This document shows positions 1-64,000 of a DNA stretch of 64,000 nt, piece after piece. This DNA is from Branchiostoma floridae (Eukaryota > Chordata > Leptocardii > Amphioxiformes > Branchiostomatidae). How positions within the stretch are numbered: position 1 is the stretch's first letter; each line of letters opens with the position of its first letter. Where the stretch lies: the NCBI RefSeq assembly GCF_000003815.2, contig NC_049983.1, forward strand, positions 15,558,425-15,622,424, read 5' to 3'. The notes below the pieces were generated by a model. The model did not search any database. It saw only the letters and a list, made by a program, of their open reading frames with translations, and was not told the origin of the DNA. The position numbers and the translations under genes were made by a program.

Positions 1-61
1 CACAACGTGTCTGAGTTCATACAAACACGTAAGATACTATAACACCGACATAGTGACATAC

Positions 62-207
62 CTGTGGGTAGTGATAGACTTCCTCGGGTGAAATCGTAGT
101 TCTGAAATCATGGACCGTTGGAGCCTACTTAGGTATAACGTAACCAAGGTCAATGTAAAAAGGAGCGCTAGTCCTGTCCTGAACATTCTCGGCTTGTTAC
201 ACGTCAT
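62..207 (-). CDS. ST8Sia-like gene A, first coding exon (rest lies left of the window)
   Basis: First coding exon of a type II Golgi sialyltransferase. The chosen start is the ATG at 205-207, which aligns with the Met in F(I/V/F)M of the paralogous first exons; no upstream in-frame ATG was seen. A short basic tail (TCNKPR) is followed by one hydrophobic signal anchor (about residues 8-24), then the start of a stem with an ELRFHP block. The exon ends CAG|GTATGT in phase 2, like exon 1 of every paralogue. It is nearly identical to exon 1 of gene B, 2.48 kb away, so A and B units come from a recent tandem duplication. Exons 2-4 would lie beyond position 1 and cannot be judged. Confidence 0.75.
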
Positions 208-228
208 GACGAAATGTTTCCTCTGCAC

Positions 229-1090
229 ATGCAGAACGCTGTTAAAACATGACTTCAGGACTGTCTTCTTGACTTCCTTGTTATGACATAACAGGCCATA
301 TTGAACCAGAACCAGAATCCGGTGTGACCCAACCCGGTCAGTGTTCTCTGTTAACCTTTCAGTGTCTCAACATTCATACGTCAATCACAAACAAGCCCGG
401 CCCAGTAGCCAGTTCATACCTTCGTGACAGGGTAGGTATTGTGACTCATATCGGTAATTAGTGTATATGTTGCCCGCCATTTTATGGAGTCTTTACACTG
501 TTATTACTTTCGTGAAAAAGGAGATATATAGTTTTCGGTCACCTTGTTTCTTTGTGTGGGTATGTGTCCGTTGATGGCCTATGTGACAATCTAGTCAGGC
601 ATGCATGAAATAAATATTGCTATTGATGAAGTCAAACACCCGAGGATGGCATACAGGTGTGGAGAGTATAATGTGGGAAATGAACACGGTTGTGTCGAAT
701 ATTGTCAAGAAATTGACTAAAAGTCCAAGTATTACGCTTGGAAGTGAGGTCTTTTTTAGAATCTGTATTCAAGATATTGCAAGAAAAGGGGCGAATTCAG
801 GGTGTCATAATCTCACACGTGATCATTCTGGGTCATGACAACTCACCCTACACAGTAGCACGATATGACAAGTGCCCAATTCATTTCAATGCAGAACAGA
901 ATGACATGGACATGAGAAGACATTTATGTCCAACTCGAGGCACACTTGGACATGGTGACACAGGACATGACTGTAAGCTTATACGGGACACCTCATCTTA
1001 CACCATACGTACATATGTGTGTAGATGCCTGATCATCGACAATGTACATTGTATAAGAGAGATATGTACAGCTACGTATTCGGTAAAATA
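229..1090. other. Spacer between genes A and B, duplicated at 2710-3527
   Basis: No gene seen. The whole stretch is repeated with few differences at about 2710-3527, as part of the 2.48-kb A/B tandem unit. It contains a block near 350-425 that recurs upstream of most first exons in the array, and a block near 805-860 (around GTCATAATCTCACACGTGAT) that recurs downstream of several paralogues (near 3270, 8930, 17395, 22720). Small open frames here (617-838, 738-1097) look fortuitous. Confidence 0.6.
350..425 (-). promoter_or_regulatory. Conserved block upstream of exon 1 (gene A)
   Basis: A block containing (minus strand) GTATGAATGTTGAGACACTG and a TTGTTTGTGA segment lies about 150 bp upstream of exon 1 of gene A. 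Related blocks stand upstream of B (2818-2905), C (8440-8510), E (16915-16965), F (22290-22350) and G (29205-29275, with a second copy near 29585-29650). Position and conservation suggest a proximal promoter or a 5' non-coding exon. No transcript evidence is available; I did not find the block for D or H. Confidence 0.35.
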
Positions 1091-2688
1091 TCAATAGCAA
1101 GGTTCTGTATGCAGTACCAATGCACCCCGCATGTGGAGCTTCTGAAATGCCCTAAATTCCTCTGGCATGTTATGAGTCCTATTGGCAGTATGGCTGATCA
1201 TCTCCTTGGTGTCGTAGTAGTGGTGCCGCAGTGCCCTGCCTCGTGTGTCCTCGCTGAACGGATAGAAGCCGTACATGTGGATCTGGTCGCAGATGGTGAC
1301 AGCCAGGGTGTACATGTGAGCTCCCGTGGACGGACGGAGCGCAACGATCTTATACCCAGCCTCTGTCCAAATTCTGTAACATACATTGTATATAATTATA
1401 TATATATATTCTACGTTCATGAAGGTTAGACATCAACACAATCCATCCAAGTATTCTCGAGTTATCATTTTTGCACACAAAGCCAACAAACATTCGCACC
1501 CCGAAAGCTCCAGAAAACATTGCCCTCCACTTTTAATGTGAAACTTACTTGTTCATGAGTTTGTTGATTCCCGCTGGGGGAAAAGCAGTCTTCATGGACA
1601 GATTGTGTTGGAGAATAATCTGAATGATGACCCTCGCGTACTTCTCTCCAAAGGCGGACGTTAAAACAGGTACATACAGGATCTGGTCGCCAACCTGTTT
1701 CAGACGTTCTAACAACCGATCGTAATCTGTGTGTGTTTTGTTGTTCCACTGTCCGAAGTTATTCTTGACCACCGATGGGTTCATTGTAGTCAGGTTCGCC
1801 TTGGAGCCGACATCTTTCTCGTAACCTTCGATCTGAGGCAGGTTACACCGAATGACGAAGTCCATGGAGTCAATTTCTTGACCACAGGAACTGTTCAACA
1901 CAATCCCAGAGTTGCCCACGACTGCGCATGTGTTGAAATGGCGGCCCTTCAGCGGTGATTCTTCTGGGATTAAGTTAAAGAAGTCGTCGGTGACCTTGAA
2001 TGACTTCGACTTCTTGGGACGATATGCAGATCCATATTTTAGACCTTGTCCAATCCGGACGCCGGATTTCTTTAGCGTCATATGTTTGTCGGGGTTGTAA
2101 AACTTGAGTATATGTTGTCTGGAAGTAGAAAATATTCTATTCAGCCAGTTTCGCGAGGTAAGGCAAGCAGAAACACGTGATGAAAAAGAATGCATGTTAC
2201 GAATAAGTCATTTAATCAGGAATACTGCATAGTAAAATAGAAATAGACAATTACCCCGAGTGTTTAACATATAGTTACGATGGTAACACTATCGTCTGTA
2301 TCTGTAACTTTGTGGCCGGTATAACACATCTTTTGTGTTTTATTTAGATATATATTGTCAAGGTGAAAAGGTTGTCCGAGCCTTTGGTCTATTGTCAATG
2401 TTTAACCTTGCCACCTTATACTGAAGAGTGTAAGCCATTTTTGAAAGAAAAACAAAACGATACATTTTGGTTCAGAAGCAAATGGCCACAACGTCTCTGA
2501 GTTCATACAAACATGTAAGATGATTGCAACACTGACATAGTGACGTACCTGTTTGTAGACTTCCTCGGGTGAAATCGTAGTTCTGAAATCATGGACCGTT
2601 GGAGCCTACTTAGGTATAACGTAACCAAGGTCAATGTAAAAAGGAGCGCTAGTCCTGTCCTGAATATTCTCGGCTTGTTACACGTCAT
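1091..2688 (-). CDS. ST8Sia-like alpha-2,8-sialyltransferase, gene B (three exons, no stem exon)
   Basis: Coding exons: 2549-2688, 1549-2118, 1091-1373; joined they give 330 aa. Exon 1 carries the signal anchor. Exon 3-type carries sialylmotif L (CAVVGNSGIVLNSSCGQEID... to IRCNLPQIEG) followed by DVGSKANLTTMNPS. The last exon has sialylmotif S (PSTGAHMYTL...CDQIHMYGF), motif III HHYYD and motif VS HNMPEE (H-x4-E). The GNSGI-LNS-CGQEID wording resembles vertebrate ST8Sia II/III/IV more than the GNGGIL type of ST8Sia I/V/VI. The enzyme should transfer sialic acid from CMP-sialic acid to sialylated glycans in the Golgi. No stem exon is present in the 430-bp gap between exons 1 and 3, yet both junctions are phase 2, so the short form is in frame. 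All splice sites are GT-AG. Linkage and acceptor specificity cannot be read from the sequence. Confidence 0.85.
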
Positions 2689-2817
2689 GACGAAATGTTT
2701 CCTCTGCACATGCAGAACGCTGTTAAAACATGACTTCCTGTCTCCGTGACTTCCTTGTTAAGGCATAACAGGTCATATTAAACCAGAACCAGAATCCGGT
2801 ATGACCCAGCCCGGTCA

Positions 2818-2905
2818 GTGTTCTACCTTTCAGTGTCTCAACATTCATACGTCACTGATTCACAAACAAGCCCGGCCCATTAGCCTGTTCATACCTTCGT
2901 GACAG
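2818..2905 (-). promoter_or_regulatory. Conserved block upstream of exon 1 (gene B)
   Basis: Near-copy of the 350-425 block, about 130 bp upstream of exon 1 of gene B. Same reasoning and same limits as for gene A. Confidence 0.35.
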
Positions 2906-3527
2906 GGTAGGTATTGTCGCTCATATCAGTAATTAGTGTATATGTTGCCCGCCTTATACTTTAGACTGTTATTGCTTTCGTGAAAAAGGAGGTATATAGT
3001 TTTCGGTAACCTTGTTTGTTTGTGTGGGTATGTGTCCATTGATGGCCCATGTGACAATCTAGTCAGGCATGCATGAAATAAATATTGCTTTTGATGAAGT
3101 CAAACATCCGAGGATGGCATACAGGTATGGAGAGTATAATGTGGGAAATGGACACGGTTGTGTCGAATATTGTCAAGAAATTGACTAAAAGTCCAAGTAT
3201 TACGCTTGGAAGTGAGATTTTTTTAGACTCTGTATTCAAGATATTGCAAGAAAAGGGGCGAATTCAGGGTGTCATAGTCTCACACGTGATCATTCCGGGT
3301 CATGACAACTCACCCTACACAGTAGCACGGTGTGGCAAATTTCAATGCAGAACAGAATGACATTTACATGAGAAGACATTATGTGTAACTCGATGCACTT
3401 GGACATGATGACACAGTTCATGACTGTAAGGGACACCTCATCTTACATCATACATACATATGTGTGTAGATGCCTGATCATCGAGAATATATAGAGAGAT
3501 ATGTATAGCTATGTATTCGGTAGAATA

Positions 3528-6500
3528 TCAATGGCATGGTTCTGTATGCAGTACCAATGCACCCCGCTTGTGGAGCTTCTGAAATGCCCTAAATTCCTCT
3601 GGCATGTTGTGAGTCCTATTGGCAGTATGGCTGATCATCTGCTTGGTGTCGTAGTAGTGGTGCCGCAGTGCCCTGCCTCGTGTGTCCTCGCTGAACGGAT
3701 AGAAGCCGTACATGTGGATCTGGTCGCAGATGGTGGCAGCCAGGGTGTACATGTGAGCACCTGTGGACGGTCGGAGCGCAACGATCTTATACCCAGCCTC
3801 TGTCCAAATTCTGTAGAATTACATTGTATACATTAATTATACATATATATCCTACGTTCATGAAGATTAGACATCAACACAACCCATCCAAGTATTCTCG
3901 AGTTATCAAGTTTGCACACAAACCAACAAACAGGCGCACCCCGAAAACCTAGTCCCGAAAACATAGCCCTCCAGTTTTCATGTGAAACTTACTTGTTCAT
4001 GAGTTTGTTGATTCCCGCTGGGGGAAAAGCAGTCTCCATGGACAGATTGTGTTGGAGAATAATCTGAATGATGACCCTCGCATACTTCTCTCCAAAGGCG
4101 GACGTTAAAACAGGTACATACAGGATCTGGTCGCCAACCTGTTTCAGACGTTCTAACAACCGATCGTAATCTGTGTGTGTTTTGTTGTTCCACTGTCCGA
4201 AGTTATTCTTGACCACCGATGGGTTCATTGTAGTCAGGTTCGCCTTGGAGCCGACATCTTTCTCGTAACCTTCGATCTGAGGCAGGTTACACCGAATGAC
4301 GAAGTCCATGGAGTCGATTTCTTGCCCACAGGAACTGTTCAACACAATCCCAGAGTTGCCCACGACTGCGCATGTGTTGAAATGGCGGCCCTTCAGAGGT
4401 GATTCTTCTGGGATTAACTTAAAGAAGACTTCGGTGACCTTGAATGACTTCGACTTCTTGGGGCGGAAGGCAGATCCATATTTCAGACCTTGTCCAATCC
4501 GTACGCTGGTTTTCGTTAGTGTCATGTTTTTTTCGGGGTTGTAAAACTTGAGTATATGTTGTCTGGAAGTAGAAATGATTCTGTTTAGCCACTTTCACGA
4601 CTCAAGACAATGAGAAAGACGTGACGAAGAAGTATATTCATGTTTAGATTTTATGTACAGTACTTAGAATATTGCTAATATTTTTGAATTTTTCTATCCA
4701 TGTCAGTTCCATTTGTATTGTCTTCGTCTCCGTCAGCCGGGTTACCCCTTTTGTTATAGCCACAAGCTACGCATGTAGTTAGGCAGCCCAAGTTGTGAGT
4801 ACTGAACAGCCAAACCAATAAATGAATGAATGTATAAATGTATGATTCTCTTGTTACAACATGGTCTAGGTTATATTTTATATATTGCCCAATCCTCAGA
4901 CTTGCTCGCGTCAGAGTCAGGCTTGTTTCCGGGTTGTAAAACTTGAGTATATGTTGTCTGGAAGTAAATACGAGTCAGCCAGTTCGATGAGATGAGACAA
5001 GGTGAAAGTTAACAGCAACATGCTTGTGATAAGAAAAGTATGTTCACGACAATGTTCAAAACACAAGATATCATAACCGCTAATTTCGCTGCAGTACGAA
5101 GTGAAGCCACTAGGGGGCCCGAAATCTAATCATTTCCAGTGTTCGTCACACCAGGGACGTTATATATGTGATATAACGTCCTTGATCCATTCATGTCCAT
5201 CCAGTCGTTCTTAAGTTTTCTAGCTAACAGACACAAAGACAGACAAATGCTACTGAAAATATATCATACATGAATATTTAATGAATGTAATAATGTCACT
5301 GTGCAGGGCTCGAAATACTGGGTGCATGTGCACCCAGGTGCACCCAAAATTGGACCTGTGCACCCAAATATTTTCTTGGGTTTATGTATGTAACGATATC
5401 AAAGTACACTAGTATACATCATATTCTTAACATCTCAGTGTTAGAAAGATAATAAAAATGTCTTTCATGGTACTTGTTTAAGAATTTGATAGCATGTAAC
5501 TAAGTTTTGAAATTAGGTTTTTCTGAAATTCTACTTAAATTTAAGTGGTACACCCAAAAATGTTTTGGTGCACCCAATTTTTTAAGCTGGGTGCACCAGT
5601 GCACCTAATAATCCCAAAAATGAATTTCGAGCCCTGCTGTGCTTACCTCATATTCTGCACCTCGGTACTATTGAAACACCAACGCTGCTTGCCGGATCCA
5701 TTCGGCCAAGCACAACTCTCCTTTGTTCCTGTTTCATTCAAAGTGGATGTCTCCGTTGGGGCTGGGATCCCTTCACTCTCATTCTTTGACACAGAAATCT
5801 CAGGTCGCAGCAGCTGTGCTGTATTGGCTTGCATAGAAGTCTGCTTTGTGGAATAGTATCCTATGGTACTGGGCCGCGTTGCAGGTGCTGCCACGAATAC
5901 CTTGATGAGATTTTTTGCTGTCTGCTTTTCGACACTGTAAAAGAACGGGTGGCTAATGATGCTGATAAGAATGGTACAGTTCTCTCACTATGGTCTACAA
6001 CTCTTGATTATATTGCTTTTTTGGAGGGCAGGAGGGATACTTGTTTAATTCATTGTCAAGGCACTGAGTCTCGTGGTTTGGTTTGTTTCCTCTCTCATCT
6101 CTGATCACAATGAATATACAATGTATACGCTTTCCCCATAATTGCTAAGACACACAAGACAGCCGATATCTTGGTACACCAACGCGTACGGCTACCCTTA
6201 GAGCATCGTCACCGGAACGGACTGCGCCTGCGCGACCCCTGGGGGTTTGNNNNNNNNNNNNNNNNNNNNNNNNNNNNNNNNNNNNNNNNNNNNNNNNNNN
6301 NNNNNNNNNNNNNNNNNNNNNNNNNNNNNNNNNNNNNNNNNNNNNNNNNNNNNNNNNNNNNNNNNNNNNNNNNNNNNNNNNNNNNNNNNNNNNNNNNNNN
6401 NNNNNNNNNNNNNNNNNNNNNNNNNNNNNNNNNNNNNNNNNNNNNNNNNNNNNNNNNNNNNNNNNNNNNNNNNNNNNNNNNNNNNNNNNNNNNNNNNNNN

Positions 6501-8273
6501 NNNNNNNNNNNNNNNNNNNNNNNNNNNNNNNNNNNNNNNNNNNNNNNNNNNNNNNNNNNNNNNNNNNNNNNNNNNNNNNNNNNNNNNNNNNNNNNNNNNN
6601 NNNNNNNNNNNNNNNNNNNNNNNNNNNNNNNNNNNNNNNNNNNNNNNNNNNNNNNNNNNNNNNNNNNNNNNNNNNNNNNNNNNNNNNNNNNNNNNNNNNN
6701 NNNNNNNNNNNNNNNNNNNNNNNNNNNNNNNNNNNNNNNNNNNNNNNNNNNNNNNNNNNNNNNNNNNNNNNNNNNNNNNNNNNNNNNNNNNNNNNNNNNN
6801 NNNNNNNNNNNNNNNNNNNNNNNNNNNNNNNNNNNNNNNNNNNNNNNNNNNNNNNNNNNNNGCATTGAAATCCCGCTGTTGGCACAGTATATGTTAGAGA
6901 CATGGTTTCATGTAAAACGTACACGGAGTTTTACCCTTATATACGCACACACTTTTTTAAATGCGGCCCTTTAGTAAACCGGGATATTAGCATGTCTATA
7001 CTTTTCGCGCAGGCGCAGTACGTTCCGGTGACGTGCTCTACCTTAGTGACGTCAAGGACAAAAAAAAAACACAGTACGGTAATCAGTTCAGACAAACAAG
7101 TGACTGCCGTAAAACTCAGAATCGAGCAAAGCAGTACGACGAAGTCTACGGTGGGAAAAGGGGGAGGTGTTACTTTCCAGCGTACGTAAAGCAAACAGTC
7201 ACAACACAAAGTTTGATGTCAAGCCACCGTGCCACGTGCACCTCATATTACAGATGGATCCTAAAGGGGTGCTTAAGCATTTGCACGAACCCTATGACAT
7301 TCGTACGAATATTATGTGATACGCACGAATCTTATGAAATTCGCACGAATCACTATGTGATACACACGGACCTTATGAGATTTGCACGAACCTTATGCGA
7401 AATTGCGCACCACTGCCTGGGTCACGTGACAGACGGAGCGGGATTTTCAAGATGGCGGCTTCGATCGGCGGCGACGGAAAACGATGTAAGACACAGAAAT
7501 GAAGGAAAACAGTAGCTCACATGCTATCAAATACGTCTTCGTGGTGGTATATGTCCATTCCATGCCTTCAAATATGAATATAACGGGTAGAAACGCTCAA
7601 AATCATGTCTTCTCCCGGTCGCCGTTTTGCATAAGGTTCGTGCAAATCTCATAACCTTGATACCTTGATACTGCATCCAGGAGAGAAGGCTTCATATAAT
7701 TCAGCCTGTTGTGTCCTGATCTTCGCTCTTCACGTGACATACTTTTGACAATCCTAGTATAAGGTTCGTGTGTATCACATAGTGATTCGTGCGAATTTCA
7801 TAAGATTCGTGCATTTTCGCATAGTGATTCGTGTGTATCACATAATATTCTTACGAATTTCATAGGGTTCGTGCAAATGCTTAGGCACCCCTGTCCTAAG
7901 TCATATCAAGGTGTGATATAACCTCCTTGGTCATATCTTTGAATGGAAGGAACGATACATTTGGCTATGAAACAAATAGGCGACAATGTCTCTGAACATG
8001 TAAGATAACGTTAGATTCTAAGTCATATCTTAAACGTTAAATGAAAGGAGCGATACATTTGGTTTACAAACAAATAGACGACAACGTCTCTGAACATGAA
8101 ATCACCCACCGTGTAGCCTTGTCACGGAAATTATTCAGGTGAAACCGTAGCTCAGCAAACATGGACTGCTGGCGCCAAACCACGTACAACATGGGCAAGT
8201 TCAACACGAACAAAAGCACCATTCCTGCCATGAACATCAGTCTTGGTGTATTACACGTCCTCTTTAAGCTCAT
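3528..8273 (-). CDS. ST8Sia-like alpha-2,8-sialyltransferase, gene C (chimeric locus)
   Basis: Coding exons: 8110-8273, 5647-5934, 3993-4562, 3528-3810; joined 434 aa. The start is the ATG at 8271-8273 (MSLKRTCNTPR), conserved in most paralogues. Exon 1 has the signal anchor; exon 2 is a stem with many Thr/Ser and several N-x-S/T sites ending FNSTEVQNMR; exon 3 has motif L; exon 4 has motif S, HHYYD and HNMPEE. Exons 3 and 4 are near-identical to gene B, while exon 2 is near-identical to the inner stem exon of gene D, so the locus is a recombinant of B-type and D-type copies. A truncated second exon 3 (4889-4957) lies between exons 2 and 3. Intron 1 contains an N gap (6250-6861), so an exon could be hidden there. 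A MITE starts 11 bp past the exon 2 donor. Confidence 0.7.
4690..4850 (+). repeat. Retroposon 3' end with (AATG)n tail
   Basis: The stretch ends in AATAAATGAATGAATG, a run typical of the 3' tail of SINEs or 5'-truncated non-LTR elements. It sits in gene C intron 2, next to the junction of B-type and D-type sequence. The family is not identified. Confidence 0.4.
4889..4957 (-). pseudogene. Truncated copy of ST8Sia exon 3 (gene C intron 2)
   Basis: Minus strand reads the exon 3 start (RQHILKFYNPETSLTL, then RASLRIGQ) with an intact acceptor (TTCCAG|A at 4958), then breaks at about 4889 into sequence resembling the intron beside exon 2 in gene D (ATGGTCTAGRTTATATT). Motif L is absent and no donor follows. 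It is closest to gene D exon 3 (NPESSLTLTRSSLRIG). It appears to be the stump of a D-type gene whose 3' part was replaced by the B-type unit. Using this acceptor would lead to premature termination. Confidence 0.75.
5090..5300. repeat. Dispersed repeat with CTAGGGGGCCC core, in gene C intron 2
   Basis: Contains CCACTAGGGGGCCCGAAATC and, downstream, CTAGCTAACAGACACAAAGA. Related copies: 9225-9345, 10390-10550 (gene D intron 2, without the GGGGGCCC core), 27780-28540 (several degenerate copies) and 33085-33345. The C and D intron copies are alignable, so this repeat predates the C/D duplication; the C copy has gained a small palindrome (GGGACGTTATATATGTGATA...). Confidence 0.55.
5304..5636. mobile_element. 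MITE with CAGGGCTCGAAAT inverted ends (hAT-like)
   Basis: Begins CAGGGCTCGAAAT and ends ATTTCGAGCCCTG. Inside both ends are clusters of a GTGCACCCA word in opposite orientations, as expected for subterminal transposase-binding repeats. A short direct repeat (CTGTG) flanks it. Gene D, alignable on both sides, lacks the element (empty site near 10550). It ends 10 bp before the donor of gene C exon 2. No coding capacity. A sister element is at 56009-56358. Confidence 0.75.
6204..7037. mobile_element. Inverted-repeat element around an assembly gap (gene C intron 1)
   Basis: Positions 6204-6236 (GTCACCGGAACGGACTGCGC, then CTGCGCG) recur inverted at 7006-7037 (CGCGCAGGCGCAGTACGTTC, then CGGTGAC). 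Between them lies the 612-base N run. This looks like a DNA transposon with terminal inverted repeats whose centre was not assembled. The content of the gap is unknown; long frames spanning it are artefacts of N. Confidence 0.5.
7261..7899. mobile_element. Foldback element with arms of 20-bp repeats
   Basis: Left arm 7261-7402 and right arm 7758-7899 are inverted copies. Each arm is built of about six units of roughly 20 bp (pattern ATTYGCACGAAYCTTATGWR). Outer ends: CTAAAGGGGTGCTTAAGCAT and its inverse AATGCTTAGGCACCCCTGTC. The centre (7403-7757) is unlike the arms and carries a promoter-like segment. No transposase is visible. It lies in gene C intron 1. Confidence 0.7.
7421..7485 (+). promoter_or_regulatory. 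Promoter and first-exon look-alike inside the foldback element
   Basis: A palindromic E-box GTCACGTGAC (7421-7430) is followed 17 bases after TCACGTGAC by TTTTCAAGATGGCGGCTTCG, a strong YY1-type start context with ATG at 7452. The frame reads MAASIGGDGKR and meets a consensus donor GAT|GTAAGA at 7486, phase 1. The eIF4E3 gene at 60.4 kb has the same arrangement. It may be a promoter and first exon captured by the element, or chance. No downstream exon is assigned. Confidence 0.3.
7900..8109. repeat. Partial tandem duplication of the exon 1 downstream flank (gene C)
   Basis: Two copies (7940-7998 and 8040-8098) share GCGATACATTTGG...AAATAG.CGACAA.GTCTCTGAACATG. The same flank follows exon 1 in B (2455-2520) and, weaker, D, E and G. 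It marks an ancestral intron 1 start. Confidence 0.5.
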
Positions 8274-8529
8274 GATGAAAGTTTCCTCCGGGCAGATCTT
8301 AGTAATGGTTGATGGACAACGATGGTTGCCGAGGCTCTCCCGCCTGCGAGCCTTTCTTGTGCAATTATTACGTAACTGCAAACGCTTGAACAAGAACCAG
8401 AAAGGACCCACCCAGGTTATTGTTCGCCCTTCATCTGTTAGATTTCAGGGAGCGTGTCAACATTCATACGTCATTCACAAACAAGTGCATGTGGCTTGTT
8501 CATACCTCCGCGGCACGAGGGGTACGCTC

Positions 8530-8688
8530 CAAGCAGAGGTTAGGCTCCGGCTGTTTTTCACGTTTCTTGAGTCGTTTTTATCGGGCTTTCTATATTGTAT
8601 TGTATTGTATTTGAATTTTCGTTGTGTAGCCCAATAAAAACGACTAAAAAACGTCAAAAATCGGCCGGCGCCTATCCTCTGCCTGGAG
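8530..8688. mobile_element. MITE, ends AGCAGAGGTTAGGCTCCGGC / inverse
   Basis: About 160 bp. The left arm includes AGTCGTTTTTATCGGGCTT; the right arm AGCCCAATAAAAACGACT and GGCGCCTATCCTCTGC form its inverse. A diverged relative is at about 13045-13222. It lies just upstream of the gene C promoter-like block. Non-coding. Confidence 0.7.
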
Positions 8689-9224
8689 AGTAATGAGGGC
8701 ACTTGACTCGTACCGGTAATTATTATGAAGTCTTTAGATTGTTCTTAGATTGAAGCTACTTATGAAGTCTTTAGATTGTTTTTGGCTCACAATGTGTGAA
8801 ATGCACATGAATGCGCTATATATTGTCAAGATATTTATTAAACTTCCAAGTATTTCGCGGAGAAAGGTGGTCTTTGGTTTCTAGAATCTGTATTCTGATA
8901 TATTGTAAATTAATTAGTAAATTCAGGGTGTCATAATCTCATCCGTGAACATTACAGGTCATGTCACAAGAACTCACCCTACACTGTAGCACGGCACGTT
9001 ACGTGTGGTTAAATTTCGATGTTTTCTGTACTGTGGAACAGAAGGACATGAAAATGATGAGAAGACATTATGGGCACTTGAGGTGACATGAGTCTAAGAG
9101 ACACCTCACCTTACTTTTGTCAGCCATGTTTTTTCTGCATCAAATTACATTCACATGTAGATACCTAATGATCAAGAACATATAAGAAATAAAATGTAGA
9201 AAGTCAATGGCAATGCCCCTGCTA

Positions 9225-9345
9225 TCCCAATAATAGCCGCTAGGGGGCCCAGACGTATGTCACTTACTCCTGAGCACAATTTATTAAGACAGACAAACGC
9301 AGGGGAAAATATAACCCCCATGACATTTCATGGAGGTAATCAAAG
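9225..9345. repeat. Dispersed CTAGGGGGCCC repeat downstream of gene D
   Basis: AGCCGCTAGGGGGCCCAGAC is followed by AAGACAGACAAACGCAGGGG and a CATGGAGGTAAT-type end. Same family as 5090-5300. Confidence 0.5.
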
Positions 9346-9358
9346 CATCAAATAAAGA

Positions 9359-12300
9359 TCAATGACATGGTTCTGTATGCAGTACCAATGCACCCCGCAT
9401 GTGGAGCTGCTGAAGTGCCCTAAATTCTTCCGGCATGTTGTGGGTCCTGTTGTCGATCATCTTCTTGGTGTCGTAGTAGTGGTAGCTGAGCGCCCTGCCT
9501 CGTGTGTCCTCGCTGAACGGATAGAAGCCGTACATGTGGATCTGGTCGCAGATGGTGGAAGCCAGGGTGTACATGTGAGCCCCCGTGGACGGACGGAGGA
9601 CCTCAGACCCAAACTTTGTCCAGATTCTGTAATGCATTGAGTTAGATATTCATCATGCACTTTATCATCATGATTTCGATTCAATTACTGAACAAAAACA
9701 AAAAAGGTCACTGAAGAAAAAGGTAAACTATTATACATCCCATTTTTCCAATTAGAATAGTTGAAGTGGTATCTCTACTTGAAAGGAAAACTTACGATTT
9801 GATGAGAGTGTTGATTCCGGTCGGTGGAAAGACAGTTTTGATCGGCAGGTTGTGCTGGTTAACAACCTCTATGATCACTCTCAAGTACCTTTCCACATGA
9901 GGGGCCGTTAAAGCGGGCACGTACAAGATCTGGTCGCCAACTTCTTCCAGACGTCGTAACAACCGATCATAATCGTCTTTTGTTTTCTTGTACCATTGTC
10001 CGAAGTTATTCCTGACCACGGAGGGGTTCATTGTAGTCAAGTTTGCCTTTGAGCCGACATCTTTCTCATAACCTTCGATTGGAGGCAGGTTACACCGAAT
10101 GACGAAGTCCATGGAGTCGATTTCTTGACCACAGCTACTGTTTAGTAGAATACCTGAGTTGCCCACGATTGCACACGTTTTAAAATGGCGGTCTTTCAGA
10201 GGCGATTCTTTTGGGATCAACTTCAAGAACTCTTTGCTGACTTTGAATGTCGACTTGGTACCAAATTCAAATGTCAAGCGTTGCCCAATCCGTAGACTTG
10301 ATCGCGTTAGTGTCAGGCTTGATTCCGGGCTGTAAAACTTGAGTATATGTTGTCTGGAAGTAAAAACGAGTCAGCTAGTTCGATGAGTTCTAATCATTTC
10401 CAGTGTTCGTCATACCCTACCAACACACCAAATATGTAACCAATCCATTTATATCCATCCAGTCGTTCTTGAGTTACCTAGCTAACAGACACAAAGACAG
10501 ACAAATGCTACTGAAAATATATCATACATTGATATTTCATGGGGGTAATGTAGTGCTTACCTCATATTCTGCACCTCGGTACTATTGAAACACCAACGCT
10601 GCTTGTCGGATCCATTCGGCCAAGCAAAACTCTCCTTTGTTCCTGTTTCATTCAAAGTGGATGTCTCCGTTTGGGCTGGGATCCCTTCACTCTCATTCTT
10701 TGACACAGAAATCTCAGGTCGCAGCAGCTGTGCTGTATTGGCTTGCATAGAAGTCTGCTTTGTGGAATAGTCCTTGACGCTTCGTGTGGTATTAGGCCGC
10801 AATGCAGGTGCTGCCACGAATACCTTGATGAGATTTTTTGCTGCCTGCTTTTCGACACTGTAGAACGGGTGGCTAATGTTGATAAGAAAGGTAGTTCTCT
10901 TGCTATCACATGGTCTAGATTATATTGCTTTTATTTTTTTTTGGGGGGGGGGGGCTACTTTTATAATTCATTGTCAAGGTACATAAAGGACTACTAACCC
11001 GGGAGATATTTTTGCAGTTGTACATGTAAATCGCATTCAGCGTAGCAGGAAGTAATCAAAACCTTATTTTTATGATAATATAAACACGGCATTGAACAAG
11101 ACGCGTGTGTAACTCTAGATTCTTCACATATAGACGTGCGACTTGAAGTATAGAATAATGTAGTGCTTACCTCATAGTCTGCACCTCGGTACTGTTGAAA
11201 CACCAACGCTGTTCGGAGTCAATTCCTGCTGTATTTATTTCATCCAAAGTGCCTGTCTCAGACTTGGCAGCTTTTCTACGCTTCACTACTCGCTTAATGA
11301 TTTTGCTAACTTTCCTTCTCTCCTTCGGTGGGGTTGGAGCTCGCTTACTCTCCGTTGTTGTCATAGTAACTCCAGGTGCCGATAGTTGTGCTGCACCGCT
11401 TTGCAAACAAGTCTGATTGGTGGAATAGGCTCTGACGCTCCCTGGGGTATCGGGTCGTTTTGAAGTTACTGCCACGAATTCATTGATGAGATTTTTTGCT
11501 GCCTGCTTTTCGACTCTGTAAGATTTATTCCAATTATCCGTTGAAAAAAAGTATAATTCTCTTGTTATCACATGGTCTAGATTATATTTCATTTAGTTTG
11601 GGGAGAAATACTTGCAAATTGCATTATCGTATTTTTTACTATCAAGGTGACAATGTTGGCCTAAAGTGCCCTGGTTCCAATTCCACGGTAACGAGGCCTT
11701 GGGAAAGGCACGGAACACATACTCAGTTGATGATAAGTAGGTAGGGGCGCCCTCTCGGACCAGACGTTATGTCGGAGGTCCATTGTTTGAGGGGAGCCAC
11801 ACCTCGAGCACGTTAAAGAAGCTTGACATAATTATGTTATTAAGCTTCAATGTAATTGTCACTAGGTGAGTTTTTGTCAAGCTGATTGACCGACCTGGTG
11901 TGCTACGTATCTGTGACTACTATTTATGGTAGTTCAAAACTTCAACAACGCATAAGGCAAGAAATCGATCGAGTAGGCGCTATATTGATCGAGCGAAAAA
12001 CAAACGACTGAGTCACTCAAATGTAAACACAACTCATGAAAGTTCAATGTTCACTGTTTCACATTGTCACCTCACATTAAAGAGAGACTAAAACCTATTT
12101 CGTTAAAAGAAATTAGCGGTTTGGTTCAGAAACAAATGGACGGCACCGTAAGATACTGTAATACCCACCGTAATGTCGTGTCATGGGAGTCACTGGCAAA
12201 CTTTTTCAGGTGAAATCGTAGTTCTGCAAACATGGACTGCTGGCGCCAATTCACGTACAACATGAGTAAATTCAACACAAATAGAAGCACCATTCCTGCT

Positions 12301-12380
12301 CTGAACATTCTTGGTGCATTCCAGCTCTTCTTTGAAGGTATGAGGAAAGGCTTCCTCAGAACAGATCGCTGTTCAAGCAT
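9359..12380 (-). CDS. ST8Sia-like alpha-2,8-sialyltransferase, gene D (two stem exons)
   Basis: Coding exons: 12169-12380, stem 2a 11171-11515, stem 2b 10561-10857, 9796-10353, 9359-9626. With both stems the product is 559 aa; with one, 460 (2a) or 444 (2b). Both stems start V-E-K-Q-A-A-K, end CFNSTEVQ(T/N)MR, have intact splice sites and are phase 2 on both sides, so alternative use or double inclusion keeps the frame. Stem 2a is strongly basic (RRKVSKIIKRVVKRRKAAK). Exon 3 has motif L (CAIVGNSGILLNSSCGQEID), exon 4 motif S, HYYD and HNMPEE. Start at the ATG 12378-12380 (MLEQRSVLRK), which resembles the gene E start; the inner Met used by other paralogues is Ile here. No recurrent upstream block was found. 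Confidence 0.8.
11735..11822 (-). repeat. Dispersed repeat (inverted relative of 32085-32270)
   Basis: Contains GGACCAGACGTTATGTCGGA and CTCGAGCACGTTAAAGAA, corresponding in reverse to TTCTTTAACGTGC and the GGACCTCCATTTAACGTCC segment at 32085-32270. Probably a SINE-like family. Located in gene D intron 1; the rest of that intron (11516-12168) shows nothing further. Confidence 0.45.
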
Positions 12381-12599
12381 AGTTGCCAAAGACGGGCTCA
12401 AAACGTCCCATGTCCAGCCGAATTCGAACTTTGTTCGACATGTTCGATTTTCCGTAATTTGAACCTAACCCGTATTCTACTTGGGGTCTTCTGCAGTCAT
12501 GGCTGGTTTAATACTTAACCTTAAATCATTGCCATCGGCCATTTTTTCCCGAGAGCCTTATATCAGACTAAAAACATTGTTTCTCATCAATATAAGGAT

Positions 12600-12660
12600 T
12601 TTGCTGGACAGTGCATTTGTGCCCTTACTTTGTTGGGCATTTGTGCCCTTACTTTGTTAC
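12600..12660. repeat. Short tandem duplication
   Basis: Two adjacent copies of a 24-bp unit (GCATTTGTGCCCTTACTTTG plus TTGG), in the spacer upstream of gene D exon 1. Confidence 0.7.
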
Positions 12661-12792
12661 TTTGTTTAACGAAGCTACTGGTGTTAGTGTTGGTGACTTA
12701 AAGGAAATTCGTGCATTAGCTACATTGGGCAAGGGAACTCGACATTTGACATGCCAGATTTCCCTGCATTATAGTACATTCATGTGATGCCT

Positions 12793-13498
12793 GATAAGGC
12801 CACACTGACTTAATTTTATGGATGACATCCGCGCGCGCATTAGTTTTCGCCTGTTCTAAAAAAAAAAATCACCTCCTCCAAGGCTCCACGCAAGCCCGGA
12901 AATTGCCGACCCAAAGGGCCAGCATATGTCTGTTTGTCGTAAAGCTTCCCCAAACGTGCTAATTTTGTAGTAATCGGTACTTCTGCACATGCGTCTTGCT
13001 TTGCCACGAATTCGAAATCTGGCAATATGACCATGATATGACTGCTATCCAAGCTCCGGGTATTTTTCAAACCTTTTTTTGTTTTGTTTTTATCGGACTT
13101 TCTATTTTATAATGTTTTCTTGATGTCTCACAGCCGACAAGAGAACAGCAAAAAATAGAGGACCCGAAAAAAAACGCCTAAAAATGTAAAAACAGCCGGA
13201 GCCTAACCTCTACTTGTATAGTAAGATATGATGAAAACACGTGATGAAAACAAAATGCGTCAGCATCAAAGGAGGGCGTTATTATTGAGGGCGTGAACAA
13301 TACAACCTACATGTGCCTCCTGCAAATAAAGACTTGTTTCTTTTGATAAACCGTGTTCTGTTCATAATGCCAGCTTTATAGTCCTGTGGTTTAGCATCAT
13401 TTTTTTTCTTTGCTGGATTTTTATTGTTTTCGCCCTCTCGCAGTAGTTTTGGGGTCTCCAGAGGATGTCATCCATAAAATTAAGTCGTTGTGGCCTAA
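12793..13498. mobile_element. DNA transposon remnant with TTAATTTTATGGATGACATCC ends
   Basis: The left end carries GACTTAATTTTATGGATGAC; the right end the inverse GTCATCCATAAAATTAAGTC, each with an outer GGCC segment. About 700 bp. A smaller MITE (13045-13222) is nested inside. Single-ended relatives are near 36310-36345 and 49925-49950. No transposase seen. It separates genes D and E. Confidence 0.6.
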
Positions 13499-13538
13499 TC
13501 GAAAAATATCAAATGAAATCTCTTTTATTCCTAGAAAA

Positions 13539-16500
13539 TCATTGGCATGGTTCTGTGTGCAGTACCAATGCACCCCGCATATGGAGCTGCTGAAATGCCC
13601 TGAATTCTTCCGGCATGTTATGAGTCCTGTTGCTGATCATCTCCTTGGTGTCGTAGTAATGGTAGCCCAGCGCCCTGCCACGTGTGTCCTCGCTGAACGG
13701 ATAGAAGCCGTACATGTGGATCTGGTCGCAGATGGTGGCAGCCAGGGTGTACATGTGAGCTCCCGTGGACGGACGGAGGGTCTCAAAACCAGCGTTTGAC
13801 CAAATGCTGTAAAAAGATATTTTGTTTACATGCTAATTATGTAGCTCGATTTGGATTACAAAATCAAGACAACAGTGCAATTTCCAAACAAGCAAAATAC
13901 CCTGATATTCTTATTTAGATAGGACTGAGGTGATGTCTTGTTTATTTGCTTGTTTGTTTGAATCGCACAGCAAAAATATTACATAAAACAAACACAATGA
14001 AGAAAAACAAGTACAGGAGGAGGGGAAAGCATAATCTCAAAGCAGACTCCCGGTGACATATAAGATACAATTTAGCATCAAAGCAGGCCAAGGTGTAAGG
14101 AGGTCAGCCTCTGGTCGGCTATACTCCTTGGCCGGCTTTGATACTTAATTGTATCTTATATGTCACCGGGAATCTGCTTGGAGATTAATGAAAGCGTGCG
14201 TGGCTTGTACTCAGCCCTCTCCATTGAGCTAAAGAAATTTAATTATGTAGATAGCAAAGTATTTGTATCTGTATCTATATAGCCAGTATAACCGCCCTTC
14301 GGCGTAACACACCAGCTTCGCAGGCACACGGCGCGGCAGCAGCTGGTTATATTACACTGAACGATCCGTCACACCTAACTTTTGCACATCTATCTGCAAG
14401 CTTTCTTTAAAACTATCCAGACAAGATGCTCCTACTGTGCTTGGTGATAACAAGTTCCATTTTAAAGTAATATACCAACTTACGATTTCATGAGAGTGTT
14501 CATTCCCGCCGGTGGAAAGGTAATCTTGGCCGCCAGTTTGTGCTGCAGAACGATCTGTGTGATGATCCTCACGTGCATCTCTCCTGACGGTGACGTCAAA
14601 CCCGGCACGTACAAGATCTGGTCGCCGACTTGTTTCAGACGCCGCGACAACCGACGGTAGTCCTTCCCGAAGTCGTGCGGGATCACGGAGGGGTTCATGG
14701 TGGTCAGGTTCGCCTTGGAGCCGACATCTTTCTCATAACCTTGTTAAAATTGTAAATATGTAAAAATTGTGCATATAGACGTGTAGAATTATAAGGCTCA
14801 TAAAGACTTTAAACGATGTAAATTGTATCTCTGTTACTAAGTATATGCTTTGTCTGACCCTTACTTCTTCCCTCATGACCTCATGACATCTCTCTCATAA
14901 CCTTGTTAAAATTGTAAATGTGTAAAAATTATGTATATAGACGTGTAGACTTATAAGACTCATCAAGACTTTAAACGATGTAAATTGTATCTCTGTCACT
15001 AAGTATATGCTTTGTCTGACCCTTGCGTGCTTCTTCCCTCATGACCTCATTGAAAAGCGGCTTGCAGGCCGATTTGAGCTTTCATGAATAAACAAGGGTT
15101 CAAACAAACAAACAAACAAACAAACAAACCTTCGATTTGAGGCAGGTTACACCGAATGACGAAGTCCATGGAGTCGATTTCTTGCCCACAGGAACTGTTC
15201 AGTAGAATCCCAGAGTTGCCCACGATTGCACATGTGTTGAAATGGCGGTCCTTCAGAGGTGATTCTTCTGGGAGGAGCTTCAGTAAATCTTTGGTGGCCG
15301 TGACCTTCTTAGATAATTGAATTTCATATGTCAAACGTTGCCCAATCCTTACACTGGACTGCGTTAGAGTCAGGTTTGTTTCCGGGTTGTAAAACTTGAG
15401 TATATGTTGTCTGGAAGTAAAACGATTATATTTAGCCATCTCCAAGAGTAAAACTAAAAGCAACAGCAAGACGTTGTATCGGGAAAACTGTAACTTTTAC
15501 CAAACTTCGAGTGAAATTCGTTCAATCTGAGATATCACGTGTATATAGTTGAATAAAAACTTTGCTTCTGTGTTTAATCGGTTTTCTTCTCTATCTTAAG
15601 TTGTCCGGCTCTGACATGGTTCGTGCCATCACAAGCCATGCAATGTCTCGCACTGAGGCAGTTCTATCAAAGTGATGATTACTGAACAACTAGCAATCCT
15701 TTGAGATATAAAATACGGTAGCACTTACCTCATATTCTGCACCTCTGTACTGTTAAAACACCAACGCTGCTCCGATCCATCTCGCCTGGAGCAACTCCGC
15801 TTTGTCCTTGCTTCATTCGTACCTGCACCTGGCGTTGCAGTTTTCTTGCGCTTCAATACTCTTACTTTCGGCTTCGGTGACACCTTTTTAGTTTCCTTCT
15901 TGGAACCAGTAATCCCATGTCCTAATAGTTCTGCTGTGTTCTTTTGTACAGAAGCTTTATTCGTGCCATCGGCTTCGGTACTTCCCATGGTTGTTGTTGA
16001 CATGAAATCTTTGATGAGGCTTTCGGCTGTCTGCATCTCGACGCTGTCAAATGATGATGGTTAAAAATGTGTAAATTGTTATCCAAATGACGAATTATGT
16101 TCGTTTGCTGGTAAGATACGGTGGGATATTTATTGATAAGTGTCTATTCTCCATCGTGCCTGTATTCATTCCCAACCCAAGACACGCGATACTTTGATAA
16201 CAACGGCTCCCTTTCAGAGGGCCTCATGGATAAACAAGTGCTGATCTGGCGACAATAAGGATCCGGATACTGTATCATGAAACGGAGTAAGATCGCCTTA
16301 CAACAAGGGACCGGTTGTAGTGCAGGTGGCCATATATTCTTATGCATCTCTTTCTCAGTTTTTTTAATCTCTTGAAGATGTTTTCTATCCTCATGGTAGT
16401 CCTTCGGTTGATTCCCCTGACCGCTATATCTTAACGCAATATTTTATGTCCACTCAAAATGAAATAAAGTGAACAAATAAAACCAAACGATTTTTGAACC

Positions 16501-16824
16501 AGCCTCACATCAACGACAAATTACGAGCTATTTCGTCGAAAGAAAGAAACGATAAATCTTCCTGAAGTAGAAAGGGAAGACAATGTTACACAAAATTACG
16601 ATAATAACCACATACCCTTGAGATGTCTGACGGAAGTCACTTGTTGCCATCTTCCTGTGAACTCGTGCTTCTGCATACGTGGACCGCTGGTGCCAACTTA
16701 TACACAGCATACCCAGGGTCCATACAGATAGATTTACCATCCCTGCCATGAATATTCTTGGTATGTTACACCTCTTTAAGCACATGAAGAAATGTCCCCT
16801 AAACACAGACCACTGTTCAGTCAT
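13539..16824 (-). CDS. ST8Sia-like alpha-2,8-sialyltransferase, gene E (exon 3 split by a retroposon)
   Basis: Coding exons: 16616-16824, 15729-16043, 15130-15410, 14484-14739, 13539-13806; joined 442 aa (429 from the inner ATG at 16785). Exon 1: signal anchor (MAGMVNLSVWTLGMLCISW region). Exon 2: stem with a basic run (KPKVRVLKRKK) ending CFNSTEVQNMR. Exon 3 is interrupted after IRCNLPQIE by 390 bp of foreign sequence, but GAAG|GTTTGT and AACAAG|GTTATGAG can serve as donor and acceptor, restoring E-G-Y-E and the frame. Without that splicing the frame stops within the insert, shortly after motif L. The last exon has motif S, HYYD and HNMPEE. All other splice sites are canonical. Either a working gene with a new intron or a recently broken one. 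Confidence 0.7.
14040..14185. mobile_element. MITE in gene E intron 3
   Basis: Arms AGCAGACTCCCGGTGACATA...GATACAATT (14040-14075) and AATTGTATCTTATATGTCAC...CTGCTTGGAGATTA (14145-14187) are inverted copies, with a further GGCCAAGG / CCTTGGCC pair inside. The CTGCTTGGAGATTA end links it to the MITEs at 48717-49021 and 49523-49664. Confidence 0.75.
14740..15129 (+). mobile_element. 3'-truncated non-LTR retroposon inserted in ST8Sia exon 3
   Basis: Flanked by the direct repeat AACCTT (14737-14742 and 15127-15132). It ends in an A-rich (CAAA)n tail after CATGAATAAACAAGGGTTCA. The body holds two tandem copies of a 160-bp segment (from TTGTTAAAATTGTAAAT to the ATGACCTCAT region). A related 3' end (AAAAGCGGCCTGCAGGTCGA...ATGAATAAA) is at 30115-30190. 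All other paralogues have uninterrupted exon 3, so the insertion postdates the duplications that separated E from its closest relatives. It carries no coding sequence. Confidence 0.85.
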
Positions 16825-16914
16825 GTCTCCTCTGTCTACGTGACTACTCTGTTATGGCATATAGCAGAGAATCTGCATACTTGAACCAGGTATGACCCAA
16901 CGGTTCACCTGTTA

Positions 16915-16965
16915 GGGGAGCGTCTCAACATTCAGATGTCATTCACAACCAGGTTCAGTTATACC
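16915..16965 (-). promoter_or_regulatory. Conserved block upstream of exon 1 (gene E)
   Basis: GAGCGTCTCAACATTCAGAT, then GTCATTCACAA, about 90 bp upstream of exon 1; weaker match to the block of genes A and B. Confidence 0.3.
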
Positions 16966-17600
16966 TGTCCATATTGTCATGGCGTCGTGTGAGGCATAGC
17001 TGGTAGAGTGCCGTTGGGTTCGGAACCTAGATAGTTGTGTCCTTGAGAATGCTAGGCACTTAAAACATGACTTTCCTCACTTCACCCAGGTGGAAAAATG
17101 AGTACCTGACTTCAGTCGGGGAGGTGAAATACTACCTTTAGCTAATGATAAAATGTTAGCTATTACATAGCCTTTGAATTGAGTTCTTCCCGCCGGCTAA
17201 TACACAGGCAGGAAATAATTCATTTTTTCTTCATCAAGTCAGGGAGCCTTGGAGGGTAAGTGAGAAATAGTGTTACAGTTGTGCTATATATTTGGCAAGA
17301 AATCTAGAAATTGGCAAGAACACTTCTAAAATGGGGAAAATGTCTGATTTTTAGAATGTTTATTGAAGAACATGTGAACCAGGACATTTCCGCATGTCAT
17401 AATATTACCAGTGAGCATTTCCGGTCATAAAATCACACAGTCACATACCTGACATACACACAGTCACATCTTACATTGGGCGACACCTGACAACTCAACA
17501 TCTGGCAGCCAAGTTAGACAACATTACAGTGCATTCATATGTAGGTGTCCAATGATCGAAATTAATGATCGAAAAGAAAATCTATGCATTTGCTAAAAGG

Positions 17601-20600
17601 TCAATGACATGGTTCTATATGCAGTACCAATGCACCCCGCACGTGGAGCTGCTGAAATGCCCTAAATTCCTCTGGCATGTTGTGGGTCTTTTTGCCTATC
17701 ATCTTCTTCGTGTCATAGTAGTGGTAGCTGAGCGCCCTGCCTCGCTTGTCCTCGCTGAACGGATAGAAGCCGTACATGTGGACCTGGTCGCAGATGGTGG
17801 CAGCCAGGGTGTACATGTGCGCTCCCGTGGACGGACGAAGCGCTAGCATCTTAAACCCAGCCTTTGTCCAAATTCTGTAACATACATTTACTTTGTATTT
17901 TGTATATCGTATTTAGTCTAGTAGTGGGTGCCGGTACAGAAAAATCAGCTACAGGTCCGGTTTAGGTCCAGAGGATCATTTTCCAATCGGTCAAAATCCG
18001 GATGCGGATCTTGAACCCTGCTGTTTGCCCAAATTCTGTAACAATATAATGATACTTACTTCAGATACTCATCAAGCATAATGGTTTTGATTCAAATTAA
18101 TGAACCAAGACAACAGTACAATCAAACCTGCAATATTTGTTACAATGGGAAGATAAGACCTATCCTTATTTTGCAATTGCTTTTTCTTTCTTTTCTTCTG
18201 TGAAATATGAAAAGGGAAACTCACGATTTTATGAGACTGTTCATTTTAATTCTTGCCGGTGGAAAAGTAGCCCTTATCGGCAGTTTGTGTTCCAGAAGAA
18301 TCTGTGTGATCACCCTCACGTTCTTCTCCTCCCTCGGAGTTGTGAAAGCGGGCACGTACAAGATCTGGTCGCCAATCTGTTTAAGACGTCGTAACAAACG
18401 ATCATAATCATCCGTTGTTTTGTTGTGCCATTGTCCAAAGTTACGTTTGACGATGGATGGATTCATTGTAGTCAGGTTCGCCTTGGAGCCGACATCTTTC
18501 TCATAACCTTCGATTTGAGGCAGGTTACACCGAATGACGAAGTCCATGGAGTCGATTTCTTGACCACAGCTACTGTTTAGTAGAATACCGGAGTTGCCCA
18601 CGACTGCGCAGGTGTTGAAATGGCGGTCCTTCAGAGGTGATTCCTTTGGGATGAGTTTCAAGAAGTCTTCGGTGACGTTGAAAGATTTACCACCGAATTC
18701 ATATTCCAAACGTTGCCCAATCCGTAGGCTCGACTGCGTTAGACTCAGGTTTGTTTCGGGGTTGTAAAACTTGAGTATGCGTTCTCTGAAAGTAGAAAAA
18801 ACTCAAGATGAAGAGTGAAGACAAATAGCAAGACGGAAGTTTGTGATGAGAAAACTATGTTGACTACTGATGATTTGTATCAACGTCGCTCAATAAAAGT
18901 TTATATGCTTATAATCATATTAGAATGACAGAAACTTTTGTGTTTATTACATGTGGGATAAGAACGCTTGTCATTTTTTTCCTTTTTGAAGTTGCCCGTG
19001 GCTAGCAAGACAGGCTTTCCATGCAGTGTACCGAATATTGCTACATAGATTTATTTCACGTCGTGAGTTAGTCTGGGTGTCACCTAATTAGTTTTATCTG
19101 GCACCCATACTCGCTAGTCAAAAGGCTTTCTATCTTCCCGCTTTTTTTTAGGAAAGTATAATCGTAATCGGGTTGACATTGTTCCTATTTCGGAATACCT
19201 TGTGATTTGTTGAGAACTTCAGATATAGAATAATGTAGTGTTTACCTCATATTCTGCACCTCGGTACTGTTGAAACACATTTTACTCTCGTTCTGTGGCG
19301 CAGTAAACCCAGCTCCTGATAGTTCTGCTGTATTATTTTGCACAGAGGTCTGACTTGTGGAATCGGCATTGAGGAATGCTGTGCTACAGGTCCGTCTTGA
19401 ACTTGCTGCCAATAAATCTTTGAAGAGATTTCTTGCTGTCTGCTTTTTGACCCTGAAAGAGAATGGCTAGATTAATGATGGTAAAATGTCCTCGTATAAT
19501 CCCCTCGTTATCACATTGTCTACGCTATATTTGATCTTGATTGGGAAAGACTAAAGCATTACAGGAGTTGAGTGAACCCTTCCCCTTTGACTGATACATT
19601 ATGCATATTTTGTAATAAATGAAAAATGAAGCATGTTTATTATAGACGTAGATAAAGTGCAGCAATGCATGATATACTCAAGATGTCTAGCTATAGCTTA
19701 ATGCATTATATCCAATGGTGGATGTCATTTAGATGTCATTGCCATTGTCATTCGAAGTTTTCTAAAAATATTATTGTTATCTGGTTTGTTACAGCCGAAT
19801 AGTGGCAATACTAGCTGACCTATTCAGATTCCGACAGATTTGTGAATGCCTTTTCACGTACCGCCATTGAACTATGCTATAGTTCTAACAACAAAGCCTG
19901 CCATGAAAACTGAGGAGGTGTTATTCTCCACATTAACTCCACTATGTGCATTCAGTCTCAAGACAAACTGTGTTTTGATAACCTGCAGTAACCTTTCAGA
20001 ATATGTCAGGTAGAAAAATACTCCCGCGCCCAACACATTACGATAAGCACCCACAGTAAGGAACCGTTGGCACTGAAGGGTGAGCTCAAGAATCAACAAG
20101 GAAACGGTTGTGGTGCTGGTGGCCATATTTACATACATAACGTTACATACATACATACATGCATTGTGATTTTCAGTCATCATCGTTTTCTATCCTTGTG
20201 CAACGTTGCAAGTGCAAGATTGATTCCGCTAGCCATTACGTGGTATCACTTAATTATGTTTATTCCAGACACTTTCATATGAAAGAAAAAAAATGACCGA
20301 CATTTCGTCAACATTTCAGCTAGCTGACGTTCGAGATAGATTGCAAGTCAGTTCTTGGAAGGAGAGAAGCGATACATGTTCTGCAAAAGAAAGTGAAGAC
20401 CATGTGCCACGTAAATGAATTGATGTCATGCACACATCAACGGTAACAGCTACAAGGGGCCTTCAAAAAGTAATGCGACTTGTTTTATAACAGAGTCATT
20501 CATCGATTGAGTTGAAATTTGGCACAAAGGTACAAGAATATATCCTCTTGAGATTTGTTGTTTAGATTTTTATGAGTGACTGAGTTCAGTTCAAGATGAC

Positions 20601-21586
20601 CACACTCTTTGAAGCTTCAGGAGATCAGTTCCTGTAGATCTAACCATTTTAGAACTATTATAGGAAGCTGACATCTCACCTGTATAATAACAAATGTCTC
20701 AATAGATTACATGCGCCTAAATTCTCAATGGTTCATCTTCTACAGCCAATAGAGTGGAGCGAGTTGTTATATTATAGGCAGTTTGATTAATCATTAATCA
20801 AACTGCCTATAATATAGCAACTCTAGTTCTCTTGACTGTCAAGTACGTGATTTGTTGAATAAAGGTTTTGTAGACTGCTTTTCCATTAGCAAAAAGATTA
20901 TCGAAACTTGGCACAGTTATTAACTGTTTGAAGACCAAGAAGTGTGCTAAATTTGATTTTTTTGTCAGGTAATAAAAAGAGTCGGTTACGGAAACTTTAA
21001 GCAGCCTACCCTAAATCCACTCCTTATCCACGACCCTGACGACCTCACTTCACCCCAGGAACGAAAAAAGAACAAATGATTGGGATTTAAAGATAAAACT
21101 AGGCAAGTGGCTTATAGAGAAATGCAACTTGATAGATGTGCAGATTTAGTTTTTGCCATAGCTACAAGTGATGTAGGGACATTATCAATCGCACGTTAAT
21201 TGACCCTCTAACTTCTTCCGACGGGATAACAAGGGTGTGGTCTTCTTAAACTCAACTCAGTCATTGAACAACAAAAAAATCTGAACAGCAAATTGAGATA
21301 TGTCAATCCCAAGAGGACATATTTTTGTACCTTTGTGCCAAATTTCAACTCAATCGATGGAAAAAAACGAGTCTGTTCATAAAACAAGTCGCATTACTTT
21401 TTGAAGGCCCCGTACTGTGGGTTGTACATACCGTTGAGACGTCTCATGAATGCCACTTGTTAACTTTTTCAAGTGAAATCGTGGTTCTTGCACACTGATG
21501 TACAACATAGACAGGGTCAACACAAACAGAAGCACCATCCCTCCCCTGAACAGTCTTGGTGTGTTACAAGGCTTCCTTAAACGCAT
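17601..21586 (-). CDS. ST8Sia-like alpha-2,8-sialyltransferase, gene F
   Basis: Coding exons: 21432-21586, 19246-19452, 18225-18785, 17601-17874; joined 398 aa. Start at the conserved ATG 21584-21586 (MRLRKPCNTPR). Exon 1: signal anchor (GGMVLLFVLTLSMLYI). Exon 2: short stem with several N-x-S/T sites; it lacks the QRW of other copies (MCFNSTEVQNMR). Exon 3: motif L (CAVVGNSGILLNSSCGQEID), DVGSKANLTTMNPS. Exon 4: motif S, HYYD, HNMPEE. All junctions are GT-AG, phase 2. Intron 1 holds a TA-flanked MITE whose end is 17 bp from the exon 1 donor, and a block at 19870-20140 also found in intron 1 of G and partly E. A second MITE (21709-22289) separates exon 1 from the upstream block. Confidence 0.85.
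19870..20140 (-). other. Intron 1 block shared by genes F, G and E
   Basis: AACAACAAAGCCTGC...AGATGTCAGGTAGAAA...GGTGAGCTCA is shared with 28540-28790 (gene G) and partly 16305-16360 (gene E). In F the minus strand is open for 103 codons and includes a hydrophobic MATSTTTVSLLILELTL segment, but the frame is broken in G. Retained intronic homology is the simplest reading; a lost or alternative 5' exon is possible. Confidence 0.35.
20453..21412. mobile_element. Tc1/mariner-type non-autonomous element with TA target site
   Basis: Inverted ends of about 80 bp: GGGGCCTTCAAAAAGTAATG...GTTGAAATTTGGCACAAAGG on the left and the inverse on the right, flanked by TA (20451-20452, 21413-21414). Internal 650 bp has no transposase frame. 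A near-perfect hairpin (20762-20823, arms around GGCAGTTTGATTAATC) is nested inside, perhaps a second tiny element. Located in gene F intron 1. Confidence 0.8.
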
Positions 21587-21708
21587 GATGAAATGTTTCC
21601 TCCGCACAGATCGCTAGGCAAAAATATCTGTCCCATCTGTGTGACGTTTGCTGACATTTGAACCAGAACCCGATATGACCCTTTCTCCGGTTCACTTCTA
21701 GCTCTAAG

Positions 21709-22289
21709 GCTAAGGGCACAACCCGCCGTACGTGCTTTTTGTCCGTACGTTTTTGTGGGACGTCGCATTTGCCACTTTTTTTCTGAAAACGTGGGAAAGG
21801 AATGACAAGAGCAAGGAGGGGTATGTCTCAACGCACGTCACTCGCACTGTTGCGCAAGGTGTAATACGTAAGTATGCGGTCTGCCGTGAGTCGGTTGCGT
21901 GTATCGTGAATGAATGAATGGTTTATCAAAAAACGTAATACCTCGCAGCCATAGGCTGAATTACGTATGCGGTACAAGCGTGGCACAATAACGTAGGCTC
22001 CGTTTCAACTTATCATACACTTTAAAACTTTAAGACAATTGATCTTAATCGGAACATGATTAATATCGACTATTCACACCGTTATTGTCAGTTGTTAAGG
22101 AGGCGGACTAAATATGGCATTGGGAAATTTCGTTATCAGTTCGTTTTGCACTTTACAGTTCTTTGCGCAAATGGTACTTGATTTGTACGTGCTTACAACG
22201 TACTTACCACTTACGGATCCCAAACGATTACCCACGTTTTGGCACGTAGACAACACGCAGTTGCACGTACGGCGGGTTGTGCCCTTAGC
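21709..22289. mobile_element. MITE with GCTAAGGGCACAACCCGCCG ends
   Basis: Begins GCTAAGGGCACAACCCGCCG(TACGTGC) and ends with its inverse GGCGGGTTGTGCCCTTAGC. About 580 bp. Same family as the shorter 31034-31317 element. It lies between exon 1 of gene F and its upstream block. Confidence 0.8.
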
Positions 22290-22350
22290 TTTTAGGAGTG
22301 TGTCGACATCCATGCGGCATTCACAAGCAAGCTCATGATTAGTAAGGTGT
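22290..22350 (-). promoter_or_regulatory. Conserved block upstream of gene F, displaced by a MITE
   Basis: GTGTCGACATCCATGCGGCA, then TTCACAAGCAAGC, matches the block of the other genes but stands about 700 bp from the F start because the MITE lies between. Confidence 0.3.
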
Positions 22351-23028
22351 TTATACCTACATGATAGATGGGTAATGTTGACTCCATGTATGATACTATT
22401 TTTGTTAGGATGTGCCCATATTTTTTTCCGGCAAAAAATTGTCCTCGTTGGCTGAGTTGCCTAGTCCCAAACCTATCCCCACAGTCTGAGTTCTTACATA
22501 TATTAGCCCAGATCCATTTTGTTTTCTTCAGAAATGCAGGAAATAAATACTAAAAGTATTTATCAAGTCAGGAATCCGAGGAGAACGTGGGAATGGCGGT
22601 AATGAATGTAGTGCTATATTTTGCAACAACAAAAAATCCAGAAAAAAACTCAAGATATGGGTATTAAATGTTCAATTTTGATCTGCATTCAAGACAATGA
22701 AAAACTAACAAGCAAATTCAGGATGTCATAATCTCATCAATGGGCACTTCCATGTAAAATAACCAACCCAATGCAGCAGTCAGATATGTGAAAAAGTCCA
22801 ATCTGAATATTTACTGTGCGGCGGAACAAAAAGACGTAAAGAGAAAACTTATACAAGTTGACGCACAATATTACATACGATCCAAGGCTAGTGGGGGACA
22901 CCTCACCTTACATTGGTCGACATCCGAGAACACAACATCTGACAGCCAAGTATTATTCATACATTACAGCACTTGAATATGTAGATGCCCAATAATTGGG
23001 ATTCATAATCGAAAAGAAAATCTAAGCA

Positions 23029-26000
23029 TCAACGACATGGTTCTGTATGCAGTACCAATGCACCCCGCATGTGGAGCTGCCGAAGTGTCCTAAATTCCTC
23101 TGGCATGCTGTGAGTCTTATTGCCGATCATCTCAGTATTCGTGTCGTAATAGTGGTACCGCAGCGCCCTGCCTCGTGTGTCCTCGCTGAACGGATAGAAG
23201 CCGTACATGTGGATCTGGTCGCAGATGGTGGCAGCCAGGGTGTACATGTGAGCTCCCGTGGACGGACGGAGCGCGAGAATCTTAAACCCAGCCTTTCTCC
23301 AAATTCTGTAAAATATTTAGTCCAGATACTCATCATGATACTCATTTTTAACCACGTTCATAATAATTCCGATATAAAAAAAAAAGAAAAAAAAAGACAC
23401 AAGTACAATAAGAAAAACAGCAGAAGATTTTACAATGGAAATTAAATAGTGTTGCACTACTTAGCACCATTTTGCAATTTCATCATACAACGTTTTACGT
23501 ATCAACACTCGACTGGGTCTTTTGAAGACCGCCGGAACAGTGATGATATCTGTAGTTTTTTTCTCTGTGAATAAGATACTGAATCGACAAATTGACAGGC
23601 AAACTCACGATTTCACAACAGTGTTAATCCTCGCCGGTGGAAAAGGAGTCTTCATCGTTAGTTTGTGCTGAAGAAGGATCTGTATGATTGCGCTTACCCA
23701 CTGATCTCCGACCGAAGACGTTAATGTGGGTATGTACAAGATCTGGTCGCCAACTTGATCCAGACGGCGTAACAAGCGATCATAATCATCCGTCGTTTTG
23801 TTGTCCCATTGGCCGAAGTGTTGCCCGATCACAGATGGGTTCATTGTGGTCAAGTTTGCCTTGGAGCCGACATCTTTCTCATAACCTTCGATTTGAGGCA
23901 GGTTACACCGAATGACGAAGTCCATAGAGTCGATTTCTTGACCACAGCTACTGTTCAGTAGGATACCAGAGTTGCCTACGACTGCGCAGGTGTAAAAGTG
24001 GCGATCCTTCAGAGGTGATTCTTCTGGAATTAACTTCAAGAAATCTTTGGTAACGTTAAGTGAAGTCTTATTACCCCATTTCATTTCATATCTCAACTGT
24101 TGCCCAACCCGTAGTCCGGACTTCCTTAGCGTCAGGTCCCTATCCGGGTTGTAAAACTTGAGGATGTGTTTTCTGGAAGTAAAAACGAGTCGAGTCAGCC
24201 AGTTTCAGGAGTGTGGTGAAAAAAAACTGTTTATATTTACTAATCACGAAGGTTTTTTGGACCTCGTATGGTCAGACTTGCAGGAGTGTCAGGGAGAGTG
24301 ACAGGAATCAACTTGACATGTATTCTAGGCCATCAGCAAGGAGCAATTGTCTCGCGATACGTTAGAGTTTATCTAATAAGTAGTATCTCTTTTGAGTGCT
24401 TACCTCATGTTTTTAACCTCGGCACTGTTAAAACGTTTTTTACTACCGTTCTGTGGCGCAATTATAGTTCCTGATAGTTTGTTGTTCTGCACAGAAGTCT
24501 GATTGGTAGAATCGGCTTTTTCGCTCCCGGACCATCTTGAAGTTGCTACCAAGAATTCTTTGATGAATATTTTTGCTGTGTTCTTGTCGAAACTGTAAGA
24601 AAATGTGTGATCAACACATTTAATGATGGTACAAAAATACATAATTCCCTCCTTTTCACATGGTCTACATTACGTTTCAGTTTGGTGGGGGAATTTAATC
24701 ATAGTTATTAATTATTAATTCATTCGGCTTACATTACAGGCAGCCAAGGTCGTATTTACCTGTGAGTATAATGTACCCTCCCCCTCGTATATATTGTCAT
24801 CCAAAAGTTATCAAAAATGGAGTAGCATGCCATACCTTGTAAAAAGCCTACTATATAAGTTTCACATAGTTTGGGTCAAACATACACTGTTGATAAATGT
24901 AATGTCATCATCGTAATAATATACCATGGAAAACTCTATAAATTCATGTTTTACCAACGCGTCTTAAAACGAGAGAACTCTCTCTCTATAAAACATATAT
25001 ATCGGTTTTATATATATATGTATAAATATATGAACAGATGAATTATATATATAAATATATATATATATAGGGAGAGAGATTTACATGCTTCTTCTCTCGT
25101 TTTCAGACGTGTTTGTAGAACAGGAATGTATATATAGAGAGAGATCTCAAAGTAGAATTTTCTTATCATTCTCTAGATATCTAACCCAATGCCTTAAGCC
25201 CCGATTGCGCCAAACAAATATGATTGTCATTGTCCTCTTAACCTCTTAAGTTTTTATGAAGCTGATTAACATCTGGTTTGTTACAGTCAAATATTTAATG
25301 GCGGTTACACTAGTAGACTAGAGTTCCTCGAACACACATATTCGCCAAATAAACATTTTTTATCGAAGGTCGTTGTTTCTCAATGATTAATGTATGTAAT
25401 TATGGCTATAATGGGCCAGCTAAGCACCAAATACAGCTTAATACGAGATGTTAATATAGCAAAGCTGGATGTAAGGTCTTTAGTTAGGCTAGGTTAGGCT
25501 AGGTCTTTAGTTTTATATAAGATTTCACTCTACAAAATGTACATTGCAGTCTTTTCGTAAAAAAAGAAATAATGAACAAACTTTGAGTGACTGGCCTATG
25601 TATTAGATAATAGGTCATCTAAGGGTTATCTAAGGGTCATACGTAAGGATTGTTACGGCCCTGCCTTGGTGAATGTTTGTGTCCATCTCATGAAAATAGT
25701 AAGTAAAGTTTTGCAATCGCGAGTTAAGTCAGAGGTATTTTACACAGTCTACCTGGCTGGCTATCACGCCAGGCTACTCAGATCCCCCCATCCATAGCCC
25801 CGCAAAGACAAAATAGCTGATTGACAGGCATAGTAATTGCTCCAACCCTACCAGTGACCCCAGGTCGGCCTGTCTGCTGGCTGGCTGACCCTCTGGGAGG
25901 GTTTCATTGCAGGAACACCAGCACCAGTACTGTGTGTTTATGCTATAGGAAAATATATCCACAAATGCTTATACTGTAGAACCAATAGTGTAAAGGACAT

Positions 26001-29000
26001 GCTATACTCAATATGTTGACTTATTCATACCTATAGATATCCATACATGTATATGTCTGTTAAGTAAATGTGTCTTTAGAATGACACATAGAAAAGCGCT
26101 GTAAAAACTTTATAAAACACTGTAATAGCAAAAAAACGTGTTCAGAAGACTGTGTCATTAAAAATGACACTATAGAAAAGCGCTGTAAAAACATTATAAA
26201 ACAGAGTAACAGCGAAATATCGTGTTCATTCGATCTCCCAGTGCAAGCCTTCTTCGGCCAGCTGACAAAGGATATCACAGAACTGAGAGGACCCGGCGGT
26301 TGCTAGGCACATTAACTAATTGCTGTCACTCTACCCTACGATACCAACCTATTTAGTTCTAAGTGAGCGGGCTCACTTGCATTAGGAGAACTGTTAACCG
26401 CATCAAACCAGGATTGCGTTATCTGGATGAGTGCAGAGACTGTCTGAAACCATGCTGAGAGTCATGAATCAGGTGATTTGTGTCCTGTAGCAATAAGTCC
26501 CGGAGAAACACCTCGTACACCTTACCCAGATAGCTCGTTAGGGAAATGCGCCTGAAATCTTCAAGACCTTTGGGCCTGGTCACCTTCGGTACTGGCACTA
26601 CCAGTTCTTCTGTCCATTGTAAGGGAATGTTGTAAGCATGCATTGTAGATATTGCACATTACAGGAGCAAGCTCTTCATAGAAGTTGGACAGTAGCCATG
26701 GCGGTATATGACCCCCCCCGAGGATTCACCTTCTTCATTTGAAGTTCTGGTATGGCTTGAAGTAATAGATGGTCAGATATTTCTCTGTGTAACTCCTCTC
26801 ATCTGCTATAAAACTTGGCCAAGCTCTTAGAACTCATCACTCTGGTACCGAGACATTTCTCTATGCGCAAACATAAAATAATCTCTAGATACTCAGAGCC
26901 TTTTTGGAGTATAATGAATGGATCACTGTTATAAGGGTCCAGCAAGCTTCCCGAGTTGATGTCCGGTGTCGACTAATTGACTGACTGACTGTTAGACCTG
27001 GGTATTTGGACTCTCAAAAAAGTACTAGTGTCATGCTCTTTAAGCTACTAACAACAAATGTGCTACCAATATCATAGCATGGATAATAATGATCAGAATG
27101 AAGGACTGTTTGATTGCCTATTAACACTGCTAATCTTCCCAGCCTTGACTGAAAATGCCACTTGACCACTGGCTCATATTATAATGTCACCAGAAATATA
27201 TTTTGCTCCAAGCAGAAAGACTTCTAATGAGCTTATTTGGTTTGAATATAAACCTCGGAGCCTAGAGACACTTGTTCATGCTTCTCTCCACTGCAAACAA
27301 TTAACAGGTCAATGACATGTGCATCATCAGGCTAATCTGTTAATCACATCTCTGATTAGATTGGTAACAGAAGCAATCCTCTATTTAGTACATAGGAATA
27401 AGTTCCTTACATTTGATTGTCTCAAAGTTATGTCATGCTCACCATTAGCTATTCAAAACTAAATTCTATGAACAGCTTTTAGGTTACCAAAGATCCAAAC
27501 TTGTAAATTCAAGGCATCTCCAATTACTGGGAACTGACATCCCTGCCACGGTCTGCCATGGCGATTAGTTCTGCTCCACCTTTGATTTGTCTTTGAGTTG
27601 AGGGGTCATCCCCCTGCTGAGGCCAGGAGGCTGAGGGCAGGGGGTTAATTTGCTGTGACTGGCCCTTTTAGGGGAAGGAGATCAGGCTAGGGTGACACTT
27701 TTGTAAGGGATATTCTTCTCCAGTATAAGTTAAAGTAATTATATTAAGAAGATCGCGGTTTACATAATTAGCATCTCATTATGTTGATAATCACCCTAAG
27801 TACCTACCTACCAAGAGCAAAGAATATCCATCAATCCCCTCTGCAGTTATCCTTCTTAAAAGTTACGAACTATAAGACCCGCTGCAGTTCCAAACAAGCT
27901 GCTAGGGGGCCCAAAATTACACCATTCACTCCTAGTCCCAACAGCTATCCACCACTTAAAAATCATGAACATGGCACTTCTGGAAAATTTAGGCGCAAGC
28001 TTTGACGCTCACTTGCAGTACCAAAACAAGTCGCCAGGAGGCCCATTATCGAACTTGACCTTCCTTTCTGTGTCCCCTACCTATCAACAAAATATCATTA
28101 GCATCCATGTAGAACATCTCGAGTTATCGTGTTAACAGACAAACGCAATTACATACAAAGCCAGCTACAGCACCATAGGTAAAAGCTAGCTAAACCATTC
28201 TCGCACATGACAATTCTTTACACAACCGCTACACACCTGCCAAATATCGTAGAAATCGCCCAGCTGCATTTTGAGTTATGCTTCTCGAAACAAACCTCGA
28301 AAAAATACAAAGCTCGCTGCTATACCGTAGGAAAACGCCAGGTAAACCATTTTCAAACTAGGCATGCCTTTCGACAACCGCTACACACCTACAAAAAATC
28401 AAAAAGTTCCATCCACAATTTCTCGACTTATATGCTGTTGACCTACATACAGACCCAAGTAAGCAATCTCATAATATTCGCTGGCGAATATAACCAGTTC
28501 AGATATCAAGCAAATTTGTGTAGCACTCCTTTCACCTAGGCGGTGTTCACAACAACAAAGCCTGCGCTGGGATATTGAAAAGGTGCCATTCTCCAGCGTA
28601 ACTCCATACACGTGCATTCAAGCGCAATACACGTAACATTTTGATCAGAAGATGTCAGGTAGAAAGAACTTGACGGTGTCCAAGCACATTAACGTAATAC
28701 ATGTACATGTACAATAAGGATCCGGTGACACTGAAAGGTGAGCTCACGAGTCATCTACTAGTGCACTGCTGTAGTGCTGGGGATCATATATGCTTCAGTT
28801 AGCTAGCCACCTTAATTGTAAGGATAGATTGTAAGCCATTTCGCTGAAAGAAAGAAACGACGCTACATTTAGGTACAGAAGAAAAGAATAACACTGACAC
28901 GTGTAACAACCACATACCTTCGAGGCGTTTTGGGGTGAAACCGTGGATCTGCATACGAGGACAGTTTGTACAAACTAATGTACAACATTACCAAGGTCAA

Positions 29001-29063
29001 CACAATCAGAAGCACCAATCCTCTCCTCAATATTCTACTTGTGTTACACTTCTGTAAACTCAT
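23029..29063 (-). CDS. ST8Sia-like alpha-2,8-sialyltransferase, gene G
   Basis: Coding exons: 28918-29063, 24404-24592, 23609-24172, 23029-23305; joined 391 aa. The start is the ATG at 29061-29063 (MSLQKCNTSR), conserved in most paralogues; in-frame ATGs at 29111 and 29123 would add 16 or 20 residues. Exon 1: signal anchor (GLVLLIVLTLVMLYISL). Exon 2: shortest stem, ends KRFNSAEVKNMR, so the N-glycosylation sequon NST of other copies is now NSA and lost. Exon 3: CAVVGNSGILLNSSCGQEID, then DVGSKANLTTMNPS. Exon 4: motif S, HYYD, HSMPEE (H-x4-E kept). Intron 1 is 4.3 kb and repeat-rich, including a reverse transcriptase fragment. Confidence 0.8.
24950..25150. repeat. AT-rich foldback and microsatellite (gene G intron 1)
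   Basis: TAAAACGAGAGAA and its inverse TTCTCTCGTTTTCA flank (TA)n and (GA)n runs. Probably a small foldback element grown by slippage. Confidence 0.5.
26080..26230. repeat. Tandem duplication, about 80-bp unit
   Basis: Two units share ATGACAC.ATAGAAAAGCGCTGTAAAAAC...TTATAAAACA..GTAA. No function seen. In gene G intron 1. Confidence 0.65.
26419..26860 (-). pseudogene. Degenerate non-LTR reverse transcriptase fragment
   Basis: The minus strand reads WTEELVVPVPKV, then FRRISLTSYLGKVYE, then DSQHGFR, which match the early blocks of a non-LTR retrotransposon reverse transcriptase (PI.L.. K..E.. Q.GFR). Upstream, frames shift and stop, so only a broken piece remains. The catalytic block is absent. 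It lies in gene G intron 1, same orientation as the gene. Confidence 0.65.
27780..28540. repeat. Cluster of degenerate CTAGGGGGCCC-type repeats
   Basis: Recurring words: CGCTGCAGTTCCAAACAAGC, TGCTAGGGGGCCCAAAATTA, GAGTTATCGTGTTAACAGAC, each returning in weaker form at roughly 120-300-bp intervals. Same family as 5090-5300 and 9225-9345. The rest of the region 26860-27780 shows no gene. Confidence 0.5.
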
Positions 29064-29204
29064 GATGACCGATGATGTTTCCTTCGCAAGAAGGTGTTCA
29101 AATGTTAACATATGACTCCCCATCTTGTTGCTGACTATTGTTACCGGAAACAGAACCCGATATGACCCCACCTGGCCAGCCCTCTCTATTCACCTGTAGC
29201 TCTT

Positions 29205-29275
29205 AGATTGAAGGGATCGTCTCAGCACCCATGCGTCATTCACAGACAAGCGCATGATCAGTAGCCTGTTCATAC
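29205..29275 (-). promoter_or_regulatory. Conserved upstream block of gene G (second copy near 29585-29650)
   Basis: GGATCGTCTCAGCACCCATG, then CGTCATTCACAGACAAGCGC, about 150-200 bp upstream of exon 1. A second, weaker copy (GGATCGTCTCAACATCTATG) is 370 bp further out. Confidence 0.35.
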
Positions 29276-30114
29276 CACGTGACGCGGGAGCTATTTTTGA
29301 CTCAGACCGACAGGTGTTTCCTGACTTATGAAAACTGATGATGCCTCCGGGAAAACGGTAGATTTTTGCTTGTCTGTATGTCTGTCTGCCTGTTTTTTAT
29401 GTTTCCTTTGCTAGGCTCTACAAGTCTCTTCAAGGCATGTCAGTTTTATTGCAATGGCGCCAAGTTCTTTTGCACTCGGGTTCTTGAAGCGTCGTTCACA
29501 GCAGCGTGATATAAACCGACATGTCTGATATGATGAGCCACCGGAGAAAAGGTTCGATTCGTAGTCTTTGCTTAACAGGCTAGTTTTACCGTTAGGATCG
29601 TCTCAACATCTATGCGTCATTCAGATATACATATATCCGTGACAGGTGGTGTTTGCACGCAAGGTATATCTAAACATTTTTTGTACGGCGGAACGGAAAG
29701 ACATGGAAATTATGAAATATATACACAATGACAACAACGGTGGGAGTGCCAAAAATAAGATCATACAGATAGTTCAAATCCACATATAATCAAGAAAGAT
29801 ATGCAAGTAATGAAAATATGAGGCACAGGAATGCAGTCACAAGATTAAAGATCAGCTGACACAACATGACCACACATTGAAACCCGGAAGATACACCCAC
29901 CCACACCCCTTTGGAACAATGGCTATGCAGATATTATACTAGTAATTTAGATACAATAGAGGACGAATGTCAGTTTGTAATAGAATATAGATTGTATAGC
30001 GAAGAGAAACTTGAACTGTATAAGGTTGTACAAAACCCTACTTCATTCATCCGTATTTCATTCACTCAACTTCTGTAGAAAAATCCATATTCCTAATGCA
30101 ACTGACTTTACCTC

Positions 30115-30380
30115 CTTCATGACCTCAATGAAAAGCGGCCTGCAGGTCGATTTGAGCTTCTCATGAATAAAGGAAGGATTAAACAAACAATTCATCGATT
30201 ATAGAATATCTGTTCTTTTATCTTCACTGTAACAGAAATGTGAGGAGAAGATAGATTTATCCATGGCCAACGATGGGCTAACTGAATCTGTTCAACATGT
30301 TTGTTGTGACCTGTACCTAGCCCAGTGTGATAAAATGTATAATAAAGACCTTCATTCACTCACTCACTCATTCATTATTT
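30115..30380 (+). repeat. Retroposon 3' ends downstream of gene H
   Basis: At 30115-30190 there is a 3' end like that of the gene E insertion (ATGAATAAA, then AAACAAACAA). Directly after it, 30215-30380 ends in (ATTC/ACTC)n following AATAAAGACC. Two independent retroposon tails; no coding sequence. Confidence 0.5.
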
Positions 30381-30570
30381 CATTATCACCATGAAATATT
30401 CATGGTGCTTATATCTACAGTAGCGTCTTCAGCCAGTAAAGACTCTGTACAACCAAGAACGCCCTTGGTACAACAAAATAACTCGATGATGAACGGATGT
30501 TATAATCATCTATGATATACGGCCTTATAATCGAAACGTATAAAATGAAATCTATGCATTCGCTAGAAAA

Positions 30571-33500
30571 TTAACGGCATGGTTCTGTGTGCAGTACCAA
30601 TGCACCCCGCCGATGGAGCTCCTGAAACGCCCTGAATTCCTCTAGGAAGTTATGAGCAAACTTGTCGCCCGACACCTTGTCGTAGTAGTGGTAGCTGATC
30701 GCCCTGCCTCGTGTGTCTTTGCTGTGCGGATAGTATCCGTACATGTGGATCTGGTCGCAGATGGTGGCAGCCAGCGTGTACATGGTAACACCCGTGGACG
30801 GACGGAGCGCCGACATCTTAAACCCAGCCTTTGTCCAAGCTCTGTAAAATATGTAGTCATGTAGTCTAGGTACTCATCATGCATTTAACCACGTGTATAA
30901 TGATTCAAATAAAAGAAAAAGGACGAAAATGCAACCAAGAACAGAAGAATGTTTTACAATGGGAATAGTGCTGTACTACCTAGCACCTATTTTTTTAATT
31001 TTCTAATTTCATCATGCTACGTTTTACTTATCAAAAGCTAAGGGCACAGTACGTGAAAATACGTGCTGTCTACGTGCCAAAACGTGGGGAATCTTTTTGG
31101 ATCCGTAAGTGGTTAGTACCGCCTCCGTACGAACCGTGGGGAATCCGGCGGACTTTGTGTGCCATTGGGCTGCGGATTCGGCCCGGCCCCCGTACGTGCC
31201 AGTACGGGCGACGCGCCTGCCCTGTACAGCCTGAACGTTTTCAGAAATACGTGGCGGACGTGACCTCCAAAAAACGTATGGACAAATTGCACGTTCAGTG
31301 GGTTATGCCCTTAGCTTAACACTCGACTGGTGGTTTGGAGACAGCCGAACCGGTGATGATATATGTAGTTTTTTGTGTGTGAATAAAATACTGAATAGAT
31401 AAATTGAAAGGCAAACTCACAATTTCACAACAGGGTTAATTCCCGGTGGAAAAGCAGTCTTCATCGGTAGTTTATGCTGAAGAAGGATCTGTATGATTGC
31501 GCTTACCCACTGATATCCGACCCAAGACGCTAAAGTGGGTACGTACAGGATCTGGTCACCAATTTGTTCCAGACGTCGTATCAACCGATCATAATCATCC
31601 GCTGTTTTATTTTCCCACTGGCCGAAGTGTTGCCCGATCACGGAGGGGTTCATTGTGGTTAGATTCGCCTTGGAGCCGACATCTTTCTCATAACCTTCGA
31701 TTTGAGGCAGGTTACACCGAATGACGAAGTCCATGGAGTCGATTTCTTGACCACAGCTACTGTTCAGTAGGATGCCAGAGTTGCCCACGACTGTACAGGT
31801 GTTAAAGTGACGGTCCTTCAGAGGTGATTCCTCCGGAATTAACATGAAGAAATTTTTTGTGACGTTGAGTGAAGTCTTGTTACCCCATTTCATTTCGTAT
31901 TTCAGCTGTTGCCCAATCCGTATGCCTGACTTCCTCAGCGTCAGGTTTGTTTCCGGGTTGTAAAACTTGAGGATGTGTTGTCTGGAAGGAGAAGTGAGTC
32001 TTGTCAGAAAGTTATTGTTATTTGTTATTGGGTGGGCCGACTACTCACTCTTTGCCGCCAGGGAGCTTACAATCGCAAGGGTCTGGAGCGAGCTGTGATT
32101 CGACGCCACTCAGGTGACCTCAATACGATAGTAATTGCCCCAGGTGCGGCAAAGGTACTGTAGGTTTTGAACAACTCACACCGCACCATCGCACGTGTGG
32201 TGGGTTCTTTAACGTGCCTGGGGTATGGCTCTCCCCAGACACGGGACCTCCATTTAACGTCCTATCCGAAGTGAAGTTCGAAGAGTCAAGACCGACAGCA
32301 AGACATTTGTGATGAAAAACATATGTTTATATCTACTCATAACTTCTACGAACGTTGATTCAGAGTCAGGGATATCATACGGAGGTTTGAGAACCTCATA
32401 AGGTCAGACTTGCAGGAGTGACAGGAAGAGTGACAGGACGTAGAGTTCAGAGGTGGTAGAACTAAATTTAGTTATCAATCAAACACGTCACTCCAGGTCA
32501 TGCGGCTAAGAGGTATTGTCTCGCGATACGATATTTTTTATTTGGAAAAATATAGCATTTTTATAAGATAATGTAGTTTCTAGTGTGTACCTCATCTTCT
32601 GCACCTCAGTACTGTTGAAACGCCATTTCGTGTTGTTCTTTGCCGCGTGAATCCCAGGTCCTAGTACTTGTGCTGTGTTGTTCTGCACAGACGTCTGATT
32701 GGTGGAATCGCCTTGGACGTTCCCTGTGTCATTGGGGCGTCCTGAAGTCGCTGGCACGATGGTATCATTGGCTGTTGGCTTTTCGACACTATAAGATAAT
32801 GATGGTAAGAAAACATAATTCCATCGTTATGACATAGTGACGTAGCCTACATTATTTCTAATTTTGTGTTTGGGAGGACCCTCACCCTGCTACTAGAAAG
32901 ACTAACATTGGCAAGCCTGGCTCTCTATCTTCATGTCTACCTTGTTCGGCTCCCCAACGACCTGGAGGTCAGGGGACTAGGTAGGTAGGTAGTTAGGTTG
33001 TCTCTTGCATGCCCTAGGGGCATCAGAAGCCCTAAATTATCAAAAGATTAACCAAGCATATGTCGGCGTGGACAAAACCGTCAGGGAATGCTGCTAGGGG
33101 ACCCAAACGTTAACTTCCACCACTTCCACCTTACATGAAAGGTTATGTGTCACAACAAAACAGGAAGTCTATTGTTAACCAACAGGACAGGAGGCCCAAA
33201 ACCAAGTCTCACCGTCGCGGCAAACAACACCAACAACTTGTTACTACCATCGGAATCAGTCGATGAATGCCGGAGAGGCACCTCGCAAACACATGCCCCG
33301 TTAAAAAATTATACCTCCATTTTATTTCCTGGAGGTGAAAATGGAAAGTGACTGCGTCACTGAGTTTACGATAACATTACCACATACCGTTGAGGTGTCT
33401 CGCGGAAGTCACTGCCAGCGTTCTTTGTGTGAAGTCGTGGTTCTGCATTCGTGGACAGTTCGTACCGAGTCAGGAACAACATAACCAAGGGCAACACAAA

Positions 33501-33584
33501 GAAAAGCACCATCATTGACTTGAACATTCTTGATGTGTTACACGACTTGAATATTCTTGATGTGTTACACTCCTTCAAACCCAT
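30571..33584 (-). CDS. ST8Sia-like alpha-2,8-sialyltransferase, gene H (first in the array)
   Basis: Coding exons: 33388-33584, 32591-32788, 31421-31981, 30571-30841; joined 408 aa (450 from an in-frame ATG at 33710). Start at the conserved ATG 33582-33584 (MGLKECNTSR). Exon 1 contains a 27-bp tandem duplication (33517-33543/33544-33570) that repeats CNTSR(I/M)FKS before the signal anchor. Exon 2: short stem ending RFNSTEVQKMR. Exon 3: CTVVGNSGILLNSSCGQEID (Ala to Thr in motif L). Exon 4 is the most diverged (YYPHSKDTRGRAISYHYYD, HNFLEE) but keeps motif S, III and VS residues. A MITE in intron 3 is absent at the matching place in gene G. Confidence 0.82.
31034..31317. mobile_element. MITE with AAGCTAAGGGC ends in gene H intron 3
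   Basis: AAGCTAAGGGC...GCCCTTAGCTT, about 284 bp, rich in ACGTGC/TACGTG words. Gene G intron 3 has the alignable uninterrupted flank (TTTTACGTATCAACACTCGACTG near 23490), giving an empty site. Same family as 21709-22289. Confidence 0.8.
32085..32270 (+). repeat. SINE-like dispersed repeat in gene H intron 2
   Basis: GTGGTGGGTTCTTTAACGTG, TATGGCTCTCCCCAGACACG, GGACCTCCATTTAACGTCCT. An inverted relative is at 11735-11822. Origin not identified. Confidence 0.5.
33085..33345. repeat. CTAGGGGGCCC-type repeat in gene H intron 1
   Basis: TGCTAGGGGACCCAAACG, then CAGGAGGCCCAAAACCAAG, ending with a TACCTCC...GGAGGTGAAAATG pair. Same family as 27780-28540. Confidence 0.4.
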
Positions 33585-33710
33585 GATGAAATGTTTCCTT
33601 CCGCGGCACAGAACAGTAGTGTTAACACGAGTCACTGGCCCCGCGCGTCTGTGTGACTTCCCTGTCCTGACATAACTACAAACTATTGACCCAGAATCAG
33701 AAATGCCCAT

Positions 33711-34850
33711 TGGTCATTGGTCTCACCTTTAATATACCTGTTGTGCCGGTGTCCGGCTTTACAATTCATGCGAACGCCGGCCGAATTTGTAGATCGGTTA
33801 AGCCCCCTTTACTATTAAAATCAATAATTTAGGTCGGCCGACTTGTCGGCGAGCTCCAAATGGACATTTTCGGCCGGTGTCACAGCGATCTCGCTGACCT
33901 CCCATAGCGATTTCGCCCCCCCCCCCCCAAATAAAAACGGGTTTACGTAACTTTCTAAAAGTTGATTGGTATAAATCACAAACTGCAGTTGCAGACTGAT
34001 CTAGGTACACGAGTTTGATACATAACTCCATCCATAGTGTTGATAACAACGTAATTACATGTTAATAAAATAGTTGAACTTGTTTCGGACAGGGAGGGTT
34101 GGGTCCCTTGTATGCCCATTATTGCATGTACTTGAGTCTTTTTGCCAAATTGCGCAAAATGGCCACAAAAGACTTACAAAATAGCCACGACCGATTCATC
34201 TACAGGGAGATTGTGAATGAACCTTTGTAAGATTACAGATTAATCTACGTTAAGCTGCTTGAGGGTCTCATCCCGACCCGCATAATGAGTGTCACAAGAC
34301 TGCCTTGGGGCCCACTTTAGGCCGAAGGAAACAAAATGTTGTGTTTACGTTCGACTATAAACCGGTCGCGACGCCAACAAAAAACACATTCCATTCCAAC
34401 CTACTAGTACTTGACGCTAGCCATAGATTGGGATGGGAGGAGGTGGCTAGGTGTAGGTGTGGACAGCTGGCAGGGGACATCAAATTTGTGATATCACAAA
34501 TCGAGATCTTGAGCCTTACAAATAAAGGATTGCATAAGATTAATGTTATAGTTTCTGATATGTTCTCCTTGTTTCTGTTCTAATACACAAATTCAGCTGA
34601 ACATAGGCTCGGTCCGTATAAGAGTACATGTATATATGTATGATTGCAATATGACGTTGAAATAACAGTTGATTCCCTCATGCGTTTCGGTTTTATATTT
34701 GTGTTGTTCGATCAAGAAGAGAGGAGTAAAAAGAATCCCTACCAACCAACCAACCCTATTTTTTTCAGAACCGTAGCCAGAGGCACAAAATTAATTTTTC
34801 TAGGCCTTTGGGAAACAAAAATGTAACAACAACTTTAAAACTTGTAGCAA
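33711..34850. other. Spacer upstream of the sialyltransferase array
   Basis: No gene supported. The recurrent upstream block of the array was not found here. GGTCGGCCGACTTGTCGGCG (from 33832) with AGCGATCTCGCTGACC resembles one MITE arm. The plus-strand frame 34305-34583 has no recognisable domain. Confidence 0.4.
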
Positions 34851-34852
34851 CG

Positions 34853-35015
34853 ATGCCCTGGAAAAGCAAACAGAACGTGATGTCTGGCGGAAGGGGGACA
34901 CAGAAAGGGCGAGAGAAGCTTCACTGGCAGCAAGTCTCACCAGGAAGAACGCCCGACACCTACATCAGGTACCGAAGGTACGGTGGGACGGCCGCGGCAC
35001 GGTGGCGCTGGATCG
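34853..35015 (+). CDS. Possible far-upstream first exon of the CaaX gene
   Basis: Open from ATG 34853 (a second ATG at 34880, MSGGRGTQ) to a strong donor ATCG|GTGAGT, phase 1, the phase needed by the shared second coding exon at 43107. Translation is basic (KGREKLHWQ, YIRYRRYGG). It has no clear similarity to the two better-supported first exons beyond starting with Met-Ser after the second ATG. A phase match occurs by chance one time in three, so support is weak. Confidence 0.22.
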
Positions 35016-35028
35016 GTGAGTGGTAAGG

Positions 35029-35270
35029 CGCCCTTTCCACAAGACGGCAATCGCGATGCGTTCTCACTGCGACCTAAATAGGATATGTGTACCCTTTGAT
35101 TCCATACTGGGAATATCATACAAAACGTAAAAGTGTGACTGAGAGGATAACAAAACAGTGTAAAAAAATTCGTTTCTTTTCTGTAGAATTCGTTGGGCGA
35201 TCTGTCGATTTTTAGGTCGTATAGAGAGCGAGGCGAGAGCGCCGTCCTAGTGGAAAGGAGGTATAACGAG
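35029..35270. mobile_element. MITE with GCGCCCTTTCCACAAGACGGC end
   Basis: Left CGCCCTTTCCACAAGACGGC and right GCCGTCCTAGTGGAAAGGAG are inverted. Inner arms GCGACCTAAA and TTTAGGTCGT continue the symmetry. About 240 bp, non-coding. Confidence 0.7.
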
Positions 35271-35790
35271 TGGAAATGATCATTTATATGTAAATATGTA
35301 AACTGGTCCACCTAAAATAATTCTTAGCTCCAGACTTGTTTATTAAAGACGCTCGCATGGCGAGAAATTCAACAGAAGAAATATGATGCCACACAGAACG
35401 TGATGCAGACAGACTCCCAAAAGTAGAGCTTTACACTTCTGCCTGTGCGTTTTCCATAAAACGGTGTTATCAACAAAAATCGACGCTAAACTGGTAACTT
35501 TGCGTTCCACAAACTCTGACCTCCAGCAGACCTTCGTACGGGGGACGGATCGTAGAATTGGTACCTCGTAAGGTATAGTAGACTACTGTCGTTGACTACA
35601 CTTAATTTCTCTTCACACCCAGAAAAAACTGTTAGTAGACTACAATGTGCGGTACTACAATTAAAATGCTAAGTGTAAAGAGGTTTTAACCTCTTAAAAG
35701 AGGGCATAAGGTGGACAATCAGATCTATTGACATTTCCTGAAATTTGTGTTGCGAGAAATAATGTTTATATATAACGTTAAGGGCGCCGC

Positions 35791-36042
35791 TTAGAAATGG
35801 GCTCCGTTCTTCCCTGTCACATCTGCTTGGAGACAAGTGCAACACTCAGTAAGAGTGTTACTTGTAGCCTCTATCGCTGCCTTCCAAGATCGCTGGCGGT
35901 TATTGTTGGGGCAAGCTGAATCCCGATGATTGACAACATATGGGTCATATTCTTCTGTCGCGAAGGTGGTGCCATCAATAAGGAACCCATGGATGTAGTT
36001 GTCAGCTTGGCAAGTTATATCAGTGTACCACATAGTATACAC
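35791..36042 (-). CDS. Unrecognised open frame, 83 codons
   Basis: Minus-strand frame with a protein-like composition, four Cys (three of them in CCTC) and two Trp, e.g. HGFLIDGTTFATEEYDP and SWKAAIEATSN. No ATG-supported gene structure or known domain is apparent. It could be a terminal exon of an unrecognised gene or fortuitous. A TCTCCAAGCAGAT word inside matches a MITE end found elsewhere in this window, which argues for transposon origin. Confidence 0.2.
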   Translation of the reverse strand: MYTMWYTDITCQADNYIHGFLIDGTTFATEEYDPYVVNHRDSACPNNNRQRSWKAAIEATSNTLTECCTCLQADVTGKNGAHF

Positions 36043-36429
36043 TTAGTCTAGTTCAATTCCTTAATAAAGGAATGAATGCCTTGTTCGTTACCAGTTGTCA
36101 TCATCATCATCATCATCGGTCGACGTGATCAAATGTAGACATGTTCGCACATGTCTACACACGACATACCCTTTCGTAGGCTAATTACAAGACCAGTTGT
36201 GCTGCCATGTTTTGTCACTTCAAATCTTGTTATGACGTTTATGGTGTCTATTTTTTATGCCTTCTTGTTTTTTTCTCTCTCGTTATCTCATTAATTTTGC
36301 ACTCTGCATAGGATGTCATCCATAAATTTACTTGCTGTGGCCTTATGTCGCGAAGGTGGTGTCGGCGCTAGCAATTGACTATTAATGCTCAACTCTGCAA
36401 ATCAAACTACACTGAAACGATGGGCTGTG

Positions 36430-36815
36430 TACCTAAACAAATTTCAGGTACAGGTACAGGTACATGGGTTTAGGTACAGGTCCGGACCTGCACCTGTACC
36501 TAAAATTTTTAACCAAGTATATGTAAGTTAAACATGTAGCTAACTGTCTTTTCTAGTGATGAATTGTCATCTTTATACAGGGAATTACATATTTGAATCT
36601 CAAAACAAGTTTTCTTGAGTCACAACTGCAAGATCATCACGATTGTCATTGTTGATTCGGGATTTACTTATCCAAAAGTCTTAAAAAGTGGTAAAAATAA
36701 GTTTAGTTTGTTTAGGTACAGGTACAGGTACACCGATTTTTAGGTCCGGATCTGTATCTAAACATTTTTTTAGGTACGGTACAGGTACGGGTATTTAGGT
36801 ACAGAGCCCTAACTG
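36430..36815. mobile_element. Element with AGGTACAGGTAC repeats, ending near AGAGCCCT
   Basis: Left part has AGGTACAGGTACAGGTACAT, then TAGGTACAGGTCCGGACC; right part TAGGTACAGGTACAGGTACA, then TTTTAGGTCCGGATCTG and TAGGTACAGAGCCCTAAC. Layout (terminal GGGCTC-like end, subterminal short repeats) parallels the hAT-like MITEs at 5304 and 56009. A related scrap is at 17925-18000. Confidence 0.5.
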
Positions 36816-38430
36816 AAGCGATGGGACCTTGCACAAACATCTATGTTTGAAAATACATAAAGTACTGACGTCATAGATGAAGTAATAGATATACAGACGA
36901 TGGGAAAGATGGCATTTGCATGAAACCACTGACCAAATAAAAAGGAAAGAAAACCCCAGTTTCCACTTAGAAAACTGTCTCTACTCCTTTAAGTTCATGC
37001 AATGCAATGTGATCGTTTCGTGCTAAGGTCGCCACGAATACATGTACGATTTTCAAGCGAGGCGTGACAGAATCGACCGCCCACTAGGATCTAAACATAG
37101 TTACGATTCGGTAACAAGACGGCAGAATTCGGTACGAAGCTTGCACGACTATCTCAAGAATGCCCAAAGTTTGCGGTCGCACGACGATCGAAGGACAAAT
37201 ATGACCCAAAACGTGTCAATCTTTCGTACCAATGTCTCAAGACACAAAATTCGCCGTCCAAGCCCCCGGGCGATGGATTGAAGAACACACTGTTTGATGA
37301 TCAGTCGGCTCCCCTGTGATTTAGGTCCCCCTGTCAAACCGGTTCTTCCAGATATCCCCATATCTGGGTGGCGCACAAGAAGTATTCACAAGAAGTATTC
37401 AAGACTTGTGTAAATACGGACAGTGTAAATACGGATAGACTGGTTGCCAATTTGTAAGCAAATTGAGTCAAGATGTCAGGTTAGTTTGTGACTTTTGTGT
37501 CGTTTCTCTTCGAATGGATCAATTTCAAAGCTTCGTTTGTTCTTTGCTGATTCGGAGTGTCTCCTTCGTTCGTTTTACAAGTAACCCTCATTCCGTGCCT
37601 CGCTCCAGTCATTTCAGGGTCGTCCTCGACGTCAGGTAAACCCAAAACACGGGTGCATGTCACGGTGAGAACAACCGCGGACGGAGGTGAGAATTTTCAC
37701 GTAAAACACATTTAAAGTTGTGGGGTTTAGAAGTTGTTGCTCTCAAGTCGTGGTTGTCAGATGAAAATTGTAAAAAAAAACGTATATGACAATAAAAAAT
37801 GCAACTGTTTTCATTTTACCGCACAACGCTAATACATCAGTCAATAAATGGCATTATGGTTGTGCTGGAACAGGCAGTTTCTGATGACAAAAATACGTTT
37901 CCATTACTGACTACATGTATATTTACGGATAAAATGGTGTACAATTTTCCTTTTGTCGGACAGAAGAGAACTAGATAGGGAGTTTTGTTGAAAACCAAAA
38001 ACGAGAGGACACTCAACATTCGAGGTGACGCCACCGGTACTGAAGCAAACAAAGGCTTTCTTTCCTGCCTCAATGTTGTCTTTAAATGTTACGATAGCTG
38101 ACAGGCTATAGTGATTGCGATATTGTTGAGTAAACGTGGATTGTACTATACATTGTAGTTTTTGGTAAGACCTGTGGTAGGGAAAGCTTCCATTTTTAAG
38201 ACTTTCATGCAGCTGCTTGAAGATATTTAGTAATGAAAAGAATTAATGAGGCCACCTGAATTAGTGCGAGTCTCCATGATTGATATGTCCGACAACCTGT
38301 CACCATAAAACCAGGTGTAGAAATGCATTAAGATAAATTTAGGAAGTCAAGTGCGCAAAAATGTTGCCATCTCACTACAAAGTTCGGGGATTAAAAAAAC
38401 AACAACTTCGCGTATAGTAAACATTCCGGT
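36816..38430. other. Gene-free stretch upstream of the duplicated first exons
   Basis: No gene supported. It includes a CpG-rich segment (37030-37680) with an Arg/Ser-rich 79-codon frame at 37042-37281 that lacks domains and splice context. A TCAAG-ATG-TCAG|GTTAG string at 37470 resembles a minimal first exon but is too short to call. Confidence 0.35.
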
Positions 38431-40540
38431 AAATAAAAATGTATTGTCTACGCCTTGTGGAATAGGGTTATGCGCATGCCCCATTCAAGATTTCCGCATC
38501 GCCGAATTTGGACAGTTGACGTGTCAGTGTTGCTGAGACACATGCATATAGAATCAAGTTGGACCACTTCAGTCGTTCCCGCACAATTCTTCTTGAGAGG
38601 AGGGAACAGTCCGCTTCGAAGTCTTAAAGATCATACCAAAAGACCACGGACTCATGAGAAGAAGAAGCCGTTACGAAAGAATCTTTTTCGATAAGTTCAT
38701 GGGTTGGACCTTGAAGGCAATGACTTGACGGTTTGGGGAAGAGAAAAAAAGAACTGTTTTAGCTACCAGGTCACCAGATGGTCAGGACGACTCCAGGGCA
38801 GGCATCCTGAGCAGACAACTACAGCAGCAGCCCCCACTCGGCATAAACTGGGCCTAACCCTGGGTTTTACCAGTCGAACATTTCCATTGGCATCAGAGCT
38901 GACAGGTTTCGTGGTTGGTGGAATCATTTCCAGTGTTCACATTTGCTCCACAACGACGCGGCTGTGCATTGATATATCCAGAGACAGATGCCATAGTTAA
39001 AATAATATAGTTTGACTCTCAAACTTGGTGCAAGAAGAAGAAGAAGGGTCTAAGATGATGTCTTATATCGACCCTCCCGAGGCCATGAGTTGCAGCAGTA
39101 TTTCCAGCGCCGGTAGGACGAGCCCGGCAGCCCCGCCGCCCACTGGGTGTTACGGAAGACCAGGTACTTATAAAACCGGCGTCTTTAAAAGATAACAAAC
39201 ATCGTTTTTCTGTGGCTACTAGTATTTAGCGGAAGATGTAAAGTGTACAACCAGATTAGTTACCAGACCAGGCGACATCTTTGATTTCAAAAGAACATTG
39301 GCGCAAAGTGTCCTACCCTACGGTGCGAGCATCAGATTTTTCTTTTTGGATGCTGCACAAGTTGTTTTTATTTTCTTTTTGTAGCTAGCTTGTTATGTGA
39401 GAGTGTGCAGACCGTTGTTGCTAACGTTGAGACCAGTTTCTATCTTTTCCGTGAGTACAAGTTTGCGAACTCGGAATGTGCTATTTTGAGGATTGAGTCC
39501 TTTTCAATTTGTATGTGGTAGCTACTCTNNNNNNNNNNNNNNNNNNNNNNNNNNNNNNNNNNNNNNNNNNNNNNNNNNNNNNNNNNNNNNNNNNNNNNNN
39601 NNNNNNNNNNNNNNNNNNNNNNNNNNNNCTCGCGCTCTTCCTGAGTGTATTTTTTTCGACTACTACTATATCTGCGCGATTCGACCTCTGCTTGGAGAGT
39701 ATGTGGTAGCCGGCAAAAGAGCTGGTAACGTTGGCTCAAGATTGTAAATGATTAAACTGGCGGGAAAATGTTGTTTTCGCGTAAAACGGATAATAGTTTA
39801 AGTTAGCGATTTCTGCGCATCAATTATTGTGAACTCAAATTTGGTTCAGACACCAGACTCTGCCGTGAGATGCACATCTCTTCTGTCCTGTTATAACCCT
39901 CTAGCGTCAAATGTTGAAGAACCCAACACACTTATGGTGACTAAAAAGCAAGCCATAGTGAAGTCGCACTATTATTAGTACTAATTCATTTGTCGATGAA
40001 GGTTAGACATCCAGGTAAGATATGTCAAAAACAGTTACTCAAGCAACTGGGACCAGGGTGTGATTTTTGAAACCGTCGCACGTTTCAGACACCATCCGCT
40101 GTCTTTCGTCAGTGACACTGGTCGTCTGACCGTTTCCAAAATCATATCCAGTTGCTTGAGTAACTGCTTTTTATTACAAGTAGTACATGTATATGCTTCT
40201 CCTGAATTGATGACTGCTTGACTTCTTTGTCCTTACATCTACAACAAAGAAAATGCCTTGGGTGAAACAGTGACAAAAGATTCATCATAGAAGAATGTTG
40301 TCTGGAGGGTTTTCGCGAACACCTGAAATACAAAATACGGAAAACCGTTTGCCGTTTTCTGATATTTTCTTCGCGTGTTGCTTCCAAGTTTTCCTTGGTG
40401 CCAATAATGAAACAAACGCGTTCATCTTGCTTATTTTTCAGTGCAAAACCGTTTTTGTCATTGTTGCTTTGTGAAACATCTGTCGTGAAATCTAGTACAT
40501 GTTTGGTCGAGTGTAACAGCGCACTGCGTCATTAGTAGTA
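38430..40540. repeat. Segmental tandem duplication, copy 1 (carries first exon 1a)
   Basis: Alignable in order with 41010-42945: ATGTATTGTCTACGCCTT / ATGTATTGCCTACGCCTT; CTACAGCAGCAGCCCCCACT in both; the coding first exon; AACATCGTTT...GTGGCTA; GAGATGCACATCTCTTCTGT / GAGATACACATCTCTTCTGT; CATAGTGAAGTCGCACTA; then the GGAGGGTTTTCGC block. It contains a 100-base N run (39529-39628). Confidence 0.75.
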
Positions 40541-43500
40541 CGTGTATGCAGTTTCCAACATTCACAACAAAGACAAGCCTTGGATGAAACAGCGACAGAG
40601 GAATGCTGTCTGGAGGGTTTTCGTTAACACCTGAAATATAAGATAAGGGAAAACCGTTTTCTGACATTTTCTTCGCGTGTTGCTTCCAAGTTTTCCTTGG
40701 TGCCAATAATGAAACAAGCGCGTTCATCTTGCTTATTTTTCAGCGCGAAACCGTTTTTGTCGTTGTTGCTTTCTTAAGCACTTTGTCGTGAAATCTAGTA
40801 CATGTTTTATCGAGTGTAACAGTGTAATGCGTCATTGGTACCTTTGACAACCGACCCTTAGTCAATCAGAACACCTCGGCACCTAGCCCAGGACAACTCC
40901 TGGATGTGCAATGAACTTACTCAGCAGTCAGCACTCAATACGTGTATTTCATAAGAAGAATGGCAATGTTCTCAATGTCATGATTCAAATTTCCAGGGAT
41001 AATCTAAGCATACCGATAAATAGAAATGTATTGCCTACGCCTTATAGTAAAGGGTGAGGCGCGGTCCCAATTAAAGTTTCCGCATGGCCGAATCTGGACA
41101 GGCATATGTATAAGGATGATAAGTTTGTTTCTTCTCTTTTTTTTTTGCCATACATTGTACCGTGTACGATCGTTGCGCAATAAAGTTCTTCTGTTATGTA
41201 TGCGGAAACAGGGTGGTTGGACCACTTCAGTCGTTCCCACACTGAATTCCTCTTGGAATGCGGGCACATGTGTGTCGCTCCCTACGTTTCGAAGTCAGTG
41301 AAAGATCATCCCAAAAGGAACTAGTTTTTTTCCCGATATCTTCATGGATTGGACTTACAAGATGTGACGTTTGGGGATGAGAAAACAAGGCTCTTTTTGC
41401 TACCAGGACGACTCGAGAGAAGACATCCTGAGCAGGCAACTACAGCAGCAGCCCCCACTCGGTACACACTGGGCCCCACTCAGGGATTCATCGGTCGGAC
41501 ATTCCCACTTCTGCGATTTGGTAGAATCATTTCCCGTGTCCACATTTACCCTACAACGACGCGGCTGTGCTAGATTATTCATCTTGATTATCAAACTTTG
41601 CGAAGAAGAAGAAGAGAAGGTCTTAAAAGGTGATGTCTTATCGCGACCCTGCCGAGGCCAGGAGTTACAGCAGTATTTCGACCGCCGGTCGGACGAATTC
41701 GGCCGTCCCGCCGGTCACTGGGTGTTACGGAAGACCAGGTACTTATAAATTTAAAACCGGCGTCTTTCAAAAATAAACAAACAAACAAACATCGTTTCTG
41801 TGTGGCTATTAGTACCTAGCACAGTGTATAACTAGTTTGGTTACCAGATTAGGTATTTATTTAACCTATATCGACGACGAGTCTGCGAGCTCTAAATGAC
41901 ATTTTCGACAGTAAGACGTCCGGTGGTTTCTCGATCAGCGCGAGATATTTGGTGATCGTCGGCGACTTTTAGGAGTATCTATTAAACCGACGTCTTTGAA
42001 AACAAGGAAAAAACATCGTTTTTGTGCAGCTACTAGTATATATCAATCATTTTGAGCTCAACTATAGCTCAAACCTACTTCTGGCGTGAGATACACATCT
42101 CTTCTGTCCTGTTGTGTACCTGGGTATATAATTAGCCATGAAAATTGTTCTAGCTAGGCATAATTACCGTTATAAAGGTCCGTATATGTAGTTGTCTTCG
42201 AGCGCATTATGCAGTGGAATATTAGTACACAGAATAGCAGCTCATTGGTATTCTGGTACAAAGTCATAACTGTGATTCTTTTTATAGGCTATACTTGTAG
42301 TGTTTCTTTTGGTCGGTTTGTAAGAGAACTTTATTATTCCATGGTACAATGTATGGCAACAACTATTACGCAAAGTACAAAATAGTGGTATAGAATAAAG
42401 CTTAACATCCTGGTTAACATAACAATAAGGCTGAATATTTCATCCACCACAGTAGCTACGTGAAGTAAGGGAGCTTTAGTCATTAGCCTCCGGCGTCAAA
42501 ACTAAACACCCTTCATTCGTGACAATTACTAGTAATATCTGAGCCGACTCCGTGTGCTTGGCTAAAACGCCGGCCATAGTGAAGTCGCACTAGTACTTGC
42601 TACTAGAAAAAGAATTGTGCTTCACTCTAATTGAGGATGAATGCTTGATTGCTTTACCCTTACATCTACAACAAAGAAACGCCTTGGGTGAAACAGTGAC
42701 AGAAGAATATCGTCTGGAGGGTTTTCGCTAACACCTGAAATGCAAAATACGGAAAACTGTTTGCCGTTTTCTGACTTTTTCTTCGTGGGTTGCTTCCAAG
42801 TTTCCCTTGGTGCCAATAATGAAACAAGCGCACTTATCTTGCTTATTTTTCAGTGCGAAACCGTTTTTTGTTGTTGTTGTTACTTTGTTAAGCAATGTGT
42901 CATGAAATCTAGTACAGGTTTGGTCGAGTGTAACAGTGTACCATAGGCGTGAGATTTTACCATGCAAAAAAGATGGCTCGGTCAATATCTAAAAAGTAGA
43001 AAAATGAAATGTATTAAAAAAGAAAATATGAATATTCTTTAGAAAACGTGACTCAACCCTGAGAACAAAAAAAGATGATAGATTTCTAACATTACTCTTT
43101 TTTCAGATCCACAGATCGTCCATGTTCGAGTGTCACCGCCTGAAAGCTCACTTAGCTTAGCAGGTAACGTGATTTCCTGTCTCTACGTGCTCTTAGGAAC
43201 CGATTCACATTTTGTCGTCCTATTGTCGCACGATCGCAAAAAAAATGAAGCCGTGTTGTTTTAGTTTTTGTCGGGGGGTGGCGGCTGTCTTCTTGAAAAT
43301 TAGGCTTCTACATCAAAATCGTACGACCCTTTCACGACAAATGTTAACGCGGTGTTAAGATCCAGTCCATGGTTTAAAAAAACAACTAAAAAAAAACACG
43401 TGCAAGCCAATTGTTTCAATGGATGATTGTTTGTAAACTCGAAAGTAATTTCGTTAACAATTACTCACACGGCCAGTATGTAAATTACTGCACTTTGGAT

Positions 43501-44469
43501 TCCTCACAAATTGTATACGCTTCTTTCTGCACTTGCTTGCATTTACTAGTACTAGAGGACCGTCATTTAAGAGATAGAGAAGAGATTTCAAGTTTTTGTT
43601 TACCTACCTACAGAAGGACAGACATCGCAGGATACCGAGGCCCGGGGTGACCAGAAAAAGGAACAGCAGGCTATTCCACACAGGTGGCAGCTGACACCAC
43701 AAGATGAAAAGACGCAAGCTCTGTTTAACTTCAACGAAACCGCGGTATGTATAAATTGCTATAACCTTCGGAACGTTGAAATTCTACGTTTTTTTCTGCT
43801 TCTTGCTGACACTGGCAATGGCGTCAATACTATGATTTATTTAGGCCATGGAAGAATGTCAAAATAAAAGAACAACCTACTTTGAAAAATCTGCAAGCTG
43901 AACTTGTAATTTTGGCACCTTCATATCAATTGAATCTTAATCTTTGAATGAAGTGTTACATAATGTATTCTACCAACACAGATGAACTTTCATGCTAAGA
44001 CAAGAAAAACTGATTGAGCTTTGATCGAACTCAAAGAAGAAGGATTCACCATAAACTTTCAGTCGATTTGGTCGACCTTCATCAAAAGACTGATTCACTG
44101 CTCTGACGTTCCAGAAGTCGGAAGTGACATAACAATATTTTTTCAAAGACATTGCAGTCTTATGATAATAGTAGTAGCACCTGGCAGAAATATGACAGTT
44201 GACTTGTCAGCCTCATACTCTTGACTAGACCTTTTTGTTTTCTGCTATCTTTTGGTCTCTTTTCAAATAAAAAGTGATCATGAGCTGTGACTTTTTTGAG
44301 CTGACTTCATGTTCACATTTTCCATCGACAGCTACCACCGAAGAGTGAGTTCTACCCAGCGGACGAGAACATATCTGAGAAGTTGAAGCTCCTTTATGGA
44401 GAGAGCAAAGTCAGTCCGTGTTGCCAGAAATGTTCACCTTGTTGTTGTTCTTGTTGTGTCATCCAATAG
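39055..44469 (+). CDS. Small CaaX-box, Cys-rich protein, isoform from first exon 1a
   Basis: Coding exons: 39055-39163 (a second ATG at 39058), 43107-43163, 43614-43744, 44332-44469; 144 aa. All introns are GT-AG and phases agree (1, 1, 0). The protein starts MMSYIDPPEA, has a Ser/Pro/Ala-rich N-terminus, a hydrophilic Gln/Glu-rich middle (QKKEQQ, HRWQLTPQDEK) and FYPADENISEKLKLLYGE. It ends CCQKCSPCCCSCCVIQ: a CaaX box (C-V-I-Q; Gln at X favours farnesylation) preceded by a Cys cluster suited to palmitoylation. It is therefore predicted to be membrane-attached and cytosolic. I do not recognise the family. No signal peptide or TM segment. A polyadenylation signal AATAAA lies at 45419. Confidence 0.6.
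39998..40170. mobile_element. Inverted-repeat element (GAAGGTTAGACATCCAGGTAA family)
   Basis: GTTACTCAAGCAACTGG and its inverse CCAGTTGCTTGAGTAAC bound the core. Other copies: 46820-47030 and 63703-63830. The first words (GAAGGTTAGACATC) also occur in intron 3 of genes B and C (1422, 3862). Non-coding. Confidence 0.65.
40197..40840. repeat. Two tandem copies of a 0.3-kb block (third copy 42630-42945)
   Basis: Each copy has GGAGGGTTTTCG..AACACCTGAAAT, TGTTGCTTCCAAGTTTTCCT and CTTGCTTATTTTTCAG.GC. The block is an extra internal duplication of the end of the 2.5-kb unit. The AAACCGTTTTTGTC words and TTTTTCAG invite splice-acceptor interpretation, but no conserved open frame spans the copies. 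Confidence 0.6.
41010..42945. repeat. Segmental tandem duplication, copy 2 (carries first exon 1b)
   Basis: Counterpart of 38430-40540; see that entry for the matching landmarks. The region around 42110-42480 is not matched in copy 1. Confidence 0.7.
41633..44469 (+). CDS. Same CaaX protein, isoform from duplicated first exon 1b
   Basis: First coding exon 41633-41738 (MSYRDPAEARSYSS, then GRTNSAVPPVTGCYGRP) ends CCAG|GTACTT, phase 1, and joins the same exons 43107-43163, 43614-43744 and 44332-44469 for 143 aa. Exon 1b is a paralogue of 1a: 1a reads MSYIDPPEAMSCSS, then GRTSPAAPPPTGCYGRP. Both are preceded by a GAAGAAGAAG leader and the donor CCAG|GTACTTATAAA is identical. Substitutions keep the frame and the GCYGRP end, which speaks for coding constraint in both. 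Each copy probably has its own promoter, giving two N-termini on one body. Confidence 0.65.
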
Positions 44470-44682
44470 CCCCCTACCCTTAGGAAACTATCAGTTGTCA
44501 TACACATCATTTAATTTCCATCTGTCATCAGTATTATTTGCATCTTCCTTCATTTTGTATTTCGCTTAGTTTAGTTTTGCTTATGTCCTTGTATATATAT
44601 GTATAGTGGTGCCATTAATATAAGATGATAACTTGAGTGTGTCACCACTACGTCTGTCTTATCTGGCAAAGTGAATAAGAAA

Positions 44683-45246
44683 AACTATCAGTACTGAAAT
44701 GTGACTGTCAGTAACTGTTAAGTTACTGTCAGTACCAGTAACATAACTCTAAGTTATTATTACTGATTGGTTACAATCAGTTACTGATTTAACTACAAAA
44801 AGTGATCAGTTATTTTTTTAATACATAGTATTTGTCATGGCAGTAGGACTTCAGCAGCAAACTAGTACTGGCGGTAAGATTCCAGTGCTGATAGCTTTCT
44901 ATACCCGTTTTTTAACATGTTCTTGTATTGTTCTTGTGTTATAATAGTCCCCTACGTTTCGGAAACTATCAGTACTGAAATTCGTCTGTCAGTAACTGTT
45001 AAGTTACTGTCAGTCAGCACCAGCACCAGGTTTCCTGTGAGTTATCATGACTGGTTACTGTCAGTTACTGATTCAACTACCAAACTTTTTTAACTGATCA
45101 GTTACTGAATGATGGCACATCTTGTGAATAGTGAGCATTTTTTACAACAGTAAGATTTCAGCAGCAAACTATTACTGGACGTCAGTAAGAGTCCATGTCC
45201 AGTACAGATAGTTTTCTATACCCATATTTAACGTGTTCTTGTGTGA
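44683..45246. repeat. Two tandem copies of a palindromic 0.28-kb block, 3' of the CaaX gene
   Basis: Each copy has GAAACTATCAGTACTGAAAT, CTGTCAGTAACTGTTAAGTT(ACTGTCAG), then GCAGCAAACTA.TACTGG and ends TTTCTATACCC...ACGTGTTCTTG. The start of the block resembles sequence at the stop codon of the gene (AATAGCCCCCTACCCTTAGG, 44465), so the duplication may have begun there. If the AATAAA at 45419 is used, both copies lie in the 3' UTR and could form strong hairpins. Confidence 0.65.
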
Positions 45247-45429
45247 AATGTCTCTGTGGCGATGCCAAAAATTCAATGACTTCCCATCATTATGCTAACA
45301 ATTCTTTTACCAAAGTTTGTGCATTATCATGAATCTGACCGTTGTTTCTTTCACATGTAATGTAGTATTCTAATGTCACTTCTATCCCAATGTTCTTAAT
45401 GTTTAGATTATAGATAGAAATAAATACTC

Positions 45430-48400
45430 TTTCGGAATTGAACTTTGTGTGAACTGTGACATTTTCCTATAAGTTTCATTTCTTTTCTGAACTCAAGAAG
45501 TTTAGTTTCCCTAAAGTTCTTGATGTGTCCAATCTGTCCTGGCTTAGTTGTCATATTTCATCTGTTTCTATTTTTTTCCGATTAGAAAAAATACATCACA
45601 TGCACCCAATTAAGGACCAATAGTTGGAGAAAGTCCTTTTTCCAACCAGGTTGTGTTGTTCACTTAAAAACAAATGCTGTGACAAACAAACACTGCTATG
45701 ACATAACATTATTGATGACCAAGATAAAATGCTGTATTTTTTTAGAATGGTAGTAAAACATAGATCCAATGTCATAGACTAGAATCCATACACTTTAATT
45801 CCAGAGAAATCCTACAGGTACCAATAACACAAAAATTTTACAGATAGATTACAACAGAAAAACTATAATATTACATTGTCTGTACATTTTCTTCAGAAAT
45901 GTGAGTCATTCAGTTTCTAATAATAGTAAATGAACTAAATATCTAAGATGGCAAAACATTGCTGATGAATTTTGATACAACAGGACGTTTTGCACGCGGC
46001 TGAGGGTTTCACTATAAACTTCTTCCAGAAAATCAATTTGTTACAAAAACAGGATATAGCATGAGTCATACCTATCAATTCTTCAATGTCATTGTAATCA
46101 TGTCAAATATGTGTGTTTAATGTGTTAAGGAGTCACATACAAATGTGTATGACATGCAATCTTGTTCATGTACTTGTAGTTCTAGTACATGTACTAGTAG
46201 TTGGCGCCAATGGAAATCCATCAGACTGTGCACTACTGTCCTCTAGCAGGTTGATTAAGAACTACAACCACCTTGTTCAATTTTCATGCAGGCTGTTACA
46301 GAATTTAAACCAGCAATAAGGACTCAATAATGCCTTTTTCAACAATGTAGCTGCATTTTCATACAATATGACTTTCCCAAGAGTGCCCTTAGTCTTTCAT
46401 CGTATGGCACGTGACCAACTTTTAAAATTCTGCAGAGGTACCCTAGAACTGCCACATAAAAAAAGGAATCGAAAGGGATCTGCTGATACACCATTCAATA
46501 ATCCCAAAGATATGAACACTTCAGATAATCTGGAGTTCAAGACTTGAGAAGGCCTCAATTACACCATTTGTGGATACCCTAATAAGGTACCCGGTGCATT
46601 TATAAGATGTAGGTGTATCTATCAATATCTATATTTGGCACTTTTTGAACCACCACATGAACTGTGGCCTTTGACAAGGAAATTAGGCATGTTATACTGA
46701 TGAAAAAATTAATATTTGCTGCTATTTACTGACAGGTGAGCATGGATTAAGCAACAGAAATGAAACTGACAGAAAAAAATTGCAATTCAGAGCTGATTGG
46801 AGCTAAATTTGGGAAGCGTCAATAAAGGTTAGACGTCCAGGTAATAAGATATGTCTGAAAGTAGTTACTCATTGATAAGCAACTGGATATGATTTGGAAA
46901 CAGTTAAGACATTTCAGATAGATTCCACTATCTTTCAGTGTCACTGACAAAAGATAATGGATACTATAATCTTAAACTCTGACCAACTTTCCAAAATCAT
47001 ATCCAGTAGCTTGAGGAACTGCTTTTAGGCATGTAAAATGGGAGGAATACCTAGCTAAGCACGGGGAGGGGGGAATTTTGGTGAGGGTCGAAACAAACAC
47101 ACCACTTTTGAAGTAATCAATTATTAACATGGTGATCCAACGTTTCCTGGGTACCCAAGAAGGCATGATGTACATTTCGCAATTATAATATAAACAGCCT
47201 CTCCCTTTTCTGTAAAGTTTAACCTATAGGCCAGCGGCACTGGGTCAGAGTCCAAAACACTAAGTATACACCATGTACATCAGGAGCATAGTGTAGATTA
47301 ATTTTTGCTGGGACTGAATTTGTGTCAGGAGGAAAATAAAGTTTTTGCAACAATCCAAGTTTACAGTTGGCAGAAACTTGTCTTACAGTACTGTAGTAAC
47401 GCAAACGACATGCATGTTTGCTGTGTTACAATTTCAGGTGGACATATAAACACTGCAAACATTTGAAGATCTACAGTAACTGCCCCCCTGTATGGCTAGC
47501 ACGTTACAGGAATGTTATCAATCATTTTAGGAACATTATAGACTTTGAAAAGACCTTTATGCGAATAACTCTTCGAATTTTGCACAATGCTTCACGCCAA
47601 AACTAAACATATGTATTTCCTGGCAAATATTGACTGACAAACACTGAACATAATTTTAATGTAAAGACAAGGAGCTATTAAAATAGCTTTTGGATATAGC
47701 TATTTTGGAAATAGCTTTTTTTATGTGGGCTTGAGCTTTTCAAGCTCAAAGTGAACAAGACAACTGTTAGATATTGGTAATACCAGGTAGTGTCAAAACT
47801 GTCCAAGAAGACCACTCGGGGGGCCGACAAAATCTGGTCTATATGGACAGGTCGTCACTATAGATAGGCTTTGTGTCAATGGGAAAAAACGGTGGCTTGG
47901 CAGGCTGCTTTAGGTAGAGGTAAGTGGTCATATCTGCAGATTTGGCTGCACTTTGAAAATGAGAGACAGGTCAACAGTCAGTCAGTCAGTCATAGTCATA
48001 TGGACTACAGTGTATAACAGCACCGTTGGGGTTATACTGCCCCTTACGGGATGGCATACCCTTTCTTCTAGCTGAATACAAGACGGGGATGCGCCAGGTC
48101 TCCCGTCCGGGTGAATGATGTTAACAGGTTAACACTGAATGAAAATCCCTGGTCTTTGAGGCAAACAATAACACTATTACTTTTATTCCAATGATCTGGG
48201 TTTAAAATAAATACATTCAAAAGGCTGTGTTCAATTCTTATGGCTTGGCTAACATTTTTGGGAGCTTCACACAGAAACTGACGAGACGGATAAAACTTGC
48301 CAGTTTAGTCACCTTGCATGGCAGATACTAGTAACTAGCCTGTTCACTGTTTGAACTGTGCAGTACTATGCATGTATACAGTCAAAGGTGAAAGTCCCTA

Positions 48401-48540
48401 ACCTGTAAACTATTCTTGTCTAGAAAATGCTTGCTACATGTACATGTCAAGACACATATTGTCTATGTCTCACTGGCCTTATAATTTGTACATGTATTAC
48501 ATCATGTATTACTCACAGTGCATCACATTGTGCATGGGCA
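45430..48540. other. Gene-free AT-rich stretch
   Basis: No gene supported on either strand. It contains one GGTTAGACGTCCAGGTAATA-type inverted-repeat element (46820-47030), a small AATAGCTTTT palindrome cluster near 47670-47730, and a (CAGT)n run near 47978. Frames of 60-68 codons look fortuitous. Confidence 0.5.
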
Positions 48541-48547
48541 CATACAA

Positions 48548-48720
48548 CTACTGTAAATGCAGAAATGTTTGCGGTGGATTAATGTTCGCGGTTTTCGCGG
48601 TGACCACTTCACCGCAAACTTAAAACCACCGCGAACATTTTTCTATTATGGTATTAGACTGCAGTCTATGGTCTTATCGCGAACTTAAATCCACCGCGAA
48701 CTTAAATGCATTTACAGTAA
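48548..48720. mobile_element. MITE with TACTGTAAATGCA ends
   Basis: CTACTGTAAATGCAGAAATG ... TTAAATGCATTTACAGTA, about 170 bp, with internal CCGCGAAC words in both orientations. A left-end fragment of the same family is at 54424-54470, and GAAATGTTTGTGATGG...TTTTTGCGGTGACC at 62917-62950 resembles its inner part. Confidence 0.75.
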
Positions 48721-49021
48721 TCTCCAAGCAGATCTTGCGGTGGAATAAGAATATATCATAAGTTTGGGAAGGAGTTTAGCCAGCAGAGGAGTTTCCTTGG
48801 CAACTGGTGGTGAGCGCCAAATCCTCAGGCACAAATATTCAAACGAGAACTTTGAAGACTGTAGCAGAGAAGGGCTCCATGTAAACTGCAGTTGACATAG
48901 GAAAGTCAGTCTTAAGTGATAAGCGAAGGCCAATGAAACTCCTCTGCCGACTCAACTCCTTTCCAAACTTATGACACATGAACTATCTTATGCTACCGCA
49001 AGATCTGCTTGGAGACTAACT
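48717..49021. mobile_element. MITE with TAATCTCCAAGCAGATC ends
   Basis: Left AATCTCCAAGCAGATCTTGC(GG) and right CCGCAAGATCTGCTTGGAGA, with inner AACTCCTTTCC / GGAAGGAGTT arms. A second member is at 49523-49664 (CTAATCTCCCGGCAGAT ... ATCTGCTTGGAGATTAG). Abuts the MITE at 48548-48720, sharing about four bases. Confidence 0.7.
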
Positions 49022-49522
49022 TGACACCATGAAACAGCTTATTGTTGGTTCTGACGAATGTAAAAAGCATCTATCAAATACAACACAAAAACATTGGAAA
49101 TCAAGAGGTACCAAAATGGGGTAGTTGTAGTTCTCTTATTACATCAGTGACAAAACACAGCAGGTGTACACAATGTAGTCTATCCATATACACAGACATC
49201 TTGCTGACTCCATGTATTTCACTTCTAAATCAATTATCTCATGGACAAGTACTTGTATCTTCTCTCTGTGTCTCCTTGTAGAATATATATACATACATTG
49301 TACATTAAAAAGTTGATTTCGACGCCTGAAAACGGGAAGGTCACTTGGCTACACCAAATTTATTCTATGGATAACATAATCTGAACTTAAGTATGATTCA
49401 AGAAACATGTTTTCTTTTATGATCTTAGGAATCACAAAGTCATGACATAACTATGGCTTATAGCAACTTCTAGACTCGAGCATTTCAGGTGATATCATTG
49501 GGACACCAACACGGTGGCGGAT

Positions 49523-49664
49523 GCTAATCTCCCGGCAGATTTACCAGTGGCATAAGATATCAAAACAGGGTTGGCTTCACTCCTCTGGCAGCTTCTGACA
49601 CTTATGCACTGGCTTCACTCTTCTGACATCTTATGCTACCGTAGGATCTGCTTGGAGATTAGGC
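49523..49664. mobile_element. MITE, CTGCTTGGAGATTA family, short member
   Basis: CTAATCTCCCGGCAGATTTA ... AGGATCTGCTTGGAGATTAG. An inner TGGCTTCACTC.TCTG word is tandemly repeated. Confidence 0.6.
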
Positions 49665-50739
49665 GGATGCAGCTATTAGAACTTTGGGGAATCGTAGCTT
49701 AAATGTTTTCAGACATCTAAGAGAATCTGATCTCTGACGCTCTCAAAGAATACCAGAAGAATACATTAGGAATTACCAACAAAATTAAATTATGCTGTGT
49801 ACATGTACACTTGTGCTCTGGCCCATAAAAATGCAAATCATGGCCACCAGCATCTGCCTGCTTTATTAATAAAATGAAAAGTGACTGAAAACGCTCTTTA
49901 GGGTAAGTTCTTAAAATCAATCTGAGCACAGATGTCATCCATAAAATAAACTCTGCATGCACTAACCAATATCAAATACTGTTGAACTGACGGAAATTAT
50001 TCCTAGACAGAAATATAACAGAAACATCTACAAGAACCCAGCCTTTCGAGTTTTGTAAATCATTTTTTCTCATAGTTACAATTAAAATGGTAGACAGAAG
50101 CTCATTATCTCAAGCAGCATACATAGTAAAGTGTGAACTAATCATATGAGTAACCCTGCAATGAAGTAGTATCATCTGAGTAATTACAAATATAGCACAG
50201 CTTGTTGACATGTAGATCCCCAAATTTCAACTTTCCCACAAAGAAAGACTGTCTGATATTTATATACATAAAAGAGAACCTAACCCTGCTTCAAACTTCA
50301 TATGAAATGAATTTGCGACAAAAAAATCATGGCAACAAGCTGTTTTTCTTCCCAACCATTTGGCTTATTTCATGATTAATGTGAAGAAAACGCTTGTTTG
50401 GTACATGATTTTATTTGCGGCAAATATGAGTGTCTTTCCTGCATGCTATCTGCGGTCTTTGATCTGAGTCTTCGCACGTCAGTTGTCATTTGGAATTTCC
50501 TACATCAGTTGTCATTTGGAATATCCCCTGAACAGAGACTAATGCTAAGGCCACGTCAACCAAATTCCATGGTTCTTGGACTTTAAAGAGAGAACAAAAA
50601 ACTTGAATCTTACTTTCTTTCATTGTTGAAGACATTCAAAGCAGGTCAGTCTAAGGACACCATTTACACAAAGTCCCAGCAGACATCTTTAAGCCGAGAC
50701 AGGGGATGCTACAAACTTCCAGTGACCTTTGACACGGAA

Positions 50740-51450
50740 TCAGGACGACTCGGACCATTACTAACTCGGCCCATTGAAAATCTGGTCAACTCGGACCACC
50801 CCCCTGGTCAACTCGGACCACCCATGTACAAGTCGGACCAAATTACTTATCTTTTGAAAAAAAAAATTGATATTTCTTGGTACATTTGTACTAGTATTAT
50901 AAAGATTGTCCCCAGCTGCTACTATTAGAACTTCAGAAGTCTCCTGGCCATACAGAGTGGCGGTCCTTTGATCTAGTATCATATGTGCTGCGGGCGCCGG
51001 CGATATTAAAACAAAGTGGACACGGTTGGCTTGAAAAAAATTCTTGATTAGCAATTAATCTTCAACAAGAATGACTCATTCTCTGATCAATACCCACATC
51101 TTATTTGTCTAAAGCTATTCCGAAGAGCAAGAAATGATAAAGTTTACTACTGTCCTCTATTAGAAGCGCCTCACATATATCCACGTGTCCACACAAACTG
51201 CGTATTTTGGGGTCAATGACCTAATGTGCGCCGCATGGAATACCGAAAAGTTCCGATGAATTACACAATCCAATCAATCCAACCTACAGTTTTCTCATTT
51301 CAGAGTATAACGGTATACATACAAAACTAGTGTTGGGGATTACATTTTCGGAAAAACATCAATTAAGTAGCTGTCAGGGGGATGGTCCGAGTTGTCCCGG
51401 CAGATGGGCCGAGTTGACTGGTCCGAGTTGGTAATGGTCCGAGTCGTCCG
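50740..51450. mobile_element. Element with repeated AACTCGGACC words and inverted ends
   Basis: Left GACGACTCGGACCATTACTA, then AACTCGGCCCAT and two GTCAACTCGGACCA words; right end is the inverse (ATGGGCCGAGTTGACTGGTC ... AATGGTCCGAGTCGTC). About 710 bp. Similar sequence flanks both sides (GAGACAGG.GA.GCTACAAACTTCCA at 50698 and 51578). An internal minus-strand 97-codon frame has no domain. Type unknown. Confidence 0.6.
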
Positions 51451-52041
51451 ACATCCCTTTAACACACTCTGTGAGCCATAAGGCCATACTGTATTCCTTG
51501 GTCCTTTAAGACATTCTAAAAAGGCCTGTTGAAGGACAAAGTTCTATGCTAATACCCATCAAATGTCTAAACCCAGAGACAGGTGACGCTACAAACTTCC
51601 AATTACCATTGCCTCACATTTGTAGCCATTAGTCTCTTTGGATGCATGTCTGAAGTTGTTGAAAATAACAAGAAGACCATTTTGTAAGTGTGCTTTGTTC
51701 CCTTTGTCATTTAGCAATACTAAAAGTTTTTTGTTTAGTATTTACCATTTATTTATCAGTTATTATGCACCTACATGTACTAGGAAAAACCGTTGTATTG
51801 TTGTTATTGTATCTTTTTCTGTCTTAAGACCAAGAACCAAAAAAAGGAAAGAATCGCCTTGTCTTGTGGCCTTTAAGGGTTATGTAAGAAAACCAGAGGC
51901 GCGGCCCACAAAAACCAGGCCTGATGTTGGAGTCTTCTTGGTCCTCAGGATCAGGCATTGCACCAAGACAGCAGACAAGAAGCACAGTGTGTCATACAGT
52001 TTTTCCACTTCCCAGCCCCACATTCCCTTCCCACTGTCCTG

Positions 52042-55000
52042 TCACTTCCGGTAAAAATTTGTCCTGTCCTTCTCAAAGGCATGGTGTGCTTGGTGAGCTG
52101 CAAAATAACAAAAAACACTTGTTCAAAATCACTAGCCTGATTAAATCTCGCTTGTAGCAGCCCGCCCAATATCCACTGGGGTGGGGCCAGTTACAGCCCT
52201 GGACAGCAGAGTTTGTATTACACAGACTAGAAAATCAACATTTGGGGGGATTTGGGTGAAGACCTTTTTTAGTGTGTGAACTTTTTGTTTTATCCATTAT
52301 TGTGATTCTGTCCCTTATGAGGCAACAAATGACAAACAAGTAACTCTTCTGGGACCATTGACCTAATATTCTGTCAGTGCATTTTATTTTTTATTTTTAG
52401 TGCATTCTGTCATGCCATTCTACTGCATTTGAATAACTATGGAAACACACAAACATACAAAAAAACAGGCAAACACAACGAATATCCGAGGTAACAAAAC
52501 AAAAACAACTCACGCTTGTAGAACAACGTTGGGAAGTTGGTATTTGGGAGCAGCTCTCTGAACTTGCTGACGACGGTGGCCTTTTCCGCTGCCTCCGCGT
52601 TCTGGTTCCAGATCTGGATGATGTCATCTCTTTCCCTGACACTGACGCTGAGACCCACAACCTCGTCCCCTGGAATAGCACAGAAATTATGCTTCTGACT
52701 TCTACTCTGAGCAGTTTCAATACCAACCAGCAGAAAATGATATATGCCTACCAGTGAAATAACTGAAGGTGGTTGCAGCTCTTCAAAACTAGGCTCTTAA
52801 TTTGTTTGTAACGTGTGACATATTTCTACTGTCGACCCCCAGCTAAGGGTAATGCCAGACCTGGTGGTAGTTGAGAATATTTTCCCGTCAGCTTAAGAGT
52901 GGATAAAGAAACTAAATTTCACATCGTTTGTCTGGCACCATCTGTATAGCAGATGTTCAGGGCCAACGACCTGGACAGTTCCCAGGACTAAAACATAACT
53001 TGCCGGACCTATTGTGATTCCGAAAAAATGTCAGTCACCTGCGATGATGTTTGCTTCACATAACTGCATAACCACAGATTTTGTACTGTTACTGAGGAAC
53101 TAGCTATATATAATTATAAGACAAGAACACTGCGGCGCACATGTGAACTCTGGTGACCAGACGAGCGTGGCGTGGGTTAAATGAAGGGTGGGAAAGGAGA
53201 AATTTGCATATGACCCCGGACCTACTGCGATGTGAAAGTGGGCTGCCTACAAGTTACAACATCGGTTTAGTGGTGCCGCAAACTCCCCAATGTGTGTTGT
53301 ACACCCAAGGTTGAAAGAGATTTCTCACATTGCACACTTGGGATCTATTTTTCATAGTTTAACCCACCTTCTGCTGTATGGTCTGTGAACTGTTCCCCGA
53401 TGACAGCCAGTAGCAGCTCTTTCCACACCACACTCTGGGATAACAACAGATATGATACATGGAGTCAGTGAGGTAATAGAATACAATTTACCTCACTGAA
53501 CAGCTAGCTATACATGTAATTCTTCCTCTGGTTGAGACAGAGAAGACAGACACTATGTACAGTATTTCCAGGTTCAATGTACTGTCCGAGGAAATTTTCC
53601 TAGCTCTTTTTGACACGCACGTGGCGACGGTGGGCCACAACTTAATGTCCTGTCATAAAGCCCCGTTTACAAATCAAGACTTTAGCTCGGCCGAGTTGTC
53701 AGCGAGCTTTAAATTACAAGGAGGCATGAACCTGATGCCTACGAACAAATGGCAGAGTTTCTTCGTCGGCATCAGGGTCATATCTCCTCGTAATTTAGAG
53801 CTCGCTGACAACTCGGCCGAGCTAAATTCTTGATTTGTAAACGGGGCTCAAGGCTGTAACCCTTTCCAATAGTGTGCATGTCAGCTGAGCAACACTTATA
53901 AACCAGCCTATAAACGAGCTTGAAATTTGAACTGTACTACATTATACAAAAACATATCATAACTCACTGTGTCTTTCTTGAAACATTTCATTTTCCAGTA
54001 CCCTCCTCTCATGTTGCACTCGTCCTCCCTAGAAAAAAACAAAAACAAAAATAGAACATTTTAAAACAAGTCGAAGTTTATTGCACAGAGATTAAAACAG
54101 GTACATAAAAAAAAGTAGTACTATTTTGCCATAACAGTTTTACTTTATAAACACTACTCTTCCATCAGGTATAATTTGTTTGCTGCAGGTAATAGTGAAA
54201 GCCAAAGAAAAATGGTTTCAAACAGTGCAAATATTGACGTAATTTTTGACCTACCATATCGGTCTGCGCTCCTCTCTCATGAGGTGGTAACCATAGCGAT
54301 CCTGGATCTCTGAGACGTCAGGAATGTTGTTGAACACCCCCCAGAAACTCTGTAACATTTGAGCAGTTACATAAAACATTTATTATCCATATGAAAACAT
54401 CTACTATGGATACGATGGCAGAATACTGTAAATGCAGAAATGTTTGCGGTGGTTTTATGACTGCGTTTTTTTCTGGTGAGGCAACCTTTCTAGTGGAAAA
54501 AGCAGCCTCTCTCTATTACTGTCCCCAATAAAATTAATTCATTCATATATAATAGTATATAGGGGTTATGACAATAACCTACTGAGTAATGTGACAAAAA
54601 AGGATGTCAGTCTGGATACCTTGCTAGCTTAGGCTGTCAAACTCTCCCTCCATGACAAATCCCTGGTGGGCTTATCTAAGGTTCTTGGCCATTTGAAGAG
54701 TGCCTTGACTTGCCTTGGCTGCCCGAACAGATTTTCTGCTGGCCCTGGCCAAAAATTAAAACTTAAAACTTAAAAGTCTGGATACCAGAGTACAATTTGG
54801 AGAGATACTTACCTCTACTGTGTTGACAGTGTAAATCTTTCTCAGGTTGGCCTCGTACTCTGCTGCTGTTGCTCCTCTTACTGACCTGGGAGAGGAGGAA
54901 AGATTTTATATATTGACAAACGAGGGTGTGCAACACTTAACGGTAAATCCAGTCCACACTTAAGCATGTTATATAGATGCTAGTATATTCTTTCATTAAT

Positions 55001-58000
55001 AGTATATGCTGCCAAATCCAACACAGTACTACTACAGTACTGTACTGTACTGTACAGTACAATGCTGACTGACAGTAGTAGTGGTAGTCGTAACACTGAC
55101 ACAATCGGACGTTCTGTTGTGACTTTTGCAGGAATCTGATATTTGACTACGCGATATGAAGAATTTGTTGATAATGCTTAATATAGATAATCTCAATAAC
55201 AAATGATATGGCACATAAATCAAAGTGACAAATCACGCTTCACAAATAACTCAGTGTCCCCAAGAATTTGGCCTAGCAAATCTATGTATCTAGTTTTTAT
55301 ACCATTGCAGTAGCAATTTGTATGCCAGCCATGTCGACAGACAAGAGAGTAAATAAAGTACATGTTTTCACTGTCAATGCTGTGTGAGTCATCACACTGT
55401 GCTGATGCAGGAACTGCGCAGGCAGTAGGATCAAAATGAAATAGCTCAGCTCTCATAAAACCCCCTGGCTGAAATACAAGATGCTGTCATATTGGGGATT
55501 TCTCATCAAGAGGGTCTTGAACACCTGAATATCTGACATAGTGTGCATATTTCAGGATTACTGATTTTGCTTTACTTGATCTCTTAAAATTCACATTCTT
55601 GTAGAAAAATTTGACAGTTTAATTTAAGGGTCATCATTCCAATTTCATCAATGAAAATATTGTTCAGGAAATTTTGCTCTTGTGTTACAGATTATGAATG
55701 CAAAAACTTGGATATGTGAAGTGTGCATATTTCAGGGATCACCAATTTGAAAGCTCTATTGACATATCACTTAAAATTCACATTCTTGAAGAAAAATGTG
55801 ACAGTTTAAGGTAGATCTACCCTTCAAAATGATGAGAGTAATCATCCCAATTTCGTCAAGAAAAATATTATTCAGAGAATGTTGCTGCCGTAAATAATGT
55901 TTATGAATGCAAAAACCTGCATGATAACATAAATCGTATCCTACACTGCTTATAGTTATACTAGTGCACTGCCTTTCCCAGTACTAGACTCAGTCAACAT
56001 ACGTGTAACAGGGCTCGAAATACTTTTTCTGCATACCTACACTGGTGCAGGTAATATTGAAAATTACCTGCACCAAGACAAATTTTGCCTGCACCTTCTC
56101 AATTTAGGATCATAATCATGATCTAAAATTGTTCAGGAACCATTGCTATTCTTTTTCTTCTTTTATACAACATGTACTTTGTAGGTCGTAACATCCAATG
56201 CAGCTAATAACAATCCACACCTTCATCATAAGACATTTATATATAAAACCCAGTACATGGACCAGTGCAGGTTAGGTGCAGGTAGACACTAGAAATACCT
56301 GCACATCTCTAATTTTACCTGTACTAACCTGCATATGCAGGTGGTATTTCGAGCCCTGGTGTAACCCGACCTGCTTCACAACTACCAAATATGTCTGGTG
56401 TCTCTGGACCCATTCTGGAGAGACCATGACCTCACAGCTGGCCTTGGTATCCTGGTATTTGCTCCCAGAAAAGGGACACTGTCTAAATTTAACTTAGACA
56501 GGTCAAGTTCAAATTTACAGTCTGACTGGCCTAGTTTTAAATTTCCTAAGATAGAAGTTGCAAAAGAAAAGACTTCCATATTCAACGTTTGCTTATATCA
56601 TTATTTGGTACGGAAAAGTTATTATTACATAAGAATAATTGGTTAATCATTGACTAATCATTGACAAAAAATAATTCTTAAATGCATTTCAACAACTGAA
56701 AATATTAAGACTACATTTTCATATCTGAGGGTTTTACAACCCTTTGGAGATCAATATTCAAGAATGTTCAAAACCCCTTAAATTTGACAGCCAGATGTAT
56801 AAGACTTAATTGATATGGTGTCCTCTAAACTAGAACAGCTCGTCTCAGACAATGAAGTTCCAGACAATTACAAGTTTCAGACTGTCTACTGAAAATACAT
56901 CAGACTTCATTCAACGCATTTCAGTTACTACATATAATATATACATGTACATGTACTGCGCAGTTTTGCACATTTTTGTGATGTTATAAGGCATAGAGGC
57001 AGACATCATTATTTTTGATGAATCGCTGCATTTTCACACATCTAGTGATCTGAACCACTCCAATAACCTCTATTAAGTAAATTGTATGGCTCATAAAGAA
57101 GAATACCAGAAGGAGAGTATATCAAAACATGCTGATAAAATCATACTGAATATGGCTGTATGGCTTGATATATGGTCCTTTGACATGCAAATCAAGGACA
57201 TCAATAGACAGCCAGCTTCTGCCAGCCCTCACTGATATGGAAAGTAGTAAAACACAATATATAAGTATAGCGGGGCTCAAAATAATGTACTTACAATGTG
57301 CGGAAAACAGTTTTTGCACCAATAATTTTATAGTACTTACAATTTGGCATTCAGCAAAAAAATGCAAGTTTTCTATAAATCACACATATTAGATAGGCTG
57401 TAGTACTAGTAGTAGTAGATAGGGATAGATTGACAATCTAACTGTATGAAATTAATATTTCTCAATCTGAGTTCAGTATAATCTTAAAATACCTTTCTAA
57501 TATGTTCATTAAATATTTTTCATGTATTTCACTGGCTGATCAAAACATATTTAACTTCCGGTTTGGATGACGTCCACCACGCATCCGTATAAACAGATTA
57601 GTTTGTTGACATGACAACAATACGTGATATACAGCGATCAAAAGTCATGCTTTTGTGCACTACAACTGTATGGTTACACTACAGATACAATGCAGCAAAA
57701 CTTAACAAACGTTTATAACAACGTCGGCTACTATAATCTCTCACTTTGTAATTGTAGAATGATTATATAGTCAGTGACAATGAACAACAATATTGTTATA
57801 TATATGTCAACTGCTTTTAATATTGCATGACCAAAAGTCAATTTCGCTTGATCATCGTATGAACACTATGATGATGAAAAAAATGTTACAACTTATTTAC
57901 AATTGAGGGGAAGGTACTTTAAGTGGTGAAAGAGGATGGGATCGTAAAAAACATGATCATAAAAATCCACCCCAAAAGTACAATGGACCAGCCCTACAGA

Positions 58001-60397
58001 ATTGGTATCCAAGTCTCACACAATGGGACAGGTGTGTGGATCTCATTTAAATGTATGTTTGTTTTTATATGTCACAGCAGATGTGTGACAAGTTGTTTTG
58101 TATTGTTCATGTCTAAGGTAGTTTCTAAAGTATTTAAAGGTTGGCATTATAGGATAAGAAAAGCATTGAAAAACGAGAACGAAAAAAGATTTTTCAAAGG
58201 AAATATTTTGCAATGGCAATACAGCATTACAGCATTACAGCATTACAAGTTTACAACATGTAAAACATGTTATGTACACTCTGACAGCAAAAACAAACAA
58301 ACAAAACAGGTGGGTAAATTTCCATCCATCCATCCATCAACTAGTACTTTGAAAGGTGCATATTTTATATACAATTTAGTCAGTTTAAACACTCTTCCTC
58401 AGTTTTGATTTGTTTTTCTTCCAATATTTATAAACACAGAATTACATGTATTGTATTCATTTTTTTTTTTCATTCTAAACCTAAAGAACAAAGTTTACAG
58501 ATCAGTCGTCAAGTAAAGATTAGAACTAGCTGCTGAGTAAAAGTCAACAATTTTGTTGACTTGTTCTATTTTATAATCACCCCCTTAAGGACATATGCTA
58601 TGATGACACATGTACTGATCAGCCTTGACTAAGAACAAACAATAATATCCTCGAAATCCAGAAAATGTTTTCTCAAATGCAAACAAAATTCATGTCCTGC
58701 ATGGCATGTTGTGTAATCTATTATATTCTATAAGATGCAAGTACTTTTCACAATTTAAACTACAATTAACTTCATTAAGAGTTGATAATATTTACTGAAG
58801 GCTTGAAAAAAACATTCATATAATTTTCTCTATATGCTAGATATATGCTCTATATTTTCATTTGAATGCTACAAAGCAAAATCATAGATGATGAGTGGTT
58901 AAACCATAAACAATTTCGCAAATGATAAAGTGTCCATCAACTCAGGAGGGGTAATACTAATAGTAAAGAATTGCCAGAGATTTTCAAGGCCTTTAGTAGA
59001 CAATAGATTTCCTAAACCCTATTCATTTCGTGGTCCCATTTGGTTGCATCATTCTCCATTTTTCGTGGAATGTCCCATATGTGAACAAAGACATTGTTCT
59101 TGCTGGGAAAAGAAACACAATACTGCTGGTTACTGTAAATCTATTTATTTTCAGATTTAATTTCAGATAAGGGATGGAAAGGAGGCTTTTATCCAGAGTT
59201 TTAAGTTTAGGGTTGAAACTATTTGGTAGTACAGAAGTAAGAAATGCATATTCATGATATCATGATCTATGAAGTGGAGAAAACCAAGAAAGTAATACCA
59301 GAGCAAACATTTCAAGATCTACAGTATGTACACTGATCTGTCAGACAAGCTGGCAAGGGAATCAGCTGAGAAATGACAAATGACGATCAGACCAATGTGG
59401 CCTTTGCTGAGGCAACAGAATTGCAGACGACACAAACCAGTATTTCCTACAAAAAGTTGGTCATAAATTTTTGGGTTGTTTCTTGGAAGCCATAGAAAAA
59501 ATATTTGTGTCCCTTTGGGAGCTTGGTTACCCAGCCAGCTGGGTCATTAGCATACAAATCACAACAGCTAGGTGGCCTTTACTGAGGGAAAACTGCAGAC
59601 GACAAATTATGTGAATTTCCAAACAGAATTATCATTGCTGTCGTGTTTTCTCTGTCTGGGCTTGTTCTTGGACAACGCAAAAATAATGATCTTTGTCCAC
59701 TGGGGTGTCAAGTTACCCGACCAGCTGACTCATTAGCATACAAATCACAACCAGAGCTGAAGCCGCTACGAAGCCTTTGCTGAGGAAAAAAAGATGAAAC
59801 TGCAGACGACAGCCGCCCACGCGTGTTTCCTCAGAAAATACGGTACATATACGGCTAATTCCTGGGACACGTAAAAATTTGGGCTTCCTGGTTGTCTGAC
59901 CAGCTGGGCTTTTCACTTGGTTACCTGGCCGCCTGAACTCACGATCACACAAAAACAAACAAAACATGGACGCGTTGTTCTTTACCCTACCGCTAAAAAT
60001 TACACCGTTACGTACGCAATAAACCTACATAAATGAGCAGGAAAATAATTTGGGAAACAGGATGGATTCATACAACAGCTTGACAACAAATTCTGCAAGC
60101 AAACTCAGTTCTAAGAGGAAAAGTGCAGAAACGTCAAAAATTTCAGAAAGCTGCACTCTCAGTCAGACGACAGCTAGTCAAGTGCGCAGTTAGCTAGTTA
60201 TATAGCGGGTCCCGCCAAAATTTGCCGCCGATTTTGTCCACTTACTTGTCCAGCCAGAAGGTCCATGCTGTGTTGAGGGGGATGCCCGTCTTCTCGTTTC
60301 TCTGGATGCCGTCTATGGCGGCTCGGGGCAGTTTTGGAGAGGAGCCTGGCACCGGTGGTTCGGGACTCTGCAGAGAATCGACTGTCGACGCCGCCAT
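52042..60397 (-). CDS. EIF4E3: Eukaryotic translation initiation factor 4E type 3
   Basis: Coding exons: 60246-60397, 54813-54885, 54255-54349, 53968-54028, 53368-53434, 52514-52669, 52042-52097; 660 nt, 219 aa (human eIF4E3 about 224). All junctions are GT-AG and phases agree. The protein has the IPLNTAWTFWLDK start, ATAAEYEANLRKIYTVNTVE, FWGVFNNIP, YHLMREERRPIWEDE (cap-contacting Trp), GGYWKMKCFKKDT, VWKELLLAVIGEQFTD, VVGLSVSVRERDDIIQIWN, and the short PH-HHAFE tail diagnostic of type 3. It binds the mRNA 5' cap in the cytoplasm or nucleus. The residue matching mouse Cys52 is Tyr61. Start: ATG in CCAAGATGGCGGC. A minus-strand AATAAA at 51753-51748 is the likely poly(A) signal. Confidence 0.93.
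53657..53848. mobile_element. MITE with AGCCCCGTTTACAAATCAAG ends (EIF4E3 intron)
   Basis: AGCCCCGTTTACAAATCAAG...GCTCGGCCGAGTTGTCAGCG and the inverse AGCTCGCTGACAACTCGGCC...ATTTGTAAACGGGGCT. About 190 bp, near-perfect hairpin, with a GGCATGAACCTGATGCC centre. Confidence 0.85.
55538..55925. repeat. Tandem duplication, about 190-bp unit (EIF4E3 intron 1)
   Basis: Two units share GTGTGCATATTTCAGG, CTTAAAATTCACATTCTTG.AGAAAAAT and TTATGAATGCAAAAAC.T. No coding sense. Confidence 0.7.
56009..56358. mobile_element. hAT-like MITE, CAGGGCTCGAAAT ends (EIF4E3 intron 1)
   Basis: CAGGGCTCGAAATA ... TATTTCGAGCCCTG, flanked by GTGTAA on both sides. Subterminal CTGCACC / GGTGCAGG words point inward from each end. 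Sister of 5304-5636 but with a different subterminal word. Confidence 0.8.
56360..59385. other. EIF4E3 intron 1, no further gene seen
   Basis: AT-rich intron sequence. It includes a GGGGCTCAAAATAATG scrap (57273) related to the CAGGGCTCGAAAT elements and a short (ATTACAGC)n run near 58220. The 161-codon plus-strand frame at 57923-58408 has no ATG-led coding signature and is not called. Confidence 0.5.
59390..59940. repeat. Three imperfect tandem units near the 5' end of EIF4E3 intron 1
   Basis: The units share TTGCTGAGG, CTGCAGACGACA, CCAGCTG..TCATTAGCATACA(AATCACAAC) and TTCTTGGA. Period about 180 bp. Position just inside intron 1 would suit a regulatory role, but nothing shows it. Confidence 0.55.
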
Positions 60398-60430
60398 CTT
60401 GGCCCGGGACAGCCACGTCACGTGACGAAA
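60398..60430 (-). promoter_or_regulatory. EIF4E3: EIF4E3 core promoter elements
   Basis: On the minus strand a palindromic E-box GTCACGTGAC (60417-60426) lies about 20 bases before the start codon, which itself sits in a YY1-type CCAAGATGGCGGC. CpG-rich surroundings and no TATA box fit a housekeeping promoter. Transcription start not determinable here. Confidence 0.55.
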
Positions 60431-61360
60431 ACATACTGACGTCAAAAGATCGTCTGAAATCTGGGATGCGAAACACGCAGTTTCTTTATTACTCCCCAAG
60501 GACATTTTGCTTGCTGAAAATGTAATAATAACTTGTCCCATAGGGTTTATTATTCGTCATAGGATTTGGAGACTATTACCTATTGGTAAGCGAACAGAAT
60601 GGCATCAGAGGAATGAAAACCGGGCATGCGAAACGCGCGTTTGAACTTCTCTTTATTAGTCACAAAAGAATTTTTGCTCGCTGATGTAACGTTAATAAAA
60701 ACTGGTCAAACATAACGTTACTTGAGGATTTTTACAGAATTTTTGAAACAGCAAGAAACTGACGTCAAACGATCGACTGAAAACCTAACTTATGTGAGAA
60801 AAGCAAACCTTTTTTACTTGCTTGCTAATAATAAAAATTGGTTGAATGGCATTAAAAACTGCCAGGGAAGTTAAGAGACTACATGTTGACAGGTTAAACA
60901 TCGGACTGACCTCAAAACCTGAAAACCAGGGATACGGAAACCGTGACGTAGTTAACCTTTTCTCTACTTAAATTCGACATCGGAGACAATCCTAGTCCCC
61001 AAGCGCAGCAGCCTAAGGATCAGTGCCACTGCATGTACTTGAAAAATTCAGTACACTATTTCAGAAGGAGCTCGAGGTGAAACGTTGACATTAGGACAAG
61101 GTAAATTGGTGCACTACCAATATAATATTAATGTTGACTGAGAACACACGTAAAACGCTTGAGACTGAGCTGGAACCTAGTTCTTAGCCCCAAAGTTTAC
61201 TGTTATTTTCCTGCGCTGCAGTCGGGCAATAATCTTTCGCTGCTGCAATTCGCATGGAGATGTTTAGTACAGGCATTCCGACTGTTTCTCGCAATGTTTT
61301 CGGAACTGACACGATTCATTTGTTTAGAACACAGTTGTTAACATAAATTCGCATAATTCC
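60431..61360. other. Spacer upstream of EIF4E3
   Basis: No gene supported. EIF4E3 (minus) and SMIM30 (plus) diverge across 1.6 kb. ACGTCAAACGATCG and ACGTCAAAAGATCG strings (60771, 60438) look like two ends of an old short duplication together with GAAAACC.GG.ATGCGAAAC.CGC. Confidence 0.35.
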
Positions 61361-61545
61361 ATCCGGTGCCATTATACCACCACCTCTAAAAACGTTGTTA
61401 TAGATGCCTTCTCAAGATTGTCTTCAACACGTAATATCTGAATTGCATTACATTTTAGGATATTCAATATTCGGTGTTCAAGACAATTTTGGGAAGACCT
61501 CTATACTAACATTTTTTTGAGGTGTCGGTATTATGGCACCTGGTG
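61361..61545. mobile_element. Foldback MITE, CCGGTGCCATTATACCACCA ends
   Basis: CATCCGGTGCCATTATACCA...GATGCCTTCTCAAGATTGTC and its inverse GACAATTTTGGGAAGACCTC...GGTATTATGGCACCTGGTGG, about 185 bp, almost entirely stem. Non-coding. Confidence 0.8.
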
Positions 61546-62007
61546 GAAGTATGATAGTCGATGATACAATGAAAAAGATCGGACTGATCGTCTCTTCTTT
61601 TGCTTATTTCTTTATCTGAGTGCTTCTTTAGTAGAATTTAAGATCTACTTGCATTATTATTTTGTAGTTAGCCGCAGGAAAGTTATACTTTTGTTGCGTC
61701 ACTACTAAAACTTATTCTTTTTATTTGTTTCGAATTCCGTCCGTCGTTTGTACCACTGAACGCCTGAGAAATAGTGCCGAAAGCAAACACCTGCTCCGAG
61801 ACTTTTCTACTTTGTCTCTCTTCTTCTTTCCTTCTAAGCACCCGCCTTTATCATCTTCCAGTTGAGAAGACCTTTAGACTTTGCTGTTCCGACAATCAGT
61901 AATAAAACCACCTGTAAGTCACCTGGGCGACCTTTGACCTACATGATGTGCCCAGAATCATATGACATCATCACGTGCCTTTTCTGTACAACTGTGGCGT
62001 GTCCAAC

Positions 62008-62184
62008 ATGGCGGAACTCTGGCAGGTTCTTCTCCTTTCTCTGCAAGTTCTGGCGTTCTTCTTGCCGGGAGCCCAGGCTTTCGACGGTGGGGACGCCGTA
62101 GCGCTCATCCTGGGTCTGATCATCGGGATTCTGGGGATCTGTGCGTGTTTAGGCTGCTACGCTAGGAGGAGAGCGGGCGCATAG
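62008..62184 (+). CDS. SMIM30: Small integral membrane protein 30 homologue
   Basis: Single-exon frame of 58 aa starting at ATG 62008 in CCAACATGGCGG; an in-frame upstream ATG at 61975 would add 11 unrelated residues and is less likely. Layout: cleavable signal peptide (WQVLLLSLQVLAFFLPGAQA), then FDGGDAVALILGLIIGILGI as the transmembrane segment, then CACLGCYARRRAGA as a basic cytosolic tail. Vertebrate SMIM30 shares the GDA(I/V)AL core, ICACLG-YAR and total length (about 59 aa). In mammals it is an ER/Golgi-membrane microprotein encoded in a transcript once taken for non-coding. The YY1-like start context matches EIF4E3. Function in this animal is not shown. Confidence 0.9.
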   Translation: MAELWQVLLLSLQVLAFFLPGAQAFDGGDAVALILGLIIGILGICACLGCYARRRAGA

Positions 62185-64000
62185 CCAGACACACACTTGC
62201 CGACGAGTCGCCAACTCAGATTCGCCCCCCTCCCCACCCCTCTTCCAATCGCCGTTGCAGTTTTCCAAGCCAGCGCGGCTAATATGCAGTTTTAAATGTG
62301 ACACCTTGCGATGAAGAATGACAAGACTTTATATTTTCATATCCTTGAAGATGGAGCCTTAAGGAGAAGAAGTTGTATTTCCGAAGAGCGAAGAAGAAGA
62401 CCAAAACCACGAGGATGCAGCCCCAGTGTATACAGCTGAAGAAACCCAACGCCAGTTTGTTTTCACAATAGCCACCGATGTTATCACAAATCTTCAACAA
62501 CCCACGCGGATTCCGTAACTCCAAGGGACCAGGATTTCCATGATCAGTCGTCTTCAAAGTCAACCAGGCCATGACAGTGAACAAGCAACATCAAAAGTAA
62601 ACTTGCCCCAGGAAATTCATCTTCAGCTGGACAGAAACCCTTAAGAACTACGCAATCCTTTTTTGACAACATAAGAAGCAAGTGGAACTCTTCCAAACAA
62701 GAAGGATGTTGTGTGAATTCTTCATCGCACAAGGATGCTTTGAAAGATAAGAAATTGAACAGGCACACAGCCAGTCTTGAGTAGGACATTGAATTGGAAT
62801 AATTTGTGGTCGAAATGTAGTGGTCTGTGTTGTCGTTCTGTTTTCCATATCCATGCATTGTATTGTTATACCTTGGTTATACATGGTATCTGTACCTATG
62901 TTACTGTGAATCTTGAAGAAATGTTTGTGATGGTTTATTTTTGCGGTGACCTCTGCACAGAGAAATCATGACACTGGTGATGTGTTTCCATTGTATTACT
63001 ACTATTGAATTGTTTCAGGTGCAAACATAAAACATCTCAAAAACTTCCTTTTATATTCTACTGCAAAATCAAGTTTCTGACAGAAATAAGCATATATAAG
63101 TTACAATATGCAGTATTTTCTGTATGAAATTAGCAACATTTTGCCTTCTTTTGAACCATCCCTATTGGGGTATTACATTTTGTTCCCACTCTGAAGAAAA
63201 TGTGAGGTAGACCAAGAAAAAAAGTGTTAGAAGTTACAATGCACTTTGTTATTGTCAAGTCCCCATCTTCAATGATATGAAACCAGTCTTTTTGTCACAG
63301 TGGATAATCAAAGTACTTTGTATTCTGAACTATTTTAGTTGATGATTATCATCTAAGAAGTATTAAAGAATGATAAGCAATGTACTATATCAAAGGTACA
63401 CATATGAATGAATATACTAGTGGATGTTTTGTAGTGGTTTGATATGTAAAACAGTATCAATATGCAATGTATTTTAGGATTGTTGAAGAAAAGTCATTTC
63501 TGTTAAGAATCGATACAAGAGCATAAAAAGAATGGTCAATTTTCAGCAAGTATTTTGTCAGAAAGTATGACGATTTAGATATAATTTTCTTTCTCACATG
63601 ATATCTGGTCATTCAGGCAAATTAAGGGCAAATAATTTTAATTTTTGGTACGAGTCGACTAGCCTTGTTATATAAATATGGTTAGGCTTCAAAATATGTA
63701 TATGAATGAAGGTTAGACATCCATGTAATAAGAATGTTATGATATGCCAAATACTGGTAACCGTTTCTAAACTGTTTAACTGTTTATAAAATCACATCTA
63801 GTTGCTTGACTAACTGCTATTTGGCAAATGTGAATGACACTTTGTTAGGCACAATTATATGTACTGCAAGTGAAGCACCTTTTTTGACTCAAGGTTGCCG
63901 ATATTGATACATGCCATCATATCATGCTAACATCAGCTTTCATAATTCTGCCATTCACCCTAAGACCGAAACATCTCAAAAGAGAAAGCCAAATCTAAAG
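62185..64000. other. Downstream of SMIM30: probable 3' UTR, then repeats
   Basis: No further gene supported. Candidate poly(A) signal ATTAAA at 63362. Minus-strand frames at 62279-62584 and 62544-62858 lie opposite the presumed UTR and have no domains. A GAAGGTTAGACATCCATGTAA-type element is at 63703-63830. Confidence 0.45.

What the first reader, a model, noticed from the sequence alone, without database searches (positions are those of the whole stretch)
14740..15129. Retroposon insertion that looks like a newly born spliceosomal intron in ST8Sia gene E
Seen: exon 3 of gene E is interrupted inside motif L by 390 bp ending in (CAAA)n, flanked by the direct repeat AACCTT. On the gene's strand the repeat is AAGGTT. 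This gives GAAG|GTTTGT at one edge and AACAAG|GTTATG at the other; removing 14740-15129 restores I-E-G-Y-E exactly, and the joined exon is 537 nt (179 codons). The insert is oriented so its inverse offers T-rich sequence and TTTAC/TTTTAAC branch-like words before the acceptor. Known: transposon target-site duplications containing AGGT can create introns (protosplice model). Inference: a fresh intron, specific to one member of an array whose sisters are uninterrupted.
Basis: partly seen in the sequence, partly recalled or inferred. Interest (0 to 1): 0.88.

Follow-up and report, generated by a model that had tools for sequence, protein, structure and literature searches.

The report
LINE retroposon turned into an intron
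A piece of a "copy-and-paste" parasite (a LINE) jumped backwards into the coding part of one sialyltransferase gene of a lancelet and now looks like a removable intron, and other copies of the same parasite form or begin introns in conserved genes, which suggests that this kind of element can make new introns in an animal related to us.

Summary
The insert is real. 14740-15129 splits exon 3 of one gene in a tandem ST8Sia array. Leaving out exactly these 390 bp gives an intact 442-aa, four-exon GT29 sialyltransferase; 10 of 10 relatives in the assembly that span the point lack the insert. It is an antisense copy of the 3' end of a CR1-like LINE. Read antisense, the (CAAA)n tail supplies the donor AAG|GTTTGT, and the target repeat supplies AAG as acceptor. 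The same build occurs elsewhere in the genome: two PCYT2-like paralogs have introns (247 and 252 nt) that are LINE end to end, an MCAT-like gene has LINE at both intron edges, and both joined proteins align without gap to solved homologues. Other copies abut exon ends, for example in DMAP1. Among 96 copy flanks, AG|GT-flush ones look coding more often (6/10 versus 8/86). Best reading: a LINE-made, introner-like spliceosomal intron. Splicing was not tested, and both splice sites are weak.

The parts
16616..16824 (-). gene E exon 1 (ATG at 16824; donor AGG|GTATGT)
15729..16043 (-). gene E exon 2 (donor GAG|GTAAGT)
15130..15410 (-). gene E exon 3a, ends ..QIEG within sialylmotif L (motif name from the finding)
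14740..15129 (-). putative new intron: antisense LINE 3'-end copy, 390 nt, 34% GC, phase 1
15127..15132 (.). target-site repeat AACCTT (gene strand AAGGTT), donor side; intron starts GTTTGT at 15129
14737..14742 (.). target-site repeat AACCTT, acceptor side; intron ends AAG at 14740
14885..14904 (.). copied stretch of exon 3 (19 of 20 bases as in 14723-14742) trapped inside the insert; holds the third AAGGTT and a second acceptor
14905..15129 (+). LINE unit 2 with full 3' end, AATAAA and (CAAA)n tail
14743..14884 (+). LINE unit 1, tandem copy together with exon stretch 14723-14742
14753..14761 (-). branch-point-like TTTAC words, A at -22 (14761) and -14 (14753); no AG between them and the acceptor
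14865..14901 (-). possible 37-nt poison exon: internal acceptor AAG|GTTATG and donor GAA|GTAAGG; reads into a stop
14484..14739 (-). gene E exon 3b, starts GYEKDVGSK.. (donor ATC|GTAAGT)
13539..13806 (-). gene E exon 4 with stop
30113..30190 (+). second, diverged 3' end of the same LINE family in the window (87%)

Best explanation
A CR1-like LINE retrotransposed into exon 3 of gene E, antisense to the gene, at the sequence AAG|GTT. Target-primed synthesis joined its (CAAA)n tail to the exon, so the gene-strand reading is AAG|GTTTGT..., a usable 5' splice site. The target duplication left AAG at the other edge as 3' splice site, with a TTTAC branch-like word 22 nt upstream. Splicing removes exactly the insert and leaves the protein unchanged. 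Later a tandem duplication copied 20 bp of exon and the LINE's 5' part, lengthening the intron to 390 nt. Shown: anatomy, family membership of the insert, otherwise intact gene, absence in 10 of 10 relatives that span the point, and the same arrangement in PCYT2-like and MCAT-like genes. Inferred: splicing, order of events, and the target-primed route.
For: Removal restores 442 aa with PF00777 at 3.6e-53. Six sisters in the window and four more relatives, L060-L063, run through this point uninterrupted: 10 of 10; one further fragment (L058) does not reach it. dN/dS of E against its six sisters is 0.26-0.44, against 0.24-0.38 among sisters. If neutral since the tandem duplication, the chance of an unbroken E gene is 0.5-4% at t=0.029. 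The insert is a member of a large family (best outside copy 87%; 357 of 390 nt covered by at least 2 other copies). PCYT2-like introns in L125/L126 are LINE over 247/247 and 252/252 nt, AAG|GTTTG..AAG|GT; the joined L126 protein aligns without gap across the junction to ethanolamine-phosphate cytidylyltransferase 3elb, 1.9e-38. MCAT-like L124 has CAG|GTTTG..CAG|GT, gap-free to mitochondrial malonyl-CoA-ACP transacylase 8csp, 9.6e-29. Their acceptors score as low as E's on the array matrix (-7.1, -12.8, -8.5 against -8.5).
Against: No transcript was available. The donor has T at +3, as none of 21 array donors has (4 of 21 have T at +4); it ranks 12th of 192 GTs in the pre-mRNA, and the acceptor (AAG, against CAG 20 and TAG 1 of 21) ranks 66th of 221 AGs. 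A better-scoring internal donor GAA|GTAAGG and a duplicate acceptor lie inside the insert. E versus H has the highest dN/dS of all pairs, 0.444. The survival test weakens to 7-18% at t=0.015, near the low end of the clock. AG|GTTTG copies are only twice as common as the GA|GTTTG control (16 against 8; p 0.076). Nine of the 16 AG|GTTTG places show no clear coding exon.
Confidence: 0.74

Rival explanations
1. Recent gene death: the LINE broke gene E, the transcript keeps the insert and ends at the stop after ..LQAAFQ, and the other exons have not yet decayed.
For: Retained insert gives IEGLFVCLFVCLNPCLFMKAQIGLQAAFQ*; weak splice sites; E also has a 7-residue in-frame gap against its sisters.
Against: The two LINE units differ at 9 of 161 sites, long enough that an unselected gene would usually be broken; dN/dS near that of the sisters; the same LINE edges would have to be spliced for the PCYT2-like and MCAT-like proteins to be made.
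Confidence: 0.18
2. Alternative or regulated splicing: besides exact removal, the internal acceptor (14902/14901) and donor GAA|GTAAGG (14864) make a 37-nt poison exon or a stop-containing isoform, so the insert works as an off-switch.
For: Internal acceptor copy and the best-scoring donor in the exon-3 region; the acceptor stretch was duplicated with the exon.
Against: Scores only; no transcript.
Confidence: 0.2
3. The LINE does not make introns but lands at 5' splice sites of existing introns; the PCYT2-like and MCAT-like genes had older introns whose remains were deleted, so they say little about intron creation.
For: L010, L015, L029, L131 and L137 sit at exon ends where, read by eye, intron sequence continues beyond the LINE; what looks like the old donor follows the LINE in L137 (GGAG then GTGAGG) and L029 (AGGTA). 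The MCAT-like intron has about 177 nt of non-LINE sequence inside and 4 uncovered bases at its acceptor.
Against: PCYT2-like introns have no base left uncovered by LINE; gene E's site is empty in 10 of 10 relatives that span it, so E at least was not an older intron.
Confidence: 0.3
4. Assembly or allele artefact: the insert belongs to one rare haplotype or a misassembly.
For: Single assembly; no second haplotype to compare (next best match 84%).
Against: Clean junctions and exact frame restoration.
Confidence: 0.05

Closest known systems
Introners (Gozashti et al. 2022, PMC9860276; section 7 and found passages read)
   Same: A repeated element inserts into coding exons, carries one splice site and takes the other from the target duplication (their case C carries the 5' site and co-opts the 3' site); in most families the mRNA length is unchanged.
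   Different: The paper describes them as mostly consistent with DNA transposition; in its main text 'reverse transcri' has 0 hits and 'retrotransposon' 1, in a reference title, and amphioxus, Branchiostoma and chordate have 0. Here the element is the 3' end of a LINE with a simple-repeat tail, in a chordate.
SINE/Alu intronization (Sela et al. 2007, PMC2394776; passages read; rice catalase SINE intron cited there)
   Same: A retroposon inserted into an exon creates an intron.
   Different: The four Alu cases are alternative introns in 3'UTRs. Here a coding exon, a LINE, the donor from the antisense tail and the acceptor from the target repeat.
Protosplice/AGGT duplication model of intron gain (recalled; a sentence on duplicated AGGT providing intron boundaries was seen in PMC2394776)
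   Same: Duplicated AGGT at both edges.
   Different: Here AGGT is duplicated by LINE insertion, and a second, separate tandem duplication of exon plus LINE followed.
ST8Sia EX tandem genes of Branchiostoma floridae (Harduin-Lepers et al. 2008, PMC2564942; passages read)
   Same: Tandem amphioxus ST8Sia genes.
   Different: The passages seen do not speak of an extra intron in one member; the whole word 'intron' has 0 hits (the plural was not searched).

Membership tests
Introner | repeated, similar sequence families that constitute introns at several unrelated positions | tested here: met
   Gene E, the PCYT2-like pair (counted as one event) and the MCAT-like gene share the family at both intron edges; only three independent positions found
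Introner | inserted into an exon that was uninterrupted before | tested here: met
   For gene E only: 10 of 10 relatives that span the point are uninterrupted; not testable for PCYT2-like and MCAT-like genes
Introner | spliced from transcripts | not testable with these tools
   no RNA data; only indirect support from frame and homology
Introner | at least four introns per family (retention rule seen in PMC9860276) | tested here: inconclusive
   four places (E, L124, L125, L126), three independent; only 16 AG|GTTTG places and two AGGTATG places were enumerated
CR1/L2-like LINE | 5'-truncated copies sharing one 3' end with a simple-repeat tail | tested here: met
   39 copies with variable 5' ends, common 3' end and mostly (CAAA)n; 260 places with the 35-nt 3' end at up to 1 mismatch
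CR1/L2-like LINE | APE endonuclease and reverse transcriptase upstream | tested here: inconclusive
   In L035 PF14529 1.3e-8 and PHD 2e-7, but RVT_1 only 0.04 on a truncated piece, below its cut-off; clade not resolved by a tree
GT29 sialyltransferase (ST8Sia) | GT29 domain present after removal of the insert | tested here: met
   PF00777 3.6e-53 over 196-432
U2-type spliceosomal intron | GT..AG ends, branch-like word, restored frame | tested here: met
   consensus fit is weak

The most novel reading that the evidence does not exclude
In amphioxus the antisense 3' end of an APE-type (CR1-like) LINE works as an introner. Its (CAAA)n tail becomes a GTTTGT donor, the target repeat becomes the acceptor, and integration is favoured at AG|GT, both at existing exon ends and inside exons. 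A single autonomous retroelement family would then be an ongoing source of new, protein-neutral introns in a chordate.
Probability: 0.5. Interest if true: 0.92.

Novelty: new variant of a known kind. Interest (0 to 1): 0.84.

Why it matters
How spliceosomal introns arise is a long-open question. Genome-scale intron gain has been tied mainly to introners consistent with DNA transposition, with few animal groups (PMC9860276, passages). Here one can read a case with a known donor element, a polarised empty state in ten relatives, and sibling cases in conserved enzymes. It also offers a simple reason: a CAAA tail read antisense resembles a splice donor. It can be tested with amphioxus RNA-seq and sister-species genomes.

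Tried and rejected
Allele test: searching the assembly with exon 3a of gene E found no second haplotype (next match 84%), so polymorphism could not be judged. Strong sequence preference for AG as the whole cause: not borne out, since AG|GTTTG gives 16 places and the GA|GTTTG control 8 (one-sided p 0.076). The flanks of 7 of the 8 GA places could not be read, so their coding status is unknown. AGGTATG tails gave only the two copies already held. Copy number from TTTG...: 652 matches, but one copy counts several times, so not used. Pfam found nothing for the exon proteins of L010, L015 and L029 nor for L029 and the PCYT2-like protein, and only a weak unrelated hit (Ysc84, 0.055) for the MCAT-like one; PDB searches named PCYT2 and MCAT. 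Literature searches that were answered; no listing showed a LINE-made intron in amphioxus.

Dropped rows and known biases: three of 99 copies (L016, L032, L047) were lost by the tail finder. The 39-copy set gave me the idea, so it is not an independent test; the 60-copy set alone gives AG before 6 of 19 G-starting tails (p 0.0006) and coding 3 of 7 against 3 of 53 (p 0.017). In one search the bases GTA were trimmed only from AG|GT-flush flanks ending in them. Near-donor cases (L009, L017, L041, L089) were judged by eye and are in no test as such. Script one search failed and was mended.

Full report
WHAT IS THERE. Gene E lies on the minus strand (16824 to 13539) in a tandem array of ST8Sia-like genes. 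Exons 16616-16824, 15729-16043, 15130-15410 plus 14484-14739, and 13539-13806 give 442 codons with no stop once 14740-15129 is left out; the product matches GT29, PF00777, at 3.6e-53. With the insert kept, the frame reads IEGLFVCLFVCLNPCLFMKAQIGLQAAFQ and stops. The assembly is 513 Mb in 431 contigs, with the window at C5:15558425-15622424.

THE INSERT IS NOT SIMPLE. It holds two units, 14723-14884 and 14885-15050, 94% alike over 140 nt. The first 20 bp of each is exon 3 sequence (GACATCTTTCTCATAACCTT and GACATCTCTCTCATAACCTT). So the element entered first, and then a stretch of exon plus the element's 5' part was tandemly duplicated. Each other copy scored matched at most about 220 of the 390 query bases. 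The units differ at 9 of 161 sites, K 0.058 (95% interval 0.026-0.111), plus a 4-bp indel in which unit 1 has the family's length. The insertion is older than that, so 'fresh' is too strong.

WHAT THE ELEMENT IS. The unduplicated part is about 225 bp ending in AATAAA and (CAAA)n. Whole-genome BLAST scored 40 of 1745 first-look candidates, the best outside one at 87%. Fetched copies share the 3' end and differ in 5' extent, as truncated LINE copies do. Upstream in some copies lie LINE protein pieces: in L035 a PHD finger (2e-7) and an APE-type endonuclease, PF14529 (1.3e-8), with weak RVT_1 (0.04) on a broken piece; in L017, L031 and L039 what I recognise as the end of ORF2, which makes the element a 3'UTR. 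I call it CR1-like; no tree was made.

THE EMPTY SITE IS ANCESTRAL FOR GENE E. Six sister genes in the window and four further relatives (L060, L061, L062, L063) run through this point without interruption, 10 of 10; one further fragment (L058) does not reach it. dN/dS of E against its six sisters is 0.26-0.44, against 0.24-0.38 among the sisters; the top value is E with H. A simulation of neutral decay since the tandem duplication gives 0.5-4% for an unbroken gene at the central clock value and 7-18% at about half of it. This favours a gene that stayed useful after the insertion.

HOW IT COULD BE SPLICED. On the gene strand the tail reads AAG|GTTTGTTTG, and the far edge reads TTTTTACATATTTACAATTTTAACAAG|GTTATG. 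The best branch-like word has its A at -22, with no AG between. Both sites are weak: donor 12th of 192 GTs (matrix recalled, human-like), acceptor 66th of 221 AGs (matrix from the array's 21 acceptors). A better-scoring donor (GAA|GTAAGG, 14864) and a second acceptor lie inside the insert and could make a 37-nt poison exon.

THE SAME ELEMENT IN OTHER GENES. An exact pattern for a tail flush with AG found 14 places; a looser anchor found 16, including those 14. Gene E itself is in neither list because its tail is longer than the allowed gap. I read both sides of all 16. Three places (two events) are introns with LINE at both edges: two PCYT2-like paralogs (L125, L126; introns 247 and 252 nt, every base covered by at least two other LINE copies) and an MCAT-like gene (L124; 424 nt, LINE over 1-204 and 382-420, other sequence for about 177 nt between and 4 uncovered bases at the acceptor). 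The joined proteins align across the junction without gap to ethanolamine-phosphate cytidylyltransferase (3elb, 1.9e-38) and mitochondrial malonyl-CoA-ACP transacylase (8csp, 9.6e-29); that these are the human or mammalian enzymes is recalled. Two more of the 16 (L010; L131, identified as DMAP1 by PF16282, 1.6e-7) end a coding exon but the intron continues past the LINE. Two (L127, L130) sit beside duplicated exon ends. Nine show no clear coding exon (L128 has one open frame of unknown meaning). Outside this list, L137 (weak Mcl1_mid hit 0.0064, below cut-off, WDHD1-like), L015 and L029 also sit at exon ends; after the LINE, L137 and L029 continue with what looks like the old donor, flanked by short repeats. 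Exon ends and acceptors here were placed by eye.

IS THIS MORE THAN CHANCE. I took the tail-side flank of 99 copies: 39 best BLAST copies and 60 of the 260 places holding the 35-nt 3' end (the 50 exact ones not yet held and the first 10 one-mismatch ones not yet held). Ninety-six could be parsed. Of 28 tails beginning with G, 7 follow AG, against 6% AG in the flanks (p 0.001). AGGT-like words lie in the last 15 bp in 13 cases, against 5 to 9 per 15-bp step further out. Scoring the 90 nt before the edge for codon use, 6 of 10 AG|GT-flush flanks look coding against 8 of 86 others (Fisher p 0.0005); the five highest scores are all AG|GT-flush. Since the 39-copy set suggested the idea, the 60-copy set is the cleaner test: AG before 6 of 19 G-starting tails (p 0.0006), coding 3 of 7 against 3 of 53 (p 0.017). 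The score was trained on the ST8Sia array and passed 80% of coding and 3.5% of intron windows of that same array. Against a plain sequence preference, AG|GTTTG is only twice as common as the GA control (16 against 8, p 0.076).

LIMITS. No RNA was available; no sister species could be searched; whether PCYT2 and MCAT had older introns at these places is unknown. Gene conversion between LINE units would make the clock too young. The link to exon ends may come from selection, targeting or both.

KNOWN OR NEW. Introners are the nearest kind (PMC9860276, section 7 and passages read): their case C also carries the 5' splice site and takes the 3' site from the target duplication. Alu intronization in human 3'UTRs and a rice SINE intron are the nearest retroposon cases (PMC2394776, passages read). 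I found no report of LINE-made introns in amphioxus in the listings; the library holds open-licence papers only. I file this as a new variant: introner-like intron gain by an antisense LINE tail in a chordate.

Noticed in passing
window 10561-10865 and 11171-11515: Gene C has two exon-2-like copies, both with GAG|GTAAGC donors; possibly alternative exons.
   Followed up: no
window 1097-2709: No exon 2 was found for gene A by tblastn; exon 1 joined straight to exon 3 gives an open frame of 330 aa.
   Followed up: no
window 4867-4959: Stray copy of the first 31 residues of exon 3 in gene B, between its exons 2 and 3.
   Followed up: no
window 14032-14187: Inverted repeat, 66-nt arms, 91% complementary, 24 nt apart (fold-back element) in the intron between exons 3 and 4 of gene E.
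   Followed up: partly
L127 (C8:18242000-18242830) and L130 (C12:2490050-2490880): LINE copies flanked by duplicated exon ends, as if exon-and-LINE duplications like that in gene E recur.
   Followed up: partly
L009, L017, L041, L089: Antisense LINE tails about 6-11 nt downstream of what look like 5' splice sites; judged by eye, hinting at an integration hot spot just inside introns.
   Followed up: partly
L060 (C1:1328500-1334500): Dispersed ST8Sia copy with an uninterrupted exon 3 but exon 4 matching in broken pieces; may be a decaying gene.
   Followed up: no
window 7283-7390 and 7765-7844: Short tandem arrays (41- and about 20-bp units, GCACGAA... and its complement) within gene B, between its exons 1 and 2.
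   Followed up: no
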